From Nitrospira sp. KM1 (GTDB taxonomy: Bacteria; Nitrospirota; Nitrospiria; Nitrospirales; Nitrospiraceae), in contig NZ_AP022671.1 in NCBI RefSeq assembly GCF_011405515.1, positions 1,364,001 through 1,428,000 on the forward strand: 64,000 bases of DNA. Direction: 5' to 3'. Below the pieces are notes generated by a model. The model did not search any database, was not told the origin of the DNA, and saw only the letters and a list, made by a program, of their open reading frames with translations. Each line of letters opens with the position of its first letter. The stretch's first letter is position 1. Below are positions 1-64,000 of this stretch, one piece after another. Both the position numbers and the translations under genes were made by a program.

Positions 1-630
1 GTTCTGTTCCATCAGTTGGAGCAAGTGAGGGAATTCCATCGTAATCAACCCCGTCTTGCCCAACAGGACTTTCAGTCCCTTCACGAAGTCATTCAGATCG
101 GGCACGTGGGCCAGGACATTGTTCCCGATGATCAGGTCGCCCGCCCAGCCCTTCTCTCGCAAATCAATCGCGGTTTTCTCGCCAAAAAACGCCACCGTGG
201 TGTTAATGCCCTTCTGCTTCGCCACCTCCGCCACATTCGCGGCAGGCTCGACCCCCAGGACGGGAATTCCCCTGGCGACGAAGTTTTGGAGAAGGTATCC
301 GTCGTTACTCGCGATCTCGATGACCTTCGACTCTGAATTGAAACGGAAGCGCTCGGTGATCATATCGACGTACCGTTTCGCATGTGCGAGCCAAGAATCG
401 GAAAACGATGAAAAATACGCATAATCGGAAAAAATATCATGCGGGCTCGAAAACTGTTCGAGCTGGACCAGCAAACACTTTTCACACACAAAGGCGTGCA
501 GCGGATAGAACGGTTCCATACGATTGGCCTGATCGGCCTTGATGTAGGAATTCGCCAATGGAGACATGCCGAGGTCAAGGAATGTGTGTTGAAGCGGGGT
601 TCCGCATGACCGACACAGTGATCGTCCCAT
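1..630 (-). CDS. Zinc-binding class I SAM methyltransferase (sugar C-methyltransferase type), 3' end off the window
   Basis: The frame is open from the start codon to the window edge, giving the first 210 residues. The N-terminus has two Cys pairs (CRSCG near residue 6, CEKC near residue 53), the putative zinc-binding domain found in front of deoxysugar C-methyltransferases. Around residue 105 there is a SAM-binding motif I (VIEIASNDGYLL), followed by GVEPAANVA and IIGNNVLAHVPD. Such enzymes add a methyl group to C3 of NDP-keto-deoxysugars. The start was chosen as the second of two close ATGs because a GGAG lies 6 nt upstream of it; the first ATG is only 2 nt from GGAG. The downstream half is not visible, so the substrate is inferred from the family and from the sugar-nucleotide neighbours. 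Confidence 0.85.
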   Translation of the reverse strand, partial: MGRSLCRSCGTPLQHTFLDLGMSPLANSYIKADQANRMEPFYPLHAFVCEKCLLVQLEQFSSPHDIFSDYAYFSSFSDSWLAHAKRYVDMITERFRFNSESKVIEIASNDGYLLQNFVARGIPVLGVEPAANVAEVAKQKGINTTVAFFGEKTAIDLREKGWAGDLIIGNNVLAHVPDLNDFVKGLKVLLGKTGLITMEFPHLLQLMEQN

Positions 631-682
631 CTGCATCTCCTTTCATCCCGACGAATATCCAGCGTAGGTTAGGTCTTCCTCT

Positions 683-1735
683 TCAGGAACGATCCTTCCA
701 CATCAAATTGTCACTTAATTGGCCGACTTCTCGAAGTCGTCTCAGTGTCACTAAACGCATGAACTCTCCGGACCTGAATTCAGGGTCACGGAACTGCATG
801 GTCATCAACCCATCGCGGAGATCGACGACCGCTCCTTGCAAGTCTACCGACGGCAAGAATCCCTGCCCCAGCTTAGTGAATTTATCGAAATTCACGCGGT
901 AGGAACGTTTGTCCGGCTGTGCGTCCTTGTTGACCGATACCTCCACGTTCGGAACGAGTTTGGCCACGGCAGCAGCCAGATCCTTGACTTGATAGTTCCA
1001 CTCGTCACTCCCCACATTCACCGTCAAATATTTTCCCCCGTCACGGTGATCTCGCTGAATGGCCCAATCGATGGCTCTTGCCATGTCCTTGACATGAATG
1101 AGGGGACGCCACGGCGTGCCGTCACTCAGAATATTGATGCGTTGGGAGACCAATGCCCCCGCTACAAAATCGTTCAACACGAGGTCTAGCCGCAGCCGGT
1201 CGCTCATGCCGCAAGCGGTTGCGAACCTGAGACAGGTCACGGTGAAAGAATCAGACGCTAGGGAGGCAAGATCACGCTCCGTGAACACTTTTGATTTTGC
1301 ATACGCCGTAAGCGGGTTCAGGGCATCTTCTTCGCGCCGCGGACCTCCCTCGGCAAAACCGTATACACTGCAACTGGAAGCGAAAACGAATGCCTTTACG
1401 CCGACGCGTTTCGCTTTAGCAGCCAGATCCAGACTGGCACGGTAGTTGATGTCCAGCGTCACTTCTTCAAATAGCGCTCCCATTGGATCATTCGAAATCG
1501 CACAAAGGTGGACCACGGCATCGGCCCCGCGCAGAACCTCTTCTGGTACCTGCCGGATATCACCGAAATGTTGGATGTCGGCTCTGCTCTCAGGAAATCG
1601 CTGGGCACCGGTCAAACAATGCGCAAAGAACCCGCTGTCATAACCCACCAACTCGATTCCCCGATGCGACTCTCTGAGGCGGCGCAGCACCAAGGGACCT
1701 ACGTAGCCCATGTTTCCAGTCACGACGATTTTCAT
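683..1735 (-). CDS. NAD-dependent sugar epimerase/dehydratase (extended SDR)
   Basis: 350 aa. The Rossmann motif GNMGYVG is at residues 7-13, and the catalytic pair Tyr145-x3-Lys149 (YAKSK) follows a Ser-rich strand (FASSCSVYG, about 118-126). This is the layout of extended short-chain dehydrogenases acting on NDP-sugars. The start is supported by GAGGAGG 4 nt upstream. It lies 9 nt after the FAD oxidoreductase gene and upstream of the C-methyltransferase, so it is probably co-transcribed with them. Epimerase, reductase and dehydratase roles cannot be told apart from sequence alone. Confidence 0.85.
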   Translation of the reverse strand: MKIVVTGNMGYVGPLVLRRLRESHRGIELVGYDSGFFAHCLTGAQRFPESRADIQHFGDIRQVPEEVLRGADAVVHLCAISNDPMGALFEEVTLDINYRASLDLAAKAKRVGVKAFVFASSCSVYGFAEGGPRREEDALNPLTAYAKSKVFTERDLASLASDSFTVTCLRFATACGMSDRLRLDLVLNDFVAGALVSQRINILSDGTPWRPLIHVKDMARAIDWAIQRDHRDGGKYLTVNVGSDEWNYQVKDLAAAVAKLVPNVEVSVNKDAQPDKRSYRVNFDKFTKLGQGFLPSVDLQGAVVDLRDGLMTMQFRDPEFRSGEFMRLVTLRRLREVGQLSDNLMWKDRS

Positions 1736-1744
1736 GTTTCCTCC

Positions 1745-2941
1745 TCAATTCAAGACGGAACGGATGCGCTCGCACACATGCTCTGAAAACGGCAAGCTGC
1801 ATGTAAACGCGGGAGAGACGGCATTCAACACGTGCATCGACCGCTTATCGCCCTCAAGCACAAAATCCATCTCGAGTTTGCGCTTCTTGATATCGATGAG
1901 CTGAGCCCGTATTCCCGGTCTTCCCCAATTTTGATATTGATCCGGCTTTACCCCTTCGGCCAGTTGACACGCCAATGCAATCATTTTTTGCTTCGAGTAC
2001 TTTGCCAATTCCTCCAGTGCAAGCGCTGTAAACCCGAAATTGGAGCTGGCCAGCAATCCAAGGCCTCGCGTGGCGACTTCAACGAATTCTCCCAGACGAA
2101 AATTTGCCAGCCCTCCATACTGTTCCCTCCAAAACCCGGGAATGGCGGTGGGCCCGATCTTCGCTTTCCCGCTTGCAGCCACTGTGAAATGTACACCCAG
2201 GAACGGGTTCTTCAAATTCGGAACAGGATAAATATTGGTGCGGATGGACCCGGGAGGCTCACTGGAATAGAGATACAGTCCCTTGAAGGGTAAAATGCGA
2301 TACTGCTCAGAGAATCCAAAATCGCGCGCGATGTGGTCCGCATACAAGCCTGCGGCATTGACAACGTATCCTGCCTCGCGAACGCCGTGACTCGTCATCA
2401 CGCCTGACTTCGTGGCACGCAGATAACGTACCCCGCACTGGAGTTGCACGCCTTCTTCAATCGCGTCTTTTTTCATCGCCTGCATGACGAGCGCAGGATC
2501 CACGGTCGAGGTTGCCGGAGAAAACAACGCTCGTCGGCATGTTTTCACACGCGGCTCAATGGCCTTCGCGTCTTTTTCCGAAATGTCGTCGAGCGGGATA
2601 CCGTTTGCGCGACCTCGCCTCAGCAATTCATCCAGCCCTGCGTGCTCCGTCTCATCCTTTGCCACGACAAGTTTTCCGCACTTGTTCAATGGAATGTGCT
2701 TCTCTTCGCAATATTCGGTCAGCTGGCGATTCCCCCTCCATGTAAACTTGGCCTTCAAACTGTCCGGAGTGTAGTAAAACCCGGCGTGCAGCACACCGCT
2801 GTTGCGGCCGCTTGCGTGTAAACCGCAGTCGATTTCTTTTTCCAGGAGATGAACGGAGGAGTCGGGGAAGAACCGTCTAAGCTTCCGCGCAATATTCAAC
2901 CCGATCACACCGCCGCCGATGACAAGAAAGTCCGGTCGCAC
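1745..2941 (-). CDS. FAD-dependent oxidoreductase, L-2-hydroxyglutarate oxidase (LhgO)-like
   Basis: The FAD motif GGGVIG is at residues 9-14 and is followed by an ExE-type segment (LLEKE) and by HASGRNSGVLHAGFYY, typical of the DAO/LhgO family that oxidises 2-hydroxy acids to 2-oxo acids. The open frame extends upstream to 3100, but that part lies inside rfbF. I chose the GTG at 2941, 5 nt after the rfbF stop, because it gives a 398-aa protein beginning just before the FAD strand, the usual LhgO length. Close coupling to rfbF suggests translational coupling. Its place inside a sugar-nucleotide cluster is unusual; it may oxidise a hydroxyl on a sugar or sugar acid, which is inference. Confidence 0.8.
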   Translation of the reverse strand: MRPDFLVIGGGVIGLNIARKLRRFFPDSSVHLLEKEIDCGLHASGRNSGVLHAGFYYTPDSLKAKFTWRGNRQLTEYCEEKHIPLNKCGKLVVAKDETEHAGLDELLRRGRANGIPLDDISEKDAKAIEPRVKTCRRALFSPATSTVDPALVMQAMKKDAIEEGVQLQCGVRYLRATKSGVMTSHGVREAGYVVNAAGLYADHIARDFGFSEQYRILPFKGLYLYSSEPPGSIRTNIYPVPNLKNPFLGVHFTVAASGKAKIGPTAIPGFWREQYGGLANFRLGEFVEVATRGLGLLASSNFGFTALALEELAKYSKQKMIALACQLAEGVKPDQYQNWGRPGIRAQLIDIKKRKLEMDFVLEGDKRSMHVLNAVSPAFTCSLPFSEHVCERIRSVLN

Positions 2942-2946
2942 GGCAC

Positions 2947-3732
2947 TTACCAGATTTTCCAGGGGGCGCTCGAGGATTGCCACATCTCTTCGAGGTAATT
3001 TTTTTCCCGCAGCGTGTCCATGCACGACCAGAACCGGTCGTGGCGATATCCCATCAGTTGTCCTTCTTTTGTCAGCCGCTCGAGCGGTTCCCGTTCCCAA
3101 CTCGTCTGATCCCCATCAACATAGTCGATGACTCGCCGGTTCAGAATGTAAAATCCTCCGTTGATCCAGCCCTCTCCGGTATTCGGCTTCTCTTTGAACT
3201 CCATTATTTGATCCTGGATACGATCGTCATCGAATATCATTCGTCCAAACCTGGCCGGTGTGCGGACCGATGTGACCGTGGCTAACTTTCCATGAGATTG
3301 ATGAAATTTGATCGACGCCGATATATCGACATCGGCCACGCCGTCGCCATAGGTAAACAAAAAGAATTCTTCCTTCTCCAGCCACTTCGAGAGCCGCTTG
3401 AGGCGCCCACCCGTCTGGGTATGCAACCCTGTGTCAACCAAGTGAACTTTCCAGTCTTCATGCTGCTTACCGTCATGAATCGTGGTCTTCCCACTATCCA
3501 GATCGACTGAGATGTCCTTGTTGAAGGCATAGAAGTTTAAAAAATACTCTTTGATCATTTCACCCTTGTATCCAAGCGCGACGATAAACTCTTTGACTCC
3601 GTGGGCGGCATAGATTTTCATGATGTGCCAAAGAATCGGCTTCCCGCCTATTTCGATCATGGGCTTGGGACGCAAATGCGTCTCTTCAGACAACCGTGTG
3701 CCCAGCCCGCCGGCCAAAATGACAGCTTTCAT
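2947..3732 (-). CDS. rfbF: Glucose-1-phosphate cytidylyltransferase
   Basis: 261 aa, full length for the family. It begins with the nucleotidyltransferase signature (LAGGLGTRLSEET, residues 6-18, then RPKPMIEIGGKPILWHI), and a GDGVADVD metal-binding stretch follows near residue 130. It joins CTP and glucose-1-phosphate to CDP-glucose, the entry to CDP-3,6-dideoxyhexoses and branched sugars of O-antigens. A GGGAGA ribosome site precedes the ATG. The usual partner, CDP-glucose 4,6-dehydratase (rfbG), is not in the window; it could lie beyond the left edge. Confidence 0.93.
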   Translation of the reverse strand: MKAVILAGGLGTRLSEETHLRPKPMIEIGGKPILWHIMKIYAAHGVKEFIVALGYKGEMIKEYFLNFYAFNKDISVDLDSGKTTIHDGKQHEDWKVHLVDTGLHTQTGGRLKRLSKWLEKEEFFLFTYGDGVADVDISASIKFHQSHGKLATVTSVRTPARFGRMIFDDDRIQDQIMEFKEKPNTGEGWINGGFYILNRRVIDYVDGDQTSWEREPLERLTKEGQLMGYRHDRFWSCMDTLREKNYLEEMWQSSSAPWKIW

Positions 3733-3801
3733 GATGATCTCCCTTTCGACAGTTCATGAGAAGCCAGGCCCCATCGTCGTCGCATACAGAGTTCTCCTTC
3801 G

Positions 3802-4683
3802 CTAGCCCGCAGCGATAAAATGCTCGGTGTCGTTGAGGTCTATCGAAGCCGACAACTTGTACGCATCCGGCGCCCCGTACAGCGGATGATCGAAAATATG
3901 GAGGCTGTACATCATCGCGATCCACCACCATCGAAAGCGAGGTGGCACAAAGTATTCCAATCCTCGAATGGGAGAAAGTTTTCTCACGCTATTCCTGTTA
4001 TTGAATTCAGTAATGGTCAGTAATTCGGCGCCATAATCACTGACGTCTTTTCCTATGGCACTACGGAATGCACATGGGACGCGAGGGATGAGCACGTCGT
4101 GGCCGCTCTCAAAGAGGGTCAGGGCATCCTTTGTGGCACTGTACATACCCGTATCAAATCCGACGAATGCAACTGGCGCCGGCTTCTGCGCAATAAACGC
4201 CGGCATGGTTTTGTCTAATAAGCCGATCCGAAGCTCGGAACGGCGGAGGCGTCTTTTCAATTCTTCGACGTCGCACGGGTAATAGCCCTCCGACCATTTA
4301 TACGGCATATCGCGGTAATCGAGTGGTTTTGGAATTCCGACTCCCGTGTCAAAGCCATACACATCGATCTTGATGCCAACCAGTTGTTCACACAGTTGCG
4401 CGGAAGACTCCATTGCCAACAACCCGGCCCCACCTGCCACTCCGACCTCGATGACGGAAACTCGCTCAAAACCCAGCACTTTCCCCAATGCGGCACCCTG
4501 CATAATCCCCCAGACGTAATGCGGCCTCTTGGACGCGACCGGATCGGCCATTAATCTTTCCATGGTGGCCCATAACCATCGATAACTGTTATCGAACGGA
4601 ACAGGCTCAGGCTCCGGGATTTGACCATGCGAACCATTCCCCAGCCCCGGAAGGATCGATCTAATGATTCCTCTGATTCCCAT
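3802..4683 (-). CDS. Putative class I methyltransferase-like protein (TylF-like fold), function unknown
   Basis: 293 aa. A glycine-rich strand IEVGVAGGAG at about residues 78-87 looks like SAM motif I. VYGFDTG near 112 and GFDTGMYSATKDAL near 178 resemble the macrocin O-methyltransferase (TylF) pattern in which an acidic residue and a Tyr-Ser-Thr-K stretch follow the central strand. The TylF metal-binding Asp-Asp after that segment is not evident; the aligned place reads LIPRVPCAF. A good AGGAGAAGGA ribosome site precedes the ATG. It sits between rfbF and the Wzt/Wzm exporter, so a role in polysaccharide modification is likely, but activity is uncertain. Confidence 0.6.
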   Translation of the reverse strand: MGIRGIIRSILPGLGNGSHGQIPEPEPVPFDNSYRWLWATMERLMADPVASKRPHYVWGIMQGAALGKVLGFERVSVIEVGVAGGAGLLAMESSAQLCEQLVGIKIDVYGFDTGVGIPKPLDYRDMPYKWSEGYYPCDVEELKRRLRRSELRIGLLDKTMPAFIAQKPAPVAFVGFDTGMYSATKDALTLFESGHDVLIPRVPCAFRSAIGKDVSDYGAELLTITEFNNRNSVRKLSPIRGLEYFVPPRFRWWWIAMMYSLHIFDHPLYGAPDAYKLSASIDLNDTEHFIAAG

Positions 4684-4731
4684 TCCTTCTCCTTTATCAA
4701 CCTTGGTGAGGCAGACTCTCTCAGTATTCTG

Positions 4732-6015
4732 TCATCGCGAACTGAATCGAGTCCCCCACTGCAATTGAGGCCTGATGACACCAAGCATCTCACCCGGGTG
4801 ATCTCCTCGCATGGAATTGCCGTCCATTCGATCGATGATTTGAAAGGCAACCGCTTCACGTTCATAGAATTGGACATGACTGGGGGTGACGGAAAAGCAG
4901 GCCGGACTGACAAAAAAGCTTCCTTCGGTAAGAAAATTCCCGGGGATTCTGACGGTGCTCACATATTGCCCGGCCGGTCGTGATTGATGCCTCCATGCCG
5001 GGTCGAGGTCGAATGTCTCGAACAAGTCCAGCCCCTCTCCATTCGTCAAGACGACTGCAGGGGTGAGCACCCAGCCTGGCCGCAACACCTCGAATTCCAT
5101 TTCGAGGAGAATTTCTTGGGAAATATCGATCGCACTCGTGGTCTCTCCCAGCGCATTCTTTACTCTGACGGCCAGCAGACGTGCCGTTTCATCTCCCGGT
5201 GCTTTGGCAGGATCATTCCATTCTCGAAGGCAGCCGGACCCGGACCCGCCATGCAAATACTTGCTTACAACGTCCTGGGCGGATCCATCAGCCGCCAGTT
5301 CACCTTTATCCAATAGGAGCACACGTCGGCAAAGCCTCGATACCGCTTGCATGTTGTGAGAGACAAAAATGACTGTTCGTCCCTGATCACCGATCTGATG
5401 CATCTTATCGAGGCATTTTTGCTGGAACTGCAGATCTCCGACGGCCAGCACCTCATCGACGATCAACACTTCAGGCTCCAGGTGGGCTCCGACAGCGAAG
5501 GCCAGCCGGACGTACATCCCGCTGGAATACCGTTTGACCGGTGTATCGACGAAGCGGGAGATTCCGGCGAACTCGACAATCTCATCGAATTTCTTGTCAA
5601 TATCCGACTTGTTCATGCCCAGAATGATGCCGCTCAGATAGATATTGTCTCGTCCGGATAATTCCGGGTGGAATCCAGTTCCGACTTCCAGCAGCGTTCC
5701 TACACGGCCATAGATTTCGGCACGACCACTTGTCGGTTCCGTGATCCGGGACAGGATCTTGAGCAATGTACTTTTTCCAGCCCCGTTTCTCCCGATTACG
5801 CCCACCACCTCACCGCGCCTGATTTCAAACGAAGCGCTCTTTAGAGGCCAGATCTCTTCACGATGCGTAGCAGACGTCGTCGATCGCCGTATCGATCTCA
5901 ACAGTCGCGACAATGCGCTGGTGACACCTTCGGACAAAGTCTCGGACGCAGCGTCTCCGACGTTGATCACGTATTTTTTTGCGAGCCGCTCAGCCTTGAT
6001 CGCGATGTCGTTCAT
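4732..6015 (-). CDS. wzt: Polysaccharide ABC exporter ATPase with C-terminal substrate-binding domain
   Basis: 427 aa. Walker A GRNGAGKST is at residues 75-83, the ABC signature is a shortened YSSGM (163-167) as in Wzt/TagH-type exporters, Walker B LIVDEVLAVGD is at 184-194, and the switch His is H220. Residues after about 260 form an extra domain of the Wzt C-terminal type, which in characterised O-antigen systems recognises the terminal modification on the finished chain. It works with the permease encoded just upstream (6103-6945) to move undecaprenyl-linked glycan across the inner membrane. Confidence 0.92.
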   Translation of the reverse strand: MNDIAIKAERLAKKYVINVGDAASETLSEGVTSALSRLLRSIRRSTTSATHREEIWPLKSASFEIRRGEVVGVIGRNGAGKSTLLKILSRITEPTSGRAEIYGRVGTLLEVGTGFHPELSGRDNIYLSGIILGMNKSDIDKKFDEIVEFAGISRFVDTPVKRYSSGMYVRLAFAVGAHLEPEVLIVDEVLAVGDLQFQQKCLDKMHQIGDQGRTVIFVSHNMQAVSRLCRRVLLLDKGELAADGSAQDVVSKYLHGGSGSGCLREWNDPAKAPGDETARLLAVRVKNALGETTSAIDISQEILLEMEFEVLRPGWVLTPAVVLTNGEGLDLFETFDLDPAWRHQSRPAGQYVSTVRIPGNFLTEGSFFVSPACFSVTPSHVQFYEREAVAFQIIDRMDGNSMRGDHPGEMLGVIRPQLQWGTRFSSR

Positions 6016-6102
6016 GTGCCCGGCCGCTCTCCAATTTTTGATAGGGGAAACCCGTACAATAACCTTAGAAACGTTCGCTGAATCAGAAGGAAAAGGCGGA
6101 GA

Positions 6103-6945
6103 TCAAATCACGTCTGCGAAGGTACGCTCGACTTTATTGAAATAGGCGATGCCCCCGATCAACAGCACGATCACGAGGCAACCACTCTGAGCTGCCAGCA
6201 AAGGATCGGGTGGTTCAGTGCCGAGTAAAACCCATCGATAGCTTTGAATCAGCCCGACCATCGGATTGATGTTATAGAGCCATTGCCAGTCTTTGGGAAC
6301 CATGCTGAGCGGATAGACGATCGGTGAAGCAAACATCCACACTTGGGTCAAAAGAGGGATGACGGCGCCGACGTCCCTGTACTTTACATAGAACGCCGCG
6401 AGCCACAAGCTGATCGACAGGGCAGTCATCACACTCATGCCAATCAACAACGGTAGAAGCAGAACCTGCAAGCCGGGAACGATCCCATACCATCCCATCA
6501 TCACGAAAAGCAGAACAAAGGAGATGCCAAAGTCCACTAGTCCACCCAAAACAGCAGACATGGGAACAATGAGCCTGGGGAAGTACACCTTGGTCACCAG
6601 ATTGGTTTCAGCGACAACGCTCGATCCGCCTCGATCCAGGCTCTTCGCGAAGTATGTCCATGCCACCAAGGCCACATACGTAAATACGGGATAAGGAACT
6701 CCCTCCGAAGGAATATTGGCCAAGCGGCTGAATACGAGCGTCAAGACGATCATCATCAGCAGAGGCTGCAAGACCGCCCATGCCAAGCCGACCATTGTTT
6801 GTGCATAGCGCGCCTTGAGATCACGCCATGCCAAAAAAAACAAAAGTTCTCTGTAATCCCAAATTGCCTTCAGCTTGAGGGAAATAAACCCGCGGCTTGG
6901 CTCGATGACGATGCTGCTCTGATTTATTGCAGTCATATGTTTCAT
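6103..6945 (-). CDS. wzm: Polysaccharide ABC exporter permease (ABC-2 type)
   Basis: 280 aa with about six hydrophobic segments and the ABC-2 signature (LLFFLAWRDLKARYAQTMVGLAWAV-like start of the first membrane region, shown here only as its family pattern). It is the membrane partner of Wzt encoded next in the same direction. A second in-frame ATG three codons in (6936) is an equally possible start. Family members are about 260-280 aa, so it is complete. Confidence 0.9.
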   Translation of the reverse strand: MKHMTAINQSSIVIEPSRGFISLKLKAIWDYRELLFFLAWRDLKARYAQTMVGLAWAVLQPLLMMIVLTLVFSRLANIPSEGVPYPVFTYVALVAWTYFAKSLDRGGSSVVAETNLVTKVYFPRLIVPMSAVLGGLVDFGISFVLLFVMMGWYGIVPGLQVLLLPLLIGMSVMTALSISLWLAAFYVKYRDVGAVIPLLTQVWMFASPIVYPLSMVPKDWQWLYNINPMVGLIQSYRWVLLGTEPPDPLLAAQSGCLVIVLLIGGIAYFNKVERTFADVI

Positions 6946-7019
6946 TGCGCAGAGATGTCTATTACCGTCGTCATGCGCTCGAATGGAGACAGACTCGGAT
7001 TGCGCATCCGAGCCGATAA

Positions 7020-7880
7020 TCAGTGCAGCGCATGTTCAACCGTCGAGAGGCAGTTCTGGAGAGGAGCGAACTTAAAATCCTGCAGTAGTTGGCGCAACCG
7101 ATCCTCTGTCCGCTTGAGGTTTAAATAATGACGGATTTGTGAAAGCCATGGACCATTCATGCGAGGTTGGTCAGGATCGATTTCCCATGGATGAAGGTAC
7201 ATGACGAGTTGCGATCCCCGCTTCTCGAGATCCTTCAAGATGACCTTAGAAGCCGCATAGGGCAACAGACGGAAATATCCGCCACCTGCTACAGGCAATT
7301 GAAATCCACAAAGATTCATCGTGGACGGAGGGAATTCCCAGATGGGACCGGCAGGTGTCTCTATGCGCAGATGCGTTGAAGCTGTTCGTTCGACTCTCCT
7401 ATGCTGAAATCGGTCGTACATGCTCGAATCGTAGACGTACCCTTCTTCAACAAGAATTGCCAACGCCCAGGCAGTTGCATTGGAGATGCTGAAGCTTGGA
7501 GCGCGATATCCGGAGACAGAGTTTCCGATGATATCCTCGAGAATCATTTTGGCTTTTCGAACGTCCTCGCGAAAATGTCCGGGGGATTGACTTGTGACGA
7601 GCTCGTGCCCGAATCCGTGTGAAGCGATTTCATGCCCGGCAGTCACGAGATCGCGCACAAGCCGAGGATGCCGCTCCGCCACCCATCCGAGGACAAAAAA
7701 TGTCGCCTTCGTCTCATATTGCTCGAGCAGATCAATGAGCCTTCTCGTATTCAATTCGACTCGACTTTCGAGCTGATCCCACTGCCGGCGCCTCGTTTCA
7801 GACCAAAACGCCGACACTTGAAAATGCTCTTCGACGTCAAACGAGAGGCTGTGAAGATTCTGGTTGGATTGGACCGTCAT
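7020..7880 (-). CDS. XrtA-type polysaccharide deacetylase (NodB fold, DUF3473)
   Basis: 286 aa. NodB motif 1 is SFDVEEH with D15/E17, motif 2 is H88-x3-H92 (ASHGFGHE), and motif 3 is YRAPSFS at 125-131. The C-terminal YLHPWEID (228-235) and RHYLNLKRTE are hallmarks of the DUF3473 branch of deacetylases linked to PEP-CTERM/XrtA exopolysaccharide loci. It probably removes N-acetyl groups from the exported glycan. The ATG at 7880 overlaps the stop of the sugar transferase gene (ATGA) with GGAG 5 nt before it, so I preferred it to the upstream ATG at 7934. No signal peptide is seen. Confidence 0.88.
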   Translation of the reverse strand: MTVQSNQNLHSLSFDVEEHFQVSAFWSETRRRQWDQLESRVELNTRRLIDLLEQYETKATFFVLGWVAERHPRLVRDLVTAGHEIASHGFGHELVTSQSPGHFREDVRKAKMILEDIIGNSVSGYRAPSFSISNATAWALAILVEEGYVYDSSMYDRFQHRRVERTASTHLRIETPAGPIWEFPPSTMNLCGFQLPVAGGGYFRLLPYAASKVILKDLEKRGSQLVMYLHPWEIDPDQPRMNGPWLSQIRHYLNLKRTEDRLRQLLQDFKFAPLQNCLSTVEHALH

Positions 7881-8950
7881 CGTGCTCCATGGCCGCAAAG
7901 AATGACTCGAATCGTATCGAGCAAAATACGACAATCCAAAGCAAGGGAGAGGTTTTTTACATAATACAGGTCATACTGGAGCTTGACATGAGCATCCTCG
8001 GCAGACGCGCCGTATCGAAATTGTGTTTGCGCCCAGCCCGTAATACCAGGCCTCACCGCATGCCGGATATCGTAATAAGGAATGACAGACCTCAGCTCCT
8101 GCACGAAAACAGGGCGTTCCGGGCGGGGACCGACCAGGCTCATCTCACCCTTTATGACATTCAAAAGCTGAGGAATCTCGTCCAGCCTCCATTTTCTCAA
8201 ATACCACCCGATGCGGGAGATTCTCGGATCTCGCTCTGATGTCCACCTTGCTCCCCCCTTTTCGGCGTCAATGAACATCGAGCGAAACTTCCAAATCATA
8301 TAGGGTTGCGCCCGCAACCCCACTCGGACCTGCCTGTAGAAAATCGGCCCCGTCGAATCCAACTTGATGAGCATGCCTAGTATCGCCATGACGGGCAGCA
8401 TGATGAAAAGTCCGATCAAAGACACCAGGAGATCCATCGACCGCTTTACCGTCTTTATGATCAATCCTCTTCGAAACCCGGTTGAAAATATAATCGCGCT
8501 AGGCTTCAATTCGTCGATCGGTAGCCGCCCGGACTCTTCTTCATAGAGGTGGTGGCCATCCCAGATATCAACTCCCATGCCCTTGAGCTCAAGGAGCATT
8601 TGGACAGGAAGGACTGCACGACGATCTTCTAAACAAACCGCAATCGTATCAACATGATGCCGCTCGACGATATCGAGGAGTTGATCCATTGTGCCGATAA
8701 TTTTCATCCCGACAAAGTCATCGCCGACCTGCATGCCGTCTCTGGCTAACACGCCCACGACGTCCGTGAAGACCTTGCTGCGCGAAAGCAGCACTTGACA
8801 AAGTCCTTTTGCGAGGGAGCCGACACCGAGGATGAGAATACGCCTACGGGCTCCAGGAAGACGGAAAATTGCTCTAGGGACATGGTCCATAGAGAAGCTG
8901 CCAACCTTTTCAGTAGCGGCTCTATCGGAGCTGTTTACGCTGAGGTTCAT
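7877..8950 (-). CDS. Initiating sugar transferase (polyprenyl glycosylphosphotransferase), shortened N-terminus
   Basis: 357 aa. A Rossmann-like half (GVGSLAKG, 42-49) precedes one membrane segment (172-195) and the bacterial sugar transferase domain with KFRSM (221-225), DPR (241-243), LDEIPQLLNV (256-265) and VGPRPERP (273-280). It transfers a sugar-1-phosphate to undecaprenyl phosphate, the first step of glycan assembly. Full-length relatives of the EpsB/WcaJ type have about 460 aa with four N-terminal membrane helices; these are missing here. The start overlaps the kinase gene by 29 nt; an in-frame ATG at 8890 is possible. Confidence 0.9.
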   Translation of the reverse strand: MNLSVNSSDRAATEKVGSFSMDHVPRAIFRLPGARRRILILGVGSLAKGLCQVLLSRSKVFTDVVGVLARDGMQVGDDFVGMKIIGTMDQLLDIVERHHVDTIAVCLEDRRAVLPVQMLLELKGMGVDIWDGHHLYEEESGRLPIDELKPSAIIFSTGFRRGLIIKTVKRSMDLLVSLIGLFIMLPVMAILGMLIKLDSTGPIFYRQVRVGLRAQPYMIWKFRSMFIDAEKGGARWTSERDPRISRIGWYLRKWRLDEIPQLLNVIKGEMSLVGPRPERPVFVQELRSVIPYYDIRHAVRPGITGWAQTQFRYGASAEDAHVKLQYDLYYVKNLSLALDCRILLDTIRVILCGHGAR

Positions 8951-11207
8951 AGTAGCTTCGGCTGTAGTACGGCATATCCGTAGAATCGACTCCGTTGAGG
9001 ACCACTGCCATGGGGCGTTCCTCGCCTATGAGCTTGATGGCGCGATTGACGGCGTCCCGCCGTGTCTCACGAGCGCGAATCACGAAGGCGACAACGTCGC
9101 CCATACGGGCAATCAGGTTGGCCTCAGCGACAGGAAGCAGCGGAGGCGCATCCAGAATTACATATTGAAACCGTGTACGTAATTCAGCCACGACCCCGGA
9201 CAAGTGGTTGATGTGCGCCAGCGCGGTAGCACCGGCTTGGAGATTGCCGGCCGGGATGATCCAAACTCCCAACTGTTCGTGATACTCGAGGCATTCGTCC
9301 AACTTTTTTTTGCCCAGCAGCACGTCCGAAAGTCCTGCACCAACCTCTATGCCTGCCAGGGCATGAATCATCGGCCTCTTCAAGTCACAATCCACGATAA
9401 CCGTTTTCTTTCCGTAGTCTCTGGAAAATACATGGGCGAGATTCAGACCTGTGCAGGTCTTGCCTTCGCCTTGAAGGGCGCTGGCTACCGCAACGACGGT
9501 CGATTCTTGTTGTCCCATCATCAATTCAAGCCGCGTAGCGGCAACTCGATATTGTTCCGCGACAACGGATCTGGGATACCACATGGCGACTAACTCAGGG
9601 CCGACACTCACTTCAACATCAGCTTCGACCGCAGAGTTCGACCTCTCCCATTTAAGGCCAGGCAGAGGCAGCAACCGATCTGCTCGGCGGCTGGAGGTCA
9701 TGACGGCATGCTTGGCCGATCCGCTCCAAACTGATTTGTAGTTCGAGATTGACGAAATAACGGGCAGGCCCAGCCCCACCTCCACTTCCTCCGCGGAAAC
9801 ATATCCTCTTCTCAATAATTCGAGCCCGAATGCGCCGCCAAGTCCCAGGGCGCACCCAACTCCGAGCCCCCCCAGCATGATCAGCAGAATGTTTGGCTTT
9901 TCAGGCAGCCTCGGAAGAGTGGCCGGATCGATAATGCGAAGCTGCGTCCCCTGTCTTTTCTTCTCGAGTTCTCCGGCCATGCTGACATTCATCTTCTTGT
10001 CGAGCAAAGCCTGATAGCTTTTTTGGAGATTATCGTAATCACGTTGCGTGACCATCAATTCCTGCTGGTGAAGAGATGTCTTCTCCAGTCTGCCTTCATA
10101 CTTCTTTACCTCGGAAGCAATTCGTGCCTTTCGTACGCTGATAAGCTCCAACTGTCCCAGGATGTCCTCGCGCTGCTTCAACAGCTCGGCCTTGTAGGGA
10201 TCCAGTGCTTTTTTTCTACCTCTGACGGAAGAGGCATTCTCCGAGTCCTCCGGACCGGAATTGAGCCCGATATATTCTTCCGTCGTCATGCTCTGCAATT
10301 TTCTAATTTCGTTCCTGATCATGGCGAGATCCGGATACGATTCTTTATAGACGGCTTGCATGCTTAGAAGCGTGCGCTCTAATTCGTTGATCCTTGCAAT
10401 TCGCGGATCACGGGCCGCACGCTTGGAGCTCATTTCATTGCCAGGATCTTCATATTCGCGAATGGCTTTGTCCACGGAGGCAAGCTTCGTGTTCAGAGCT
10501 TTTTCCCCTTCATGCTGGGCCGTCGACTCGGCTTCCAGACGGTCAATAGCGCGCAAATTGGATTCCATTTGTTCAGGAAGCGCACCCAGGTGTGACGCCT
10601 TAAATTGAGCAAGGGTCTTCTCTTTTGCCTCCAACTGAAGCTTCAGCTTATCCAATTCATGCTGAAGGAATTCTGACGAACTTTCGGCGATTCCGACGCG
10701 GCTGCTTGCGATCTCTTGAATGAACAGTTCCGCCATTCTGGCCGTCACATCGCGCGCCATTACCGGATCCGAGGCCACAAACGAAACCTTCAAGAACGGT
10801 GACTCTTTTGGTGTTTCAATCTTTACCGAGTCTCTCATGCTTCCGACTATTCCCTCTTCGAGAGCCGGACTCGAATATTCCTTGTCATATCCATAGAGAT
10901 GAAATTCTTGTGCTACTTGAATCAGAAGCTCGCGGCGATATAGGACCTGTCGCATTTTGTTGATGCCCGATTGAACCGCCTCCAACTTATCCGGCACAGC
11001 TTCGGTTGTCGGAGCATCAACCCCCTTTACATATCGAACCTTCTGTTCCTCAAAATGCAGGAGTGTGCTGGAACGATAGCTCTTGGGAAGCCACAAGCAA
11101 AGAACCCACGCGACTCCGACGGAGAGAATTATTGGAAGAATAACCAGCCACTTATGGTTCTTGATGATTTTGAGGTAATCCTCGGGGGTACTTAAGCCAG
11201 TGCTCAC
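8922..11207 (-). CDS. Wzz chain-length/BY-kinase fusion for exopolysaccharide export
   Basis: 761 aa, GTG start with AAGGAG 7 nt upstream. Residues 1-45 hold a Wzz motif and the first membrane helix (20-40); a long coiled-coil region follows (about 180-400), then the second helix near 440. The cytoplasmic C-terminal half is a bacterial tyrosine kinase: Walker A GEGKT (580-584), Walker A' VIVDCDLKRP (about 604-613) and Walker B VILDAPP (about 683). It ends with a short Tyr cluster (Y747, Y748, Y752, Y753), the likely autophosphorylation sites. It should control chain length and export together with the Wza-like proteins encoded upstream. Confidence 0.92.
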   Translation of the reverse strand: MSTGLSTPEDYLKIIKNHKWLVILPIILSVGVAWVLCLWLPKSYRSSTLLHFEEQKVRYVKGVDAPTTEAVPDKLEAVQSGINKMRQVLYRRELLIQVAQEFHLYGYDKEYSSPALEEGIVGSMRDSVKIETPKESPFLKVSFVASDPVMARDVTARMAELFIQEIASSRVGIAESSSEFLQHELDKLKLQLEAKEKTLAQFKASHLGALPEQMESNLRAIDRLEAESTAQHEGEKALNTKLASVDKAIREYEDPGNEMSSKRAARDPRIARINELERTLLSMQAVYKESYPDLAMIRNEIRKLQSMTTEEYIGLNSGPEDSENASSVRGRKKALDPYKAELLKQREDILGQLELISVRKARIASEVKKYEGRLEKTSLHQQELMVTQRDYDNLQKSYQALLDKKMNVSMAGELEKKRQGTQLRIIDPATLPRLPEKPNILLIMLGGLGVGCALGLGGAFGLELLRRGYVSAEEVEVGLGLPVISSISNYKSVWSGSAKHAVMTSSRRADRLLPLPGLKWERSNSAVEADVEVSVGPELVAMWYPRSVVAEQYRVAATRLELMMGQQESTVVAVASALQGEGKTCTGLNLAHVFSRDYGKKTVIVDCDLKRPMIHALAGIEVGAGLSDVLLGKKKLDECLEYHEQLGVWIIPAGNLQAGATALAHINHLSGVVAELRTRFQYVILDAPPLLPVAEANLIARMGDVVAFVIRARETRRDAVNRAIKLIGEERPMAVVLNGVDSTDMPYYSRSYYEPQRKQLR

Positions 11208-11220
11208 ACGTTCTCTCCTT

Positions 11221-12777
11221 CTAGTTCGTCAGCTTCATGTCTGGAATTGGATTCGGGGAGGGCGTTGGAGAATTCGAAGCGCCGCCTCCAATTGAGCTGA
11301 AACTTCCAGCCCGGAAGAATTGGCGACTATTGAACGCGTATGACAGAGACACCATGATCATTTTCTTAGAGAACGCAATGTCCTCTCCCACTGTGCCGCC
11401 CTGAATACCTCCAGAATTCGCAAAATATAACCATGAATAGGTTATGCTCCCGACAAAAGAGGAACCGAAGAGATAGTTCAATCCCCCTGTCAGACCCACC
11501 GTATCAAATGTCGAGGCCGGGGTATTGATGGATCCGTGGGAATAGTTTAGGCCCCCATTCGCGGTCAAATTTGATGTGAGTCCCGCTGTAGCATTGGCAC
11601 CGATGACATGGGCTTTCATGGGACCGGCCCCGAATGCGTAGCTTGGGAACACGCTCAAGTTATAACTCAGAGTGGCGTTATACCTTCCTGGGGCAAAAAT
11701 TGCGCCAGGCTGAAGACTGCCGGCTAGAGGCGGTAATCCTTCGAAAGGACTGAGAGAAGAAAGGGATGCTCCCGCGGCCTTCAAGGTCTCTGAATAGGAC
11801 GTATAAGAGAGAAGCGCTAATGCCGTGGGCGTTAGTTGCGACTTGATTTTTTCACCCGGAATTTGCGATTCAATGGGAAGAGTGAGGAGTCCACCACCAC
11901 TTAATGAGGTATTAAACTCTCTCGACCATTGCCTGCCCCAATTCAACATTCCATTGATTGTTGTAAAGGATCCTGAGCCTCCGCCACCTCCGGTGGTAGA
12001 AGAACTTCCGGACTGTTCAAAGTGAGATAGCGTCGTGGTGGTGCCCACACTGTCTCTGGCTGAAAGCCGTGTGGTCAGCGTTACAACACCCGTTTGCCCG
12101 CTTGTGTCGAAAAACTGATTGTTCAATCCACCAGATTGATTGCCGAACTTAAGTTGAGTGTATGAAAAGTTTCCGCTCATGCTGGTTACCGGTGTGAGCC
12201 GATACCCGCCGGTAATCATTGCCATGATATTTTGCATCGATACGCGACTTGCAACAAGGCCGGCATCCAGTGGGCCCACTACTCCCACGGTACCAAATCC
12301 TCCACTCATACTACCCACGCCGCTCGCTCCAAAGGCACTCATGGACGGAGTGTATTGATAGGTGCCCATCACAGACAAAGATTCTATCCGTGGAACAAAT
12401 TTATAAACATAATTGCGCAGATCTACCATCCCCGATGCATTGATTCCCGTATAATCAAGACTTGGGTTGTTGACATATTTTGTCACAAGCGCGCCGACAG
12501 AAAGACTTCCGGTGATACTCGAGCCTGTGTGTGAAGCGATAATCTGAGGCGTAATCATGGCGTAATAGTCTTCCGGTTTGGTTCCCGGTGATAATAAAGA
12601 CTTGGGCGTGTAAAACACATTCGAATCATACGTCCCGGTTACAGACAACGCCGGGATGATTCGCGTTTCGGCCAACACCATAGATTCAATCACCCACTGC
12701 AGAAAAACCAGCGAGAGCAGAGCTATGAAGGAACGACGGTTCACCAAGCCGGTGTCACGGTACGACAATGACATCAC
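11221..12777 (-). CDS. Outer-membrane beta-barrel protein of the exopolysaccharide locus
   Basis: 518 aa with an N-terminal signal peptide (hydrophobic 15-33, cleavage probably after VLA near 36) and then Gly/Ser/Thr-rich alternating strands. The pattern SVTGTYDSNVFYTPK near the mature N-terminus resembles the barrel proteins annotated as PEP-CTERM-system-associated (TIGR03016-like). The C-terminus is not a classical terminal Phe. It overlaps the preceding Wza gene by 23 nt. A role as secretin-like or accessory outer-membrane component for glycan export is inferred from position. Confidence 0.7.
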   Translation of the reverse strand: MMSLSYRDTGLVNRRSFIALLSLVFLQWVIESMVLAETRIIPALSVTGTYDSNVFYTPKSLLSPGTKPEDYYAMITPQIIASHTGSSITGSLSVGALVTKYVNNPSLDYTGINASGMVDLRNYVYKFVPRIESLSVMGTYQYTPSMSAFGASGVGSMSGGFGTVGVVGPLDAGLVASRVSMQNIMAMITGGYRLTPVTSMSGNFSYTQLKFGNQSGGLNNQFFDTSGQTGVVTLTTRLSARDSVGTTTTLSHFEQSGSSSTTGGGGGSGSFTTINGMLNWGRQWSREFNTSLSGGGLLTLPIESQIPGEKIKSQLTPTALALLSYTSYSETLKAAGASLSSLSPFEGLPPLAGSLQPGAIFAPGRYNATLSYNLSVFPSYAFGAGPMKAHVIGANATAGLTSNLTANGGLNYSHGSINTPASTFDTVGLTGGLNYLFGSSFVGSITYSWLYFANSGGIQGGTVGEDIAFSKKMIMVSLSYAFNSRQFFRAGSFSSIGGGASNSPTPSPNPIPDMKLTN

Positions 12778-13378
12778 CGGCTTTCAGTATGATATTCGCA
12801 TCCAGATTCTTACCCTGAACGATATCTTGATAAGGAACGGGTATCATGACCTGCTTTGCTTCCCCCTGGCCATTTTTAACCATTCGAAGGACGTGCACAT
12901 TATTTCGAGATGCAAACGTCGTGAATCCGCCTGCATATGAAATTCCCTGCAAGACGCTCGCAAAAGACTTAAGCACAAATTTCCCCGGCCTCGCCACTTC
13001 TCCAACTACAAAGACATGGTAGCTATTGATCTCCTTGACTTGTACGGAGACAGTCGGGGTCGACATGAATTCCGCGAGACCCTCTGCGACCTGTTTGGAC
13101 AGCGCCTGAGCGGTGAGACCTGCCGCCGTCACATCCCCGATCAATGGCAGGGAGATCTTTCCGTCCGGACGGACGATAACCTCCTTTGACAGTTCTTGAT
13201 TGCGCCATACGGTTACCACAAGTACGTCCTCGGGACCAATGAGAAATTCTGTCGGAGGAGCGGACATACCACGGTATTGCGTTTCCTCCGCGAAGCAGCC
13301 TAGCAAGCCAGCGCTAATAACCATAAAACCCAAGGCTGAGAGGATTGTCCTATACCGCATACCGATTATTCCGTTCAT
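12755..13378 (-). CDS. Wza-like polysaccharide export lipoprotein
   Basis: 207 aa. A lipoprotein signal ends in LLGC (lipobox residues 25-28). The Poly_export domain follows (FLIGPEDVLVVTVWRNQELSK, then VRPDGKISLPLIGDV), then a SLBB-type domain (YHVFVVGEVARPGKF, about 120-135). It should form part of the outer-membrane export channel. It is the second of two adjacent wza-like genes; the other (13464-14156) has a cleavable, non-lipoprotein signal. Confidence 0.9.
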   Translation of the reverse strand: MNGIIGMRYRTILSALGFMVISAGLLGCFAEETQYRGMSAPPTEFLIGPEDVLVVTVWRNQELSKEVIVRPDGKISLPLIGDVTAAGLTAQALSKQVAEGLAEFMSTPTVSVQVKEINSYHVFVVGEVARPGKFVLKSFASVLQGISYAGGFTTFASRNNVHVLRMVKNGQGEAKQVMIPVPYQDIVQGKNLDANIILKAGDVIVVP

Positions 13379-13463
13379 AACTTCCTCTTTCCAAATTCAC
13401 GTCTGCGTTCATAGAAAGTCAATTCATGAGGCTCCGAGCATTCGAGTCTTTGCTGATGCAAGC

Positions 13464-14156
13464 TTACCGGCTGGGCAACACCACCATCGTCTCCGACGGA
13501 ACCACAATTTGATCGCCAGGTTTCAATTCGATGTTTTGACCGGAACCGTCTCGAACCACAATGTCATCGTAGCTTGCCTTGAGCTTTGTCAATCCTTCAC
13601 CGTCCTTTGCAAACCGGAAAATTACGATCTTATTTCTGGCTGCCATAGCCGTGAATCCACCGGCAACGGTAATGCCCTGCAACAGGGTAGTCTTACTCTT
13701 TAACGGATACTTCCCTGGTTTATTGACTTCGCCCAGTACATATATTTGATAGCTTTGAACTTCCTTCACCATGATGGAGATCGTAGGATTCTCCATGTAG
13801 GCCTTGAGCCCAGATGATATTTCCTCGGTCAATTGCGCTGGAGTTTTTGCTACAGCAGAGATGTCACCGAGCAAAGGAAGCGAGATCCTTCCATCCGGCC
13901 TGACTTGGACCTGCTTGGAAAGGTCGGCATTTTTCCAAACTGTAATTTCCAGAATATCCTCGGGACCAATTATGTACTCTGATGTTACGATCAGAAGAGA
14001 CTTGTCCGTAGAACCAGTACCCGATGAACTAACACTCGTTCTCGTATGGGACGCCTTTTTGGGGTCGATTTCATCTGCGAATACATAACTATTGGTAATG
14101 ATTGAAATAATCACGAGTGCGGTTTTCAGGACAGCGTGAAGACTAAAGATTCGCAT
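13464..14156 (-). CDS. Second Wza-like polysaccharide export protein, non-lipoprotein
   Basis: 230 aa. A signal peptide is cleaved after VFA (about residue 27); no Cys follows, so unlike its neighbour it is not lipid-anchored. The Poly_export (YIIGPEDILEITVWKNADLS; VRPDGRISLPLLGDI) and SLBB (YQIYVLGEVNKPGKYPLKS) segments match those of the 12755-13378 protein closely, showing tandem duplication followed by divergence. GAGGAG 7 nt before the ATG is a strong ribosome site. It is the first structural gene after the leader with the ops-like motif. Confidence 0.9.
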   Translation of the reverse strand: MRIFSLHAVLKTALVIISIITNSYVFADEIDPKKASHTRTSVSSSGTGSTDKSLLIVTSEYIIGPEDILEITVWKNADLSKQVQVRPDGRISLPLLGDISAVAKTPAQLTEEISSGLKAYMENPTISIMVKEVQSYQIYVLGEVNKPGKYPLKSKTTLLQGITVAGGFTAMAARNKIVIFRFAKDGEGLTKLKASYDDIVVRDGSGQNIELKPGDQIVVPSETMVVLPSR

Positions 14157-14184
14157 ATTAAGACTCCTCTACAAACGTATTAAA

Positions 14185-14198
14185 GATGGGCTACCGCC
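14185..14198 (-). promoter_or_regulatory. ops-like element in the exopolysaccharide leader
   Basis: Read on the minus strand, the leader between the RfaH-like gene and the first wza-like gene contains GGCGGTAGCCCATC. Its first nine bases equal the start of the E. coli ops recognised by RfaH (GGCGGTAGCGTG); the TG at ops positions 11-12 is not kept. The segment can fold as GGC-GGTA-GCC, matching and slightly extending the small non-template-strand ops hairpin. The exact 9-base match, in a 98-bp gap and in the expected orientation, is unlikely by chance. Confidence 0.6.
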
Positions 14199-14229
14199 AT
14201 TTGAGGACATACCCTCTAGAGTCTGAAGC

Positions 14230-14250
14230 GCGGATGTCTCATGTTTCCGC
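14230..14250 (-). promoter_or_regulatory. Small hairpin just after the RfaH-like gene
   Basis: A 5-bp stem (GCGGA/TCCGC) with an 11-nt loop begins a few bases after the stop codon of the RfaH-like gene and upstream of the ops-like motif. No U-tract follows, so it is not a classical terminator. It could be a pause or processing site in the leader. Weak evidence. Confidence 0.3.
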
Positions 14251-14254
14251 TATT

Positions 14255-14758
14255 TTAGACGGCTTCTGAATATCTCTCAATATCAGAAACCTGCACAACT
14301 GCTCTACTCTGATAATACAATGTACGTAGTAACACAACGACCCGCTCTTTTCTTGGGAGGGACGAATCAAATACTGCTTTGATACCCGCCAAGGGTCCAT
14401 GCATTATTCTGACCATCTCTCCCTGACAAAAAGCAGGAAAACTTATCGTGTCATGCTCCTTCAACTTGTTTCTAATGTCTTCAAGGAATAATGGATCGAC
14501 TTCAGCAGGAGTTTGGCCAAAAATCACAATCTTTTTTACCCCTCGGCAATATGAGACCGTCCTATACTGCGAAGTGTAATCGAATCGTGCAAAAAGGTAT
14601 CCAGGGAAGAGGCCGGATAGACGAACTTGCTTTCTCCCCCGTACTGAAAAGCTTTCCTTAACCTCCGGATAGTACGTTGCTATCCCTGCTTGTTCCAGGG
14701 TTAAAGCGGTGGATCGCTCCTGCCTGGGTTTTGCCATTACCGCATACCACTTATCCAC
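14255..14758 (-). CDS. RfaH-like NusG paralogue (transcription antitermination factor)
   Basis: 167 aa with GTG start: MDKWYAVMAKPRQER opens the NGN domain, and GLFPGYLFARFD (about 56-67) and YCRGVKKIVIFG follow as in RfaH. The C-terminal KOW-like part begins with FCQGEMVRIMHGPLAGIKAVF. RfaH is 162 aa, so this start fits better than the ATG at 14902, which would add 48 unrelated residues and overlap the PilZ gene by 76 nt. Such factors bind RNA polymerase at an ops site and suppress pausing and termination in long surface-polysaccharide operons. It directly precedes the leader carrying the ops-like motif. Confidence 0.88.
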   Translation of the reverse strand: MDKWYAVMAKPRQERSTALTLEQAGIATYYPEVKESFSVRGRKQVRLSGLFPGYLFARFDYTSQYRTVSYCRGVKKIVIFGQTPAEVDPLFLEDIRNKLKEHDTISFPAFCQGEMVRIMHGPLAGIKAVFDSSLPRKERVVVLLRTLYYQSRAVVQVSDIERYSEAV

Positions 14759-14826
14759 GTTCTCTCGTATCTCTAAGTGATGATTTGTGAATGCCTTAAG
14801 AGGGAAATCCTCGCAGATCTTCCCGA

Positions 14827-15180
14827 CTAAAACATAAACTTGAGTCCGACGAAATAAGGACCTGCTCCATTGTTTTGTCCAAAAGGTATTTTTCTCGTCC
14901 ATCTCACTTCCGCGAGCGTGGGCGTCTCCGCTACCGCGGTTGGTGTCGGAACATATACCTTCAAAACTTGTTCTACCGGTGGGGCTTGATCCATGAGAAT
15001 CAGTATGCCTCCATTGCTTATATTGACCGATAAGGCCTTCCCCTGACGGGCGGTCGTTGCAGGTTCATGAACCGGTGCCGTTATTTCATAGGGGATCGTT
15101 CTTAGTAATGCCACTCGCTCATTGTGTTTTTCAAAATTCGTAACTATCGGCCATTCCCAATCTTTACGTCCCACATCCAT
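14827..15180 (-). CDS. PilZ-domain protein, putative c-di-GMP effector
   Basis: 117 aa. It shows the PilZ second motif as LSVNISNGGILILM (D/N-x-S-x-x-G) and the closing strand GPYFVGLKF. The upstream R-x3-R motif may be represented by RTIPYE or the ARQGK stretch but is not canonical, so c-di-GMP binding needs testing. AGGAGG 5 nt before the ATG at 15180 decides the start over an ATG ten codons upstream. It is the first gene of the minus-strand operon that continues with the RfaH-like factor and the export genes, so it probably couples a second-messenger signal to polysaccharide output. Confidence 0.75.
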   Translation of the reverse strand: MDVGRKDWEWPIVTNFEKHNERVALLRTIPYEITAPVHEPATTARQGKALSVNISNGGILILMDQAPPVEQVLKVYVPTPTAVAETPTLAEVRWTRKIPFGQNNGAGPYFVGLKFMF

Positions 15181-15363
15181 CTTTCCCTCCTTAATTCGTG
15201 GCCGCTCCATGTCATCTAAGTCATTGCAAATCGTATTAAAATGGTGCTTTCCTGCACTCTAGGCCTATCAAGCGGCGAATAGCGGTCGATCCAACCAAGT
15301 ATAGAAAGTATGAAGAAAAGGGACAATACCGATGATGTAGGCCACAGTCTCAAAAGGTGGGTG

Positions 15364-15392
15364 TTGACTCCCTCGAAAGGGTTAGGTAAAGT
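15364..15392 (+). promoter_or_regulatory. Putative sigma-70 promoter for the LuxR-type gene
   Basis: TTGACT and TAAAGT are separated by 17 nt, 103 nt before the LuxR-type start codon. The 314-bp gap 15181-15494 between the divergent PilZ and LuxR genes holds nothing else I can call. Confidence 0.5.
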
Positions 15393-15494
15393 TTCCATCC
15401 AATTCGCACCTGCTGCCCAATGGCTACATTATCAGAAATCATCCGATTGTCTAGCATTGCTCTCATCCCAGAAAACAGGGCCTCTCCCTAAGAG

Positions 15495-16103
15495 ATGAGC
15501 GACTCACTTCCAACTCCAGATCCAGCTGAAACTCTAGCCGATCAGCGAGCCGGTCCCGGCATAGTTGTTCTGTCTGCTTCCATGCAGCTGCTGCACATGA
15601 ACCGTCAGGCATCCGAACTGGCAAAGCAAATCAATATTGCGGAGCATGGCGGCGGGAGTCCAAGAGCGGCGCATGGAGTTCTCCCCACTGCACTCACGGA
15701 ACTCTGCGGTGAAATCGTAAAGGCTCTTCATGTCAGGACTGAAGCCAAGGATTGGGAACAGTTCGAAATCAAGCGAGTCACTGGAAACCCGGAACAACCT
15801 GTGCTTCTTAGAGGATTTGGACTGCCGGATCGCGGGGGGGTTCAATTCGCGAGACTTGTCGTAACATTGGAGGAGTTAGGCCGTCGTCAGCAACTGAATA
15901 CAGATCAAGCAAAAGAAAAGTTTCAATTGACCAACCGAGAACAGGCTGTTGTAGAGCATCTGGCCAAGGGATGGACAAATAAGGAAATTGCCAATGCTCT
16001 TCAGATAACCGAGCAAACCGTCAAAGAACATATCAAGCACATCATGCGAAAAACGAATGCGACTACGAGAACCGGAATTCTCGTACAAATTTTCAATTCA
16101 TGA
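15495..16103 (+). CDS. LuxR-family transcriptional regulator (PAS-like N-terminus)
   Basis: 202 aa. The C-terminal 60 residues form a GerE/LuxR helix-turn-helix (LTNREQAVVEHLAKGWTNKE, then ITEQTVKEHIKHIMRKT). The N-terminal part (PGIVVLSASMQLLHMNRQA) resembles a PAS domain that follows 'where was I' residues such as NRQA. It lacks a receiver domain, so input is not a standard two-component phosphoryl group. Divergent from the PilZ/exopolysaccharide operon, it is a natural candidate regulator of it. Confidence 0.85.
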   Translation: MSDSLPTPDPAETLADQRAGPGIVVLSASMQLLHMNRQASELAKQINIAEHGGGSPRAAHGVLPTALTELCGEIVKALHVRTEAKDWEQFEIKRVTGNPEQPVLLRGFGLPDRGGVQFARLVVTLEELGRRQQLNTDQAKEKFQLTNREQAVVEHLAKGWTNKEIANALQITEQTVKEHIKHIMRKTNATTRTGILVQIFNS

Positions 16104-16322
16104 TCGATCTCAACGATTTACTCTATAACCAAAACAAATCAATCCTTGAAATCCGGCTTCGTTGGGTTCCTCAGACAATCTGTGTTGCACATTCAGTTCA
16201 AGCTGTGCAAAATAAACAACAGTGAAGCATATTCACCACCATCCATAAATATCATAAGTTCATGGAATAAAAGCGAATTATAACTTATCAGGATGGTCTA
16301 TGGTTTGCACAAAGCACCCAAT

Positions 16323-16814
16323 ATGAAATTCTCAAGTTTCATTCTATTGACAGTTTGCACTCTTACTACTCTTACTATGGTGGGCTGCCAATCCAATCAA
16401 CCCCTTCGTTCCGGGTCTTCACCTAATTTTATGGGACTTTGGCACACCTATTCCCATTGCCAAGCAGTGACCGATCTAGACGAATTGAGGCAAGACGCAT
16501 CTGCGTTGAAATCAGCATCGGAGCCGCAGGCTGGTGACGGGTTCGTCGTCCCCTTGCCAGGTCAGATTGAGCGGATGGTGGTGGCCCCAGGAACTCGGCA
16601 GGCAGTTGACATTAAAGCCATGGCTGCATCATGCACTCTGCGGGCTGGACAGACGGCTCTCAATTTACAGAAATTCGATGTTGCCAAGCCCATTCTGGAG
16701 AGCATTGTCCAGTATTACCCGCAGTCCGAGTATTCATACTATTCCAATCAAGCCAAATCGATGTTAGCCGTAATTGACGCTGCCATGCTCAAGGTCTCAT
16801 TAAACTTCCGATAG
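16323..16814 (+). CDS. Small lipoprotein of unknown function
   Basis: 163 aa from the ATG at 16323 (another in-frame ATG lies at 16293). The signal peptide ends in MVGC (lipobox, about residues 20-23). The rest contains a helix-rich stretch (TALNLQKFDVAKPILESIVQ, YPQSEYSYYSNQAKSML) that reads like one TPR-type repeat. No family recognised. It lies downstream of the LuxR gene in the same direction, convergent with glgA. Confidence 0.6.
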   Translation: MKFSSFILLTVCTLTTLTMVGCQSNQPLRSGSSPNFMGLWHTYSHCQAVTDLDELRQDASALKSASEPQAGDGFVVPLPGQIERMVVAPGTRQAVDIKAMAASCTLRAGQTALNLQKFDVAKPILESIVQYYPQSEYSYYSNQAKSMLAVIDAAMLKVSLNFR

Positions 16815-16836
16815 GTCTCACCTGTCGCTGGTTAAC

Positions 16837-18333
16837 CTAGCCTTCTTCTCCCACGAGTTTTAAGAAGAGATCCTCATAGAATCTGGCCGATCGCGCCCAC
16901 GAGACATCGGCTCTCATACCCGCATCGATCACCCTATTCCAGATTTCCTTTGTCCGATACACCTCCGCGGCTTCCAGCAAGGCGGCTAGGAGAGACTCAG
17001 AAGTTGCACTAGCCAGGTGAAAGCCATTCGCTTTCGGCGAAGACTTTGCTTTTTGATTGAAAGGAATTACCGTGTCCGCCAACCCACCCGTCTTCGTCAC
17101 GACCGGAACCGTACCATAACGCAAACTGTACATCTGGCTGAGGCCGCAGGGTTCGTAACGGGAGGGCATGATGAACATGTCCGCTCCTCCCTCAATACGG
17201 TGGGCAAGCTTCTCATCAAATCCAATGTAAAGTCCCATACGATCGGGGTAACGCTTCTGAGCCTCACGAAAAGCCGTCTCATGAGCCGGGTCTCCTGTAC
17301 CCAAGACGATCAACTGCACATCGTAAGATAGAAACTTGGGAATAATGGCCTCCAGAAGATCCAAGCCTTTCTGAGAAGACAACCTCGCAATCACCGCAAA
17401 CACAGGAACCGGTATTTCAGGAAGAGAGAACTCTCGTTGAAGTGCCAGCTTGCAGGCGCCTTTACCCTCGCGTTCATCCGCCGAATAATTGGCAGCAAGA
17501 AAAGGGTCAGTCGCTGGATTCCATCGCTCACTGTCGATCCCATTGAGAATCCCATACAGTTGGTCTTGACGGTTCCTCAAGACTCCTTCGAGGCCAAAAC
17601 CGAATTCTGGCGAAAGAATCTCTCTTGCGTAAGAAGGGCTGACAGTCGTAATCCGATCGGTAAAAATAATCCCTCCCTTCAAGAGATTAACTGAATCATA
17701 GAATTCCAAACCGGCAGGGCTGAACAGTTCCGAAGGAAGCCCTGTTCCAGTGAACTGTATTCCTGGGAATATTCCCTGATAGCCAACGTTGTGGAGCGTC
17801 AAAACCGTCTTCACATTCTGAATTTCACTGCGATGGCGGTCGACAGTCTTCAGGTATACGGCGCACAGAGCGGTTTGCCAGTCGTGAACGTGCAGCACAT
17901 CCGTCTGCCAGGCCCTTTCTCCGGCAAGGTATGCCATCACCTCGATCACGGCACGCGAAAACCAGGCGAATCTGTTTAAATTGTCCGGATAGTCGGCCCC
18001 GTGTTCTTGATACAGCCCGGAACGATCGAAAAATCGATCATGGCGGCAAGTCCAAACGCGAACGGTCGAATCTCCAAAACCGGTTTGGATCACGTCTTCT
18101 TCAATTTCGGATTCTTCTGTCCCTTCCGCGGTCGCAATAGGGAGACGTGCTATGCTGCGAAATCGCCGCCCCGAATCAGCGACCGATCGATATTTCGGCA
18201 GCAGCAGGATGACGTCGTGGCCCAACTTGGCAAGTTCCTGCGGCAAGGCACCGGTCACATCGGCCAAGCCTCCCGTTTTTGCATATGGAACGGCTTCCGA
18301 GGCGGCCATAACAATGTGTAATCGCTGTTTCAC
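16837..18333 (-). CDS. glgA: Glycogen (starch) synthase, GT5
   Basis: 498 aa with a GTG start at 18333. The open frame reaches 18435 but would run into the upstream lipoprotein gene, and the protein proper begins MKQRLHIVMAASEAVPYAKT. The ADP-glucose-binding KTGGLAD is at 19-25, and the C-terminal PSRYEPCGLSQMYSLRYGT contains the conserved Glu region. It extends alpha-1,4-glucan chains from ADP-glucose (or UDP-glucose). No other glg gene is next to it. Confidence 0.93.
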   Translation of the reverse strand: MKQRLHIVMAASEAVPYAKTGGLADVTGALPQELAKLGHDVILLLPKYRSVADSGRRFRSIARLPIATAEGTEESEIEEDVIQTGFGDSTVRVWTCRHDRFFDRSGLYQEHGADYPDNLNRFAWFSRAVIEVMAYLAGERAWQTDVLHVHDWQTALCAVYLKTVDRHRSEIQNVKTVLTLHNVGYQGIFPGIQFTGTGLPSELFSPAGLEFYDSVNLLKGGIIFTDRITTVSPSYAREILSPEFGFGLEGVLRNRQDQLYGILNGIDSERWNPATDPFLAANYSADEREGKGACKLALQREFSLPEIPVPVFAVIARLSSQKGLDLLEAIIPKFLSYDVQLIVLGTGDPAHETAFREAQKRYPDRMGLYIGFDEKLAHRIEGGADMFIMPSRYEPCGLSQMYSLRYGTVPVVTKTGGLADTVIPFNQKAKSSPKANGFHLASATSESLLAALLEAAEVYRTKEIWNRVIDAGMRADVSWARSARFYEDLFLKLVGEEG

Positions 18334-18352
18334 GAATGCTCTGGAGGGGAAA

Positions 18353-18805
18353 TTACCGGGAAGGTGCCGTTTCAAGTTTGGTTTTGAATTTATCTTCGTA
18401 CTGCCATCCGCGGCCGATTGCGTGGAGCTGAGCACCGCTGAGCGCTTCTTTATAGACCAACCTTTCGTCTAAAAATACGACGAGCCATCCGCGATCGGGA
18501 TAGGCCAGGAACAGTGCCTCTCCTGTTTCGACGTCGGCATCCCAGCCCCGAGGAACTTCTCCAATTGCCAGCCTCGACCTCGGCATGAGCGAACCATCCT
18601 TCATGCCGAAAAACTGCATGAACTCAACCCGCTGGTAAGCGGGCATCCCCCAGACCCCGACAAAGGCTCTTGGCGTGAGTCTTTTGAGGACCAACTCGTT
18701 GTGACGAATGTGCTGCTCTTGCTCACTGAGAGGGGGCATACTTGAGCAACCGGCAAGAAGAGGGCCCATGAGCAACCAAACACCCAAAACAATTCCCGGC
18801 TTCAC
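18353..18805 (-). CDS. Putative lipoprotein, unknown function
   Basis: 150 aa. The signal peptide ends LLAGC (lipobox, residue C20). The mature part has the pattern RAFVGVWGMPAYQRVEFMQFF and GWLVVFLDERLVYKE, which looks like the small beta-rich SmpA/BamE-type outer-membrane lipoprotein fold, but identity is uncertain. It overlaps the DUF971 gene by 4 nt (ATGA). Confidence 0.65.
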   Translation of the reverse strand: MKPGIVLGVWLLMGPLLAGCSSMPPLSEQEQHIRHNELVLKRLTPRAFVGVWGMPAYQRVEFMQFFGMKDGSLMPRSRLAIGEVPRGWDADVETGEALFLAYPDRGWLVVFLDERLVYKEALSGAQLHAIGRGWQYEDKFKTKLETAPSR

Positions 18806-19188
18806 AAGAGTCTCCGGCTTTTCACTTCAGCAGGCTTCACCGGCTGACAGACATTGCATTGGCAGAGACGTCGCAGGAGTTGATAGGAATAGATTCCAGT
18901 ATCGTGCCCATCGCTCCACTTAAATTGGAGCGCATATCGCCCGACCGGTTCTATATCCTGCAACATAATCAGTAGCGGCACATCGTCGGCATTGATCCTT
19001 CGTGCACCAGTCCATTCGTCGACACAGGCTGCGCAAGGACACTGCTGCCGCAAATATCGGACCGGGTAGACGGCACGATGGCCATCGCTCCACTCTATGC
19101 CCAACACGCCCTTCTCCACCCAAGACATGTCCCTCGGTTCCAAGACTGCTTCGGATTTGTCCAAGTCTGCCCTCGCTCGTATGATCAA
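18802..19188 (-). CDS. DUF971 protein (gamma-butyrobetaine hydroxylase-like N-terminal domain)
   Basis: 128 aa. The domain is seen as LGIEWSDGHRAVYPVRYLRQ, CPCAACVDEWTGAR, and QFKWSDGHDTGIYSYQLLR, ending in a Cys pair (CQCNVC). Stand-alone DUF971 proteins often sit near Mrp/Fe-S genes; their function is not established. The start is 3 nt after recO; an internal ATG at 19128 would still keep the whole domain. Confidence 0.8.
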   Translation of the reverse strand: MIIRARADLDKSEAVLEPRDMSWVEKGVLGIEWSDGHRAVYPVRYLRQQCPCAACVDEWTGARRINADDVPLLIMLQDIEPVGRYALQFKWSDGHDTGIYSYQLLRRLCQCNVCQPVKPAEVKSRRLL

Positions 19189-19191
19189 TCG

Positions 19192-19944
19192 TCATGAGAA
19201 CGGTGAGAGAAAGTTTACAGGAGGAAGCCGCTTGCCGGCCACTATCGTCACATACCCTTCGATCGCCTCTTCGACTTCATATCTCACTTGACCCGCAGCC
19301 TTGAGTCTCGTGATCATTCCCGGGGCAAGCTGCAATGCTTGCTGAAGAAACGCCACACTCCCACGGGAGAGTGATACACATCGAGCATGCTGCCCCGCCG
19401 CACAGGTCGCACAGACCAGGCCGCCCGAGACGGGAGAGAATTGAATTTCTTGGCTGACTCGGGTCTTTCCACAGACGGCGCAGTGATCCGTTTGTGGACG
19501 GAAGCCCGTCAGACCTAACAATCGAATTTGGAATAACAACGCCGTCAGTGACGGATCGGTGCTCTCAACAAGTGAATACAGCCCCCGCTCCAGCGTTTCA
19601 TACAGTTGGAGATCCGCGTCGCCGTCCGGCGTCACTGCGCCAACGACGTTCGCCATTCGTGAGGCCGCCGCCATGAGATCCAGGTCTTCGCGGAACCGCA
19701 TGAAAGGCTCCACCAGATCAACCTGCGTGATCCGATAGAGCGAATCTCCTGATTTTTCGAAAAGATTCAATTCACAAATGACCAGGGGTTCGAGCGCAGC
19801 GCCCAACCGGCTTTTCAACCGCCGGGCTCCCCTCGCCACCCCGCGAATTTTTCCTATCTCCCTCGTATAACACGTGACAATGCGGTCGGCTTCTCCCCAC
19901 TTTCGACTTTTGAGGGTAATGGCCCGCGTCTTGATCAATGGCAT
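19192..19944 (-). CDS. recO: DNA repair protein RecO
   Basis: 250 aa. The N-terminal OB fold (MPLIKTRAITLKSRKWGEAD) and the middle zinc-finger Cys set (CAVCGKT about 156 and CATCAAGQHARC about 181) are typical of RecO, the mediator that loads RecA with RecR. It is the last gene of a housekeeping series that includes mgtE and era. Confidence 0.93.
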   Translation of the reverse strand: MPLIKTRAITLKSRKWGEADRIVTCYTREIGKIRGVARGARRLKSRLGAALEPLVICELNLFEKSGDSLYRITQVDLVEPFMRFREDLDLMAAASRMANVVGAVTPDGDADLQLYETLERGLYSLVESTDPSLTALLFQIRLLGLTGFRPQTDHCAVCGKTRVSQEIQFSPVSGGLVCATCAAGQHARCVSLSRGSVAFLQQALQLAPGMITRLKAAGQVRYEVEEAIEGYVTIVAGKRLPPVNFLSPFS

Positions 19945-19993
19945 AGTCGCAACATCGAGGCAGGAAGCAATATACCACGCGCCAGTTAATTGA

Positions 19994-21460
19994 TTATCGG
20001 AGGTACTGCATGAACAGTGTCGATAGGCTGAGATAGATGGTGATGCCCGTGATGTCGTTGGCCGTCGTCACAAACGGTCCGGCCGCAACGGCAGGATCGA
20101 CTCCCATGCGTTTGAGGAAAATGGGCATAAACGTGGCCATACTCGTCGAAACCAGAAATGCGGTAATGAGTGACACTCCCACGACCACCCCGAGAAATCC
20201 CTGATGCCAGATCCACCCCACTAACGATAAAATCATGCCGCACGCAATCCCCATCAACAGACCGATTTTCACCTCACGAAGGAACACGGCCCGGACGTCG
20301 TTCACCTCGACTAATCCGGTCGCTAACCCTCGAATGATGAGGGTAGAAGACTGCAGACCTACATTTCCACCCATGGCGGCGATGACAGGAATAAAGCTCA
20401 CGATCGCCACCACTTCTTGAATGGTATAGCGAAACTCCCACAGGATGGCCCCGGACAGAAGACTTCCAACGAGATTGGTAAACAGCCAGGGCAGTCGAAC
20501 CTTGGCTGCCGCAAGGCTGGAGGACCTCGACGCGGCCTCCTGTTCCACCGCTCCGGCCATCTTCATCATGTCTTCCGTGGCTTCCTCGCGGATGACGTCA
20601 ACCACGTCATCGACCGTAATGATCCCCACCAGCACCCCTTCCTTATCGACCACCGGGATAGCCAGCAGATTATAGCTCGCCACCTGTCTGGCCACTTCCT
20701 CTTGATCCATGTCCACCGACACGCTGATCACGTCCCGTGTGGCAATATTTTTCAGCGGTGTGGCGGGCGGCACGGTCAGAAGTTGCCGCAATGACAAGAC
20801 TCCGACAAGATGCTCGTCCCGATCGGTGACGTAGATGTAGAACACCATTTCGGCATCCGTGGCCTCTTGAAGGCGTCGGATCGCATCTTGAGCCGTTGCA
20901 TCCTCCGACAACGAGAAAAACTCCGTTGTCATGATGGCCCCTGCCGTATCCTTTGGATACTTCAGGATGTCGGCAATCTCGGTCGAATCCTCGGTCCGCA
21001 TGAGCGACAGGATTTCTTTTGCCCGCTCTTCCGGCAATACGCCAAGGATGTACGCGACGTCGTCGGGACCCAGATCTTTGATGAGCCATGCGATATCCGA
21101 CTGCAGAAGGTCTGCCAGCACCTGGGTGATGCTATCGATGTCGAGTTCGCTCAAAACCTGCCCGCGTTTCGAATCGCCCCGGACCAGCTCAAATACCTCT
21201 CGTTTTTCCTTTGGGGACGACAGGTGGTTGATCACTCTGGCGACATCAGCGGGATGCATCCGCCCCAACATCTTGGCCAGGTTGGTAATGGCGCCCCGGC
21301 GCAGGAGTCGCTGGACCGAAAGGAGGACGATGTCCGATTTCGTCTGCCCTTTGTCGGCCTGCTCCCGAATCGTCTCACGCAGGAGATCTTTATCTCCGGC
21401 ACGCGGACGCGGCTCGGCGGCGCGGACCTCTTGCGGCTTTTCAGTGGGCTGCATCACCAT
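19994..21460 (-). CDS. mgtE: MgtE-family magnesium transporter
   Basis: 488 aa with the MgtE plan: an N-terminal superhelical domain (MgtE_N), two CBS domains (about 210-330, e.g. DRDEHLVGVLSLRQLL and DKEGVLVGIITVDDVVDVI) and about five membrane helices with the conserved PVIAAMGGNVGLQSSTL pore segment. It is an Mg2+/Co2+ channel gated by cytoplasmic Mg2+. The ATG at 21460 overlaps the era stop by one base (TGATG), so I preferred it to the TTG one codon upstream. Confidence 0.93.
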   Translation of the reverse strand: MVMQPTEKPQEVRAAEPRPRAGDKDLLRETIREQADKGQTKSDIVLLSVQRLLRRGAITNLAKMLGRMHPADVARVINHLSSPKEKREVFELVRGDSKRGQVLSELDIDSITQVLADLLQSDIAWLIKDLGPDDVAYILGVLPEERAKEILSLMRTEDSTEIADILKYPKDTAGAIMTTEFFSLSEDATAQDAIRRLQEATDAEMVFYIYVTDRDEHLVGVLSLRQLLTVPPATPLKNIATRDVISVSVDMDQEEVARQVASYNLLAIPVVDKEGVLVGIITVDDVVDVIREEATEDMMKMAGAVEQEAASRSSSLAAAKVRLPWLFTNLVGSLLSGAILWEFRYTIQEVVAIVSFIPVIAAMGGNVGLQSSTLIIRGLATGLVEVNDVRAVFLREVKIGLLMGIACGMILSLVGWIWHQGFLGVVVGVSLITAFLVSTSMATFMPIFLKRMGVDPAVAAGPFVTTANDITGITIYLSLSTLFMQYLR

Positions 21461-22344
21461 CAATATCCCAATTCGATCAAGGCGTGCTCGTCCTCACGCC
21501 ACGCCTCCCGGACTTTGACCCAGAGCTGGAGAAACACTTTCATTCCGAAGACCCGTTCCATATCGAGGCGAGCTTCCATACCAACGGATTTCAATCGTTC
21601 TCCATGCTTACCAATGACGATCGCTTTATGCGACTCCCGTTCGACAAGGATCGATGCACTGATCCGCGCCAGCGACCCCTCTTCCACAAACTGGTCGATC
21701 TCTACGGCGATAGAGTAAGGAATTTCCTCATGCGTCTGACGCAGAAGTTTTTCTCGAACCATTTCTGCGGCCAGCGTGCGCATCGACTGATCGGTAATCG
21801 TCTCCTCATCATACACCGCATCGCCTTCCGGCAGATGCGACATGGTCACCGTGACCAATCGCGCAATATTATCTCCGGTCTCCGCCGACACCGGAACGAC
21901 TTCAGTCCATGCATACAGTTTGGCGTAGGTTTCAATCACCGGCAATAGCTTCATCTTGTTCACAAGATCGATCTTGTTCAAGACCAGGATGACCGGGCGA
22001 GCATGTTTCTGAATGGCCGCCTTCACATGGTCGAGCACCATGAGATCACCGGGCCCCGGCAAATGTGCGGCTTCCATCAACACAAACAAGAGATCCGCTC
22101 CTTCGAGAGTTTCCACGGTCGTCCGGACCATGCGTCGATTGAGCAGGTGTTCCGGCTTATGGATTCCGGGAGTATCCAGTACCGCAATTTGGGCGTCGGG
22201 CCCATGGATGACCCCCAGGATCCTGGTCCGAGTCGTCTGAGGCTTTTCAGAAACAATGGCAATCTTTTCCCGAAGGAGCCGATTGAGTAACGTGGACTTT
22301 CCCACGTTCGATCGTCCGATCAATGCGACAGTGCCGAATTTCAT
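21460..22344 (-). CDS. era: GTPase Era
   Basis: 294 aa. G1 GRSNVGKST (10-18), G2 region KPQTTRTRILG, G3 DTPGIH (about 58-63), G4 NKIDL (about 121) and a C-terminal KH domain (VIGKHGERLKSVG) are all visible. Era binds the 3' end of 16S rRNA and helps 30S assembly. It couples to mgtE by TGATG. Confidence 0.95.
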   Translation of the reverse strand: MKFGTVALIGRSNVGKSTLLNRLLREKIAIVSEKPQTTRTRILGVIHGPDAQIAVLDTPGIHKPEHLLNRRMVRTTVETLEGADLLFVLMEAAHLPGPGDLMVLDHVKAAIQKHARPVILVLNKIDLVNKMKLLPVIETYAKLYAWTEVVPVSAETGDNIARLVTVTMSHLPEGDAVYDEETITDQSMRTLAAEMVREKLLRQTHEEIPYSIAVEIDQFVEEGSLARISASILVERESHKAIVIGKHGERLKSVGMEARLDMERVFGMKVFLQLWVKVREAWREDEHALIELGY

Positions 22345-22348
22345 TGGC

Positions 22349-22699
22349 TCACGGTCTTGTCCGGTCCGGCCGATCGTCCGGAACCAATTGGTAGACCGTC
22401 TCCCCCTTGCGAACGTAACCGAGCTGTTCCCGGGCCAACTGCTCGATCCTTAGCGGATCGCGCTCGAGACGCTCGATATCCGCTTTCAACAAACGCGTGG
22501 ACCGTTCCAGGTCCAGGATCTCCGATTCCAACTGGCTCGCGTGCTCGCGCATTGAGACAAACCGCGGCACGCCCATTTCCCCGAAGCACAATGCAAGGAG
22601 CAGAAGAAGACACACTCCGGCGCCGGCATAGTGTGACCATGTCACAAGACGCCGCTGCCAGTGCAGCCATTCCTTCCCACGATTTTGTTTGATAATCAT
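22349..22699 (-). CDS. FtsB/DivIC-family septum formation initiator
   Basis: 116 aa. One membrane helix (about 23-43) is followed by a coiled coil (residues 50-82: REHASQLESEILDLERSTRL). It ends with the family-typical REQLGYVRKGETVYQLV. It is a bitopic divisome protein acting with FtsL/FtsQ. Between eno and era, as in many Nitrospirota-like chromosomes (from memory, not checked). Confidence 0.85.
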   Translation of the reverse strand: MIIKQNRGKEWLHWQRRLVTWSHYAGAGVCLLLLLALCFGEMGVPRFVSMREHASQLESEILDLERSTRLLKADIERLERDPLRIEQLAREQLGYVRKGETVYQLVPDDRPDRTRP

Positions 22700-22763
22700 C
22701 TGCCGCCCGCCGTCATGCCATCAGGTCCCGACATAGTGGTATTGCGCCGCGCGCGCCGTTCAG

Positions 22764-24074
<1,311 letters not shown>

Positions 24075-24089
24075 CTAAGAAGCGATCGA

Positions 24090-25532
24090 TTACACGCTCA
24101 GTTTTCTTTTTAACAACTCGTTCACTTTGCCTGGGTTGGCCTTTCCGGCGCTGGCTTTCATGACCTGCCCGACCAGAAACCCCAATACCTGCTGTTTGCC
24201 CTCTTTGAACTGAGAGGCTTGCGCCGGGTGGCGCTCGAGGACATCCTCAACGATCTTTTCCAGCGTCTCCTCATCGGAGACCTGGGTCAGACCCCGCTCT
24301 TCAACGATCTGTTCGGCGCTCTTCCCGCTCGTGAACAGATCCGGAAATATTTCACGCGCGGCTTTCAAGCTCACCGTTCCGCTCTCGACCATATTCAAGA
24401 GGCTCACCAAACGCTCGGGAGAGACCGGCGAGGTCTCAAACGATCCGCCTGATTGGCGCACCTCTCGAGTCAGTTCACCCATGACCCAGTTGCTGACCGT
24501 TTTGGGATGATCGAACAGTCTCACCGTCCGTTCGAAATAGTCCGCAATGCCTTTGGATGCCGTCAACATGGCCGCGTCCGATTCGGGAAGACCGTACTCG
24601 CTGACAAATCGGTTCGTTCGATTTCCCGGCAGTTCCGGGACCGTCGCCCTGTAGCTCTCGATCCACTCTTTCTCGAGATCAAGCGGGAGGAGGTCCGGAT
24701 CGGGGAAGTACCGATAATCGTGCGCTTCCTCTTTGCTCCGCATCACCGCCGTCTCCCCGCGGTCCAGATTCCACAACCGGGTTTCCTGCTGGATTTTCCC
24801 GCCTTCGTTCAAGACCTTGGTCTGACGCTTCACCTCATACTCGATCGCGTCCTTCACAAATCGGAAAGAATTGATGTTCTTCAGTTCGACCTTGGTTCCG
24901 AATTCCTGCCGGCCCTGAGGCCTGAGCGATAAGTTGGGTTCGCATCGAAAACTGCCCTCTTCCATATTGCCGTCGCAGACCTCCAGATACATGAGGATGT
25001 CTCGAAGTCCCTTGAGGTAGGACACCGCCTCGTCGGCGGATCGCAGATCCGGTTCGGTCACGATTTCCAACAACGGCGTTCCGGCGCGGTTCAGATCGAC
25101 CCTGCTGCCTGTCGTTCCTGTGTCATGAACATTCTTTCCGGCATCTTCTTCAAGATGTGCACGCCTGATTCGGACACGTTTCTTGCCGGTCCCGGATACC
25201 ACTTCAATCCATCCATGTTCACAAATAGGAGACTCGTATTGGGAAATTTGATAGCCCTTGGGGAGATCCGGATAGAAGTAATTTTTTCGCGCGAACCGGT
25301 TGCGGGATCCGATCGTGCAGTTCAGGGCGAGACCGGCCCGCACGGCCATCTCAACCGCCGCCCGATTGACGACCGGAAGCGCACCCGGCAAACCGAGACA
25401 GACGGGGCAGGTCTGGCTGTTCGGAGGCCGCCCGAACGTCGTGGCACATCCGCAGAACATTTTCGATCGAGTGCGGAGCTGGGCGTGAACTTCAACCCCT
25501 ATCACAACCTCGTACGTCATGGGATGGGTCAT
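24090..25532 (-). CDS. gatB: Asp-tRNA(Asn)/Glu-tRNA(Gln) amidotransferase subunit B
   Basis: 480 aa. [13 protein letters not shown] opens the GatB fold; CGC and [13 protein letters not shown] hold the zinc-site Cys residues; the C-terminal YqeY/tail domain ends [19 protein letters not shown]. It binds mischarged tRNA and activates its side chain for amidation. The start overlaps the YtxH stop (ATGA). Confidence 0.96.
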
Positions 25533-25840
25533 CCATCGTTCCGCATGCGGTCCCGTTCATGCTGCATCGCTTCTCGTCCCGCTTCAAATGCTTCTCGCAA
25601 GACTGATTTTTTCGCCTGGACGAATTCTTTGCCCTCATCGATAATTTCCTCGAGCGCTTCCCCGGCGCGTCCGGCCAGATCATGCAGGTCTCCTTCCGCC
25701 CTGCGCGCATAGCCGCGCAACTGCTCACGCGACTCACGCCCCGACTGCGGAGCCAAGAGCAATGCAGCGACGGCACCCAGCGCCGCCCCGGTCAAAAACG
25801 ACAACACTACACCCGTTGACGACCCGCGATCATCCCCCAT
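25529..25840 (-). CDS. YtxH-like membrane protein
   Basis: 103 aa. One N-terminal glycine-rich helix ([27 protein letters not shown]) is typical of YtxH, followed by a charged coil. The ATG at 25840 has AAGGAGG 8 nt upstream, so I chose it over 25876. It overlaps the DUF948 gene by 11 nt. Function unknown; general-stress proteins in Firmicutes carry the domain. Confidence 0.75.
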
Positions 25841-26234
25841 TGTGTGGTCCTCCTTGTTGATACCGTTCTCGAACAAACTGCGCCGCAGCCCTAAGGCCGG
25901 CCACCATGCTCACGACATTTCCCAGCAGCGTGCCGCTGGATCCTCGGACCACGTCATGCACCTGCTGGACGGACTCTCCGACCTCACCAACGGCATGTAG
26001 AAGCACCGAGGCGTGTTCGACACCATCACGCGCCTGGCCGGTCAACGCACTCACGTTTTGACTTACGGCACGAAGTTCGCTTATGAGCAGAGGCACTTCG
26101 ACACCGAGTCGCTTCACCAACTGCTCCGACTCCGCGGCGGTCTTCCGGAGTTGCACCAAGACGGGAATCAGACAACCAACCAACACCGCAAAGGCCAGAG
26201 CAGCCAGAAGAGCGGCGATTTCCAGAAAGGTCAT
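25830..26234 (-). CDS. DUF948-like membrane protein
   Basis: 134 aa. One N-terminal membrane helix (4-27) is followed by an amphipathic region with heptad character (ESEQLVKRLGVEVPLLISEL, QNVSALTGQARDGVEHASVL), as in DUF948/YtxG. It pairs with the YtxH gene downstream. Function unknown. Confidence 0.7.
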   Translation of the reverse strand: MTFLEIAALLAALAFAVLVGCLIPVLVQLRKTAAESEQLVKRLGVEVPLLISELRAVSQNVSALTGQARDGVEHASVLLHAVGEVGESVQQVHDVVRGSSGTLLGNVVSMVAGLRAAAQFVRERYQQGGPHNGG

Positions 26235-26266
26235 GAGGGTTCCCGACTGTCAACCGGATAGACCGG

Positions 26267-27733
26267 TCAACGGATGACGGCTCTCTTCAGATGCCACTGC
26301 GTGGATTGCTCATAGGCATGAGCGGCCCGAAACATGGTTTCCTCTTCGAACGCCCGGCCGATCAACTGCAAACCAATCGGCAGTCCCGTCCTGCTGAACC
26401 CGCAGGGCAAGGCGATAGCCGGAAGACCGGCAAGGTTCACCGATATCGTAAAGATGTCCGACAAATACATCTGAAGCGGATCTTCGCTTTTCTCACCCAG
26501 CTTGAACGCAGGAGTGGGCGTCACGGGCGTGGCGATAAGATCCACCTCTTGAAATGCGTCCGCGAAATCCTGACAGATCAAGGTCCTGACGGCCTGCGCC
26601 TTTCCATAGTAGGCATCGTAATATCCGGAACTCAGTGCATACGTGCCCAGCATGATCCGGCGCTTGACCTCCGGTCCGAAGCCTTCCTGTCTGGTCTTCA
26701 TGTACAGGTCCAACAGGTCCTTGGTTTCCTTCGCCCGCAGGCCGAACTTGACACCGTCGAATCTGGCGAGATTTGAACTGGCTTCCGCCGTCGCCACCAC
26801 GTAATACACGGCGACCGCTGCATCGGTTCGCGGCAGCCGGATTTCTTTTATTTCACCGCCCAGTGATTTGAGTTCTTCAATGGCGGTCCGAACAGCAGTT
26901 TCCACCTCTGGATCCAAGCCTTCGGAGAAAAATTCTACCGGCACACCCACTTTGAGCTTCTTCAGATCCTTCCGTTTCAAGGCTTTCATATAGTCTGGAA
27001 CCGGGATGTCTGCGGACGTGGAGTCCATGGGATCATGGCCGGCGATCGCGCCAAGGAGATATGCGGCATCGGATACGTCTTTGGTAATGGGACCGATCTG
27101 ATCCAGTGAAGAGGCAAATGCGATCAATCCGTAACGGGACACGCGACCATACGTCGGTTTCACTCCGACGACACCGCAGAAGGCGGCAGGCTGTCGGATT
27201 GAGCCTCCCGTGTCCGATCCCAAGGCTGCCACGCATTCATCGGCCGCCACCGCAGCAGCCGAACCGCCACTCGAACCACCCGGCACGCACTGCACATTCC
27301 ATGGATTGCGACTCGGCCCGAATGCGGAATTTTCCGTCGACGATCCCATCGCGAACTCATCCAGGTTCGTTTTACCGAGAAGAAGGTAATCCTGCCCGCG
27401 CAGTTTCTTGACCACCGTCGCATCGTATGGCGGAAGGAAATCCCGCAACATACGGGAGGAGCACGTTGTCGGCACTCCCTCGGTGCACATATTGTCTTTA
27501 ATGGCAATCGGCATCCCTGTCATCGGCTTCGTCCGGCGCCACCCCTTGAGCTTGGCATCCAAGTCCGCCGCATGGCTCGCAATGGAATCCTTCGTCTGCA
27601 TCACGTACGCCTTTACCTTGGATTCGACTTGGCTGATGCGGAGCATGTAGCTGCGGACGATTTCCGACGCGGTGACTTCACCGGCAGTAAATTTCTTCTG
27701 CAACTCGCACAGGGTCAGCTTATGGATGGCCAT
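26267..27733 (-). CDS. gatA: Amidotransferase subunit A (glutamyl-tRNA amidotransferase, GatA)
   Basis: 488 aa. The amidase-signature catalytic triad is present: Lys in PIAIKDNM (about 77), Ser in [10 protein letters not shown] (about 152) and Ser in [12 protein letters not shown] (about 176). It hydrolyses Gln to supply ammonia to GatB. The ATG at 27733 overlaps the panD stop by one base (TGATG), so panD and gatA are translationally coupled. Confidence 0.96.
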
Positions 27734-28098
27734 CAACGCTTTTCCGTCGACTCGACGATGCGGTTTTTCTCGTTCACTCGAACGATCTTTGGGGCATGTC
27801 GCTTGATCTCTTCATCGCTATAATACTCGTAACAGAAGATGATGATCTGATCGCCCACTGCAGCCTTGCGAGCCGTCGGACCGTTCAGGACAATATCCCC
27901 ACTGCCCCTCCGGCCTTCAATCGCATAGGTCATGAAACGCTCCCCGTTGTTCAAGTTGGAGCAAATAATGGCCTCATAAGGCAGAATCGCCGCGGCCTCC
28001 ATCAGATCCTGATCGATCGTGAGACTACCTTCGTATTCGAGATATGCCCCGGTGACGGTCGCGCGGTGAATTTTGGAGCGCAGCATTTGTCGAAACAT
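27733..28098 (-). CDS. panD: Aspartate 1-decarboxylase (proenzyme)
   Basis: 121 aa. It opens [22 protein letters not shown]; the self-cleavage site is Gly24-Ser25 (YEGSLTID), which yields the pyruvoyl group. It makes beta-alanine for pantothenate/CoA. Its placing between gatC and gatA is unusual. Confidence 0.96.
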
Positions 28099-28136
28099 TC
28101 CCAGTCAGACCTTTCCTTAATAATCGGGGCGTACCG

Positions 28137-28424
28137 TTATTCAATGATCTTAGGCACACTGAAACCATTGGCCTCACGTCGCGGCGCATTAGCCAGCGCC
28201 TGCTCCACCGACAAGGACGGGCGGACTTCGTCCTCTCTGAAGACGTTCACACGCGCTGGAACCGAGGAGGTCTGTTCAACGTTACCGGTATCGTACTGAT
28301 TGAGTGTTTGGACATGCGAGAGGATCTGACTCAACTGCTTGGCAAACACCTCCTTTTCAGCGTCGGTGACTTCCAAACGGGCGAGTTTCGCCACCTTCTC
28401 AACGTCCTGCTTCGTAATATTCAT
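28137..28424 (-). CDS. gatC: Asp-tRNA(Asn)/Glu-tRNA(Gln) amidotransferase subunit C
   Basis: 95 aa. VEKVAKLARLEVTDAEKEVF and ILSHVQTLNQYDTGNVEQTS are the GatC pattern; RREANGFSVPKIIE closes the protein. It stabilises the GatA-GatB complex. It leads the gatC-panD-gatA group. Confidence 0.94.
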   Translation of the reverse strand: MNITKQDVEKVAKLARLEVTDAEKEVFAKQLSQILSHVQTLNQYDTGNVEQTSSVPARVNVFREDEVRPSLSVEQALANAPRREANGFSVPKIIE

Positions 28425-28479
28425 CTATTAGCCATCTCCGCGAGGACATCGCGTCCTGCGCTCGTCCTGCTCGGTTTTA

Positions 28480-30309
28480 TCACTCTACGGTGACGCTCTT
28501 GGCCAGGTTTCTAGGCTGATCGACATCCGCGCCTCGCAAAACCGCGATGTGATAGGCCAATAATTGCAATGGGATAGTGAAAAGAATCGGTGAAATCAGC
28601 GGATGCGTTTCGGGAATCGTAAAGACCGCATCGGCTATTTTACCCAATTCTCGCTCCCCTTCCGCCACAAGTGCAATGACCGGCGCATGCCGGGCTTTAA
28701 CTTCCATCAGGTTGCTGACCGTCTTCTCATACAAGCGATCGCGCGGAGCGAGGACGACCACCGGCATGTCCTTGTCGATCAAGGCAATCGGTCCATGCTT
28801 CATCTCCCCCGCTGCATACCCCTCGGCATGGATATACGAAACTTCCTTCAATTTGAGCGATCCTTCCAGCGCGATGGGATAATTGATGCCACGGCCCAAA
28901 AAGAGAAAATTTCTCTTCTTATAATAACGCTTGGCAATCGCCACGATCTCGGCCTCCCGCCGCAACACGCTTTCGACGAGAACCGGCAGCCGCACCAACC
29001 GGTCGAGCCAGGCCTTCCCATCAGCCGCCTTCATGACGTTGCGGACCCGCGCGAGATGCAGCGCCAAGAGATACAACGCTGTCAATTGAGCCGTAAACGC
29101 CTTTGTCGAAGCTACGCCGATTTCCGGCCCGCAATGGGTATAGAGCACCCCGTCCGACTCCCGGGCCAACGTGCTTCCAACCACGTTGACGATTGAGACG
29201 ACCCGGGCGCCTTTCTGCTTGGCCTCGCGTGCCGCGGCCAAGGTGTCCGCCGTCTCACCCGATTGCGAAATGGTAATAAAGAGATCGTTCTTCCCGACCA
29301 GGGGGTCCCGATAGCGAAACTCGCTGCCGATATCGACTTGCACCGGCGTGCGGACCATTTCTTCGAACAGGTATTTACCGACTTGGCCGGCATGCCAGGA
29401 CGTGCCGCAGGCGACGATCCAGATCCGCTCGACAGACGCAAAGTCCTTAGGGGTGAGACCGATGTCGGGAAGATCCGCTTCCCCGCTCTCATACGAATAT
29501 CGCCCCCGCATGGTGTCCAGAATGGTTTGAGGCTGCTCATGGATTTCCTTGAGCATGAAATGTGGAAAGCCGCTCTTCTCCGCATCCGCGGCGTCCCACG
29601 TGATTTTGGACGGCTTTCTCAGCATGACGTGCCCGTCCGCGTCGGTCATGGACACGTCGGAAGCGGTGACGATAGCCACGTCTCCCTCTTCCAGATAGGT
29701 CACATCACGCGTATGGGCCAACATGGCCATGACATCGGAGGCGATGAATGACGCCTGTTTTGTCCGCCCGACCACCAGCGGACATCCCAGACGCGCGGCC
29801 ACAAGCGTGCCGGGTTCGCGCTCAGAGATGACCGCCAGCGCATAGCTGCCCCTGACTTCCTTGGTCGCCGCGCGGACGGCATCGGCCAGCCCCAACCCGT
29901 TCTGCATGTGCTTATCGATGAGGTGCGCCACCACTTCGGTGTCCGTATCGGACTGAAATTTGTAGCCTTCCCGCTCCAATTGCTGCTTCAGGGGCTGGTA
30001 ATTTTCGATGATGCCGTTATGCACGAGGACGCAGCTCTTCGATCGATGAGGATGGGCATTCTGTTCGGACGGCTTCCCGTGCGTGGCCCATCTCGTGTGA
30101 CCGATGCCCACCAGGCCGTCGATTTCCTTCTCCTTCAAAGATTTTTGGAGATTGGCGAGCTTGCCGACGCTGCGCCGGACTTCGATCTTCTCTCCTTGGA
30201 GAATGGCAACCCCTGCCGAGTCGTACCCACGATATTCAAGCTTGGAAAGCCCGCCAATGAGAATGGGCACCGCTGCCTGATTGCCTACGTAGCCGACAAT
30301 TCCACACAT
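28480..30309 (-). CDS. glmS: Glutamine-fructose-6-phosphate aminotransferase
   Basis: 609 aa. The catalytic Cys2 is in MCGIVGYVGN; the glutaminase half includes TRWATHGKPSEQNAHPH and the second half two SIS domains (SQSGETADTLAA, LGRGINYPIALEGSLKLKE). The C-terminus DQPRNLAKSVTVE is characteristic. It makes glucosamine-6-phosphate, the first committed step to UDP-GlcNAc. glmU is 7 nt upstream of it on the same strand. No glmS ribozyme-like sequence was recognised. Confidence 0.97.
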   Translation of the reverse strand: MCGIVGYVGNQAAVPILIGGLSKLEYRGYDSAGVAILQGEKIEVRRSVGKLANLQKSLKEKEIDGLVGIGHTRWATHGKPSEQNAHPHRSKSCVLVHNGIIENYQPLKQQLEREGYKFQSDTDTEVVAHLIDKHMQNGLGLADAVRAATKEVRGSYALAVISEREPGTLVAARLGCPLVVGRTKQASFIASDVMAMLAHTRDVTYLEEGDVAIVTASDVSMTDADGHVMLRKPSKITWDAADAEKSGFPHFMLKEIHEQPQTILDTMRGRYSYESGEADLPDIGLTPKDFASVERIWIVACGTSWHAGQVGKYLFEEMVRTPVQVDIGSEFRYRDPLVGKNDLFITISQSGETADTLAAAREAKQKGARVVSIVNVVGSTLARESDGVLYTHCGPEIGVASTKAFTAQLTALYLLALHLARVRNVMKAADGKAWLDRLVRLPVLVESVLRREAEIVAIAKRYYKKRNFLFLGRGINYPIALEGSLKLKEVSYIHAEGYAAGEMKHGPIALIDKDMPVVVLAPRDRLYEKTVSNLMEVKARHAPVIALVAEGERELGKIADAVFTIPETHPLISPILFTIPLQLLAYHIAVLRGADVDQPRNLAKSVTVE

Positions 30310-30316
30310 ACGCGAT

Positions 30317-31879
30317 CTACCTCCGCCGCTTGGCCCGGCTTGTGGGCACCTGAGGCTTCGATGTTTTAGCCGGTGATTTCGAGCCGGCGTTATGTGGCGA
30401 CGTCAACATGGCGCGGCGACGCGCCGCCCATCCTTCGCGATTGACTTGCGGCACACGGGCAATCACCAGCGCGCCGGCCGGCACATCTTCGGTCACTGTC
30501 GTCCCAGCCGCAATGATGGCGCCCGCCCCGACCTTCACAGGCGCGATCAATTGAGTGTCGCTTCCTACAGCCACATTGTCTTCGATGACCGTTTGATGCT
30601 TTCTCACGCCGTCATAATTGACCGTGATCGTTCCGGCCCCGATGTTCACGCCCTTCCCGATCCGGGCGTCTCCCAGGTATGTCAGGTGATTCGCTTTCGA
30701 TCCTTCGCCCAATTCCGCCTGTTTCATCTCCACGAAATTTCCCACCTTGGCCTTCTTCCGAACGACCGCGCCGGGACGAAGATGCGCAAACGGCCCGAGC
30801 ACCGCATGGTCATCGATTCGCGCTTCGCGGAAGACGCAGTGTCCGAGAATCTCCACACCGTTGCCAACAGTGCAGTCCGTCACCCGCGTGAAGGAATGGA
30901 CGATGCAATCCTCTCCGATGACCGTGTCACCCGCGAGCATCACGTTCGGGTGAAGTATGGTGTCCCTGCCGATCATGGCGCCGGCGTCGATCCACACCGA
31001 GGACGGATCGATCATCGTCACGCCTTGATCCAGCCAATGCTCCCGGATCTGCCGACGAATCACCTGTTCCGCTTCCGCCAGTTGCCGTCTGGTGTTCACA
31101 CCCAAACCTTCGTCGGGATTGTCGAGGACGACGGCGGACACGCGTCGTCCCTGTGACACGGCTACCTGAATGATGTCGGTGAGATAATATTCGCCTTGCG
31201 CATTGCTCGGGTCCAGTTTCTCCAAAGCCGAGAACAGAAAGTCGCCGTCGACGACGTAGGTTCCGACATTGATTTCCCCGACTTTCTTTTCCTCCGGGCT
31301 GGCATCCCGATCTTCGACGATCCGTGAGACGGACCCCCCGGGCGACTGTCTCAGGACACGCCCGTATCCGGTGGCATCGCTCAGCACCGAGGTGAGAATC
31401 GTGACGGTTGCACGTTCTTCCCGGTGCACTCGCAGCAGTTCACGAACGGTGAATTCTCGCAGCAACGGGGTATCACCGTTCAAAATGAGATACAAGGAAG
31501 GAGCGGGCCCCTTTGCTGAAAAGACTGAGCGCGCTTGCATCACCGCATGCCCGGTTCCGAGTTGCTCGCGCTGTTCAACGATCGATGTCGGGGCCGTGCC
31601 CTGAAGGCCGGACGTTGCCGCTTCGATGACCTGCCGCACCTGATCCGCTTGATGACCGACAACGACACCAATCCGATGACCGGCCAGCCGCAATCCCAAA
31701 TCGATCGAGTAGAGAACCATGGAACGGCCGGCGACCGGATGCAACACCTTCGACTGCTTCGAGCGCATGCGCTTGCCCATACCGGCAGCCATAATCACCA
31801 CGGCAAGGCCTGGAACTGTTGTCGGGGAAGCACCAACAGAAACCGGCTGAGTCGTTGCGTCAACGGAGGAACGGTTCAT
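30317..31879 (-). CDS. glmU: Bifunctional N-acetylglucosamine-1-phosphate uridyltransferase/glucosamine-1-phosphate acetyltransferase
   Basis: 520 aa from the ATG at 31879, which overlaps the DUF502 stop (ATGA). VVIMAAGMGKRMRSKQSK near 35 is the pyrophosphorylase signature, and hexapeptide repeats of the left-handed beta-helix (IGRDTILHPNVML, IGAGTITVNYDG) fill the C-terminal half. It makes UDP-GlcNAc for peptidoglycan, LPS and exopolysaccharide. It is about 60 aa longer than E. coli GlmU: about 27 extra residues at the N-terminus and a Lys/Arg/Ser-rich tail (ending SRAKRRR). Confidence 0.95.
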   Translation of the reverse strand: MNRSSVDATTQPVSVGASPTTVPGLAVVIMAAGMGKRMRSKQSKVLHPVAGRSMVLYSIDLGLRLAGHRIGVVVGHQADQVRQVIEAATSGLQGTAPTSIVEQREQLGTGHAVMQARSVFSAKGPAPSLYLILNGDTPLLREFTVRELLRVHREERATVTILTSVLSDATGYGRVLRQSPGGSVSRIVEDRDASPEEKKVGEINVGTYVVDGDFLFSALEKLDPSNAQGEYYLTDIIQVAVSQGRRVSAVVLDNPDEGLGVNTRRQLAEAEQVIRRQIREHWLDQGVTMIDPSSVWIDAGAMIGRDTILHPNVMLAGDTVIGEDCIVHSFTRVTDCTVGNGVEILGHCVFREARIDDHAVLGPFAHLRPGAVVRKKAKVGNFVEMKQAELGEGSKANHLTYLGDARIGKGVNIGAGTITVNYDGVRKHQTVIEDNVAVGSDTQLIAPVKVGAGAIIAAGTTVTEDVPAGALVIARVPQVNREGWAARRRAMLTSPHNAGSKSPAKTSKPQVPTSRAKRRR

Positions 31880-32547
31880 CCGATCGGCACTCCTGCTTCC
31901 GGCTGTTTGACCGTACTCCATTTGGGTTCTGCGGGAATCGCGGAGGCGAGCGAAGGCATGGGAGAATACAATCCCCCGGATATGATCAGCTTCATCGCCT
32001 CTTCGACGGTGATGTCGACCGAAGTCACCTCACGCTCGGGGACAAGAAGAAAGTATCCCGACGTTGGATTCGGCGAGGTCGGCACATAGACATGGACCAG
32101 GGGTTCATGAGCAAGTTCCTGTCCCTCACCGCCCTTCGACATTCCTGTCACGAAGGCAAGACAGTAATGGCCGTTCTTGGGAAATTGAATCAACACCACG
32201 CGATGATAGGAACCGCGCTCGGAAAATGAGAGAATATCCATCATGGACTTGAGCGTCGAGTAAATCCCGCGCACCAAAGGCACCCGATTGAGCCAACTTT
32301 CCCATATCCTGACGATCTGTTTGCCCATAAAATTCGCTGCAAACAATCCCGTCATAAACACCAGCAACACAAGCGCCACAATGCCCAGCCCCGGCACATA
32401 GAGGGTCGGCACCATCTCAGCGAGCAGATTTCCCAAAATGCCTTCGACGGTGAGGAAGAGCGTCTTCAAAATGAGCACGGTCCCCCAAATAGGGGTAATG
32501 ACGAGCAAACCTGTCAAAAAGTACCGTTTCAGGGAGGCTTTCAGCAT
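31876..32547 (-). CDS. DUF502 membrane protein
   Basis: 223 aa. Two membrane helices (about 10-30 and 50-72) precede a soluble domain with VPLVRGIYSTLKSMMDI and YVPTSPNPTSGYFLLVP, typical of DUF502. Function unknown, proposed membrane-associated. First gene of the DUF502-glmU-glmS group. Confidence 0.88.
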   Translation of the reverse strand: MLKASLKRYFLTGLLVITPIWGTVLILKTLFLTVEGILGNLLAEMVPTLYVPGLGIVALVLLVFMTGLFAANFMGKQIVRIWESWLNRVPLVRGIYSTLKSMMDILSFSERGSYHRVVLIQFPKNGHYCLAFVTGMSKGGEGQELAHEPLVHVYVPTSPNPTSGYFLLVPEREVTSVDITVEEAMKLIISGGLYSPMPSLASAIPAEPKWSTVKQPEAGVPIG

Positions 32548-32576
32548 AAGAATTGTGCAGACGAAACCGGATTTAC

Positions 32577-32606
32577 ATCATACAGAGATATACGAAGGTG
32601 CTGCAA
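32577..32606 (-). promoter_or_regulatory. Putative promoter for DUF502-glmU-glmS
   Basis: On the minus strand, TTGCAG and TATGAT are separated by 18 nt, 30 nt before the DUF502 start codon. It faces away from the tmk promoter in the 132-bp divergent gap. Confidence 0.4.
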
Positions 32607-32614
32607 GCCTTTTA

Positions 32615-32643
32615 TTGCTATTTTCAACGACTTGGAATACTAT
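32615..32643 (+). promoter_or_regulatory. Putative promoter for tmk
   Basis: TTGCTA and TACTAT are 17 nt apart, ending 36 nt before the tmk ATG at 32680. Each hexamer matches four of six consensus bases. Confidence 0.45.
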
Positions 32644-32679
32644 CGCGCCCGTTTTTCCCATCCTATAAAGGCTCGTACC

Positions 32680-33348
32680 ATGGCTCGACGGATCCGCAAA
32701 CCAAACGGGTTCTTCATTACGCTCGAAGGTCCGGAGGGCAGTGGAAAAAGTACCCAAGCCGACTTCCTCGCAGTGGCGCTCAAGAAAGCCGGGTTTCAGG
32801 TCATCCAAACCAGAGAGCCCGGCGGCACCAAAGTGGCCGAAGCCGTTCGCCATATCCTACTCAACCCGTCCAAAGGCGAATCGATCACTGCAGAAACAGA
32901 AGCGCTCCTCATTTTGGCCGCCCGGAGCCAGCATGTGGCACATCTGATCCAGCCAGCGCTCGATCGCGGCGCGATCGTGCTATGCGACCGTTACTTCGAT
33001 TCAACGTTGGCCTATCAAGGCTTCGGACGCGGGCTGGACCTCAACTGGCTGACGGCAGCCAACAACGGAGCCACGGGGGGATTGATTCCCGACCTGACAT
33101 TGTTGCTCGATCTACCTGTATCCGTCGGTTTGGCCAGGCGTCGCCACGCCCGTGGAACAACGAACCGTCTCGACCGTGAAACGGAGCGGTTTCATCGTTC
33201 GGTGCGCCGAGGATTTTTGTCGCTGGCCAAACAGGATCCTCGGCGAATACGTATCATACGAGCCAGGCGATCGATCCCAGCCGTTCGAGCGGAGATTGAG
33301 ACGATTGTGCTAAATTGGATAACCACTCGACGGGGTCACAGGAGTTAA
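32680..33348 (+). CDS. tmk: Thymidylate kinase
   Basis: 222 aa. The P-loop is EGPEGSGKST, the DRY-type motif is CDRYFDSTLAYQG, and a basic LID region (RRRHARGTTNRLDRET) follows. It phosphorylates dTMP to dTDP. The ATG at 32680 has AAAGG 8 nt upstream; an upstream ATG at 32632 would add 16 residues. It is followed by holB after one base. Confidence 0.94.
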   Translation: MARRIRKPNGFFITLEGPEGSGKSTQADFLAVALKKAGFQVIQTREPGGTKVAEAVRHILLNPSKGESITAETEALLILAARSQHVAHLIQPALDRGAIVLCDRYFDSTLAYQGFGRGLDLNWLTAANNGATGGLIPDLTLLLDLPVSVGLARRRHARGTTNRLDRETERFHRSVRRGFLSLAKQDPRRIRIIRARRSIPAVRAEIETIVLNWITTRRGHRS

Positions 33349-33349
33349 C

Positions 33350-34378
33350 GTGCCGTTGCAAGACGTCATCGGACATGCCGCCGTCATTGCCTCGATCCAA
33401 CGTGCGGAGGCAAGCAATCGTCTGGCTCATGCCTATCTCTTTCATGGCGAAGCCTCGATCGGGAAACGGTTGACCGCCGTCCGCTTGACTCAAGCGTTTC
33501 ATTGCGAGCAGCGGCAGGACGGGGCAGTGATCGACGCCTGCGGTGTGTGTCGATCCTGCCGACACGTGGAAGCATCGACGCATCCGGATTTCCTCGTAAT
33601 CGAGCCGGACAGCGAGCAGGCAGTGCCCCAAATCAAAATCGAACAGATCCGCGAGATCGAACAACAGATCATGTACCGACCGTTGATCGCGGAGCGGAAA
33701 ATCTGCCTCATCGACCAGGCAGACCGCATGACGATCGGTGCGGCCAATGCGCTCTTGAAGACCCTTGAAGAGCCGCCGGATCACAGCCTGTTCTTTCTCA
33801 TATCGAGCCGCCCGGCTGCGCTCCCTGTCACTATCCGTTCCCGATGCCAGGCTTTGCGGTTTACCACGCCGCCTCGGACTCAGGTCGAGGCGGCCTTGAT
33901 TCTCAAACGGGAAATACCGCCGTCAGACACGCGGCTTCTGGCCATTATCAGCGAAGGTCGTCTGGGAGACGCCCTGGTTGCTGATCCGGCTGAGATTCGT
34001 GCGCGTCAGCGTGAGGTGATGGAGTTGATCCGCCCTCAGACGCTTGGATCGGTGACCGCCATTCTAGCTCAGGCGGAGTCCTCGGCCAAAAGTGATCGTG
34101 TGCCGGAACTCTTATCATGGCTCACGAGGTGGATCAGGGACGTCATCATCCTCCAAGTCGGTGGTGATCGGGACCACATTCTATTCGCCGAGGATCTCGA
34201 GACATTGGAGATGTATTCCAAGCATGCCGACACCGATGCGTTGCTCGACATCCTCTGCGATATCGAGCAGACGGACAGACAAGCGACCAGACATCTGAAT
34301 CTTCAAATGGCGTTGGAACAGGTGCTGCTGCGTCTCCGCGATGCGTGCACTGCTCAGCCAGTATCCCAGCGCTCCTAG
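33350..34378 (+). CDS. holB: DNA polymerase III subunit delta'
   Basis: 342 aa with a GTG start one base after the tmk stop. AYLFHGEASIGKRLTAVRL is the clamp-loader P-loop region, followed by the zinc module CGVCRSCRHVEASTHPDFL and the sensor stretch NALLKTLEEPPDHSLFFLIS. It is a clamp-loader subunit. The tmk-holB pairing is common. Confidence 0.93.
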   Translation: MPLQDVIGHAAVIASIQRAEASNRLAHAYLFHGEASIGKRLTAVRLTQAFHCEQRQDGAVIDACGVCRSCRHVEASTHPDFLVIEPDSEQAVPQIKIEQIREIEQQIMYRPLIAERKICLIDQADRMTIGAANALLKTLEEPPDHSLFFLISSRPAALPVTIRSRCQALRFTTPPRTQVEAALILKREIPPSDTRLLAIISEGRLGDALVADPAEIRARQREVMELIRPQTLGSVTAILAQAESSAKSDRVPELLSWLTRWIRDVIILQVGGDRDHILFAEDLETLEMYSKHADTDALLDILCDIEQTDRQATRHLNLQMALEQVLLRLRDACTAQPVSQRS

Positions 34379-34417
34379 AATTGACGCTTTGCAACCTGAT
34401 ATCTTTTCTCGATCAGC

Positions 34418-36481
34418 ATGACCAATTCTCAGCCGTTCTACATCACGACCCCGATCTATTATGTGAACGATGTTCCCCACATCGGGCATGCCTATACGAC
34501 CATCGCCGCAGATGTTCTGGCGCGTTATTGGCGATTGCGCGGGCGCGACGTATTTTTTCTGACCGGCCTTGACGAGCATGGCCAAAAGGTCCAGCAGGCT
34601 GCGGCCAAAGCCGGGGTGGCACCTCAGACCTACTGCGACAATCTGGCGCCGAAATTTACGGAGTTGTGGAAACGTCTGGATATCCGTCCGGATGCTTTCA
34701 TCAGAACCACCGATCGCGAGCACGGACGCATCGTCCAACGGTACCTACAGGAACTCTTTGACACGGGTTTGATCTATAAAGATTCCTACACCGGATGGTA
34801 CTGCACGTTCGATGAGCGATTCTGGACGGAGAAAGATGTCACGGACGGACTGTGTCCTGACTGCAAACGGCCGGTCGAACAACTCAGCGAATCCAATTAT
34901 TTCTTTCGAATGGGCCAATATCAAGATCGATTGATCGACCATATCAAGATCCACCCCCGCTTTATCCGCCCGGAATCACGCCGGAATGAAGTACTGGGAT
35001 TTCTCCAATCGCAAAAGCTCGGAGACCTTTCAATTTCGCGTCCGAAAGCGCGCCTCTCGTGGGGGATCGAACTGCCGTTCGACAAGGACTACGTCACCTA
35101 TGTCTGGTTCGACGCGCTCGTCAATTACATCTCGGCTCTCGAATACAAACCGCCTTCACCATCAGTGGACACATTCTGGCCGGCCAATGTCCATTTGGTT
35201 GGCAAAGACATTCTCACGACTCATGCCGTCTACTGGTCCACGATGCTGATGGCGCTTCATCGGCCACTGCCGGAAACCATTTTTGCTCACGGATGGTGGA
35301 CGGTGAACGGGGAAAAGATGTCGAAGAGCCGCGGGAATGTCGTCGATCCCAATAAAATGCTGGAAGTCTATGGAGTCGATGCTTTCCGGTATTTCCTGCT
35401 GCGAGAAGTTCCATTCGGCCAAGACGGAGACTTTTCGGAACAGGCAATGGCAAGGCGAATCAACAGCGACCTGGCAAATGGGATCGGCAATCTCTTGAGC
35501 CGAACATTGACGATGATCGAGCGGAGTTGCTCGGGAACGATTCCGGATATGCCGAGAGATTACCTCGACGGCGAAGATGCGCGGAGGAAATTCCCGCTAC
35601 TCGTCCAGGCAAAGGAATCGCTCAAAACGCTGGGCAATCACCTGGACGAAATGTTCGATGGGTTCGAGTTCAGTAGTTTTCTTCTCCTTGTCACGAGCCG
35701 AGTTTCAGACGTCGATACGTTCATCGACAAATACGAACCGTGGAAGCTGGCGAAGGACCCGAGCAGACGAGAGGAACTCGATACCGTCCTGTATAGTGCC
35801 GCGGAGTGCTTGCGCATTTTAAGCCTTTATATTCTTCCAGTGATGCCTGCCACGGCGCACGGTATTGCAGAACAGTTGGGTCTTCATATCAATTGGGACT
35901 CTCCATTCTTGAAAGAGTCCGTCAAATGGGGTGAGTTGAAAAGTGGGACGAAGATTCGAAAAGGAAATGCCTTATTTCCCAGGGTTCTTGTGACTGAGTC
36001 GGGAGAGTATGATCTTGCAAGTGGAAAAGCCGAACTGTCGAAACTTCAAGGAGCCAAACCCGTGAGCGATTCTCCAATTCCGTCTCGACCAACCGTCGCC
36101 CCCTCGGCTGCCGCATCTCCGGCCTCTGCGCCACCTACAGGACCGCCTGCTGCGCCCCTCCAAATCACGATCGACGAGTTCATGAAGGTCCAACTCAAGA
36201 CGGCTAGGGTACTATCGGCTGAGCGAGTGCCCAAATCGGAAAAGCTTTTGAAACTCCAGGTATCACTGGGTTCCGAGCAGCGGCAAATCGTTGCAGGCAT
36301 TGGGAAGAAGTACGAACCCGAAAGCCTGATCGGCAAGACGATCGTTATTGTTGCGAACCTCAAACCGGCAAAACTCATGGGTCTTGAATCCCAAGGCATG
36401 GTCCTCGCCGCAGGCGACAGTGATGTACGAGGGCTGGTCACGTTTGTGGAAGAAGTCGATCCCGGGACCAAAGTCAAATGA
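34418..36481 (+). CDS. metG: Methionyl-tRNA synthetase
   Basis: 687 aa. The HIGH motif is PHIGHAY (about 22-28), the Zn-type insertion has CPDCKRP (about 146), the KMSKS motif is in GEKMSKSRGN (about 298-307), and a C-terminal tRNA-binding OB domain (about 590-687) follows a Pro/Ala linker. The Zn insertion has only one CxxC pair plus an isolated Cys, i.e. the reduced type. Its stop overlaps the next gene by 4 nt (ATGA). Confidence 0.96.
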   Translation: MTNSQPFYITTPIYYVNDVPHIGHAYTTIAADVLARYWRLRGRDVFFLTGLDEHGQKVQQAAAKAGVAPQTYCDNLAPKFTELWKRLDIRPDAFIRTTDREHGRIVQRYLQELFDTGLIYKDSYTGWYCTFDERFWTEKDVTDGLCPDCKRPVEQLSESNYFFRMGQYQDRLIDHIKIHPRFIRPESRRNEVLGFLQSQKLGDLSISRPKARLSWGIELPFDKDYVTYVWFDALVNYISALEYKPPSPSVDTFWPANVHLVGKDILTTHAVYWSTMLMALHRPLPETIFAHGWWTVNGEKMSKSRGNVVDPNKMLEVYGVDAFRYFLLREVPFGQDGDFSEQAMARRINSDLANGIGNLLSRTLTMIERSCSGTIPDMPRDYLDGEDARRKFPLLVQAKESLKTLGNHLDEMFDGFEFSSFLLLVTSRVSDVDTFIDKYEPWKLAKDPSRREELDTVLYSAAECLRILSLYILPVMPATAHGIAEQLGLHINWDSPFLKESVKWGELKSGTKIRKGNALFPRVLVTESGEYDLASGKAELSKLQGAKPVSDSPIPSRPTVAPSAAASPASAPPTGPPAAPLQITIDEFMKVQLKTARVLSAERVPKSEKLLKLQVSLGSEQRQIVAGIGKKYEPESLIGKTIVIVANLKPAKLMGLESQGMVLAAGDSDVRGLVTFVEEVDPGTKVK

Positions 36482-37335
36482 TGCGGGCGGTTGTCGTCAC
36501 ACCGTTGCTGCTGTTGTTCTTGTTTCTCCCCTTCCCCTGCCCTGCCCTGACGCCGGAAGAGGAACCTCCTCCCGATCCACACTTGAATGATCCGAAGCCG
36601 ACAACCATTGTCGTCCGCGTCGTCGCTCACGGGTCGATGGTCTTGGGGCGTGAAGTCGGCGGCGCCCGGATTACGGTGACGGATATTGCGACCCACGAAG
36701 TGTTGGCGACCGGGATTCAGCAGGGTGAAGCCGGCGATCAGAATCTCATCATGCGGACCCCGCATTTGATGGAAGAGCCGCTGTATAGCGCGCGCCCCGC
36801 GGCTGCATTCACCGCGACTTTGGAGCTGCGTCGTCCCACCGCAGTTGAAATCGCAGCCGAAGGCCCGCTCGCCTATCCCGCTTCCGCCCGGCGGGCGAGC
36901 AAAACAGTGCTTCTCATTCCGGGAGAGGATCTGACGAATGACGGAATCGTCCTGCATCTGAATGGCTACCTCGTGCAGATCGAGCATCCAAAGCCGGGGG
37001 AGGCATTAATCGCCAAGGACGATGTCAAATTGAGGGCCTCTATCCGCACCCTCTCCGGAGCTCCCGTCCGCCCGCATGGAGATTGGGACTCGAGGAAGAT
37101 CCGCATCTATGGTGAAGTCTTGGTCGGGGACCGGATCGTGGAGCGACTTCAGATGTTTTACGCGGGGGAGGGCGGAAATTTCGAAGCACCGTTTTTTGTT
37201 CCAGGGTCCAAGGAGGTTCCGGACGGACTGACGCTCCGTGTCGTCGCGGCCGATCTCTCCACCGGTAATTCCGGTGTGGGGACTGCCAAATATTCTGTCC
37301 TGAGTGAAAGGCTCAAGTCTTCTTCCCGACAATAG
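36478..37335 (+). CDS. Secreted protein of unknown function
   Basis: 285 aa. A signal peptide (hydrophobic residues 5-21, cleavage about 23) is followed by a Pro-rich linker and two beta-rich segments that look like Ig-like or surface-domain folds (TTIVVRVVAHGSMVLGREVG; GYLVQIEHPKPGEALIAKDD). The pattern resembles CARDB/transthyretin-like domains but none is certain. Coupled to metG through ATGA. Confidence 0.6.
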   Translation: MMRAVVVTPLLLLFLFLPFPCPALTPEEEPPPDPHLNDPKPTTIVVRVVAHGSMVLGREVGGARITVTDIATHEVLATGIQQGEAGDQNLIMRTPHLMEEPLYSARPAAAFTATLELRRPTAVEIAAEGPLAYPASARRASKTVLLIPGEDLTNDGIVLHLNGYLVQIEHPKPGEALIAKDDVKLRASIRTLSGAPVRPHGDWDSRKIRIYGEVLVGDRIVERLQMFYAGEGGNFEAPFFVPGSKEVPDGLTLRVVAADLSTGNSGVGTAKYSVLSERLKSSSRQ

Positions 37336-37476
37336 GCATCAGCTCCAACGCGGGTTTCTCCCACACCTCTGGCATCGCGCCACCACTAACAAATATCTGA
37401 TTTGTTTGACATTCCTTCCTCTTCCCGGGAACCTGACGTGGAGCTTTTCCGCATCGGTCATCCGTTCCTCGTCTGT

Positions 37477-37669
37477 ATGAAACTGTCAATCGTCATACCA
37501 GCATTCAATGAAATACCCCGGCGGTCCTTCGCAGTCTGAAAGGGATCCGCGTCATCTCCCACCATATCAATGCAGGCAAAGGAGAAGCGCTTTCGACCGG
37601 TATCTGAGCTGCCACAGGAGACATTGTGATCTTCCAAGACGCCGATCTTGAATATGCACCGGACCCCTG
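37477..37669 (+). pseudogene. Decayed GT2 glycosyltransferase (polyprenyl-phosphate sugar synthase type)
   Basis: The first 13 codons read MKLSIVIPAFNEI, the start of a GT2 enzyme, then the frame stops. From 37521 in another frame the sequence resumes the GT2 pattern (AVLRSLKGIRVISHHINAGK, GEALSTGI, a TGA stop, then AATGDIVIFQDADLEYAPD). About 25-30 residues between the parts are deleted. The DAD metal site survives, but frame breaks, an in-frame stop and the missing end show it is dead. Confidence 0.75.
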
Positions 37670-37918
37670 GTGTCCTCCTCACCCGACCAGGTTATCGAAC
37701 GATTGAGAAAAGAAGGCATTACCCATATCGTCCTCAATACAAGGGAGTTTAAGCGCCTTCGCGATACGTATCATGTACTGGAGTTTGATGGAGCAGACGG
37801 CCCGGTGCTCGATCAACGGCTCAAGCGCCTGCCACATTCAATGACGTTGTTGTTTGCCAAGAACCATGTGTACGTGTTTGAAATCCCACCTTTGCCACAG
37901 CCTGCCAAACATTCATGA
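37670..37918 (+). pseudogene. C-terminal remnant of a membrane glycosyltransferase or similar protein
   Basis: An 82-codon open stretch with GTG start. The text VIERLRKEGITHIVLNTREF and LFAKNHVYVFEIPPL reads like the extracytoplasmic end of PMT/GT39-type membrane glycosyltransferases that use polyprenyl-phosphate sugars. The membrane part is absent, so it is probably what remains after a deletion that joined it to the GT2 remnant. A small genuine protein cannot be excluded. Confidence 0.5.
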
Positions 37919-37994
37919 TACTGCCCCACCTGCTTCTCAGAGAGAGACATTCCAAGCACTTGCTGCGAATGGATGCTCGTGCGACACTAAGAAC

Positions 37995-38939
37995 GTGAGT
38001 TCACCAACAGCCTATCAGCATCTCCGGTCCCGCCTGCATCTCGCTTTGGGATTGAACGCTGTCATCATCTCTGCTGAGTTTGCCGGCGGATGGATGCTCA
38101 ATAGCATCGGTCTGATGAGCGATGCCGGTCACAATCTGATCGATCAGGGATCGTTGTTTCTCGCACTCTACGCGCACCTCCTCACAGCAAGGCCGGCTAC
38201 GGAGACCCGCACATTCGGATACCACCGCGCCGGCATCATTGCAGCGTTTGCAAACTCCTCGGTCCTCTTGTTCACGGCGCTTGGCATTGCGGTGGTGGGC
38301 ATTCAACGGCTCATGCACCCGGTGCCGGTAGACGGCGGATGGGTCATGGCCATTGCCGGCGTGAGCTTTATTGCCAATTTGGGTATCGCGTCTCTTCTCC
38401 AACACGGGGCGAAAGACGATCTCAACATTCGAAGTGCGTTCTGGCACATGATCGGCGATGCCTGGGTATCGCTCGGCGTGATCGTCAGCGGAGCCGGCAT
38501 TATGATGACCGGCCTCGTCGAACTCGATCCCTTGGTCAGTCTTCTCGTCGTAGGAGCCATTTTTTTCGGGGCCTGGCCGATCTTTAGGGAGTCTCTCGAC
38601 GTGTTGCTCGAGTCGGCCCCTTCTGCCGTAAAAGCGTCGCAAGTCGCCGCCGCCATCGAGTCGATCCCAGGGGTGGACAATGTGCACGATCTGCACATCT
38701 GGGCGATCGAACCACGGCTCATCATGCTAACCTGTCACGTGTTGGTTCGTGGGGACGACGAAGCCTTGACCAACTCACTGTTGGCGGCCATTCGATCGCG
38801 CATTACCGGAGATTTTGGCATCAAGCATATGACGATCCAGCTGGAAACCCATTGCACCCATCCGGATGTGAGGCATTGCAACCTGAACGTCCTCACTGAG
38901 CACCATCATGATCATGAGTCTCTTCACGTTCATCACTAG
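37995..38939 (+). CDS. CDF-family cation efflux protein, zinc type
   Basis: 314 aa from a GTG at 37995; the open frame goes back to 37854 but that part is uncharacteristic. Six membrane helices; the ion-site motifs are SDAGHNLIDQ (about 43) and HMIGDAWVSLG (about 151), that is H/D and D-type ligands of Zn2+/Co2+ carriers (CzcD/ZitB). A cytoplasmic domain follows and the C-terminus is His-rich (EHHHDHESLHVHH). It exports Zn2+ from the cytoplasm. Its stop codon shares a base with the inverted-repeat element that follows. Confidence 0.92.
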   Translation: MSSPTAYQHLRSRLHLALGLNAVIISAEFAGGWMLNSIGLMSDAGHNLIDQGSLFLALYAHLLTARPATETRTFGYHRAGIIAAFANSSVLLFTALGIAVVGIQRLMHPVPVDGGWVMAIAGVSFIANLGIASLLQHGAKDDLNIRSAFWHMIGDAWVSLGVIVSGAGIMMTGLVELDPLVSLLVVGAIFFGAWPIFRESLDVLLESAPSAVKASQVAAAIESIPGVDNVHDLHIWAIEPRLIMLTCHVLVRGDDEALTNSLLAAIRSRITGDFGIKHMTIQLETHCTHPDVRHCNLNVLTEHHHDHESLHVHH

Positions 38940-39325
38940 CAGGCTGTTGACAAAGTCGCTCATATCACCCACCCGCCCGGACGCGCCGAGACGCGTCTTC
39001 ACCAAGCTTTGTTCTCGCGGGATACTGCCGCCTCACTATCTCGGCGGCGTTCACAGGCGTGCCGTGCCTTATTCGGCACGGCGTGAACCTCAGAGGCTCA
39101 ACGTACCGCTCGGGAACACGACTGTTCCCACAGTCGGTGGGTGGGCGGGTGAGAACGGATACGCTTCGCCTCCAAGACACTGGGCGCTCACCGACTCGCG
39201 CCCGTCCGCAAACGTGGCGCTCATTATTCTTCGCGCCGCGGACTCGCTGCGGCCTTGGGGGAACCGACGCGTCTTGGTGCGTCGGGGCGGGTGGGTGAGA
39301 AAAGACGCCTTTCTGAACAGCCTGC
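38939..39325 (+). mobile_element. MITE-like inverted-repeat element, 387 bp
   Basis: Ends GCAGGCTGTT (38939-38948) and AACAGCCTGC (39316-39325) are perfect inverted repeats. Behind them, 38965-38997 and 39266-39298 are inverted repeats with 30 of 33 bases identical, so each end carries about 60 bp of imperfect terminal repeat. The rest includes a third related GGGCGGGTGAGAA copy near 39144 and a strong 8-bp hairpin (GCCGTGCC/GGCACGGC, about 39060-39080). No transposase frame is present, so any movement would be non-autonomous. No clear target duplication was found. Confidence 0.65.
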
Positions 39326-39404
39326 GGGACATGCTGATGGCAGCGGTGTCTCGGACACGACGTCATCGCCGAAGTCATTACAGGGTTTGTCACCACACTG
39401 CTAG

Positions 39405-40382
39405 ATGGCATCCGTGACGCAACCCCCTGTCCCTTTCTACATGCTGTGCGGATCACTCGGTGCCGGCAAGACCACATTATTGATGCGGCTGCTCGAATTT
39501 TGGAAAGGCCGGGGCCGGCGTGTCGGCGTGTTGATGAACGAGGCCGGCGAGGTCAGCATCGACGGACCGCGTGCGGGAGCCATCGCGGACCAGGTCATGA
39601 ACCTGGCAGGAGGTTGTGTCTGCTGTGATACGAAAGAGGACCTGTCATGGGGGATTGCGCAACTTGTTCGCGATGCCGGCTCCGATCTCCTGATATTGGA
39701 ATGTTCTGGGTTGGCCGATCCGGCTGAGGTCATCGACGCAGTTACCGATCTCTATACCGCAAGACTGGCCGCACTGGAGCGGGTGATCGCACTCCTCCAT
39801 CCCATCGCCCGGGAGCAGAGTCATTCCGCCCAATACGTCACCACGCAGGCAATCCGTTGCGCGGACGAGTTGATCCTGAACAAACGCGACTTATACGTGC
39901 CGGGGTATTGGGAGAAATTTAAGACGTCGATCCTGGAGCAGAATCCCCATGCCCGGGTCTGGGAAACCACCCACGCAAGAATTGACGCCGACGCCCTGCT
40001 GGAGCCGCAAACGACCCGCCCTGCGCCCTCGACGAACGTCGTGTTTGGTGCGGCGCCGGCAGGCGGCCGCCTGCGCGCGGATTACCATCCGATCGCCGTG
40101 ACGATCCGACTCACCGGACCGCTGAACCGCCTGCGGCTTCTTGCGTGGGCCAACACCTTGCCGCCGGGACTTGAACGGGCAAAGGGATTTTTCAGGTTCG
40201 TCGACGAACCGGGGCTGCAGGAGTTTCAGTACGCACTGCCCGGTCCAGCGACCATTGCTCCGGTCATGCTACTCGATGAGCCTGATCATGCCATTGTACT
40301 GATCGGAAGAGGGTACGACGCCGATCGTTACGGAGCCGAACTCTTGGCCTGCGTGGAAGGCGCAACGCCGGGAACCGGCTGA
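39405..40382 (+). CDS. CobW/G3E-family GTPase, putative metal chaperone
   Basis: 325 aa. Walker A GSLGAGKTT (16-24), a CxCC metal site (GGCVCCDTK, C71/C73/C74), Walker B-like ECSGLADP and NKRDL (G4) are present, and a C-terminal CobW_C domain (about 230-325) completes the family plan. These GTPases handle Zn, Co or Ni. The zinc-type CDF gene upstream suggests Zn homeostasis, though its repeat-rich spacer weakens the operon case. Its 3' end overlaps the convergent PAP2 gene by 55 bp. Confidence 0.88.
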   Translation: MASVTQPPVPFYMLCGSLGAGKTTLLMRLLEFWKGRGRRVGVLMNEAGEVSIDGPRAGAIADQVMNLAGGCVCCDTKEDLSWGIAQLVRDAGSDLLILECSGLADPAEVIDAVTDLYTARLAALERVIALLHPIAREQSHSAQYVTTQAIRCADELILNKRDLYVPGYWEKFKTSILEQNPHARVWETTHARIDADALLEPQTTRPAPSTNVVFGAAPAGGRLRADYHPIAVTIRLTGPLNRLRLLAWANTLPPGLERAKGFFRFVDEPGLQEFQYALPGPATIAPVMLLDEPDHAIVLIGRGYDADRYGAELLACVEGATPGTG

Positions 40383-40912
40383 CGGAATCTGGGCCACTGC
40401 AATAACAGCCAGGCGGCGGTGCCGCCAAACAGCGCCCCGAGGAACCAGCCTCCCAAAATATCCGTCACATAATGCGCGCCGATGAATACTCTGGCCAAAC
40501 CGATTGCCACGACCAGCGGCCAAGCGATCCATCCCGAACCGGGGTAGAGGACCTGGAGAAACGCAGCCGCCGCGGCCGTGTTGACCGCATGGTTGGACGG
40601 GAACCCAAAGGTCTTGCCGCATGCCTCGATCTGATGAAAATCGGCGATGGACATGCACGGACGCGGGCGGGCGACAAGATGTTTGACCTGTGCGCCGATA
40701 AAATCGACGAGACCGATCAACCCGCCCAGCACCGGCCCGGCGATGAACGCTTCGCGGGGCGCCAGCCATAACCAGTAGAGTCCGAGCAGAATGCCGGGTG
40801 CCCAGAGCAGATCGGGAGACGACAGCGTGAGCGCCAGCCAATCCAGCACGCCCGACCGCCCGGCGAGGCCGTTGACGGCGCGGAAAAGTGATTCATCCCA
40901 ACTCACGCGCAC
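40328..40912 (-). CDS. PAP2-family membrane phosphatase
   Basis: 194 aa. Catalytic signatures: KHLVARPRP (K-x6-RP), PSNHA (PSxH) and RVFIGAHYVTDI (SRxxxGxHxxxD-like). Several membrane helices surround them. It dephosphorylates lipid phosphates such as undecaprenyl pyrophosphate or phosphatidic acid. Overlaps the convergent CobW gene. Confidence 0.88.
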   Translation of the reverse strand: MRVSWDESLFRAVNGLAGRSGVLDWLALTLSSPDLLWAPGILLGLYWLWLAPREAFIAGPVLGGLIGLVDFIGAQVKHLVARPRPCMSIADFHQIEACGKTFGFPSNHAVNTAAAAAFLQVLYPGSGWIAWPLVVAIGLARVFIGAHYVTDILGGWFLGALFGGTAAWLLLQWPRFRQPVPGVAPSTQAKSSAP

Positions 40913-40963
40913 ATCTTAGCATGAGGCAAGACCACAGTGATGCTGGAAGCGCTCTTGCTCCGA

Positions 40964-41082
40964 GGAGGTTCAAACGGTTCGCCGGCAAAACCGCAGCGAG
41001 CGAGAGCCCGAGGCGTACGGTTCCGGGTACGTCGAGGGCTTGAGCGACGTGAGAACGAAGCCAGCGAGACGTTTCAACCTCC
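40964..41082 (+). repeat. 119-bp repeat with inverted ends (repeat A)
   Basis: The ends GGAGGTTCAAACG (40964-40976) and CGTTTCAACCTCC (41070-41082) are inverted repeats with one mismatch. Internal arms 40993-41013 and 41042-41060 reappear in the repeat at 41619-41758. The stop codon of the TonB-C-like gene begins at the next base. Confidence 0.65.
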
Positions 41083-41523
41083 TTACCGGGTGTGGAAATG
41101 GATACGCACCGTCAGTTCCCCATCGACCGGATCGTCTCCTTTCATTTGCGGATCGAACGTCCATCGCTTGAGAGCAGCCACGCCCGACACGGTGAGTTCA
41201 CGGTGCTTGCAGGGCTCAAGAACGACCACCGTCACCTTGGCATCTTTGGTGACCAGCACACGTGCTTTCATCCAATCGTCGAGCGCCGTCCCTTCGAGCG
41301 ACGGGGGAACCGCGGGCCAGGGAGTATTTTTGGCAACAGGCCCGAGCTGTTGATTCTTGTTCAGCGGAACCCCGTGGACATGAACTTCCGGAAGTTCCAA
41401 CACATCCTCTTGGTGATCGGACTCGTGCGTCGCGTCGTCACCGACCACCGCGAATGCGGGGGCCGGGACGAGCAGCACCGTTAGGCCAATGTATATGACC
41501 AGCCGGCGGCGAAAGCGACTCAC
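41083..41523 (-). CDS. Secreted protein with TonB C-terminal-like domain
   Basis: 146 aa. A cleavable signal peptide (cleavage after AFA, about residue 25) and no membrane anchor. The C-terminal VSGVAALKRWTFDPQMKGDD and the closing VRIHF strand look like the TonB C-terminal domain. It has no Pro-rich periplasmic span and no N-terminal anchor like canonical TonB. It follows the TonB-dependent receptor on the same strand; a periplasmic or accessory role there is inferred. Confidence 0.65.
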   Translation of the reverse strand: MSRFRRRLVIYIGLTVLLVPAPAFAVVGDDATHESDHQEDVLELPEVHVHGVPLNKNQQLGPVAKNTPWPAVPPSLEGTALDDWMKARVLVTKDAKVTVVVLEPCKHRELTVSGVAALKRWTFDPQMKGDDPVDGELTVRIHFHTR

Positions 41524-41618
41524 ACGTTCTCCTTTCTGTCAGGCATCGGATGTTCAAGCTGACCGGCATTTGCACCACCCTCCCCAGCGCGCCGGGACGC
41601 GCTCCGCTCCGGGCGGCC

Positions 41619-41758
41619 GCAGGGAGCGAGACCCCGAGGAGGTACATACCAAGCTTCGCTTGAACCGCTCGCTTCGATCACATGCGAGCGGATAGGTACT
41701 TGGCCTCCGGTTTCCCTAAACTCCTGACCGTTGATGGACCGAGCGACCGAGAACGAAG
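41619..41758 (+). repeat. Repeat related to that at 40964-41082 (repeat B)
   Basis: Arm 41619-41639 matches 40993-41013 at 19 of 21 bases, and 41741-41758 matches 41042-41060 with one 2-for-1 base change; the central parts differ. The centre here folds into a hairpin (CCGCTCGC/GCGAGCGG, about 41664-41693). It lies between the TonB-C-like gene and the TonB-dependent receptor. Confidence 0.5.
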
Positions 41759-41782
41759 TTGATGGCCTGTTTCAGCATCCAA

Positions 41783-44197
41783 TCAAAAGAACCATTGGGC
41801 CCGGAAGAAATACGACCTCGGCATACCGGCATGGGCGATGCCCAGACCGATGCTGCCTTCTCCCCGATTATAGAAATACTTCTGATCGAACATGTTGATG
41901 AGATCGAATCCCAACAGCATCTTCTGCCCATACCACGGTAACGGAATCGTGTGGGTAATCGAGGCATTGTATACGGTATAGGAATCCTCATGGGAGGAAT
42001 TCGTCTTCGCGCCTTCTTCCGCCGTGCGCAGACCCGATCCATACAGCATCTGTCCGCTGATGTTGGTCCGGTCCCACAGACGATAGGAGAGAACCGCCGA
42101 ACTCGTCATGAACTGGGAGTGATCACAGAAGACTCCACCCTTGGAATTGATATCGTCGATCTCGGCCTGTTCGAGCAGATACTGCCCGGATTGCAACCCG
42201 TACCCCTTGCATTGGCCCCACGCGACATTTCCACGACCGTATAGATTGTCGGTCAATTGCACTTTCAGCGCTCCATCGATGCCGCGCTGCCAGCCTCGCT
42301 CAAAGGCGAAGAAATTGAGCATCGGAGTCGAGCCGAATTGTCCGGCATCCGACAGATAGTGGGCCAGCTTGTAATAGCCGGTCAGCTCGAGCGTCGCATG
42401 CTTTCCGATGGCATGGTAGCTGCCGACTTCGAAGTAATGCGAGCGCTCGGCCCTTGGCCTGAAGCCGGTTGGATTTTCAGGTTGCGCCGTGGTGTCCTGT
42501 ACGTTCAAGCCGAGAAAGGCGATCTGCTCGACGTTGGGAGGAGTAAACAGTCTGCCATAGTAGGCATGAAAGGCATTCGATTGATTGAGTTTGTAGGTTG
42601 CTCCTATACGCGGACTGACCTGACCTTCGTTGTAAAAACCTTGAATGGCATCGCCGCGTACGCCCACGTTGAAGGTCCAGTGCTCGTTCAAGCTCCACTG
42701 ATCCTGAAGCCAAAATTCCTGCCGCGTCTGGATGTTCTGATTGGAGGCTTCCCTAGTGACGACCGGGCCGGCCGGTGCGCCCCCTCCGGTATCGAAGGCA
42801 AACACCTGGGCTGTATTGTTCGCTCTGCTGTAGTCAATCTGCATCCCCGATTTCACCACATGCTGATGATTGGGAATCCACGTATGATCGAGACGTATCC
42901 CTCCGGTATAGGCGCTCCGTTTCTGATTGGCCGTTTGCGCCCCGCCCACGTCATCCGAATAGGCCAGCGCGTTTAACGCATCCGTGTGAAAGTCGGCAAG
43001 GCCGCGCCGAAAATACGCTCCCACGCTAAAAAAACTGGATGCGTTGAGATCGTGTCGCCAGACCAATTGAGTATACTGATTGTTTTCCTTTTGATACTGA
43101 TCGACCGATTGGGAAGCACTGGGCGCAAAGCCGGCCGGGAGGAGCGCGAGCACATCGGGATTCGCCTCGAGGTTCGGGATGGTTGGAATCTGATATTTCG
43201 CAACCGAGTTCAGAAAGATCCAGCTGAAGTTGTTGTGATTGTCATACTGGTAATCACCTCGTAAATAGGTGTTGTTCTTCTCGCTTTGATTGTGCTCGTT
43301 CGTCTGGCCCAACGTCGGCGGCTCGATTCCACGGCTCGTGGTCACGTAACTGTTGAGAATATAGAATCTGACCTTCTCACCCACCGTCCCGCCGTATTCA
43401 AAGGAGGGATTCACGGTCTGATTGGAGCCGCCGAACATCTGAACCGAGCCAAATCCCGGTTTCGTGCCGCTCTTGCTGGTGATGTCCACGACCAATGCCG
43501 TCTTATTGCCGTACTGCGCCTCCATCCCGCCGAGAATAATGTCCGCGCGTTCCCATGCCCGAGGGGGCACGATATCGGCAAACGAACCAGACACCGAATC
43601 CGGAATCGGAATCCCATCGATCCGATATTGCTGATTGGCATGATCCTGACGGATGTGGGTCTGCTTGAGTGCTCCGTAGGCTACGCTGGGAACCGTAAGC
43701 AGGACCTCATAGGCATCGTTGTTGTTCCCCCTCGGTAACGCCTCGATGTCTTTTCTCGTGACCTGATAAGTTTCGCTCGAGGCCTTGTATTGAATCGGCG
43801 GCAAGGCGGAGACTACCTCCAATGCGATCTCATTGGTCTTGGAGAGCGTGAGCAGAACCGGTTTCGGCGGATCGGTCCCCAGGACCAGAACCAGATACTC
43901 GCTTCGATAGGCGTCCTGAACCGCGCTGATCGAATAGGTTCCGGTCGCCGGCACCGGTATGGAAAATTCCCCGCTCTCATCCGTGACCGCAGTCTCAACG
44001 ACCACGCCGTCCTGATCCTTCAGTTCGACAACGGCTTGAGCAACTCGCCTCAGATCCTGATTTTGCACTACTCCCGTGATGCTATTGGCTGATCCTGTCT
44101 CCGCGGCATGCAACTCCGGGCACCATCCCGTCTGTAGGGCGACGAACAAGACGACTGACCATACATGGAATATGAACGCACGATTGCCACGCTCCAT
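41783..44197 (-). CDS. TonB-dependent outer-membrane receptor with N-terminal carboxypeptidase-like domain
   Basis: 804 aa. A signal peptide (about 1-31) is followed by a CarboxypepD_reg beta-sandwich (SITGVVQNQDLRRVAQAVVE, 37-110), the plug (ALPRGNNNDAYEVLLTVPSV, about 155) and a beta-barrel ending in RAQWFF, the terminal Phe favoured by BAM. GGAGG 5 nt before the ATG. It imports a ligand energised by TonB. The neighbouring small His-rich protein and the zinc-type genes suggest a metal or metallophore, but the ligand is not evident. Confidence 0.9.
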   Translation of the reverse strand: MERGNRAFIFHVWSVVLFVALQTGWCPELHAAETGSANSITGVVQNQDLRRVAQAVVELKDQDGVVVETAVTDESGEFSIPVPATGTYSISAVQDAYRSEYLVLVLGTDPPKPVLLTLSKTNEIALEVVSALPPIQYKASSETYQVTRKDIEALPRGNNNDAYEVLLTVPSVAYGALKQTHIRQDHANQQYRIDGIPIPDSVSGSFADIVPPRAWERADIILGGMEAQYGNKTALVVDITSKSGTKPGFGSVQMFGGSNQTVNPSFEYGGTVGEKVRFYILNSYVTTSRGIEPPTLGQTNEHNQSEKNNTYLRGDYQYDNHNNFSWIFLNSVAKYQIPTIPNLEANPDVLALLPAGFAPSASQSVDQYQKENNQYTQLVWRHDLNASSFFSVGAYFRRGLADFHTDALNALAYSDDVGGAQTANQKRSAYTGGIRLDHTWIPNHQHVVKSGMQIDYSRANNTAQVFAFDTGGGAPAGPVVTREASNQNIQTRQEFWLQDQWSLNEHWTFNVGVRGDAIQGFYNEGQVSPRIGATYKLNQSNAFHAYYGRLFTPPNVEQIAFLGLNVQDTTAQPENPTGFRPRAERSHYFEVGSYHAIGKHATLELTGYYKLAHYLSDAGQFGSTPMLNFFAFERGWQRGIDGALKVQLTDNLYGRGNVAWGQCKGYGLQSGQYLLEQAEIDDINSKGGVFCDHSQFMTSSAVLSYRLWDRTNISGQMLYGSGLRTAEEGAKTNSSHEDSYTVYNASITHTIPLPWYGQKMLLGFDLINMFDQKYFYNRGEGSIGLGIAHAGMPRSYFFRAQWFF

Positions 44198-44294
44198 GAC
44201 ATCCTCCGCGACCGCTGATTGACGTTGGCGTAATGGACATGACGACGGCGCTGAACGATCAGGTCGTCAATCACATCCGGACGATGGTCGGGAA

Positions 44295-44621
44295 CTAGAT
44301 GCGGGGTGGCGCGCGCGACGGACCGACGGAGACGCATTCAACCGAGAGGAGAATACCGTACGACGGAACACCGGAGTGGCTGATGAGATCCCAGGCCGAG
44401 CGGATCGGTCCGCCCGTGTCGATGGATCCGGCCGTGTGGTGTTGGACCCATTGGCACAGGTCGTTGTCCGAATGCTCATGCCCGTCGGTATCGGCAGCCG
44501 CCAACTCGTGATGCACGTCCTGTGCAACGGCGAACGGCGCGATGGACAGGAGGAGGGCGATCAACCCGAGGGAGATCAGCCGGCTGATTCGGGCGTCATG
44601 GAGGAAATGACGATGTCTCAT
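44295..44621 (-). CDS. Small His-rich secreted protein upstream of the receptor
   Basis: 108 aa from the internal ATG at 44621. A signal peptide ends at PFAVA (about 34). The mature part is His/Asp-rich (HEHSDNDLCQWVQHHT), recalling DUF2946-type proteins found beside metal TonB receptors. It probably shares the transcript with the receptor gene 97 nt downstream. Metal binding is inferred from composition. Confidence 0.55.
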   Translation of the reverse strand: MRHRHFLHDARISRLISLGLIALLLSIAPFAVAQDVHHELAAADTDGHEHSDNDLCQWVQHHTAGSIDTGGPIRSAWDLISHSGVPSYGILLSVECVSVGPSRAPPRI

Positions 44622-44712
44622 GAGCAGGGCGCAGTGAGTACCACAATCCAAAGAAACCTGTCAAACGGACGGATATGATCCGCGCATGGCTCAGAGTCTT
44701 CGCCTGGAGTTG

Positions 44713-44741
44713 TGGACATTACGGCCGGATTTCGCTATGCT
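44713..44741 (+). promoter_or_regulatory. Putative promoter for the DAHP synthase gene
   Basis: TGGACA and TATGCT separated by 17 nt, 28 nt before the ATG at 44770. It supports that start over the upstream ATG at 44686, which lies before the promoter. Confidence 0.5.
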
Positions 44742-44769
44742 TCGGCACCAAAAGTACAAAGGCCCCCTG

Positions 44770-45828
44770 ATGAACCGCCCGCTCGACAATCAACACGTCA
44801 TAGAAATCAAGGCGCTGCCGTCGCCGCGGTCGATCAAGACCAAACTGCCGATTACAGACCAAGCAGCGGCACTGGTCGTGGAGACCCGGGAAGCCATTCG
44901 CCGGATCCTCCATGGACAGGACCGCGAACGCTTGCTCGTCATCGTCGGCCCCTGCTCGATCCATGATCCCGACGCGGCCTTCGAATATGCGGCCAGACTC
45001 AAGCCGCTTGCCGATAGCCTGCGCGACAGACTCCTGATCGTCATGCGCACATACTTCGAGAAACCGAGGACGACCGTGGGCTGGAAGGGGTTGATCAATG
45101 ACCCTCATCTGGATGGAACGTGCGATATCGCCACGGGAATGGAGTTGGCGCGTACCCTCCTGTTGAAACTGAACCAGTCCGGCATGCCGTGCGCGACCGA
45201 ACTTCTCGATCCCATCGCCCCTCAATACATTGCCGATCTCATCAGCTGGACCGCCATCGGAGCGAGGACGACGGAAAGCCAGACCCATCGTGAAATGGCG
45301 AGCGGCGTGTCGATGCCGGTCGGTTTCAAGAATGGAACGGAAGGCAGTCTCCAGGTGGCGATCAATGCCATGACTGCTGCGCGCACACCGCACCATTTCG
45401 TCGGCATCAATGCGGACGGTCAGACCTCCATCATCAAGACCACGGGCAACCCGGACCGCCACATCGTCCTAAGAGGCGGCGGAGGAAAAACCAACTACGA
45501 CGCCGACCACGTTGCGCGGGCGGAAGCTGCGGTGGCCGGCGAGCAGATCGCCCGGCCCATCATGATCGACTGTTCACATGACAATTCGAGCAAAGATCAC
45601 CGGCGGCAGGGCCCGGTGGCCCGCGAAGTGCTTCGCCAGTTCAAGGAAGGACGGCAGTCGATCATGGGCTTGATGTTGGAAAGCAACCTTAACGCTGGGA
45701 AACAGACGTGGAGGCAGGGAACGGCCCTCGCCCACGGGGTCTCCATCACCGATGCCTGCCTGGGCTGGGAAGAGACCGAGCTTCTTCTGAACGAACTGGC
45801 CGATTCACTCGTTGCCAAACCCGCCTGA
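44770..45828 (+). CDS. 3-deoxy-7-phosphoheptulonate (DAHP) synthase, class I
   Basis: 352 aa, the length of E. coli AroF/G/H. VGPCSIHDPDAA, RTYFEKPRTTVGWKG and GARTTESQTHREMASG are class I signatures; DCSHDNSSKDHRRQ near 262 contains metal and substrate residues. It condenses PEP and erythrose-4-phosphate, the start of the shikimate pathway. AAAGG 7 nt upstream supports the start. Which feedback type it is cannot be read from sequence. Confidence 0.93.
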   Translation: MNRPLDNQHVIEIKALPSPRSIKTKLPITDQAAALVVETREAIRRILHGQDRERLLVIVGPCSIHDPDAAFEYAARLKPLADSLRDRLLIVMRTYFEKPRTTVGWKGLINDPHLDGTCDIATGMELARTLLLKLNQSGMPCATELLDPIAPQYIADLISWTAIGARTTESQTHREMASGVSMPVGFKNGTEGSLQVAINAMTAARTPHHFVGINADGQTSIIKTTGNPDRHIVLRGGGGKTNYDADHVARAEAAVAGEQIARPIMIDCSHDNSSKDHRRQGPVAREVLRQFKEGRQSIMGLMLESNLNAGKQTWRQGTALAHGVSITDACLGWEETELLLNELADSLVAKPA

Positions 45829-45860
45829 TTTCCACACCGGCTCCATACGGCACCCGTCCA

Positions 45861-46640
45861 ATGCTGATCGATACCCACACGCATCTCGACGATGCCCGGT
45901 ACAACGACGATCGAGACCTCATGATGGCCCGGGCGAAGGAGTCTGGCGTGGAGGCCTTCATCACCATCGGCTGTGATCTTGCGACCAGCAGAGCCGCCGT
46001 CGATTTGGCCGACCACCATCCTGTTGTCTACGCGTCGATCGGCGTGCATCCGCATGAAGTCATCCGCATCGGCGAAAATTGGTACGATGAATTCCGATGC
46101 CTTGCCCGCCATCCCAAGGTCGTGGCCTACGGCGAAATCGGTCTCGATTACCACTACAATCATTCACCTCCCGAGGAACAACGAACACGTTTTCGAGAGC
46201 AGCTCCAACTCGCACGGGAGCTGAAACTGCCCGTGATCATTCACACCAGGGAAGCACAAAGCGATACGATCACCATCTTACGGGAAGAAAAGGCTTCGGA
46301 AATCGGCGGGGTATTTCACTGTTTTTCCGGCGACGCCTGGCTTGCCAAAGATGCACTCGACCTGGGATTTTACTTGTCCTTTTCGGGTATTCTGACATTT
46401 CCCAACGCCAAGATGCTGCGCGAAATTGCAGGGCAGATTCCTTTGGACAGAGTACTGATCGAAACCGACTGTCCCTACCTCACCCCCGTGCCCTACCGCG
46501 GGAAGCGCAACGAGCCTGCCTACGTTTCGCTTGTCGCCAAACAATTGGCGGCGATCCATGCCGGCCGCCAAGATCTTTCAATCGAACGCATTGGCGAGTT
46601 GACGACCGAGAATGCCAAGAGACTGTTCAAAATCGGTTGA
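45861..46640 (+). CDS. tatD: TatD-family metal-dependent hydrolase
   Basis: 259 aa. The HxH motif is THTHLD (residues 5-10); EIGLDYHY (about 92-99) and ETDCPYLTPVPYRG (about 204) are further metal and substrate positions. TatD nucleases act on DNA ends and in quality control. The ATG at 45861 lies within a longer open frame that overlaps the DAHP synthase gene; the true start is set by the HxH motif. Confidence 0.93.
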   Translation: MLIDTHTHLDDARYNDDRDLMMARAKESGVEAFITIGCDLATSRAAVDLADHHPVVYASIGVHPHEVIRIGENWYDEFRCLARHPKVVAYGEIGLDYHYNHSPPEEQRTRFREQLQLARELKLPVIIHTREAQSDTITILREEKASEIGGVFHCFSGDAWLAKDALDLGFYLSFSGILTFPNAKMLREIAGQIPLDRVLIETDCPYLTPVPYRGKRNEPAYVSLVAKQLAAIHAGRQDLSIERIGELTTENAKRLFKIG

Positions 46641-47151
46641 GCCGCCTGTTGCGTCGCCGCTCATTCTTGGGCAGCTTGCGAGGATTTCCTCGTTTGTCGG
46701 GGCTACGCCTCGGCCGCTCGTCTTCTCCATCGTCCAGCTCCTTATGCGCGATACCGGGCACGGACCGTCGACCATCGCCCAACCTGCCGGCAAACTCCTG
46801 CGCCGAAATCACGAATGCTCCATAGGATTTGGCATGATCGCCTACTTCGCGATCTGAACTCACTATCGCGCAGTCGGCACCGAACTCTTCGGCCATGCGT
46901 CGAATGACGATATCGGCCTGTTCTCCACGCCTCGAATACAAGACCTGCACGCCGGAGCGATGTTCTCGCCCCTCCAATGGATATCCATGTTGCCATCCGT
47001 CGAATACCACCGTGACCACATGTCCTTTGTGCCGCCGATATGCGGCGAGCCGATCCAATAAGAACTCTCGCGCCGCCTCTGAACCGAACGCAGCACGGCC
47101 CCCCCGTGTTATCACAGCAAGGAGGTTGTACCCATCGATGATCAGGTGCAT
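46627..47151 (-). CDS. NYN-domain (YacP-like) RNA-binding protein
   Basis: 174 aa. LIIDGYNLL opens the PIN-like NYN domain; VVFDGWQHG and IVSSDREVGDHAKSYG carry the conserved acidic residues. The C-terminal tail is Arg/Lys-rich (KNERRRNRRLNRF). YacP-type proteins are RNA processing/ribonuclease enzymes. It ends 14 bp inside the convergent tatD gene. Confidence 0.88.
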   Translation of the reverse strand: MHLIIDGYNLLAVITRGGRAAFGSEAAREFLLDRLAAYRRHKGHVVTVVFDGWQHGYPLEGREHRSGVQVLYSRRGEQADIVIRRMAEEFGADCAIVSSDREVGDHAKSYGAFVISAQEFAGRLGDGRRSVPGIAHKELDDGEDERPRRSPDKRGNPRKLPKNERRRNRRLNRF

Positions 47152-47224
47152 CGCACAAAACCTACGCCTCGTCTACCCCGCCGGTCAATTATTGATGTGC
47201 GCGCTGGAATTCCCGTTCATTGAC

Positions 47225-47253
47225 TTGACAAGTCTACAGACATTTGAGAGATA
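47225..47253 (+). promoter_or_regulatory. Possible promoter for the amidase gene
   Basis: A perfect TTGACA is followed after 17 nt by GAGATA, a weak -10. Position (31 nt before the chosen start) is right, but the -10 match is poor. Confidence 0.35.
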
Positions 47254-47283
47254 GATATCATCCCCTCATTGTGGCGGATCTTC

Positions 47284-48534
47284 ATGCTGATGGCTATCAG
47301 CCGAATCATCTCTTTCCTCACGTTGATTTGTCTGTTCGTTGTTCCCGATCCATCGCAGGCCGCTGGATCGAACGGGCAGGATCAGCAGGGAAAGATGAAA
47401 CGTTCGAAAGGATCTCAGGTCAGCATCGCTCCAACAACATTGGGGCTGACCACGATCCAGAACCTGAGAACGGCAATATCGCCGGGGTCCATCCGACTGG
47501 TTCTCGATCTTGATCGCCGCACCAAAGCCCCGAAAATGCCGAAGCCTCAGGCAGAAGGCGTCGTCATTGAGATTCTCAATGCCACACTCGCCAAGTCTGC
47601 ACAACTGAAGGTGGCCAACGGCACGATTGAAAAACCCTTTGTTGTGACTCAATCATCCGAGCGATCCGTGGCGATATCCCTGCCCGCCGGTTCATTTCAA
47701 ACGTATAGGATGATCTCCCTCTCCAACCCGCCCAGGCTGGTGATGGACGTGGTGCCCTCGAATCAGACTATTCCCGCGGCAACGCAGGAGTCCGGGATCC
47801 CACCCGTCACTTTCGAGCCGCCGATGCAGCCGATTCCTCCAAAAGCCAAATCCTTCACGACTATCGTCATCGATCCCGGCCACGGCGGAAAAGATCCCGG
47901 CGCGCATGGACAGAAGGGCACCGAAGAAAAAGACATCACGCTGAAAGTCGGCCTGAAACTTCGAGACATCCTGAGCAAGCAGCCGGGCATCCGAGTCCTC
48001 ATGACTCGCGAGCGGGATATCTTCATTGAATTGGAGGACCGGGCAAAATTTGCGAACCGCCACGAGGCGGACCTCTTTGTGTCCATCCATGTCAATTCAC
48101 ATCCGCAGCGCTCGGTCAAAGGGATCGAAATCTACCATTTCGGAGAAGCCAAGGACCAACGGGCACTGGAAGTCGCAGCCCGAGAAAACGGTACGCCGCT
48201 GAACAATACCGGTGTCGGATGGGAGTATCTGGTGGCAGACCTTCTGGCGTCGAAAAAAATCGAAGCGTCTCTCGAACTCGCCTGGAGCACCAAAGAAGCG
48301 ATGGTCACCTATTTGAACGGAACCTATACTCTGATCGACCATGGCGTCAAAACCGCGCCGTTCTATGTGCTTCGCTTCACCAGCATGCCGAGTATCCTCG
48401 CCGAGATCGCCTACATCTCGAATGCCCACGAGGAAGATCTTCTGCGGACCAACGCGTTCACCACGCACGTCGCCGAGTCGCTACACGAAGGCGTCAGGGC
48501 CTATCTCGCGGCCTCCAAGCAAACGGGGCGATGA
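47284..48534 (+). CDS. N-acetylmuramoyl-L-alanine amidase with AMIN domain
   Basis: 416 aa. Signal peptide, AMIN domain (about 50-150, LRTAISPGSIRLVLDLDRRT), then Amidase_3: VIDPGHGGKDPGAHG with the zinc His, SIHVNSHP, and the catalytic Glu in LAEIAYISNAHEE. It cleaves the bond between MurNAc and the stem peptide during cell separation. AMIN proteins usually act at the septum. The start is the ATG at 47284; a TTG 15 nt upstream is possible. Confidence 0.92.
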   Translation: MLMAISRIISFLTLICLFVVPDPSQAAGSNGQDQQGKMKRSKGSQVSIAPTTLGLTTIQNLRTAISPGSIRLVLDLDRRTKAPKMPKPQAEGVVIEILNATLAKSAQLKVANGTIEKPFVVTQSSERSVAISLPAGSFQTYRMISLSNPPRLVMDVVPSNQTIPAATQESGIPPVTFEPPMQPIPPKAKSFTTIVIDPGHGGKDPGAHGQKGTEEKDITLKVGLKLRDILSKQPGIRVLMTRERDIFIELEDRAKFANRHEADLFVSIHVNSHPQRSVKGIEIYHFGEAKDQRALEVAARENGTPLNNTGVGWEYLVADLLASKKIEASLELAWSTKEAMVTYLNGTYTLIDHGVKTAPFYVLRFTSMPSILAEIAYISNAHEEDLLRTNAFTTHVAESLHEGVRAYLAASKQTGR

Positions 48535-48562
48535 TCGCCGCTCGGGGTCGGCTCTGATCCCT

Positions 48563-49309
48563 ATGCCTACCGTCAAATTAATCCTGGAATACGACGGTAC
48601 GAACTATGCCGGGTGGCAGCGGCAGCCTGACCAACCGACCATTCAGGAAGCGGTGGAATCAGCGCTATACCTTCTCACGCAGTCTCATGCTTCCGTGATT
48701 GCAGCCGGACGGACCGATGCCGGGGTGCATGCCCTTGGACAAGTGGCCAGCTTTCGCATCAACAAGGCTTGGACAGCAGCCGAATGGATCCGCGGATTCA
48801 ATGCCAGACTGCCCAAGGACATCGCGGTTCGATCGGCTGCCATCATGCCGGACGAGTTCCATGCGCGCTACGCCGCTCGGGGAAAGTTGTACGAATATCG
48901 CATCGTGAACCGGCCTGAACGGCCGGCCGTCGCCAGAACATACTCTTGGCATATCGGACCATTTCTCAAGATCGAGCCCATGATCCAAGCCGGAAACGCG
49001 CTGATCGGCTCGCATGATTTTTCATCTTTCGAAGGGACGTTGACGGACAATGAAGACCCGATGTGCAACATTCAACAATTAACCGTGACGAGGCAGGACG
49101 ATCGCCTGAACATACACATCTACGCCGATCGATTCCTCAAGCACATGGTCCGAAATATCGTAGGAACGCTGGTAGAAATCGGGCATGGCAAGCGATCGGT
49201 CATGAATATTTCGGAGATTCTCGCGGCACGGGATAGAAGGAGGGCAGGGCGGACAGCGCCTCCTCAAGGCCTGTTTCTCGTGAAGGTCGATTATGCAACC
49301 ATTTCATGA
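48563..49309 (+). CDS. truA: tRNA pseudouridine synthase A
   Basis: 248 aa. LEYDGTNYAGWQRQP opens TruA, and the catalytic Asp is in AAGRTDAGVHALGQV. It makes pseudouridine at positions 38-40 in the tRNA anticodon arm. The start lies after the amidase stop, within a longer frame that overlaps the amidase gene. Confidence 0.94.
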   Translation: MPTVKLILEYDGTNYAGWQRQPDQPTIQEAVESALYLLTQSHASVIAAGRTDAGVHALGQVASFRINKAWTAAEWIRGFNARLPKDIAVRSAAIMPDEFHARYAARGKLYEYRIVNRPERPAVARTYSWHIGPFLKIEPMIQAGNALIGSHDFSSFEGTLTDNEDPMCNIQQLTVTRQDDRLNIHIYADRFLKHMVRNIVGTLVEIGHGKRSVMNISEILAARDRRRAGRTAPPQGLFLVKVDYATIS

Positions 49310-49393
49310 GGTTTATAGAGACAACACCTCAACATTTTTGATATAACCTCTCCGCACACACGCCTCTCACCTCTCTCACAAAGGAGATCCACA

Positions 49394-49708
49394 ATGAAGA
49401 TTGCCGTCTCGGTGGTCCTGTCGTGCGTTGTCGTAATCGCGGGAATGGCGCCCGTGGTCGGAGCGGCCTCTCCCCAGCAGAACAAGATGAAGGCCTGTAA
49501 TGCGGCAGCCGATGAAAAAGGGTTGATCGGAGAAGGGAAGGGCGAAGAACGGAAGGCGTTCGTGAAGGAATGCCTGTCTGCGAAATCCCCGAAGAGCGGG
49601 AAAACCGCTCAACAGGAAAAAATGAAGACGTGCAATAAGGAGGCGGGTTCGAAGAAGCTGACTGGAGACGACCGCAAAGCATTCATGAGTACGTGTCTAT
49701 CCAGTTGA
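49394..49708 (+). CDS. PsiF-like small secreted protein with two repeats
   Basis: 104 aa. A signal peptide (cleavage about 24-25) and two copies of a Cys pattern (QQNKMKACNAAADEKGL and QQEKMKTCNKEAGSKKL, each followed by F-x3-CL). AAGGAG 7 nt before the ATG. This is the PsiF repeat arrangement, named after the phosphate-starvation gene psiF of E. coli; phosphate control here is not shown. Confidence 0.85.
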   Translation: MKIAVSVVLSCVVVIAGMAPVVGAASPQQNKMKACNAAADEKGLIGEGKGEERKAFVKECLSAKSPKSGKTAQQEKMKTCNKEAGSKKLTGDDRKAFMSTCLSS

Positions 49709-49714
49709 CAGGTT

Positions 49715-49746
49715 GGATGCCGGCGCGGCCTCCCTCGCCGGCATCC
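49715..49746. terminator. Strong hairpin after the psiF-like gene
   Basis: The perfect 11-bp stem GGATGCCGGCG/CGCCGGCATCC has a 10-nt loop and starts 6 nt after the stop codon. No T-tract follows, so it may end or stabilise the psiF-like transcript rather than act as a classical terminator; it also lies after the convergent cysE. Confidence 0.55.
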
Positions 49747-49811
49747 TCACAACTTCAGCCGACCGGACGCGATGTCATGGCACGATAGGAGAGACAGACG
49801 ACGGGTTTGCA

Positions 49812-50462
49812 TCAGCGAGGAGGGTAAGGGTCGGGGTTTTCAACTTTCTTTCGAAGCTCGATCAATTCGTGTTCAAGTTCCAACAACCGGTCACTGACCG
49901 GGTCCGGCAGGTTGATGTGGTCCATAGTGGCATCCGGCAAACGTTCGCCTTGCGCCTTGATGACGCGAGCCGGCACGCCGATGACGGTCGAATTGGCGGA
50001 CACGTTCTTGAGGACGACGGAGTTCGCGCCAACCTTCACATTGTTGCCGATCTGGATTCCACCTAAAATCTTGGCGCCGGCGCCGACGACGACATGATTG
50101 CCGAGCGTCGGATGCCGTTTCCCGCGTTCCTTCCCCGTCCCCCCCAGCGTCACTCCCTGAAACAGGGTCACATAATCGCCGATTTCCGCCGTTTCACCAA
50201 TGACGACCCCCATGCCGTGATCGATGAAGAACCCTGTCCCGATCTTCGCGGCGGGATGGATTTCAATTCCCGTCATCCAACGGGCCAGCTGTGAGACGGC
50301 TCGAGGGAAAAATGGCACCCCTAAATCCCTCAGCCAATGAGCGATGCGATACGCGAGCAGCGCATGGAAGCCGGCATACGTGAGAATGACTTCCACACGG
50401 CTGGTCGCCGATGGGTCACGGTCAAAGACGGCTTGAAGGTCCTTGCGTATCGCGTTCAACAT
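49812..50462 (-). CDS. cysE: Serine O-acetyltransferase
   Basis: 216 aa. An N-terminal helical part is followed by left-handed beta-helix repeats with the catalytic pattern HPAAKIGTGFFIDHGMGVVI and HPTLGNHVVVGAGAKILGG. It makes O-acetylserine for cysteine. It lies 11 nt after ispF; the C-terminus is somewhat shorter and more charged than E. coli CysE (273 aa), the short type. Confidence 0.93.
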   Translation of the reverse strand: MLNAIRKDLQAVFDRDPSATSRVEVILTYAGFHALLAYRIAHWLRDLGVPFFPRAVSQLARWMTGIEIHPAAKIGTGFFIDHGMGVVIGETAEIGDYVTLFQGVTLGGTGKERGKRHPTLGNHVVVGAGAKILGGIQIGNNVKVGANSVVLKNVSANSTVIGVPARVIKAQGERLPDATMDHINLPDPVSDRLLELEHELIELRKKVENPDPYPPR

Positions 50463-50473
50463 GGACAGATATC

Positions 50474-50968
50474 TTACGACGGGCCGGCCGGATCAATCAA
50501 ACACACCGCATGGGCCGCCATGCCCTCTTCTTGTCCGACAGCATCCAGACCTTCTCCGCTCTTGACCTTGACATTCACGAGATCGGGATCGATTCCTGCC
50601 ACTTCTGCGATCTTCTTCTGCATCGCTGCGAGGTGTGAAGCCAAACGGGGCGCCTGGGCCACGATCACCGTATCGATGTTCCCGATCCGATAACCTTTGG
50701 TCTTAAGCTTACCCATGACGTCTTCCAATAGTTTCAGACTCGAGATTCCCTTGTACCTGTGATCCGAGCTTGGATAGTGTCTTCCCAAATCGCCCTCCCC
50801 CATCGCGCCCAGGAGCGCGTCACAGACGGCATGGACAAGGACGTCCGAATCGGAATGACCCTGAAGGCCCTTCCCGTGCGGAATCTCGATGCCCCCAAGG
50901 ATCAGCTTTCGTCCTGTCACCATAGGATGGACGTCATACCCGTAGCCGATGCGCGATCCTTTCACCAT
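50474..50968 (-). CDS. ispF: 2-C-methyl-D-erythritol 2,4-cyclodiphosphate synthase
   Basis: 164 aa. GYGYDVHPM begins with the metal-binding DxH; GHSDSDVLVHAVCDALLGAM is the second signature. It is the fifth step of the MEP isoprenoid route. The ATG at 50968 has AGGGGG 4 nt upstream, so I chose it over the upstream frame start. ispD precedes it. Confidence 0.94.
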   Translation of the reverse strand: MVKGSRIGYGYDVHPMVTGRKLILGGIEIPHGKGLQGHSDSDVLVHAVCDALLGAMGEGDLGRHYPSSDHRYKGISSLKLLEDVMGKLKTKGYRIGNIDTVIVAQAPRLASHLAAMQKKIAEVAGIDPDLVNVKVKSGEGLDAVGQEEGMAAHAVCLIDPAGPS

Positions 50969-50981
50969 ATGTCCCCCTACC

Positions 50982-51680
50982 CTACAGAGAAGAACGCCGA
51001 GAGGCCATGATAGCCTCTCCAATAATCATGTCTTCCGGTCTCGTAACCTTGATGTTTTCACCGCTTCCCTCAACGACCGAAACAGAATGACCTGCCCATT
51101 CGATGAGGTATGCGTCATCGGTGGCCAGTACGCCCTCGAGCTGGGCCCGTCGATGCGCGTCCAGCAACCAGTCCCGCCTGAATGCCTGGGGAGTCTGCGC
51201 CAGCCAAAGCGGGCGGCGGTCCAGCGTGCGCTCAATGACACGATCCGCTCCAACCTGTTTGACAGTGTCTCTCATAGGCAATGCCACGATGGCGGCCCCT
51301 CGCGATCGGGCGGACAGAATCACGTCATGGATCATCTCGGGTCCGAGAAACGGCCGGACTGCGTCATGCACGACGACGATGTCGATGTCTTCCGGCACGG
51401 CCGCCAGAGCATTTCTGACAGAATCCTGACGTTCCTTTCCTCCTGCAATGATCTGGGTCACCTTGGTGAAGCCGTGCGCCTCGACGATTTCATTCCTACA
51501 ATAGGCAATATCGGTCTGCGGCACAGCGAGAACTATGACATCAATCGCAGCGGAGGCTTGGAGGGCTCTGAGGGAATGTACGACGAGGGGCAGACCGCCG
51601 ATGGACAGAAACTGCTTGGGCACGGACCCGCCCATCCGCAACCCGCGTCCCGCCGCGGGAACGATCGCCGCAACTTTCAT
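50982..51680 (-). CDS. ispD: 2-C-methyl-D-erythritol 4-phosphate cytidylyltransferase
   Basis: 232 aa from the ATG at 51680. AAIVPAAGRGLRMGG is the CTP-binding start, and VVVHDAVRPF and TPQAF are further family positions. Third step of the MEP route. The frame extends upstream to 51809, but that part is not like the family. Next to ispF, as expected. Confidence 0.93.
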   Translation of the reverse strand: MKVAAIVPAAGRGLRMGGSVPKQFLSIGGLPLVVHSLRALQASAAIDVIVLAVPQTDIAYCRNEIVEAHGFTKVTQIIAGGKERQDSVRNALAAVPEDIDIVVVHDAVRPFLGPEMIHDVILSARSRGAAIVALPMRDTVKQVGADRVIERTLDRRPLWLAQTPQAFRRDWLLDAHRRAQLEGVLATDDAYLIEWAGHSVSVVEGSGENIKVTRPEDMIIGEAIMASRRSSL

Positions 51681-51829
51681 CCGTTCGGAGGAGAGGACTT
51701 CACCGCTCACTGGCCCGGCCCTACCCATCACGACGGCAAAGCCGGGGGCCACCTGTGCGCATGCTGTCGGAAAGCACCCAGAGGCACTCGGTACACTCGA
51801 AATATTCAAACAGGCTTGCGTCGACGCGG

Positions 51830-52852
51830 TCAGACACGGGCGACTTGCAGCTCCTCCCGTTCCGTATCTTCCTTGAGACGGGTAAAGATCATGCGTCCGG
51901 CCGTCGTTTGGAGAACGCTGGTCACCACCACATCGATATTCTTGCCAATATGTCGTCTGGCATTGTCCACCACGATCATGGTGCCGTCATCGAGATACGC
52001 CACGCCTTGTCCAGCCTCTTTTCCTTCCTTCAGCACGAAGACTCGGATGGTCTCTCCGGGAAGGACAACGGGACGCAATGCATTACACAGTTCGTTGATA
52101 TTCAACACACGGACACCCTGCAGTTCCGCAACCTTGTTCAAGTTCAGGTCATTGGTGATGATTTTGGCATCCATTTTCTTGGCCATGACCACCAGCTTCG
52201 CATCGACTTCTTTCACTTGAGGGAAATCTTCGTCGATGATCCGTACATCGACTCCGGGCATTTTTTGAATCTTATTCAAAATATCCAGCCCCCGACGCCC
52301 CCTGGCACGCTTCAAAGAATCCGATGAATCGGCAATGTGCTGTAATTCATCAAGAATGAAATGGGGGACGAGAAACGTGCCTTCAAGAAACCCTGTTTCG
52401 CATAAATCGGCGACACGGCCGTCGATAATGACGCTGGTATCCAGAACTTTTGAATACACCGCATTGCCGGACGGACCATAGAACTTTTGCTCTACACTGG
52501 GAAACCGCTCCTTGCCGAAACGGGCTCCCAATACCAGTCCCAGATACGGCAGTCCGAGCAGAAACACGAGGCCGCCGATGTGGAACAAAAACGTCTGTAC
52601 GTCGAAAATCTCGCCACCCACCCATTCGATGAGACCTGTCAACAAGAGGCCTACCGCCAACCCGCCTGTCGCCCCTGCAATGATGCCGAATGACAAGTTC
52701 CTGAGCGCATATTCGCCGGCAACGATCAATCCTCCGGTTGCGGCCCCTATACCAAATCCGTATATCCAGAACGACGCACTGGCGTCGTCGGCCTGGAACA
52801 AGGCCATGCCGGCGAGCGCACTGAGAAGGACAAATATGGCTCGCGATACCAT
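51830..52852 (-). CDS. PIN/TRAM-domain membrane protein (YacL-like)
   Basis: 340 aa. Four membrane helices (about 5-120), a PIN domain (KVLDTSVIIDGRVADL about 136, ITNDLNLNKVAEL about 231) with its acidic metal residues, and a C-terminal TRAM domain (GETIRVFVLKEGKEAGQGV). YacL-type proteins are thought to be membrane-linked RNases. The ispD-ispF group follows downstream. Confidence 0.9.
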   Translation of the reverse strand: MVSRAIFVLLSALAGMALFQADDASASFWIYGFGIGAATGGLIVAGEYALRNLSFGIIAGATGGLAVGLLLTGLIEWVGGEIFDVQTFLFHIGGLVFLLGLPYLGLVLGARFGKERFPSVEQKFYGPSGNAVYSKVLDTSVIIDGRVADLCETGFLEGTFLVPHFILDELQHIADSSDSLKRARGRRGLDILNKIQKMPGVDVRIIDEDFPQVKEVDAKLVVMAKKMDAKIITNDLNLNKVAELQGVRVLNINELCNALRPVVLPGETIRVFVLKEGKEAGQGVAYLDDGTMIVVDNARRHIGKNIDVVVTSVLQTTAGRMIFTRLKEDTEREELQVARV

Positions 52853-52904
52853 ACCTTTACCTCCCCTCGTAGTTAGAATGATCCTCTGAAATGTTCATGC
52901 TGTC

Positions 52905-54428
52905 CTATGGCTTTAACGTCAGGAAGATGGTCTGGCCTTTCCGCTTCAGCAACAGCAGAACGGTCTGATCCTTACCCAGCCCTGCCACTGCCCGCTCGTA
53001 GGATTTGAGCGATCCTACCGGCTTTCGGTTGACCTCTAAAATCATATCGCCCTCGCGCACGCCCATTTCTTCCGCAGGACTCCCGGACTTCACGCGCACG
53101 ACCACGACCCCCCGCTCGGAGGTCTTCATGCCATATCGTCCCGCCAACTCTTCGTTGAGTTCCCGCACGTCGAGATCGGACAAGACCCCGGTTGGAGCCG
53201 TCGACTCACTGTTTTCTTCGGATCCAGACTGGGCAAGCGACTTCGGCTGTTCCACGATCGTCACGTCGATGGTCTTCGGCTTCTTCTCCCGGAGGACTTT
53301 GACCGGAACCTTGCGCCCGACCGGAGTCTGAGCGACCGCATTGCGCAAATGAGTGGGAGAATCCATCGGCTTCCCGTCATACTCGATGATGACGTCGGCC
53401 CGTTCAAAGCCCGCTTTTTTCGCGGGGCTATCGTCCATGACGTCGCTGACCAGCACTCCCTTGGTATCGGGGACTCCAAATTGCGAAGCCAGCTCCGGCG
53501 TCAGTTCTTGGATGGCGACTCCGAGCCAGCCCCGTACGACTTTTCCAGTCTTCACCAGCTGATCCATCATCGATCGGGCGAGGTTGCTCGGCACCGCGAA
53601 TCCGATTCCCATGTTCCCGCCGCTTTGGCTGAAAATGGCCGTATTGATGCCGACGAGTTCCCCGTGAACATTGACGAGTGCGCCTCCGGAATTGCCCGGA
53701 TTGATGGCGGCATCCGTCTGGATGAAGTCTTCGTATTCCGCAATGCCCATGCTTGCCCGCCCGACGGCGCTGACAATCCCCATGGTGACGCTTTGGGTGA
53801 GACCGAAGGGGCTTCCTACGGCCAGCACGAACTCTCCGACTTCCAATTGATCCGAGTCGGCCCACGGAATCGTGGACAGTCCGGACGCCTCGATTTTCAC
53901 GACCGCAATGTCGGTTTTGGTGTCGGTGCCGATCAATTTTCCTTTGAACTCACGCTTGTCAGAGAGAATGACCCTGATTTCGTCGGCCTTGTTGACGACG
54001 TGGTTGTTCGTGATGATCAATCCGTTTGCATCGACAATGACGCCGGACCCCTGCCCGCGCTCCTTCCGGTCGCGGTGCGGAGCATCGCGCTTGAAAAATT
54101 CATCACCGAAAAACTTCCGGAAAAACGGATCGTCGAACGGAGAACTCTGCGACCCTTCCCCCGGCTTCCCGTTCCTGGTCGCCGCGATGTTCACGACCGC
54201 GGGCTTGGCCATCTTCGCGATGTCGACGAAGCTCTTGGAATCCCCGCCCGGCATCGGCCGCTGCGGCGCCGTGGCCACCGGTCTGACCATGCTCTCGGGA
54301 GGAGATTCCGGTCCAGCCGTCCCGGCCGGGAGCCAGCCGAGATCGGACGCCACCACGACGCCGATGACGATCCCCACGATTACGAGAACGAACGGAACCA
54401 ACCAGGACCGACGGATAGGCATACTCAC
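52905..54428 (-). CDS. HtrA/DegP-family periplasmic serine protease
   Basis: 507 aa. One N-terminal membrane helix (9-28), protease domain with H143 (TNNHVV), D173 (KTDIAVV) and S247 (GNSGGA), then two PDZ domains (about 290-390 and 420-507). It degrades or chaperones misfolded envelope proteins. It belongs to the Do family; a 3-nt spacing separates its start from the class I aldolase stop. Confidence 0.95.
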   Translation of the reverse strand: MSMPIRRSWLVPFVLVIVGIVIGVVVASDLGWLPAGTAGPESPPESMVRPVATAPQRPMPGGDSKSFVDIAKMAKPAVVNIAATRNGKPGEGSQSSPFDDPFFRKFFGDEFFKRDAPHRDRKERGQGSGVIVDANGLIITNNHVVNKADEIRVILSDKREFKGKLIGTDTKTDIAVVKIEASGLSTIPWADSDQLEVGEFVLAVGSPFGLTQSVTMGIVSAVGRASMGIAEYEDFIQTDAAINPGNSGGALVNVHGELVGINTAIFSQSGGNMGIGFAVPSNLARSMMDQLVKTGKVVRGWLGVAIQELTPELASQFGVPDTKGVLVSDVMDDSPAKKAGFERADVIIEYDGKPMDSPTHLRNAVAQTPVGRKVPVKVLREKKPKTIDVTIVEQPKSLAQSGSEENSESTAPTGVLSDLDVRELNEELAGRYGMKTSERGVVVVRVKSGSPAEEMGVREGDMILEVNRKPVGSLKSYERAVAGLGKDQTVLLLLKRKGQTIFLTLKP

Positions 54429-54430
54429 CG

Positions 54431-55354
54431 CTACGGCGTCTCCCCTGCGTAAATTTTCATGATCGTTTGCAGAAATTTGACCGCGTCGGCCTTGGGCCGC
54501 TGAAAGGAGTTTCGGCCGATGATCGAACCGAATCCATTCCCGTCCCGGATCGCGCGCGCTTCATCGAATACATTCTTGTCGTCGCTCTTCGCGCCTCCGG
54601 AGAAAATAACGATCCGGCGGCCGTCGAATGAACTCTGTATGACATGTTTGACTCGCTCTGCAAGCGTCTTGATGGGAACCTGCGCCGATTCATACACCTT
54701 CTTGGCCGCGGCCTGTTCCAGATGATCGGTCGGCAGTTTGACCTTGATCACATGGGCGCCCAATTGGGCGGCAATCTGCGCCGCATAGGCCACCACGTCC
54801 ATCGCCGTTTCACCTTCCTTGCTGAGACCGGACCCGCGGGGATAGGACCACACGACTACGGCCAATCCGCCCTTCTTGGCCTCTTCCGCGATCGCACGGA
54901 GCTGCTCATACATGGTGTGACAGTGGGTCGACCCTGGATAAATTGTGAACCCGACCGCCGAACAACCGAGTCGCAGGGCATCGCCCACGCTCCCTGTCAC
55001 GGAAGGCAACGGATCTTTTTCGTCATTGAGGACGTCGTGGTTGTTCAATTTGAGGATCAGCGGTATCTGACCCGCATAGTGACTGGCCCCCGCCTCCAGA
55101 AAGCCGAGAGGCGCCGCATAGGCATTGCACCCGGCCTCGATCGCCAGCTGAAAATGATAGAGCGGGTTGTAGCCGGGCGGATTCGGCGCGAAACTCCTCG
55201 CCGGTCCGTGTTCGAAACCTTGATCGACCGGCAGAATAACGAGTTTGCCTGTTCCTCCCAACCTGCCGCTTCGCAAGAGACGAGCGATGTTCGTCTTCGT
55301 CCCCGCGTTGTCGCTGCTGTACCAACTCAAAATTTCTTGAATACGATCAGCCAT
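54431..55354 (-). CDS. Class I fructose-bisphosphate aldolase (DhnA/FbaB type)
   Basis: 307 aa from ATG 55354 with AGGAGG 5 nt upstream. LVILPVDQGFEHGPARSFAPNP, AVVVWSYPRGSGLS and AHVIKVKLPTDH (with a likely Schiff-base Lys) are signatures of the DhnA family of archaeal-type class I aldolases. Follows fbp; together they make hexose phosphate from triose phosphate. Confidence 0.92.
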   Translation of the reverse strand: MADRIQEILSWYSSDNAGTKTNIARLLRSGRLGGTGKLVILPVDQGFEHGPARSFAPNPPGYNPLYHFQLAIEAGCNAYAAPLGFLEAGASHYAGQIPLILKLNNHDVLNDEKDPLPSVTGSVGDALRLGCSAVGFTIYPGSTHCHTMYEQLRAIAEEAKKGGLAVVVWSYPRGSGLSKEGETAMDVVAYAAQIAAQLGAHVIKVKLPTDHLEQAAAKKVYESAQVPIKTLAERVKHVIQSSFDGRRIVIFSGGAKSDDKNVFDEARAIRDGNGFGSIIGRNSFQRPKADAVKFLQTIMKIYAGETP

Positions 55355-55383
55355 GGATTCCTCCTGCAACAATCCCACTGTGT

Positions 55384-56394
55384 TCACGCACTAGACTTGC
55401 CCTGTAGACACTGCTCGGCCTCCTGGACGTCGCCGCGGCTCCCGATAATCAGGGGAACCCGCTGGTGCAACGCGACCGGCTCGATGTCGAGTATTCGGTT
55501 TGTCCCTGTACTTGCAGCGCCGCCGGCCTGCTCAACGATGAGCGCCAGCGGATTGGCTTCGTACAAGAGACGTAATTTACCCTCGGGCTTTTCAGTTTCA
55601 CCGGGATAGAGATAAATCCCTCCGACCAGAAGGATTCGATGTACGTCGGCCACGAGGCAACCGGAGTATCTTCCGCTGTAGGGTCGCCGCTTGGCTTTGT
55701 CAACCAACTTGAGCTGATCGAAGTACTTGCGCATGCCCGGAGGCCACTTATTGTAGTTGCCCTCATTGGCACCATACACCGTTCCCTTGCTGGGAATCTT
55801 GATGTTCTGATGCGTCAGAAGGTATTCACCCAGCCAGGGATCGAGGGTAAACCCGTGAACCCCGTTACCGGCCGCAACGACGAGCATGGTGCTGGACCCG
55901 AACAACAAATAGCCTGCGGCCACTTGGTCGACCCCGCGACGCATGAGGTCGGCATCTGCGACCCGCCCTTCCCCGTTTCCCGGAAGCACGACTGAAAAAA
56001 TCGATCCCAGCGGCATATTCACGTCCGTATTGGATGAGCCGTCGAGCGGATCGAACAACACGAGATAGGGACTGCCTTCTCCCGCGGCGGACAAGACGAC
56101 GGGTTTTTCCATTTCTTCGGATACCAACGCACGGACCACTCCGCTCTGACGAAGAACTCTGACAAAAATCTCGTTCGCGATCTCGTCGAGTTTCTTGACC
56201 GTCTCTCCCTGAACGTTCGTCTGTCCCGTGGTACCGAGAACGTCGATCAGCCCGGCAACCCGAAGATCGCGGGCAAGCGACTTGCCGATGATGCCGATAT
56301 GCGACAGGAGCGATGTGAACGGTCCCAAACCGCCGGGAGGGACCGTACCGCACGACTTCAAAAATTGTTCAACGGTTTGAGGATGGAGAGTCAT
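55384..56394 (-). CDS. fbp: Fructose-1,6-bisphosphatase class I
   Basis: 336 aa from the ATG at 56394. LFDPLDGSSNTDVNMPLGS is the metal-site signature, and GGIYLYPGE is another family segment. It drives gluconeogenesis. It ends 29 nt before the aldolase start, which supports one transcript from the promoter at 56496-56524. Confidence 0.95.
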   Translation of the reverse strand: MTLHPQTVEQFLKSCGTVPPGGLGPFTSLLSHIGIIGKSLARDLRVAGLIDVLGTTGQTNVQGETVKKLDEIANEIFVRVLRQSGVVRALVSEEMEKPVVLSAAGEGSPYLVLFDPLDGSSNTDVNMPLGSIFSVVLPGNGEGRVADADLMRRGVDQVAAGYLLFGSSTMLVVAAGNGVHGFTLDPWLGEYLLTHQNIKIPSKGTVYGANEGNYNKWPPGMRKYFDQLKLVDKAKRRPYSGRYSGCLVADVHRILLVGGIYLYPGETEKPEGKLRLLYEANPLALIVEQAGGAASTGTNRILDIEPVALHQRVPLIIGSRGDVQEAEQCLQGKSSA

Positions 56395-56495
56395 GAATGG
56401 ATCTTGTATCAAGGGCTGGGAACATCACAAAGAATGCCCACCCTGAACGCATCAGGTCATTTGCCTTCAAAGTCATCTGAGAATGATCGTGAACA

Positions 56496-56524
56496 ATTAT
56501 AACCGGTCTCTTTGGAGCGGGCAA
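56496..56524 (-). promoter_or_regulatory. Putative promoter of the fbp-aldolase operon
   Basis: On the minus strand, TTGCCC and a perfect TATAAT are 17 nt apart, about 100 nt before the fbp ATG. Confidence 0.6.
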
Positions 56525-56536
56525 TGAATCTCGGCC

Positions 56537-57352
56537 TCAATTATTCGCCGGAGTGACGGAAGCAAATCCATTCACGAGCTCGGCAACGACCGACCCAATC
56601 ACGACCTTCGCCTTCATCCTCAGCGGGATACGACGATCGTCATTGGTGAGCCAGACCTTGATATTCCCCTGATTGAGAAAAATTCCTTGGAACGGCATGA
56701 TCACGAGGAGCCGGGCTGCTTGCAATTTTCCCCATGGTCCCTTCAACGTTTCCAATCCCTCGACACGAACTTCGAGTTTGTAATTTTTCTTGTCATGATG
56801 CACGTTCAGCGACTGCGATGTCCCGATCGTCAGCGGCATCAGCGCCCGCACATAATACAGGCAGGAAATAGCGTCCAGTGTCCCGGCTGGAATCGACAAT
56901 GTCTCGGAGACCCCGTCTTTCACTGCGGTGACAGTGCCGTCTTGATGATGGAAGGTATACTCGAAGTCGTTCTTTCGCTTCCCCTCCCTGCGCCGGAATA
57001 TCATCCGCTCCGACTGGAACGTCGAACGATCGACGGTGGATTCGACACGGTTGTCTATAGGATAGAACCTGGTCACGGTCGGACTCGAGTGCGCGGTTGT
57101 GACCAGTTTGAATGACGGGCGTCCGGCGTTCTCATCCGAATCCCGGACCTCCATCACAGCCGTACCCGCAACGAGATTCAGCCAGGAGAGTTCGTATGTG
57201 AATCGCTCACCGGAACGAACCGGTCCCCGAGCCTGACTGTCCTCGGCCAGCACATGGAGAGCGGATGGAAGCTCGGCCAGCACCATGAGAAGAATGGCTG
57301 CGACGAGCGGGGAAACGGACCGGTTCTGACGTTCGCCGGCGTGCCTGGACAA
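56537..57352 (-). CDS. DUF3108 secreted protein
   Basis: 271 aa with a TTG start at 57352, just after the algC stop at 57357; the frame goes back to 57400 but overlaps algC. The chosen start gives a good signal peptide (LVAAILLMVLAELPSALHVLA). The segments GERFTYELSWLNLVAGTAVME and TNDDRRIPLRMKAKVVIGSV match DUF3108. Function unknown. Confidence 0.8.
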   Translation of the reverse strand: MSRHAGERQNRSVSPLVAAILLMVLAELPSALHVLAEDSQARGPVRSGERFTYELSWLNLVAGTAVMEVRDSDENAGRPSFKLVTTAHSSPTVTRFYPIDNRVESTVDRSTFQSERMIFRRREGKRKNDFEYTFHHQDGTVTAVKDGVSETLSIPAGTLDAISCLYYVRALMPLTIGTSQSLNVHHDKKNYKLEVRVEGLETLKGPWGKLQAARLLVIMPFQGIFLNQGNIKVWLTNDDRRIPLRMKAKVVIGSVVAELVNGFASVTPANN

Positions 57353-57356
57353 GAAA

Positions 57357-58772
57357 TTAATGACCCAAGGACCGCTTCGCCTCTGCGAGTTCGCCTTCAA
57401 CGGTCGACCGGATGATCGCCAGGCGGTCCGGCGAAGTCGCTTCGAACCGCAAAACCAACGCGGGCTGAGTATTGGAGGCGCGTATCAACCCCCAGCCGTC
57501 CTCGAAGATCGCCCTCACTCCGTCAATGGTAACGAGGTCCCTCAAGATCAGGCCATTGCGGCCGATGGCTGCACGGGTCCTGAGGAGCTCGGAAAAGCGG
57601 TCATGGACGCGCTTCATCAAATCGAATTTGACGGAATCCGGTGTTTCATCGCGCAGTTCGGGCGTCACGGCCGTTTTGGGAAGATCGGCGACCAGTTCTG
57701 AAAGCGGACAGGAGGCCTGCGCCAGGATTTCGACCAGTCGGCAGGATGCGTAAATGGCATCGTCGTATCCAAAATACCGGTCGGCAAAAAACATATGTCC
57801 CGACATCTCTCCGGCCAGCACGGCCCGCTCACTCTTCATTTTGGACTTGATCAGCGAATGACCGGTCTTCCACATGACGGGCCTGCCGCCATGCTTGGCG
57901 ATATCGTCATAGAGACACTGGGACGCCTTGACCTCCGAGATAATCGTGCTTCCCGGGCGCGATGCGAGAATATCCCTTGCGAACACCACCATCAGGCGGT
58001 CGCCCCACAGCACCTCGCCATGTTCGTCGATCGCTCCGATACGATCGGCATCGCCGTCATACCCGATGCCGATATCGGCCTTCTCTCGTTTCACCGTCTG
58101 CATTAAATCCTGAAGATTCTCCAATACGGTCGGATCCGGGTGATGATTGGGAAACCGGCCGTCCAGATCACAATACAATCCCGTCACCCGGCAACCGAGA
58201 ATTTCCAGCGCCTGTTTGGCAACCAACGCAGCAACGCCGTTGCCGCAGTCGATCACGATATGCAGGCGTTGCGCATTCACATGCGAAAAACTTTTTCTGA
58301 GGTACTCAAGGTATTCGGGGATGATCGGATGTGCAGACAGCCGCCCGCTTCCGGAGATAAACTGCCCGGATTCCATGATCCGGCGGAGGTCTTGAATCGA
58401 TTCCCCGTGAATAGCTTCTTTGCCGACGCAGATCTTGAACCCATTATACTCCGCGGCATTATGACTCCCGGTGATCATGATCCCGCCGTCGACCGAAAGG
58501 TGGAACAATGAGAAGTACAGCAGGGGGGACGGACACACACCGATGTCCACGACATGCAGTCCGCCCTCCAGCAGTCCCTTTATGAGAGCCTTGTGAAGAC
58601 CGGGAGAACTCAATCGGCCGTCCCGTGCGACGGAGATGGTCTTGAAGCCGCGATCACGCACAAACGTGCAATAGGCGCGGCCCACCTGCTCTGCGATCGA
58701 TTCTGTCAGCTCATGTCCCACAACGCCGCGGAGATCGTATTCCCGAAATAAGCCCATACGGTTATTCTTCAC
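57357..58772 (-). CDS. algC: Phosphomannomutase/phosphoglucomutase
   Basis: 471 aa, GTG start overlapping the manC stop (GTGA). The phosphoserine loop is in GIMITGSHNAAEYNGFK (about 96-112), and the metal loop is GYDGDADRIG (about 237). Both hexose-phosphate conversions feed GDP-mannose (with manC) and dTDP-/UDP-sugars. Confidence 0.92.
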   Translation of the reverse strand: MKNNRMGLFREYDLRGVVGHELTESIAEQVGRAYCTFVRDRGFKTISVARDGRLSSPGLHKALIKGLLEGGLHVVDIGVCPSPLLYFSLFHLSVDGGIMITGSHNAAEYNGFKICVGKEAIHGESIQDLRRIMESGQFISGSGRLSAHPIIPEYLEYLRKSFSHVNAQRLHIVIDCGNGVAALVAKQALEILGCRVTGLYCDLDGRFPNHHPDPTVLENLQDLMQTVKREKADIGIGYDGDADRIGAIDEHGEVLWGDRLMVVFARDILASRPGSTIISEVKASQCLYDDIAKHGGRPVMWKTGHSLIKSKMKSERAVLAGEMSGHMFFADRYFGYDDAIYASCRLVEILAQASCPLSELVADLPKTAVTPELRDETPDSVKFDLMKRVHDRFSELLRTRAAIGRNGLILRDLVTIDGVRAIFEDGWGLIRASNTQPALVLRFEATSPDRLAIIRSTVEGELAEAKRSLGH

Positions 58773-60229
58773 GACCCGGGATTGCCGGGCGTCCTTCCGT
58801 AATCGTCCTTGAATCGTACGATATCGTCTTCGCCCAAATAAGACCCGTTCTGGACCTCGATGATATGGAGCGTGTCGCGCCCGGGATTTTCCAGACGGTG
58901 CTGCGTCTCAACCGGAATCGCCGTACTCTGTCCAACCGCGAGATCAAAGACGTCATCACCCCTCGTCACTCGTGCCATACCGGAAATCACGACCCAATGT
59001 TCACTTCTCTGATGGTGCATCTGGAGCGACAGACGGCCGCCTGATTTCACCGTCACTCGCTTGACCTTGTATCCCGGCCCCTCCTCAAGGACGGTATAAG
59101 AACCCCAGGGACGATGGACGGTCAGATGCTCCAGATGCTCCGGCGCTCCCTGTTGCTTGAGGACCTCCACCACTTTTTTGACATCCTGAGCACGGGACTT
59201 TGGACAGACGAGCGTAGCATCCGGCGTATCGACCACCACCATATCCGTCAACCCGATCGTGGCCACGACCCGCCGGTCTCCGTAGATGATCGACCGCTCG
59301 CTTCCGATATCGATGACGCGACCGCTAATGACATTGTCCGATTTGTCTTTTCGTGCCACCTCGTCCAAACTTCCCCAGCTGCCGACATCCGACCATTCGA
59401 ACGTGACCGGAACCATGGCGGCTTTCGTCGAACGCTCCATTACGCCTGTATCGATGGATACCGACGGCAGACGTTTGTATATATCCTCGATCTCTGTTCT
59501 CAATGATCCCTTTGCGAGCAGTTGCCCGATCCACTGGAGCCCTTTGTGAAGCGCGGGCTGATAGCGCGCGATTTCCCCGAGGACCGTCGCCGCACGCCAG
59601 ACAAACATGCCGCTGTTCCAATAGTAGTTGCCGTCCTTTACGTAACGCACGGCTTTCGCCATATCAGGTTTTTCCACGAACCGTTCAACCGGATGCCCTT
59701 TCAATCCACCGCGTCTCACCAAGACCTTCTCCCGGCGCGGTTTGATATATCCATATCCGGTTTCAGGGCGAATCGGCTTGATGCCGAACGTCACCAAATA
59801 TCCGTCGCGGGCCAGTTGCGTGGCGGCTGTGACTGCTGTTTCGAACGCGCCTTGTCCATTCACGATGTGATCCGCCGGCACGACCAGCATGATGGCCTCA
59901 GGATCTCGTCTCACGAGTTCCAAGGCCACGAGACCGATCGCAGGGGCGGTATTGCGGCCTTCCGGCTCGAGCACGAGATTATCTTTGATGGCATCCTTCC
60001 ATTCGCTCAATTGATCCCGGATCGAGTCGGCTTGCGCCGAATTCGTGGAAATGATGACCCGCTCGGGAGCAGCCCCCTTGACCACGCGGCGCATGGTCTG
60101 CTGAATAAGTGTCTCCTTTCCGATGATCCGAAGCAGCTGCTTTGGAAACAGATGACGGCTCAGCGGCCAGAACCGGGTTCCACTTCCTCCGGCCATGATC
60201 ACGGGATACACCGACTGACGCATGCTCAT
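58769..60229 (-). CDS. manC: Mannose-1-phosphate guanylyltransferase/mannose-6-phosphate isomerase
   Basis: 486 aa. The GTP-binding signature MAGGSGTRFWPLSRHLFPKQ is at 12-31; FVEKPDMAKAVRYV follows; the cupin isomerase half is marked by VKSGGRLSLQMHHQRSEHW near 395. It makes GDP-mannose. Overlaps the kdsC-like gene by 4 nt. Confidence 0.95.
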   Translation of the reverse strand: MSMRQSVYPVIMAGGSGTRFWPLSRHLFPKQLLRIIGKETLIQQTMRRVVKGAAPERVIISTNSAQADSIRDQLSEWKDAIKDNLVLEPEGRNTAPAIGLVALELVRRDPEAIMLVVPADHIVNGQGAFETAVTAATQLARDGYLVTFGIKPIRPETGYGYIKPRREKVLVRRGGLKGHPVERFVEKPDMAKAVRYVKDGNYYWNSGMFVWRAATVLGEIARYQPALHKGLQWIGQLLAKGSLRTEIEDIYKRLPSVSIDTGVMERSTKAAMVPVTFEWSDVGSWGSLDEVARKDKSDNVISGRVIDIGSERSIIYGDRRVVATIGLTDMVVVDTPDATLVCPKSRAQDVKKVVEVLKQQGAPEHLEHLTVHRPWGSYTVLEEGPGYKVKRVTVKSGGRLSLQMHHQRSEHWVVISGMARVTRGDDVFDLAVGQSTAIPVETQHRLENPGRDTLHIIEVQNGSYLGEDDIVRFKDDYGRTPGNPGS

Positions 60230-60789
60230 ATTCCTTCTCTTTGCGAAGAGGGATCGCTTTTCGACTGAGCGTGGAGAATCATGTCGATCACCTCCCGCAC
60301 AGCCCCCTCGCCGCCTTTCTTTGCGCAGATATAATCGACGGCTTCGAGAGTCTGGGGCATCCCATCCGCGGGAGAGGCAGAAAACCCGACCGCTTTCAAG
60401 GTTTCAAGGTCGTTGACGTCGTCTCCGATATACGCGACCTCTTCCAGCCTTAATCCATGCCGTCCGGCCATGTCCTGTACCAGGGCGAGCTTGTCGAAGA
60501 CCCCCTGGTGCACTTCTGGAATGGCGAGTTTTTCTCCTCGTCTAGCGACGAGTTTCGTCCGCTCCTGGGTCACGATCGCCGTGATCAGACCGGCCCGCTG
60601 GAGCAACTTGATGCCCATTCCGTCCCTAGTATTGAACTTCTTCCACTCGTTTCCGTCTTCAGCATAGTACATACCGGCATCCGTCAGCACTCCATCGACA
60701 TCCGTGGCGAACAATCGTATTTTCCTGAGTGCTGCGGTCGTCTTCCCAGCCCTCTTTGCATTAGTGGCGGCACTTTTTCGTCTGACCAT
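60226..60789 (-). CDS. KdsC-like HAD phosphatase (KDO-8-phosphate phosphatase type)
   Basis: 187 aa. The HAD nucleophile motif is FATDVDGVLTDAG (about 27-39), and IGDDVNDLE is the C-terminal acidic motif. This is the small, cap-less KdsC/YrbI type. AGGAGG 10 nt before the ATG at 60789. It could act on KDO-8-P or on another sugar acid phosphate; no kdsA/kdsB is in the window. Confidence 0.88.
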   Translation of the reverse strand: MVRRKSAATNAKRAGKTTAALRKIRLFATDVDGVLTDAGMYYAEDGNEWKKFNTRDGMGIKLLQRAGLITAIVTQERTKLVARRGEKLAIPEVHQGVFDKLALVQDMAGRHGLRLEEVAYIGDDVNDLETLKAVGFSASPADGMPQTLEAVDYICAKKGGEGAVREVIDMILHAQSKSDPSSQREGI

Positions 60790-60867
60790 TAAACGAGAAC
60801 CCTCCTCATAACATATCGATACAAACAAATGAGCCTGTTGTGATTCATGTCATCCATATGTGCGTAA

Positions 60868-61719
60868 TTAAGGGCGGGGCAGACTCATGGAAATCGCCTG
60901 CTTCACGAACCGTTCGAGCGCATCGTGCCAATGCGGCAATGCATCGTGCTCGCCCACCCATCGTCGCCGTGCCAACACCGAATAGGCGGGTCGGCGGGCC
61001 AACCGCCCGGCCTGCGCCGTAGTAATCGGTCGAACCTCTGTGTCGAAACCGGCCAGGCGAACGATTCGCGTAGCAAACTCATGCCAAGTACAATCTCCGG
61101 TATTCGTCACATGACAGATTCCCGTCAAACCCGAGCGAGCAAGGTCACGCAAGGCCGCTGCCAGATCATCCGCCGAAGTCGGACAGCCGCGTTGATCCGC
61201 CACGACATCGAGAGCCGGCTTTTCCGCGGCCAGCCGCATAATCGTTTTCACAAAATTGTGTCCGGTCAGTCCGTACAGCCATGCGGTCCTGACAATCAGT
61301 GTGTTGCGGCACATCTTCAATGCGACGATCTCTCCTTCGTACTTCGTGCGACCGTAGATGCTAAGGGGATTCGGCTGGTCAGTTTCTTCGTACGGTCGTG
61401 ACAGCGTTCCATCGAACACATAATCCGTAGACACATACATCAACCTGGCGCGCAATTGTTCAGCCACACGCGCGACCATCGCCGTTCCGTCGCGGTTGAT
61501 TTGTGTGGCACGAGCAGGCTCGCGCTCGGCACCATCAACATTTGTATAGGCGCCGGCATGGATGATGACTTCTGGATTCGCCTCCAGGATCTGCGCCTCG
61601 GACGATGGGTCCGTGAGATCAAACTCCGGCAAATCCTTTGCAACGATATCGTGGTCCGACAAGACCTTCTGGAGCGCGGCCCCGAGTTGGCCCCGCCCCC
61701 CCGTGATCAAGATGCGCAT
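60868..61719 (-). CDS. rmlD: dTDP-4-dehydrorhamnose reductase
   Basis: 283 aa. The Rossmann motif TGGRGQLG is at 6-13; the catalytic Tyr-x3-Lys is YGRTK (about 126-130). It makes dTDP-L-rhamnose. The start overlaps rmlB by 13 nt. Confidence 0.94.
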   Translation of the reverse strand: MRILITGGRGQLGAALQKVLSDHDIVAKDLPEFDLTDPSSEAQILEANPEVIIHAGAYTNVDGAEREPARATQINRDGTAMVARVAEQLRARLMYVSTDYVFDGTLSRPYEETDQPNPLSIYGRTKYEGEIVALKMCRNTLIVRTAWLYGLTGHNFVKTIMRLAAEKPALDVVADQRGCPTSADDLAAALRDLARSGLTGICHVTNTGDCTWHEFATRIVRLAGFDTEVRPITTAQAGRLARRPAYSVLARRRWVGEHDALPHWHDALERFVKQAISMSLPRP

Positions 61720-62735
61720 GTACGGCCTTCCTTGAGACGCCGGCGATACTGTTCCTCATAATACTGTTTGAATGCTCCGGATTTAATCGGCTGCCACCAT
61801 GGCTGATGCTGCTGATACCACTCGACCGTACTCCGAAGCCCCCGTTCGAAAGAAATCTCGGGTTTCCAGCCCAGGCGGTTGATCTTTCCGCAGTCAACTG
61901 AGTAGCGCCGATCATGGCCGGGACGATCCTGCACAAACCGGATAAGACTTTTTGGCTTGGACAAACAAGCGAGTAATTCCTCCGCGACAACCAAATTTTC
62001 CCGTTCGTTGCCGCCTCCCACGTTATACACGCTCCCGGCCTCTCCATACATCAGTACGTGCTCGATTGCTGCGCAATGGTCTTGCACGGCCAACCAATCC
62101 CGACGCTGGCGGCCGTCTCCGTACAACGGCAGGGGTTGGTCCTCGATGGCGTTCGTCACGAAGAGAGGTATGAATTTCTCTGGATACTGGTTCGGACCGT
62201 AGGTATTGCTCCCTCGTGTCACCATGACGGGGAATCGATATGTCGTCCAGTAGCTCAAGACGAGCAGTTCCCCCCCTGCCTTGCTGGCCGAATACGGACT
62301 TCGTGGCGCGAGACGGTCCTCCTCGGTGGAGGATCCTTCTTCCACACTGCCATAAACCTCGTCGGTGCTGACTTGCAAGAACCTCTTGACCCCTGCCCGT
62401 CTGGCTTCTTCGAGCAAAATCCCCGTTCCGACGACATCGGTGGACGCAAAGACGCCTGGATCAAGAATTGATCGGTCGACATGTGTTTCAGCAGCGCAAT
62501 TGATGATTCCCTCGATCTTATGATCACGAATCAACGATTCGATGAGCTGCCGATCACAAATGTCCCCGTGAACAAACCGGTACCGCGAGTCATGTTCGAG
62601 GTCTTTGACATTCAACAGATTGCCTGAATACTTGAGGGCATCCACATTCACCACCGAATGACCGCCCCGCGTGACGAGGCGCCTGACCAGATGCGACCCG
62701 ATGAATCCCGCTCCCCCGGTAACTAGAATATTCAT
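61707..62735 (-). CDS. rmlB: dTDP-glucose 4,6-dehydratase
   Basis: 342 aa. TGGAGFIGSHL (6-16) is the NAD motif; YSASKAGGE (about 148-156) carries Tyr/Lys and STDEVYGS the Asp/Glu pair. It converts dTDP-glucose to dTDP-4-keto-6-deoxyglucose. Lies between rmlA and rmlD. Confidence 0.95.
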   Translation of the reverse strand: MNILVTGGAGFIGSHLVRRLVTRGGHSVVNVDALKYSGNLLNVKDLEHDSRYRFVHGDICDRQLIESLIRDHKIEGIINCAAETHVDRSILDPGVFASTDVVGTGILLEEARRAGVKRFLQVSTDEVYGSVEEGSSTEEDRLAPRSPYSASKAGGELLVLSYWTTYRFPVMVTRGSNTYGPNQYPEKFIPLFVTNAIEDQPLPLYGDGRQRRDWLAVQDHCAAIEHVLMYGEAGSVYNVGGGNERENLVVAEELLACLSKPKSLIRFVQDRPGHDRRYSVDCGKINRLGWKPEISFERGLRSTVEWYQQHQPWWQPIKSGAFKQYYEEQYRRRLKEGRTCAS

Positions 62736-62738
62736 CTT

Positions 62739-63470
62739 TCACTCTTTCTTATTGGCACCCGTTCGACTGACCAGCTGGTTGGCAAGATGAAGTGACTCGA
62801 TGGTTCCTGCGTCCGTCCACCATCCCTCAAGCACGTCCCAGGTCAACGTTCCGGATGCGATGTACGCATTGTTGACATCCGTGATCTCAAGCTCGCCTCG
62901 TCCGGAGGGCTTGAGGGTCTTGATAATGTCGAATACGCGCGCATCATAGAAATACATGCCCGTCACGGCAAAGGAGGACCGGGGGTTCGCCGGCTTCTCC
63001 TCAATCTTGAGGACGCGATCGCCTTCCAGAATCGGCACACCGAATCGCTGCGGGTCCTTGACTTCCTTGAGCAGAATTTTCGCCCCATGGCTCTGCTTGC
63101 GAAACGCTTCGGCGGCCGAGGCAATATTGCCTTCGATGATATTGTCTCCGAGTATGACGCAGACGGGCTCACCGTCTGCAAAGTGTTCCGCCAATCGCAG
63201 CGCATCGGCGATGCCTCCCTCGCCCTCCTGATAGGTATAGTTCAGCCGTTTGAGCCGGAATTCCTTTCCATTGCCCAGCAGTTTCAGGAAATCCCCTGCG
63301 CTGTTGCCTCCGGTGACCAGCATGATTTCCTCGATGCCGGCGTTGGCCAGGGCTTGAATGGGATAGTAAATCATCGGCCGGTCGTAGACCGGAAGAAGAT
63401 GCTTGTTCGTGACTTTCGTGAGTGGGAGCAGCCTCGTTCCAAGGCCGCCGGCAAGTACGACACCTTTCAT
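62739..63470 (-). CDS. rmlA: Glucose-1-phosphate thymidylyltransferase (short type)
   Basis: 243 aa. LAGGLGTRLLPLTKVTNKHL is the nucleotidyltransferase signature; VCVILGDNI and GWWTDAGTIESL follow. It makes dTDP-glucose. It lacks the ~45-residue C-terminal extension of E. coli RmlA (about 290 aa) and resembles the shorter StrD-like group. No rmlC is in the cluster. Confidence 0.93.
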   Translation of the reverse strand: MKGVVLAGGLGTRLLPLTKVTNKHLLPVYDRPMIYYPIQALANAGIEEIMLVTGGNSAGDFLKLLGNGKEFRLKRLNYTYQEGEGGIADALRLAEHFADGEPVCVILGDNIIEGNIASAAEAFRKQSHGAKILLKEVKDPQRFGVPILEGDRVLKIEEKPANPRSSFAVTGMYFYDARVFDIIKTLKPSGRGELEITDVNNAYIASGTLTWDVLEGWWTDAGTIESLHLANQLVSRTGANKKE

Positions 63471-63617
63471 GGTTGTCCTCTTTTCTCCGGATGACGCTCA
63501 TCGGCAACTGCCGCTCGAGTAATTCCTTCATTGTATGATAACGAGTCCGGCATTCGAACGGAATTATGCTTCTCTGCGACGTCCGAGGACGACGGGCGGG
63601 CGAGGTGCCTTTGGAAA

Positions 63618-64000
63618 TCAGCCCCCGGTTTGTATCATCGGCGAATAGGTCGGGATCGCCTCCTGAAGGAGGCGAATCACTTCTTCGTCGTCCGTATGTT
63701 CGAGCGTGGCTTCCAGACGTGCAATAAGATGATCGAGGGTATCCGCGCCGGTCGTCCGGCGGCTCACCGCACGGCGAATCTTCTCGTGAGACGTCGGTTC
63801 GACCGACTCCTCCTCTTCAAAGAGTTCCTCGAACAATTTTTCACCTGGACGCAGGCCGGTATAGACGATCGGGATGTCCGCCTCTGGGACGAGTCCGGAA
63901 AGGACGATCATGTTCTTGGCAAGATCCGCAACTTTAATCTGTTCCCCCATATCGAGCACAAAGACGTCTCCGCCCTGGCCGAGAAGACTGGCCTGCAGGA
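63618..64000 (-). CDS. C-terminal part of a CapD/FlaA1-type nucleotide-sugar 4,6-dehydratase
   Basis: The 5' end is outside the window; 127 residues are seen. GGDVFVLDMGEQIKVADLAK and IVYTGLRPGEKLFEELFEEE are typical of the C-terminus of membrane CapD-type UDP-GlcNAc 4,6-dehydratases. It makes UDP-4-keto-6-deoxysugars for glycans. Confidence 0.85.
   Translation of the reverse strand, partial: LQASLLGQGGDVFVLDMGEQIKVADLAKNMIVLSGLVPEADIPIVYTGLRPGEKLFEELFEEEESVEPTSHEKIRRAVSRRTTGADTLDHLIARLEATLEHTDDEEVIRLLQEAIPTYSPMIQTGG

Follow-up and report, generated by a model that had tools for sequence, protein, structure and literature searches.

In the window, that is, the whole 64,000-nucleotide stretch of DNA analyzed here (part of a 4.5-Mb single-contig genome), the unit at 44621-41083 on the minus strand is tentatively read, with somewhat less than an even chance of being right, as a metal-repressed operon for uptake across the outer membrane, most likely of zinc, in which a soluble protein with a TonB C-terminal domain (CTD) docks on the receptor and probably accepts the metal. 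The reading is built on gene order, conservation, fold, the lack of a membrane anchor, sequence motifs, a spacer of fixed length, an excess of C over G, co-variation and the synteny with zinc genes in relatives. A more specific form of it, in which a TonB CTD freed from its anchor carries a zinc-binding segment to one dedicated receptor and the operon is under a zinc-responsive RAPP arrest leader, is doubtful as a whole; if true, both the soluble metal acceptor of TonB fold and the zinc-sensing CruR-type leader would be new. The exit of metals from TonB-dependent receptors into the periplasm is poorly understood, and a soluble TonB-CTD that is dedicated to one receptor and keeps its metal ligands would be a concrete candidate for the acceptor. 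A CruR-like leader, in turn, would extend metal sensing by nascent chains past copper.

The unit begins with a putative CruR/CutF-like leader ORF (44295-44621), followed by an intergenic region of 97 nt (44198-44294), the gene of a TonB-dependent receptor (TBDT) with an N-terminal CarboxypepD_reg domain (41783-44197) and the gene of the predicted soluble periplasmic TonB-CTD protein of 146 residues, hereafter TonB-C (41083-41523), all on the minus strand. The next gene downstream, on the same strand, encodes a PAP2-superfamily phosphatase (40328-40912); it lies between CobW and TonB-C, was missing from the gene list of the sequence-only reading and is present in 77 of the 80 named loci, and its membership in the operon is uncertain. 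A CobW/COG0523 GTPase with a GCVCC motif (39405-40382, plus strand; cobW 1e-34, CobW_C 1e-10) and a CDF exporter (37995-38939, plus strand; Cation_efflux 3e-37, ZT_dimer 1e-11) are convergent neighbours outside the receptor/TonB-C operon. CobW was found in 72 of the 80 named loci, a count that would include paralogues. The exporter scores 247.8 bits against TIGR01297 (cut-off 82.35), and its nearest equivalog, ZitB, gives 181.5 bits, below the cut-off of 408. At the other end, a DAHP synthase gene (44770-45828, plus strand) is the divergent neighbour and has its upstream region in common with the leader. The five genes named in the sequence-only reading (CDF, CobW, receptor, His-rich ORF and TonB-C) are all present. 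An Rfam scan of 36000-46000 gave nothing above gathering scores. Between CDF and CobW (38939-39325), most of the space is taken up by a nested inverted-repeat element, with outer arms of 20 nt (85% complementary) and inner arms of 33 nt (91% complementary), which looks like a small mobile element.

The receptor contains both a plug and a beta-barrel according to profile matches (barrel 1e-17, CarboxypepD_reg 8.5e-11, Plug 4e-5). The domain previously described as carboxypeptidase-like is a regulatory-like beta-sandwich and no peptidase; the receptor N-terminus also matched NCBIfam NikL (4.3e-5), far below the cut-off, and the NikL identity was rejected, the match being taken as the beta-sandwich domain only. 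His181 and His186 are conserved in the plug region, and Cys663 and Cys691 are invariant in a family alignment of 40 sequences. The AlphaFold model of the receptor (pLDDT 56.9, plug unresolved) is too weak to add to the profile evidence, and a sequence search of the PDB with the receptor gave no match.

The TonB-C gene is not a local oddity; it is conserved across the order, more than by chance. Of the 175 family genomes, 148 contain homologs (106 of the 114 high-quality ones), with 62-80% identity over most full-length matches, and homologs also occur in another family (f2) of the same order. A phylum-wide draw of 395 genomes yielded 128 with a TonB-C match, all but four of which belong to these two families. 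The receptor was found in 149 of the 175 family genomes and in 184 of the 235 genomes of the order. A hand tally over the 175 family genomes gives 142 with the two genes together, 20 with neither, 6 with TonB-C only and 7 with the receptor only. In 72 of the 80 named loci the gene directly upstream of TonB-C, in the same orientation, is the receptor (gap of 28-323 nt), and 63 of these 72 also have the leader upstream. Eight named loci lack the receptor; a contig end lies no more than 245 bases from the start of six of them, but not of L164 and L198. Because the unit is near-universal in the sampled Nitrospira family, it is relevant to the trace-metal nutrition of nitrifiers. Among the 15 loci of the second family (L089-L103), eight are paired, L097 is near a contig end, and six (L089, L090 and L099-L102) carry TonB-C with no receptor. 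These six unpaired loci, together with a second receptor copy in genome G001 that has no intact TonB-C, indicate that the pair is not obligatory in cis. In the four of these unpaired loci that were inspected (L089, L090, L099 and L102, all of one genus), the genes immediately preceding TonB-C are, by eye, those of a histidine kinase and a response regulator. L164, which is titled as a Saprospiraceae MAG, bears a Nitrospira-type TonB-C and a PAP2 gene and is probably a misbinned or chimeric contig. A search of a plasmid collection returned one weak match only.

Synteny across the family supports the earlier description of the region as one of zinc or metal handling, with zinc the probable metal. 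ZigA, a zinc metallochaperone, was detected at the cut-off used in 9 of the 175 family genomes; it is 1.3-16.8 kb from the receptor in seven of them and on another contig in two. In genome G001 the second receptor copy, 76% identical, has as its neighbours a Fur-family gene, two further RGPP leaders, a Cys-free S18, an S14 paralogue and a CobW that passes the ZigA equivalog cut-off (614.9 vs 600 bits). ZigA, like ribosomal paralogues that do without zinc, belongs to the classical response to zinc starvation. Moreover, 16 of the 33 family genomes that have the Fur-family gene carry it within 20 kb of the receptor (nearest, 0.5 kb), 4 carry it farther away on the same contig, and the remaining 13 have it on other contigs or have no receptor; f2 Fur matches were left out of this count, and the binomial values for these distances take no account of relatedness among the genomes. 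At L092, a MerC-like gene and the same Fur type flank the unit. The linkage to zinc-starvation genes thus holds for relatives, 7 of the 9 with ZigA having it no farther than 17 kb away, but not for the window's own genome, in which no orthologue of that ZigA or Fur was found at the cut-offs used. Of the Zur boxes to which the sequence-only reading had pointed, no known form was recognised: matches to four Zur consensus strings, one of them a longer form of another and none necessarily the site used in this phylum, were not above chance. A Fur-box consensus also had no match above chance. Literature searches on zinc, Zur and TonB-dependent uptake in Nitrospira found nothing, and those on copper uptake in Nitrospira found nothing direct among the papers listed.

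Since CutF-like leaders with His-only motifs precede nickel/cobalt genes, HupE/UreJ, in the available portion of the source (PMC9973294), the identity of the metal has to be judged from the genomic context. The metal could also be copper (or nickel/cobalt), as in most operons headed by CruR or CutF, with the nearby zinc genes coincidental; CruR-headed TBDT operons are known for copper (available text of PMC9426467), and the HupE/UreJ genes behind His-only leaders fit nickel or cobalt. However, the CXXC metal motif is absent from all 91 distinct leaders, which carry C-x-x-V/L/I at this place, and the receptor is found clustered with ZigA, S14/S18 paralogues and members of the Fur family, so that this explanation appears unlikely and zinc is favoured on genomic context.

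The predicted structure of the TonB-C protein confirms a TonB-CTD fold at about residues 60-146. The protein matches Pfam TonB_C with an E-value of 7.5e-5 (23.5 bits, slightly below the cut-off of 24.6), its family profile matches TonB2 in the PDB (E 1.2e-4), and the model, in which pLDDT is 80-96 for the greater part of the domain, can be aligned with known TonB CTDs at Z up to 10.5 (Neisseria TonB CTD). It has the CTD fold of a TonB energy transducer but not the His-bearing inner-membrane anchor. The genome has eight other TonB_C loci; seven of them show the typical TonB signature, a hydrophobic N-terminal segment with a His, and the eighth (L008) has a signal-like start. The long Pro-rich periplasmic linker of energy transducers is also missing: about 61 residues separate the hydrophobic segment from the Pfam match, as against 118-266 residues between the segment and the domain in the other eight loci, and even the uncleaved protein would hardly be able to span the periplasm. 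The gene starts with GTG, with AAGGAG five bases upstream, and, of 111 distinct homologs, 107 have a small-x-small site at the end of the hydrophobic segment, ahead of the mature part; no lipobox was reported for the protein. Together with the short linker, these features bear out the earlier claim of a cleavable signal and no anchor. That the true sequence might include an anchor is excluded, because the open frame upstream of the GTG adds only five codons. Literature searches found nothing matching a soluble TonB CTD among the papers listed and nothing relevant on MxcH, a possible receptor-TonB fusion.

The N-terminal part of the mature protein is rich in potential metal ligands. THxxDHxxD occurs in 109 of the 111 distinct sequences (L083, whose IHVHG is missed by the pattern, and L104, a different TonB, were set aside), an HVHG-type motif is also kept, and the whole pattern THxxDHxxD...HVHG is near-invariant; a Cys lies within 50 residues before HVHG in 69 of the 111, mostly in the signal region where read. 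These motifs in front of a CTD suggest a soluble metal acceptor that would dock on its own receptor. Co-variation was assessed in 56 of the 126 loci, chosen for distinct receptors and for sufficient length of each of the six genes. The distances of TonB-C and the receptor show a partial correlation of 0.393 after removal of DAHP synthase, CobW and PAP2, which 0 of 999 permutations reach, and the leader co-varies with neither the receptor (partial correlation -0.043) nor TonB-C (-0.065). As neighbouring genes co-vary among themselves (PAP2 and CobW, 0.70 given DAHP synthase), linkage may account for part of the receptor/TonB-C signal, and the co-variation of the genes of the block makes a shared transfer possible. 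A receptor-directed role of the anchor-less TonB-C protein is supported by the gene pairing and the co-variation. Receptor identity to the window copy falls into two levels, about 73-79% and 60-70%, which do not follow the boundaries of genera; this looks like an exchange of two types of receptor.

Such a role might also be that of a competitor or gate, the soluble CTD occupying the TonB box of the receptor at low demand and so blocking the energised TonB. Force cannot be transmitted by a CTD that has neither anchor nor linker, and the co-variation with the receptor fits a competitor too; however, two products of the same unit would rise together, and the conserved metal-ligand motif would be superfluous for pure competition unless it were switched by metal. 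We regard competition as rather improbable, and docking for metal acceptance is preferred.

For the first gene, the sequence-only reading had proposed a His-rich small secreted protein. The ORF, its signal peptide and its His-rich motif (HH...DxDGHEHSDxDLCQWVQHH in the window) stand, but the ORF is better read as a putative CruR/CutF-like arrest leader than as a secreted metal protein. Among 126 loci, 91 distinct leaders were kept after exclusion of truncated and identical ones. The motif HH..(D)xDGH(E/Q)HSDxD(L/I)CQWVQ is invariant in 14 sequences and shows a few end-position variants among the 91. The C-terminus carries RAPP in 84 and RGPP in 7; in 78 of the 91 two residues separate this motif from the end, as they do in the window (RAPP). 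All 91 have exactly 43 residues between CxxV and R[AG]PP, despite a mean identity of just 42% over this stretch, and all 91 show an excess of C over G on the coding strand around the leader stop and in the intergenic region (peak 0.19-0.22; the value inside the receptor gene is -0.016). That the ORF encodes a true secreted metal-binding protein and is not a regulatory leader, to which reading the signal peptide and His-rich motif would be suited, is therefore improbable, given a spacer fixed in length although weakly conserved in sequence and the RAPP/RGPP near the stop with the C>G bubble.

In the available text on CruR (PMC9426467), the leader has RAPP, a 45-residue spacer conserved to 1-2 residues, a 162-bp intergenic region, a C>G bubble and a TBDT downstream, and RAPP/RGPP leaders ahead of TonB-dependent receptors are widespread according to the accessible part of PMC12992588. 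The Nitrospira leader shares with CruR the C-terminal RAPP, the near-fixed spacer, the position as first gene before a TBDT and the C>G bubble; because the second Cys of CXXC is missing, we call it CruR-like and not CruR. The DUF2946 profile (PF11162) matches 10 of the 14 alignment members at E up to 10 (best 8.7e-4) and does not match the window leader, and a DUF2946 search of the window's own genome gave 0 matches. A second RGPP leader family, with a spacer of 42, was seen at L033:5919-6233, L033:9796-10107, L069:18665-18973 and L073:15880-16143, where the leaders lie near zinc-type CobW genes, a Fur-family gene or the receptor.

The closest known arrangement is cruR-bfrG-bp2921 of Bordetella pertussis (a DUF2946 uORF and a TBDT), which has the same order of signal-peptide leader with RAPP, near-fixed spacer and C>G bubble, gap and TBDT, whereas the Nitrospira leader has CxxV instead of CXXC and a zinc instead of a copper context, and its third gene encodes the soluble TonB-CTD protein where that of B. 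pertussis encodes a PepSY_TM protein. CutF-like leaders (Rhodobacter capsulatus, His-only clusters) are similarly exported small ORFs with a metal motif and a C-terminal PP motif before a metal gene, but differ in the motif and the downstream gene. TonB, HasB and FusB share with the TonB-C protein the CTD fold (Z up to 10.5) and the TonB_C sequence match, but not its cleavable signal, short linker, preceding His/Asp segment and lack of a membrane anchor. The Zur-regulated ZnuK and ZnuM of Caulobacter are also TonB-dependent receptors in a zinc context; in contrast, the Nitrospira unit has no recognisable Zur box, and the available portion of the Caulobacter source describes neither leader control nor a TonB-CTD partner.

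For the preferred reading, an uptake operon under a metal-responsive leader, we infer arrest, metal identity, docking, metal binding and hand-off as follows. The leader would be translated first, and at low metal the ribosome would stall at the RAPP end and mask a C-rich Rho-loading region, so that transcription could continue into the receptor; metal on the nascent His/Asp/Cys motif would release the stall, and Rho would then terminate transcription. The metal itself, or a chelate, would be imported by the receptor, with the energy supplied by one of the ordinary anchored TonB proteins of the genome. The TonB-CTD of the soluble third-gene protein would serve as a docking module on the periplasmic face of the receptor, placing the His/Asp-rich N-terminal segment (THxxDHxxD...HVHG) at the receptor exit to accept the metal. 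A relay, in which an anchored TonB takes the LPEVHVHG segment of the TonB-C protein as its TonB box and the CTD of the TonB-C protein in turn pulls the receptor, is very improbable: by eye, LPEVHVHG is similar to the VPEI(L)VKD boxes that other receptors of the genome carry, and it is the top-scoring window of the protein and forms a short strand in the model, but this strand has low model confidence, and the best score against a PSSM made with 11 distinct boxes from those receptors is reached by 1752 of 5000 shuffles and not significant, so that LPEVHVHG was rejected as a TonB box and is a lead only.

Elsewhere in the window's genome, about 25 of the 36 plug-domain matches fall within one 165-kb stretch (G000:C1:3818084-3983105), at the start of which canonical TonB genes are located.
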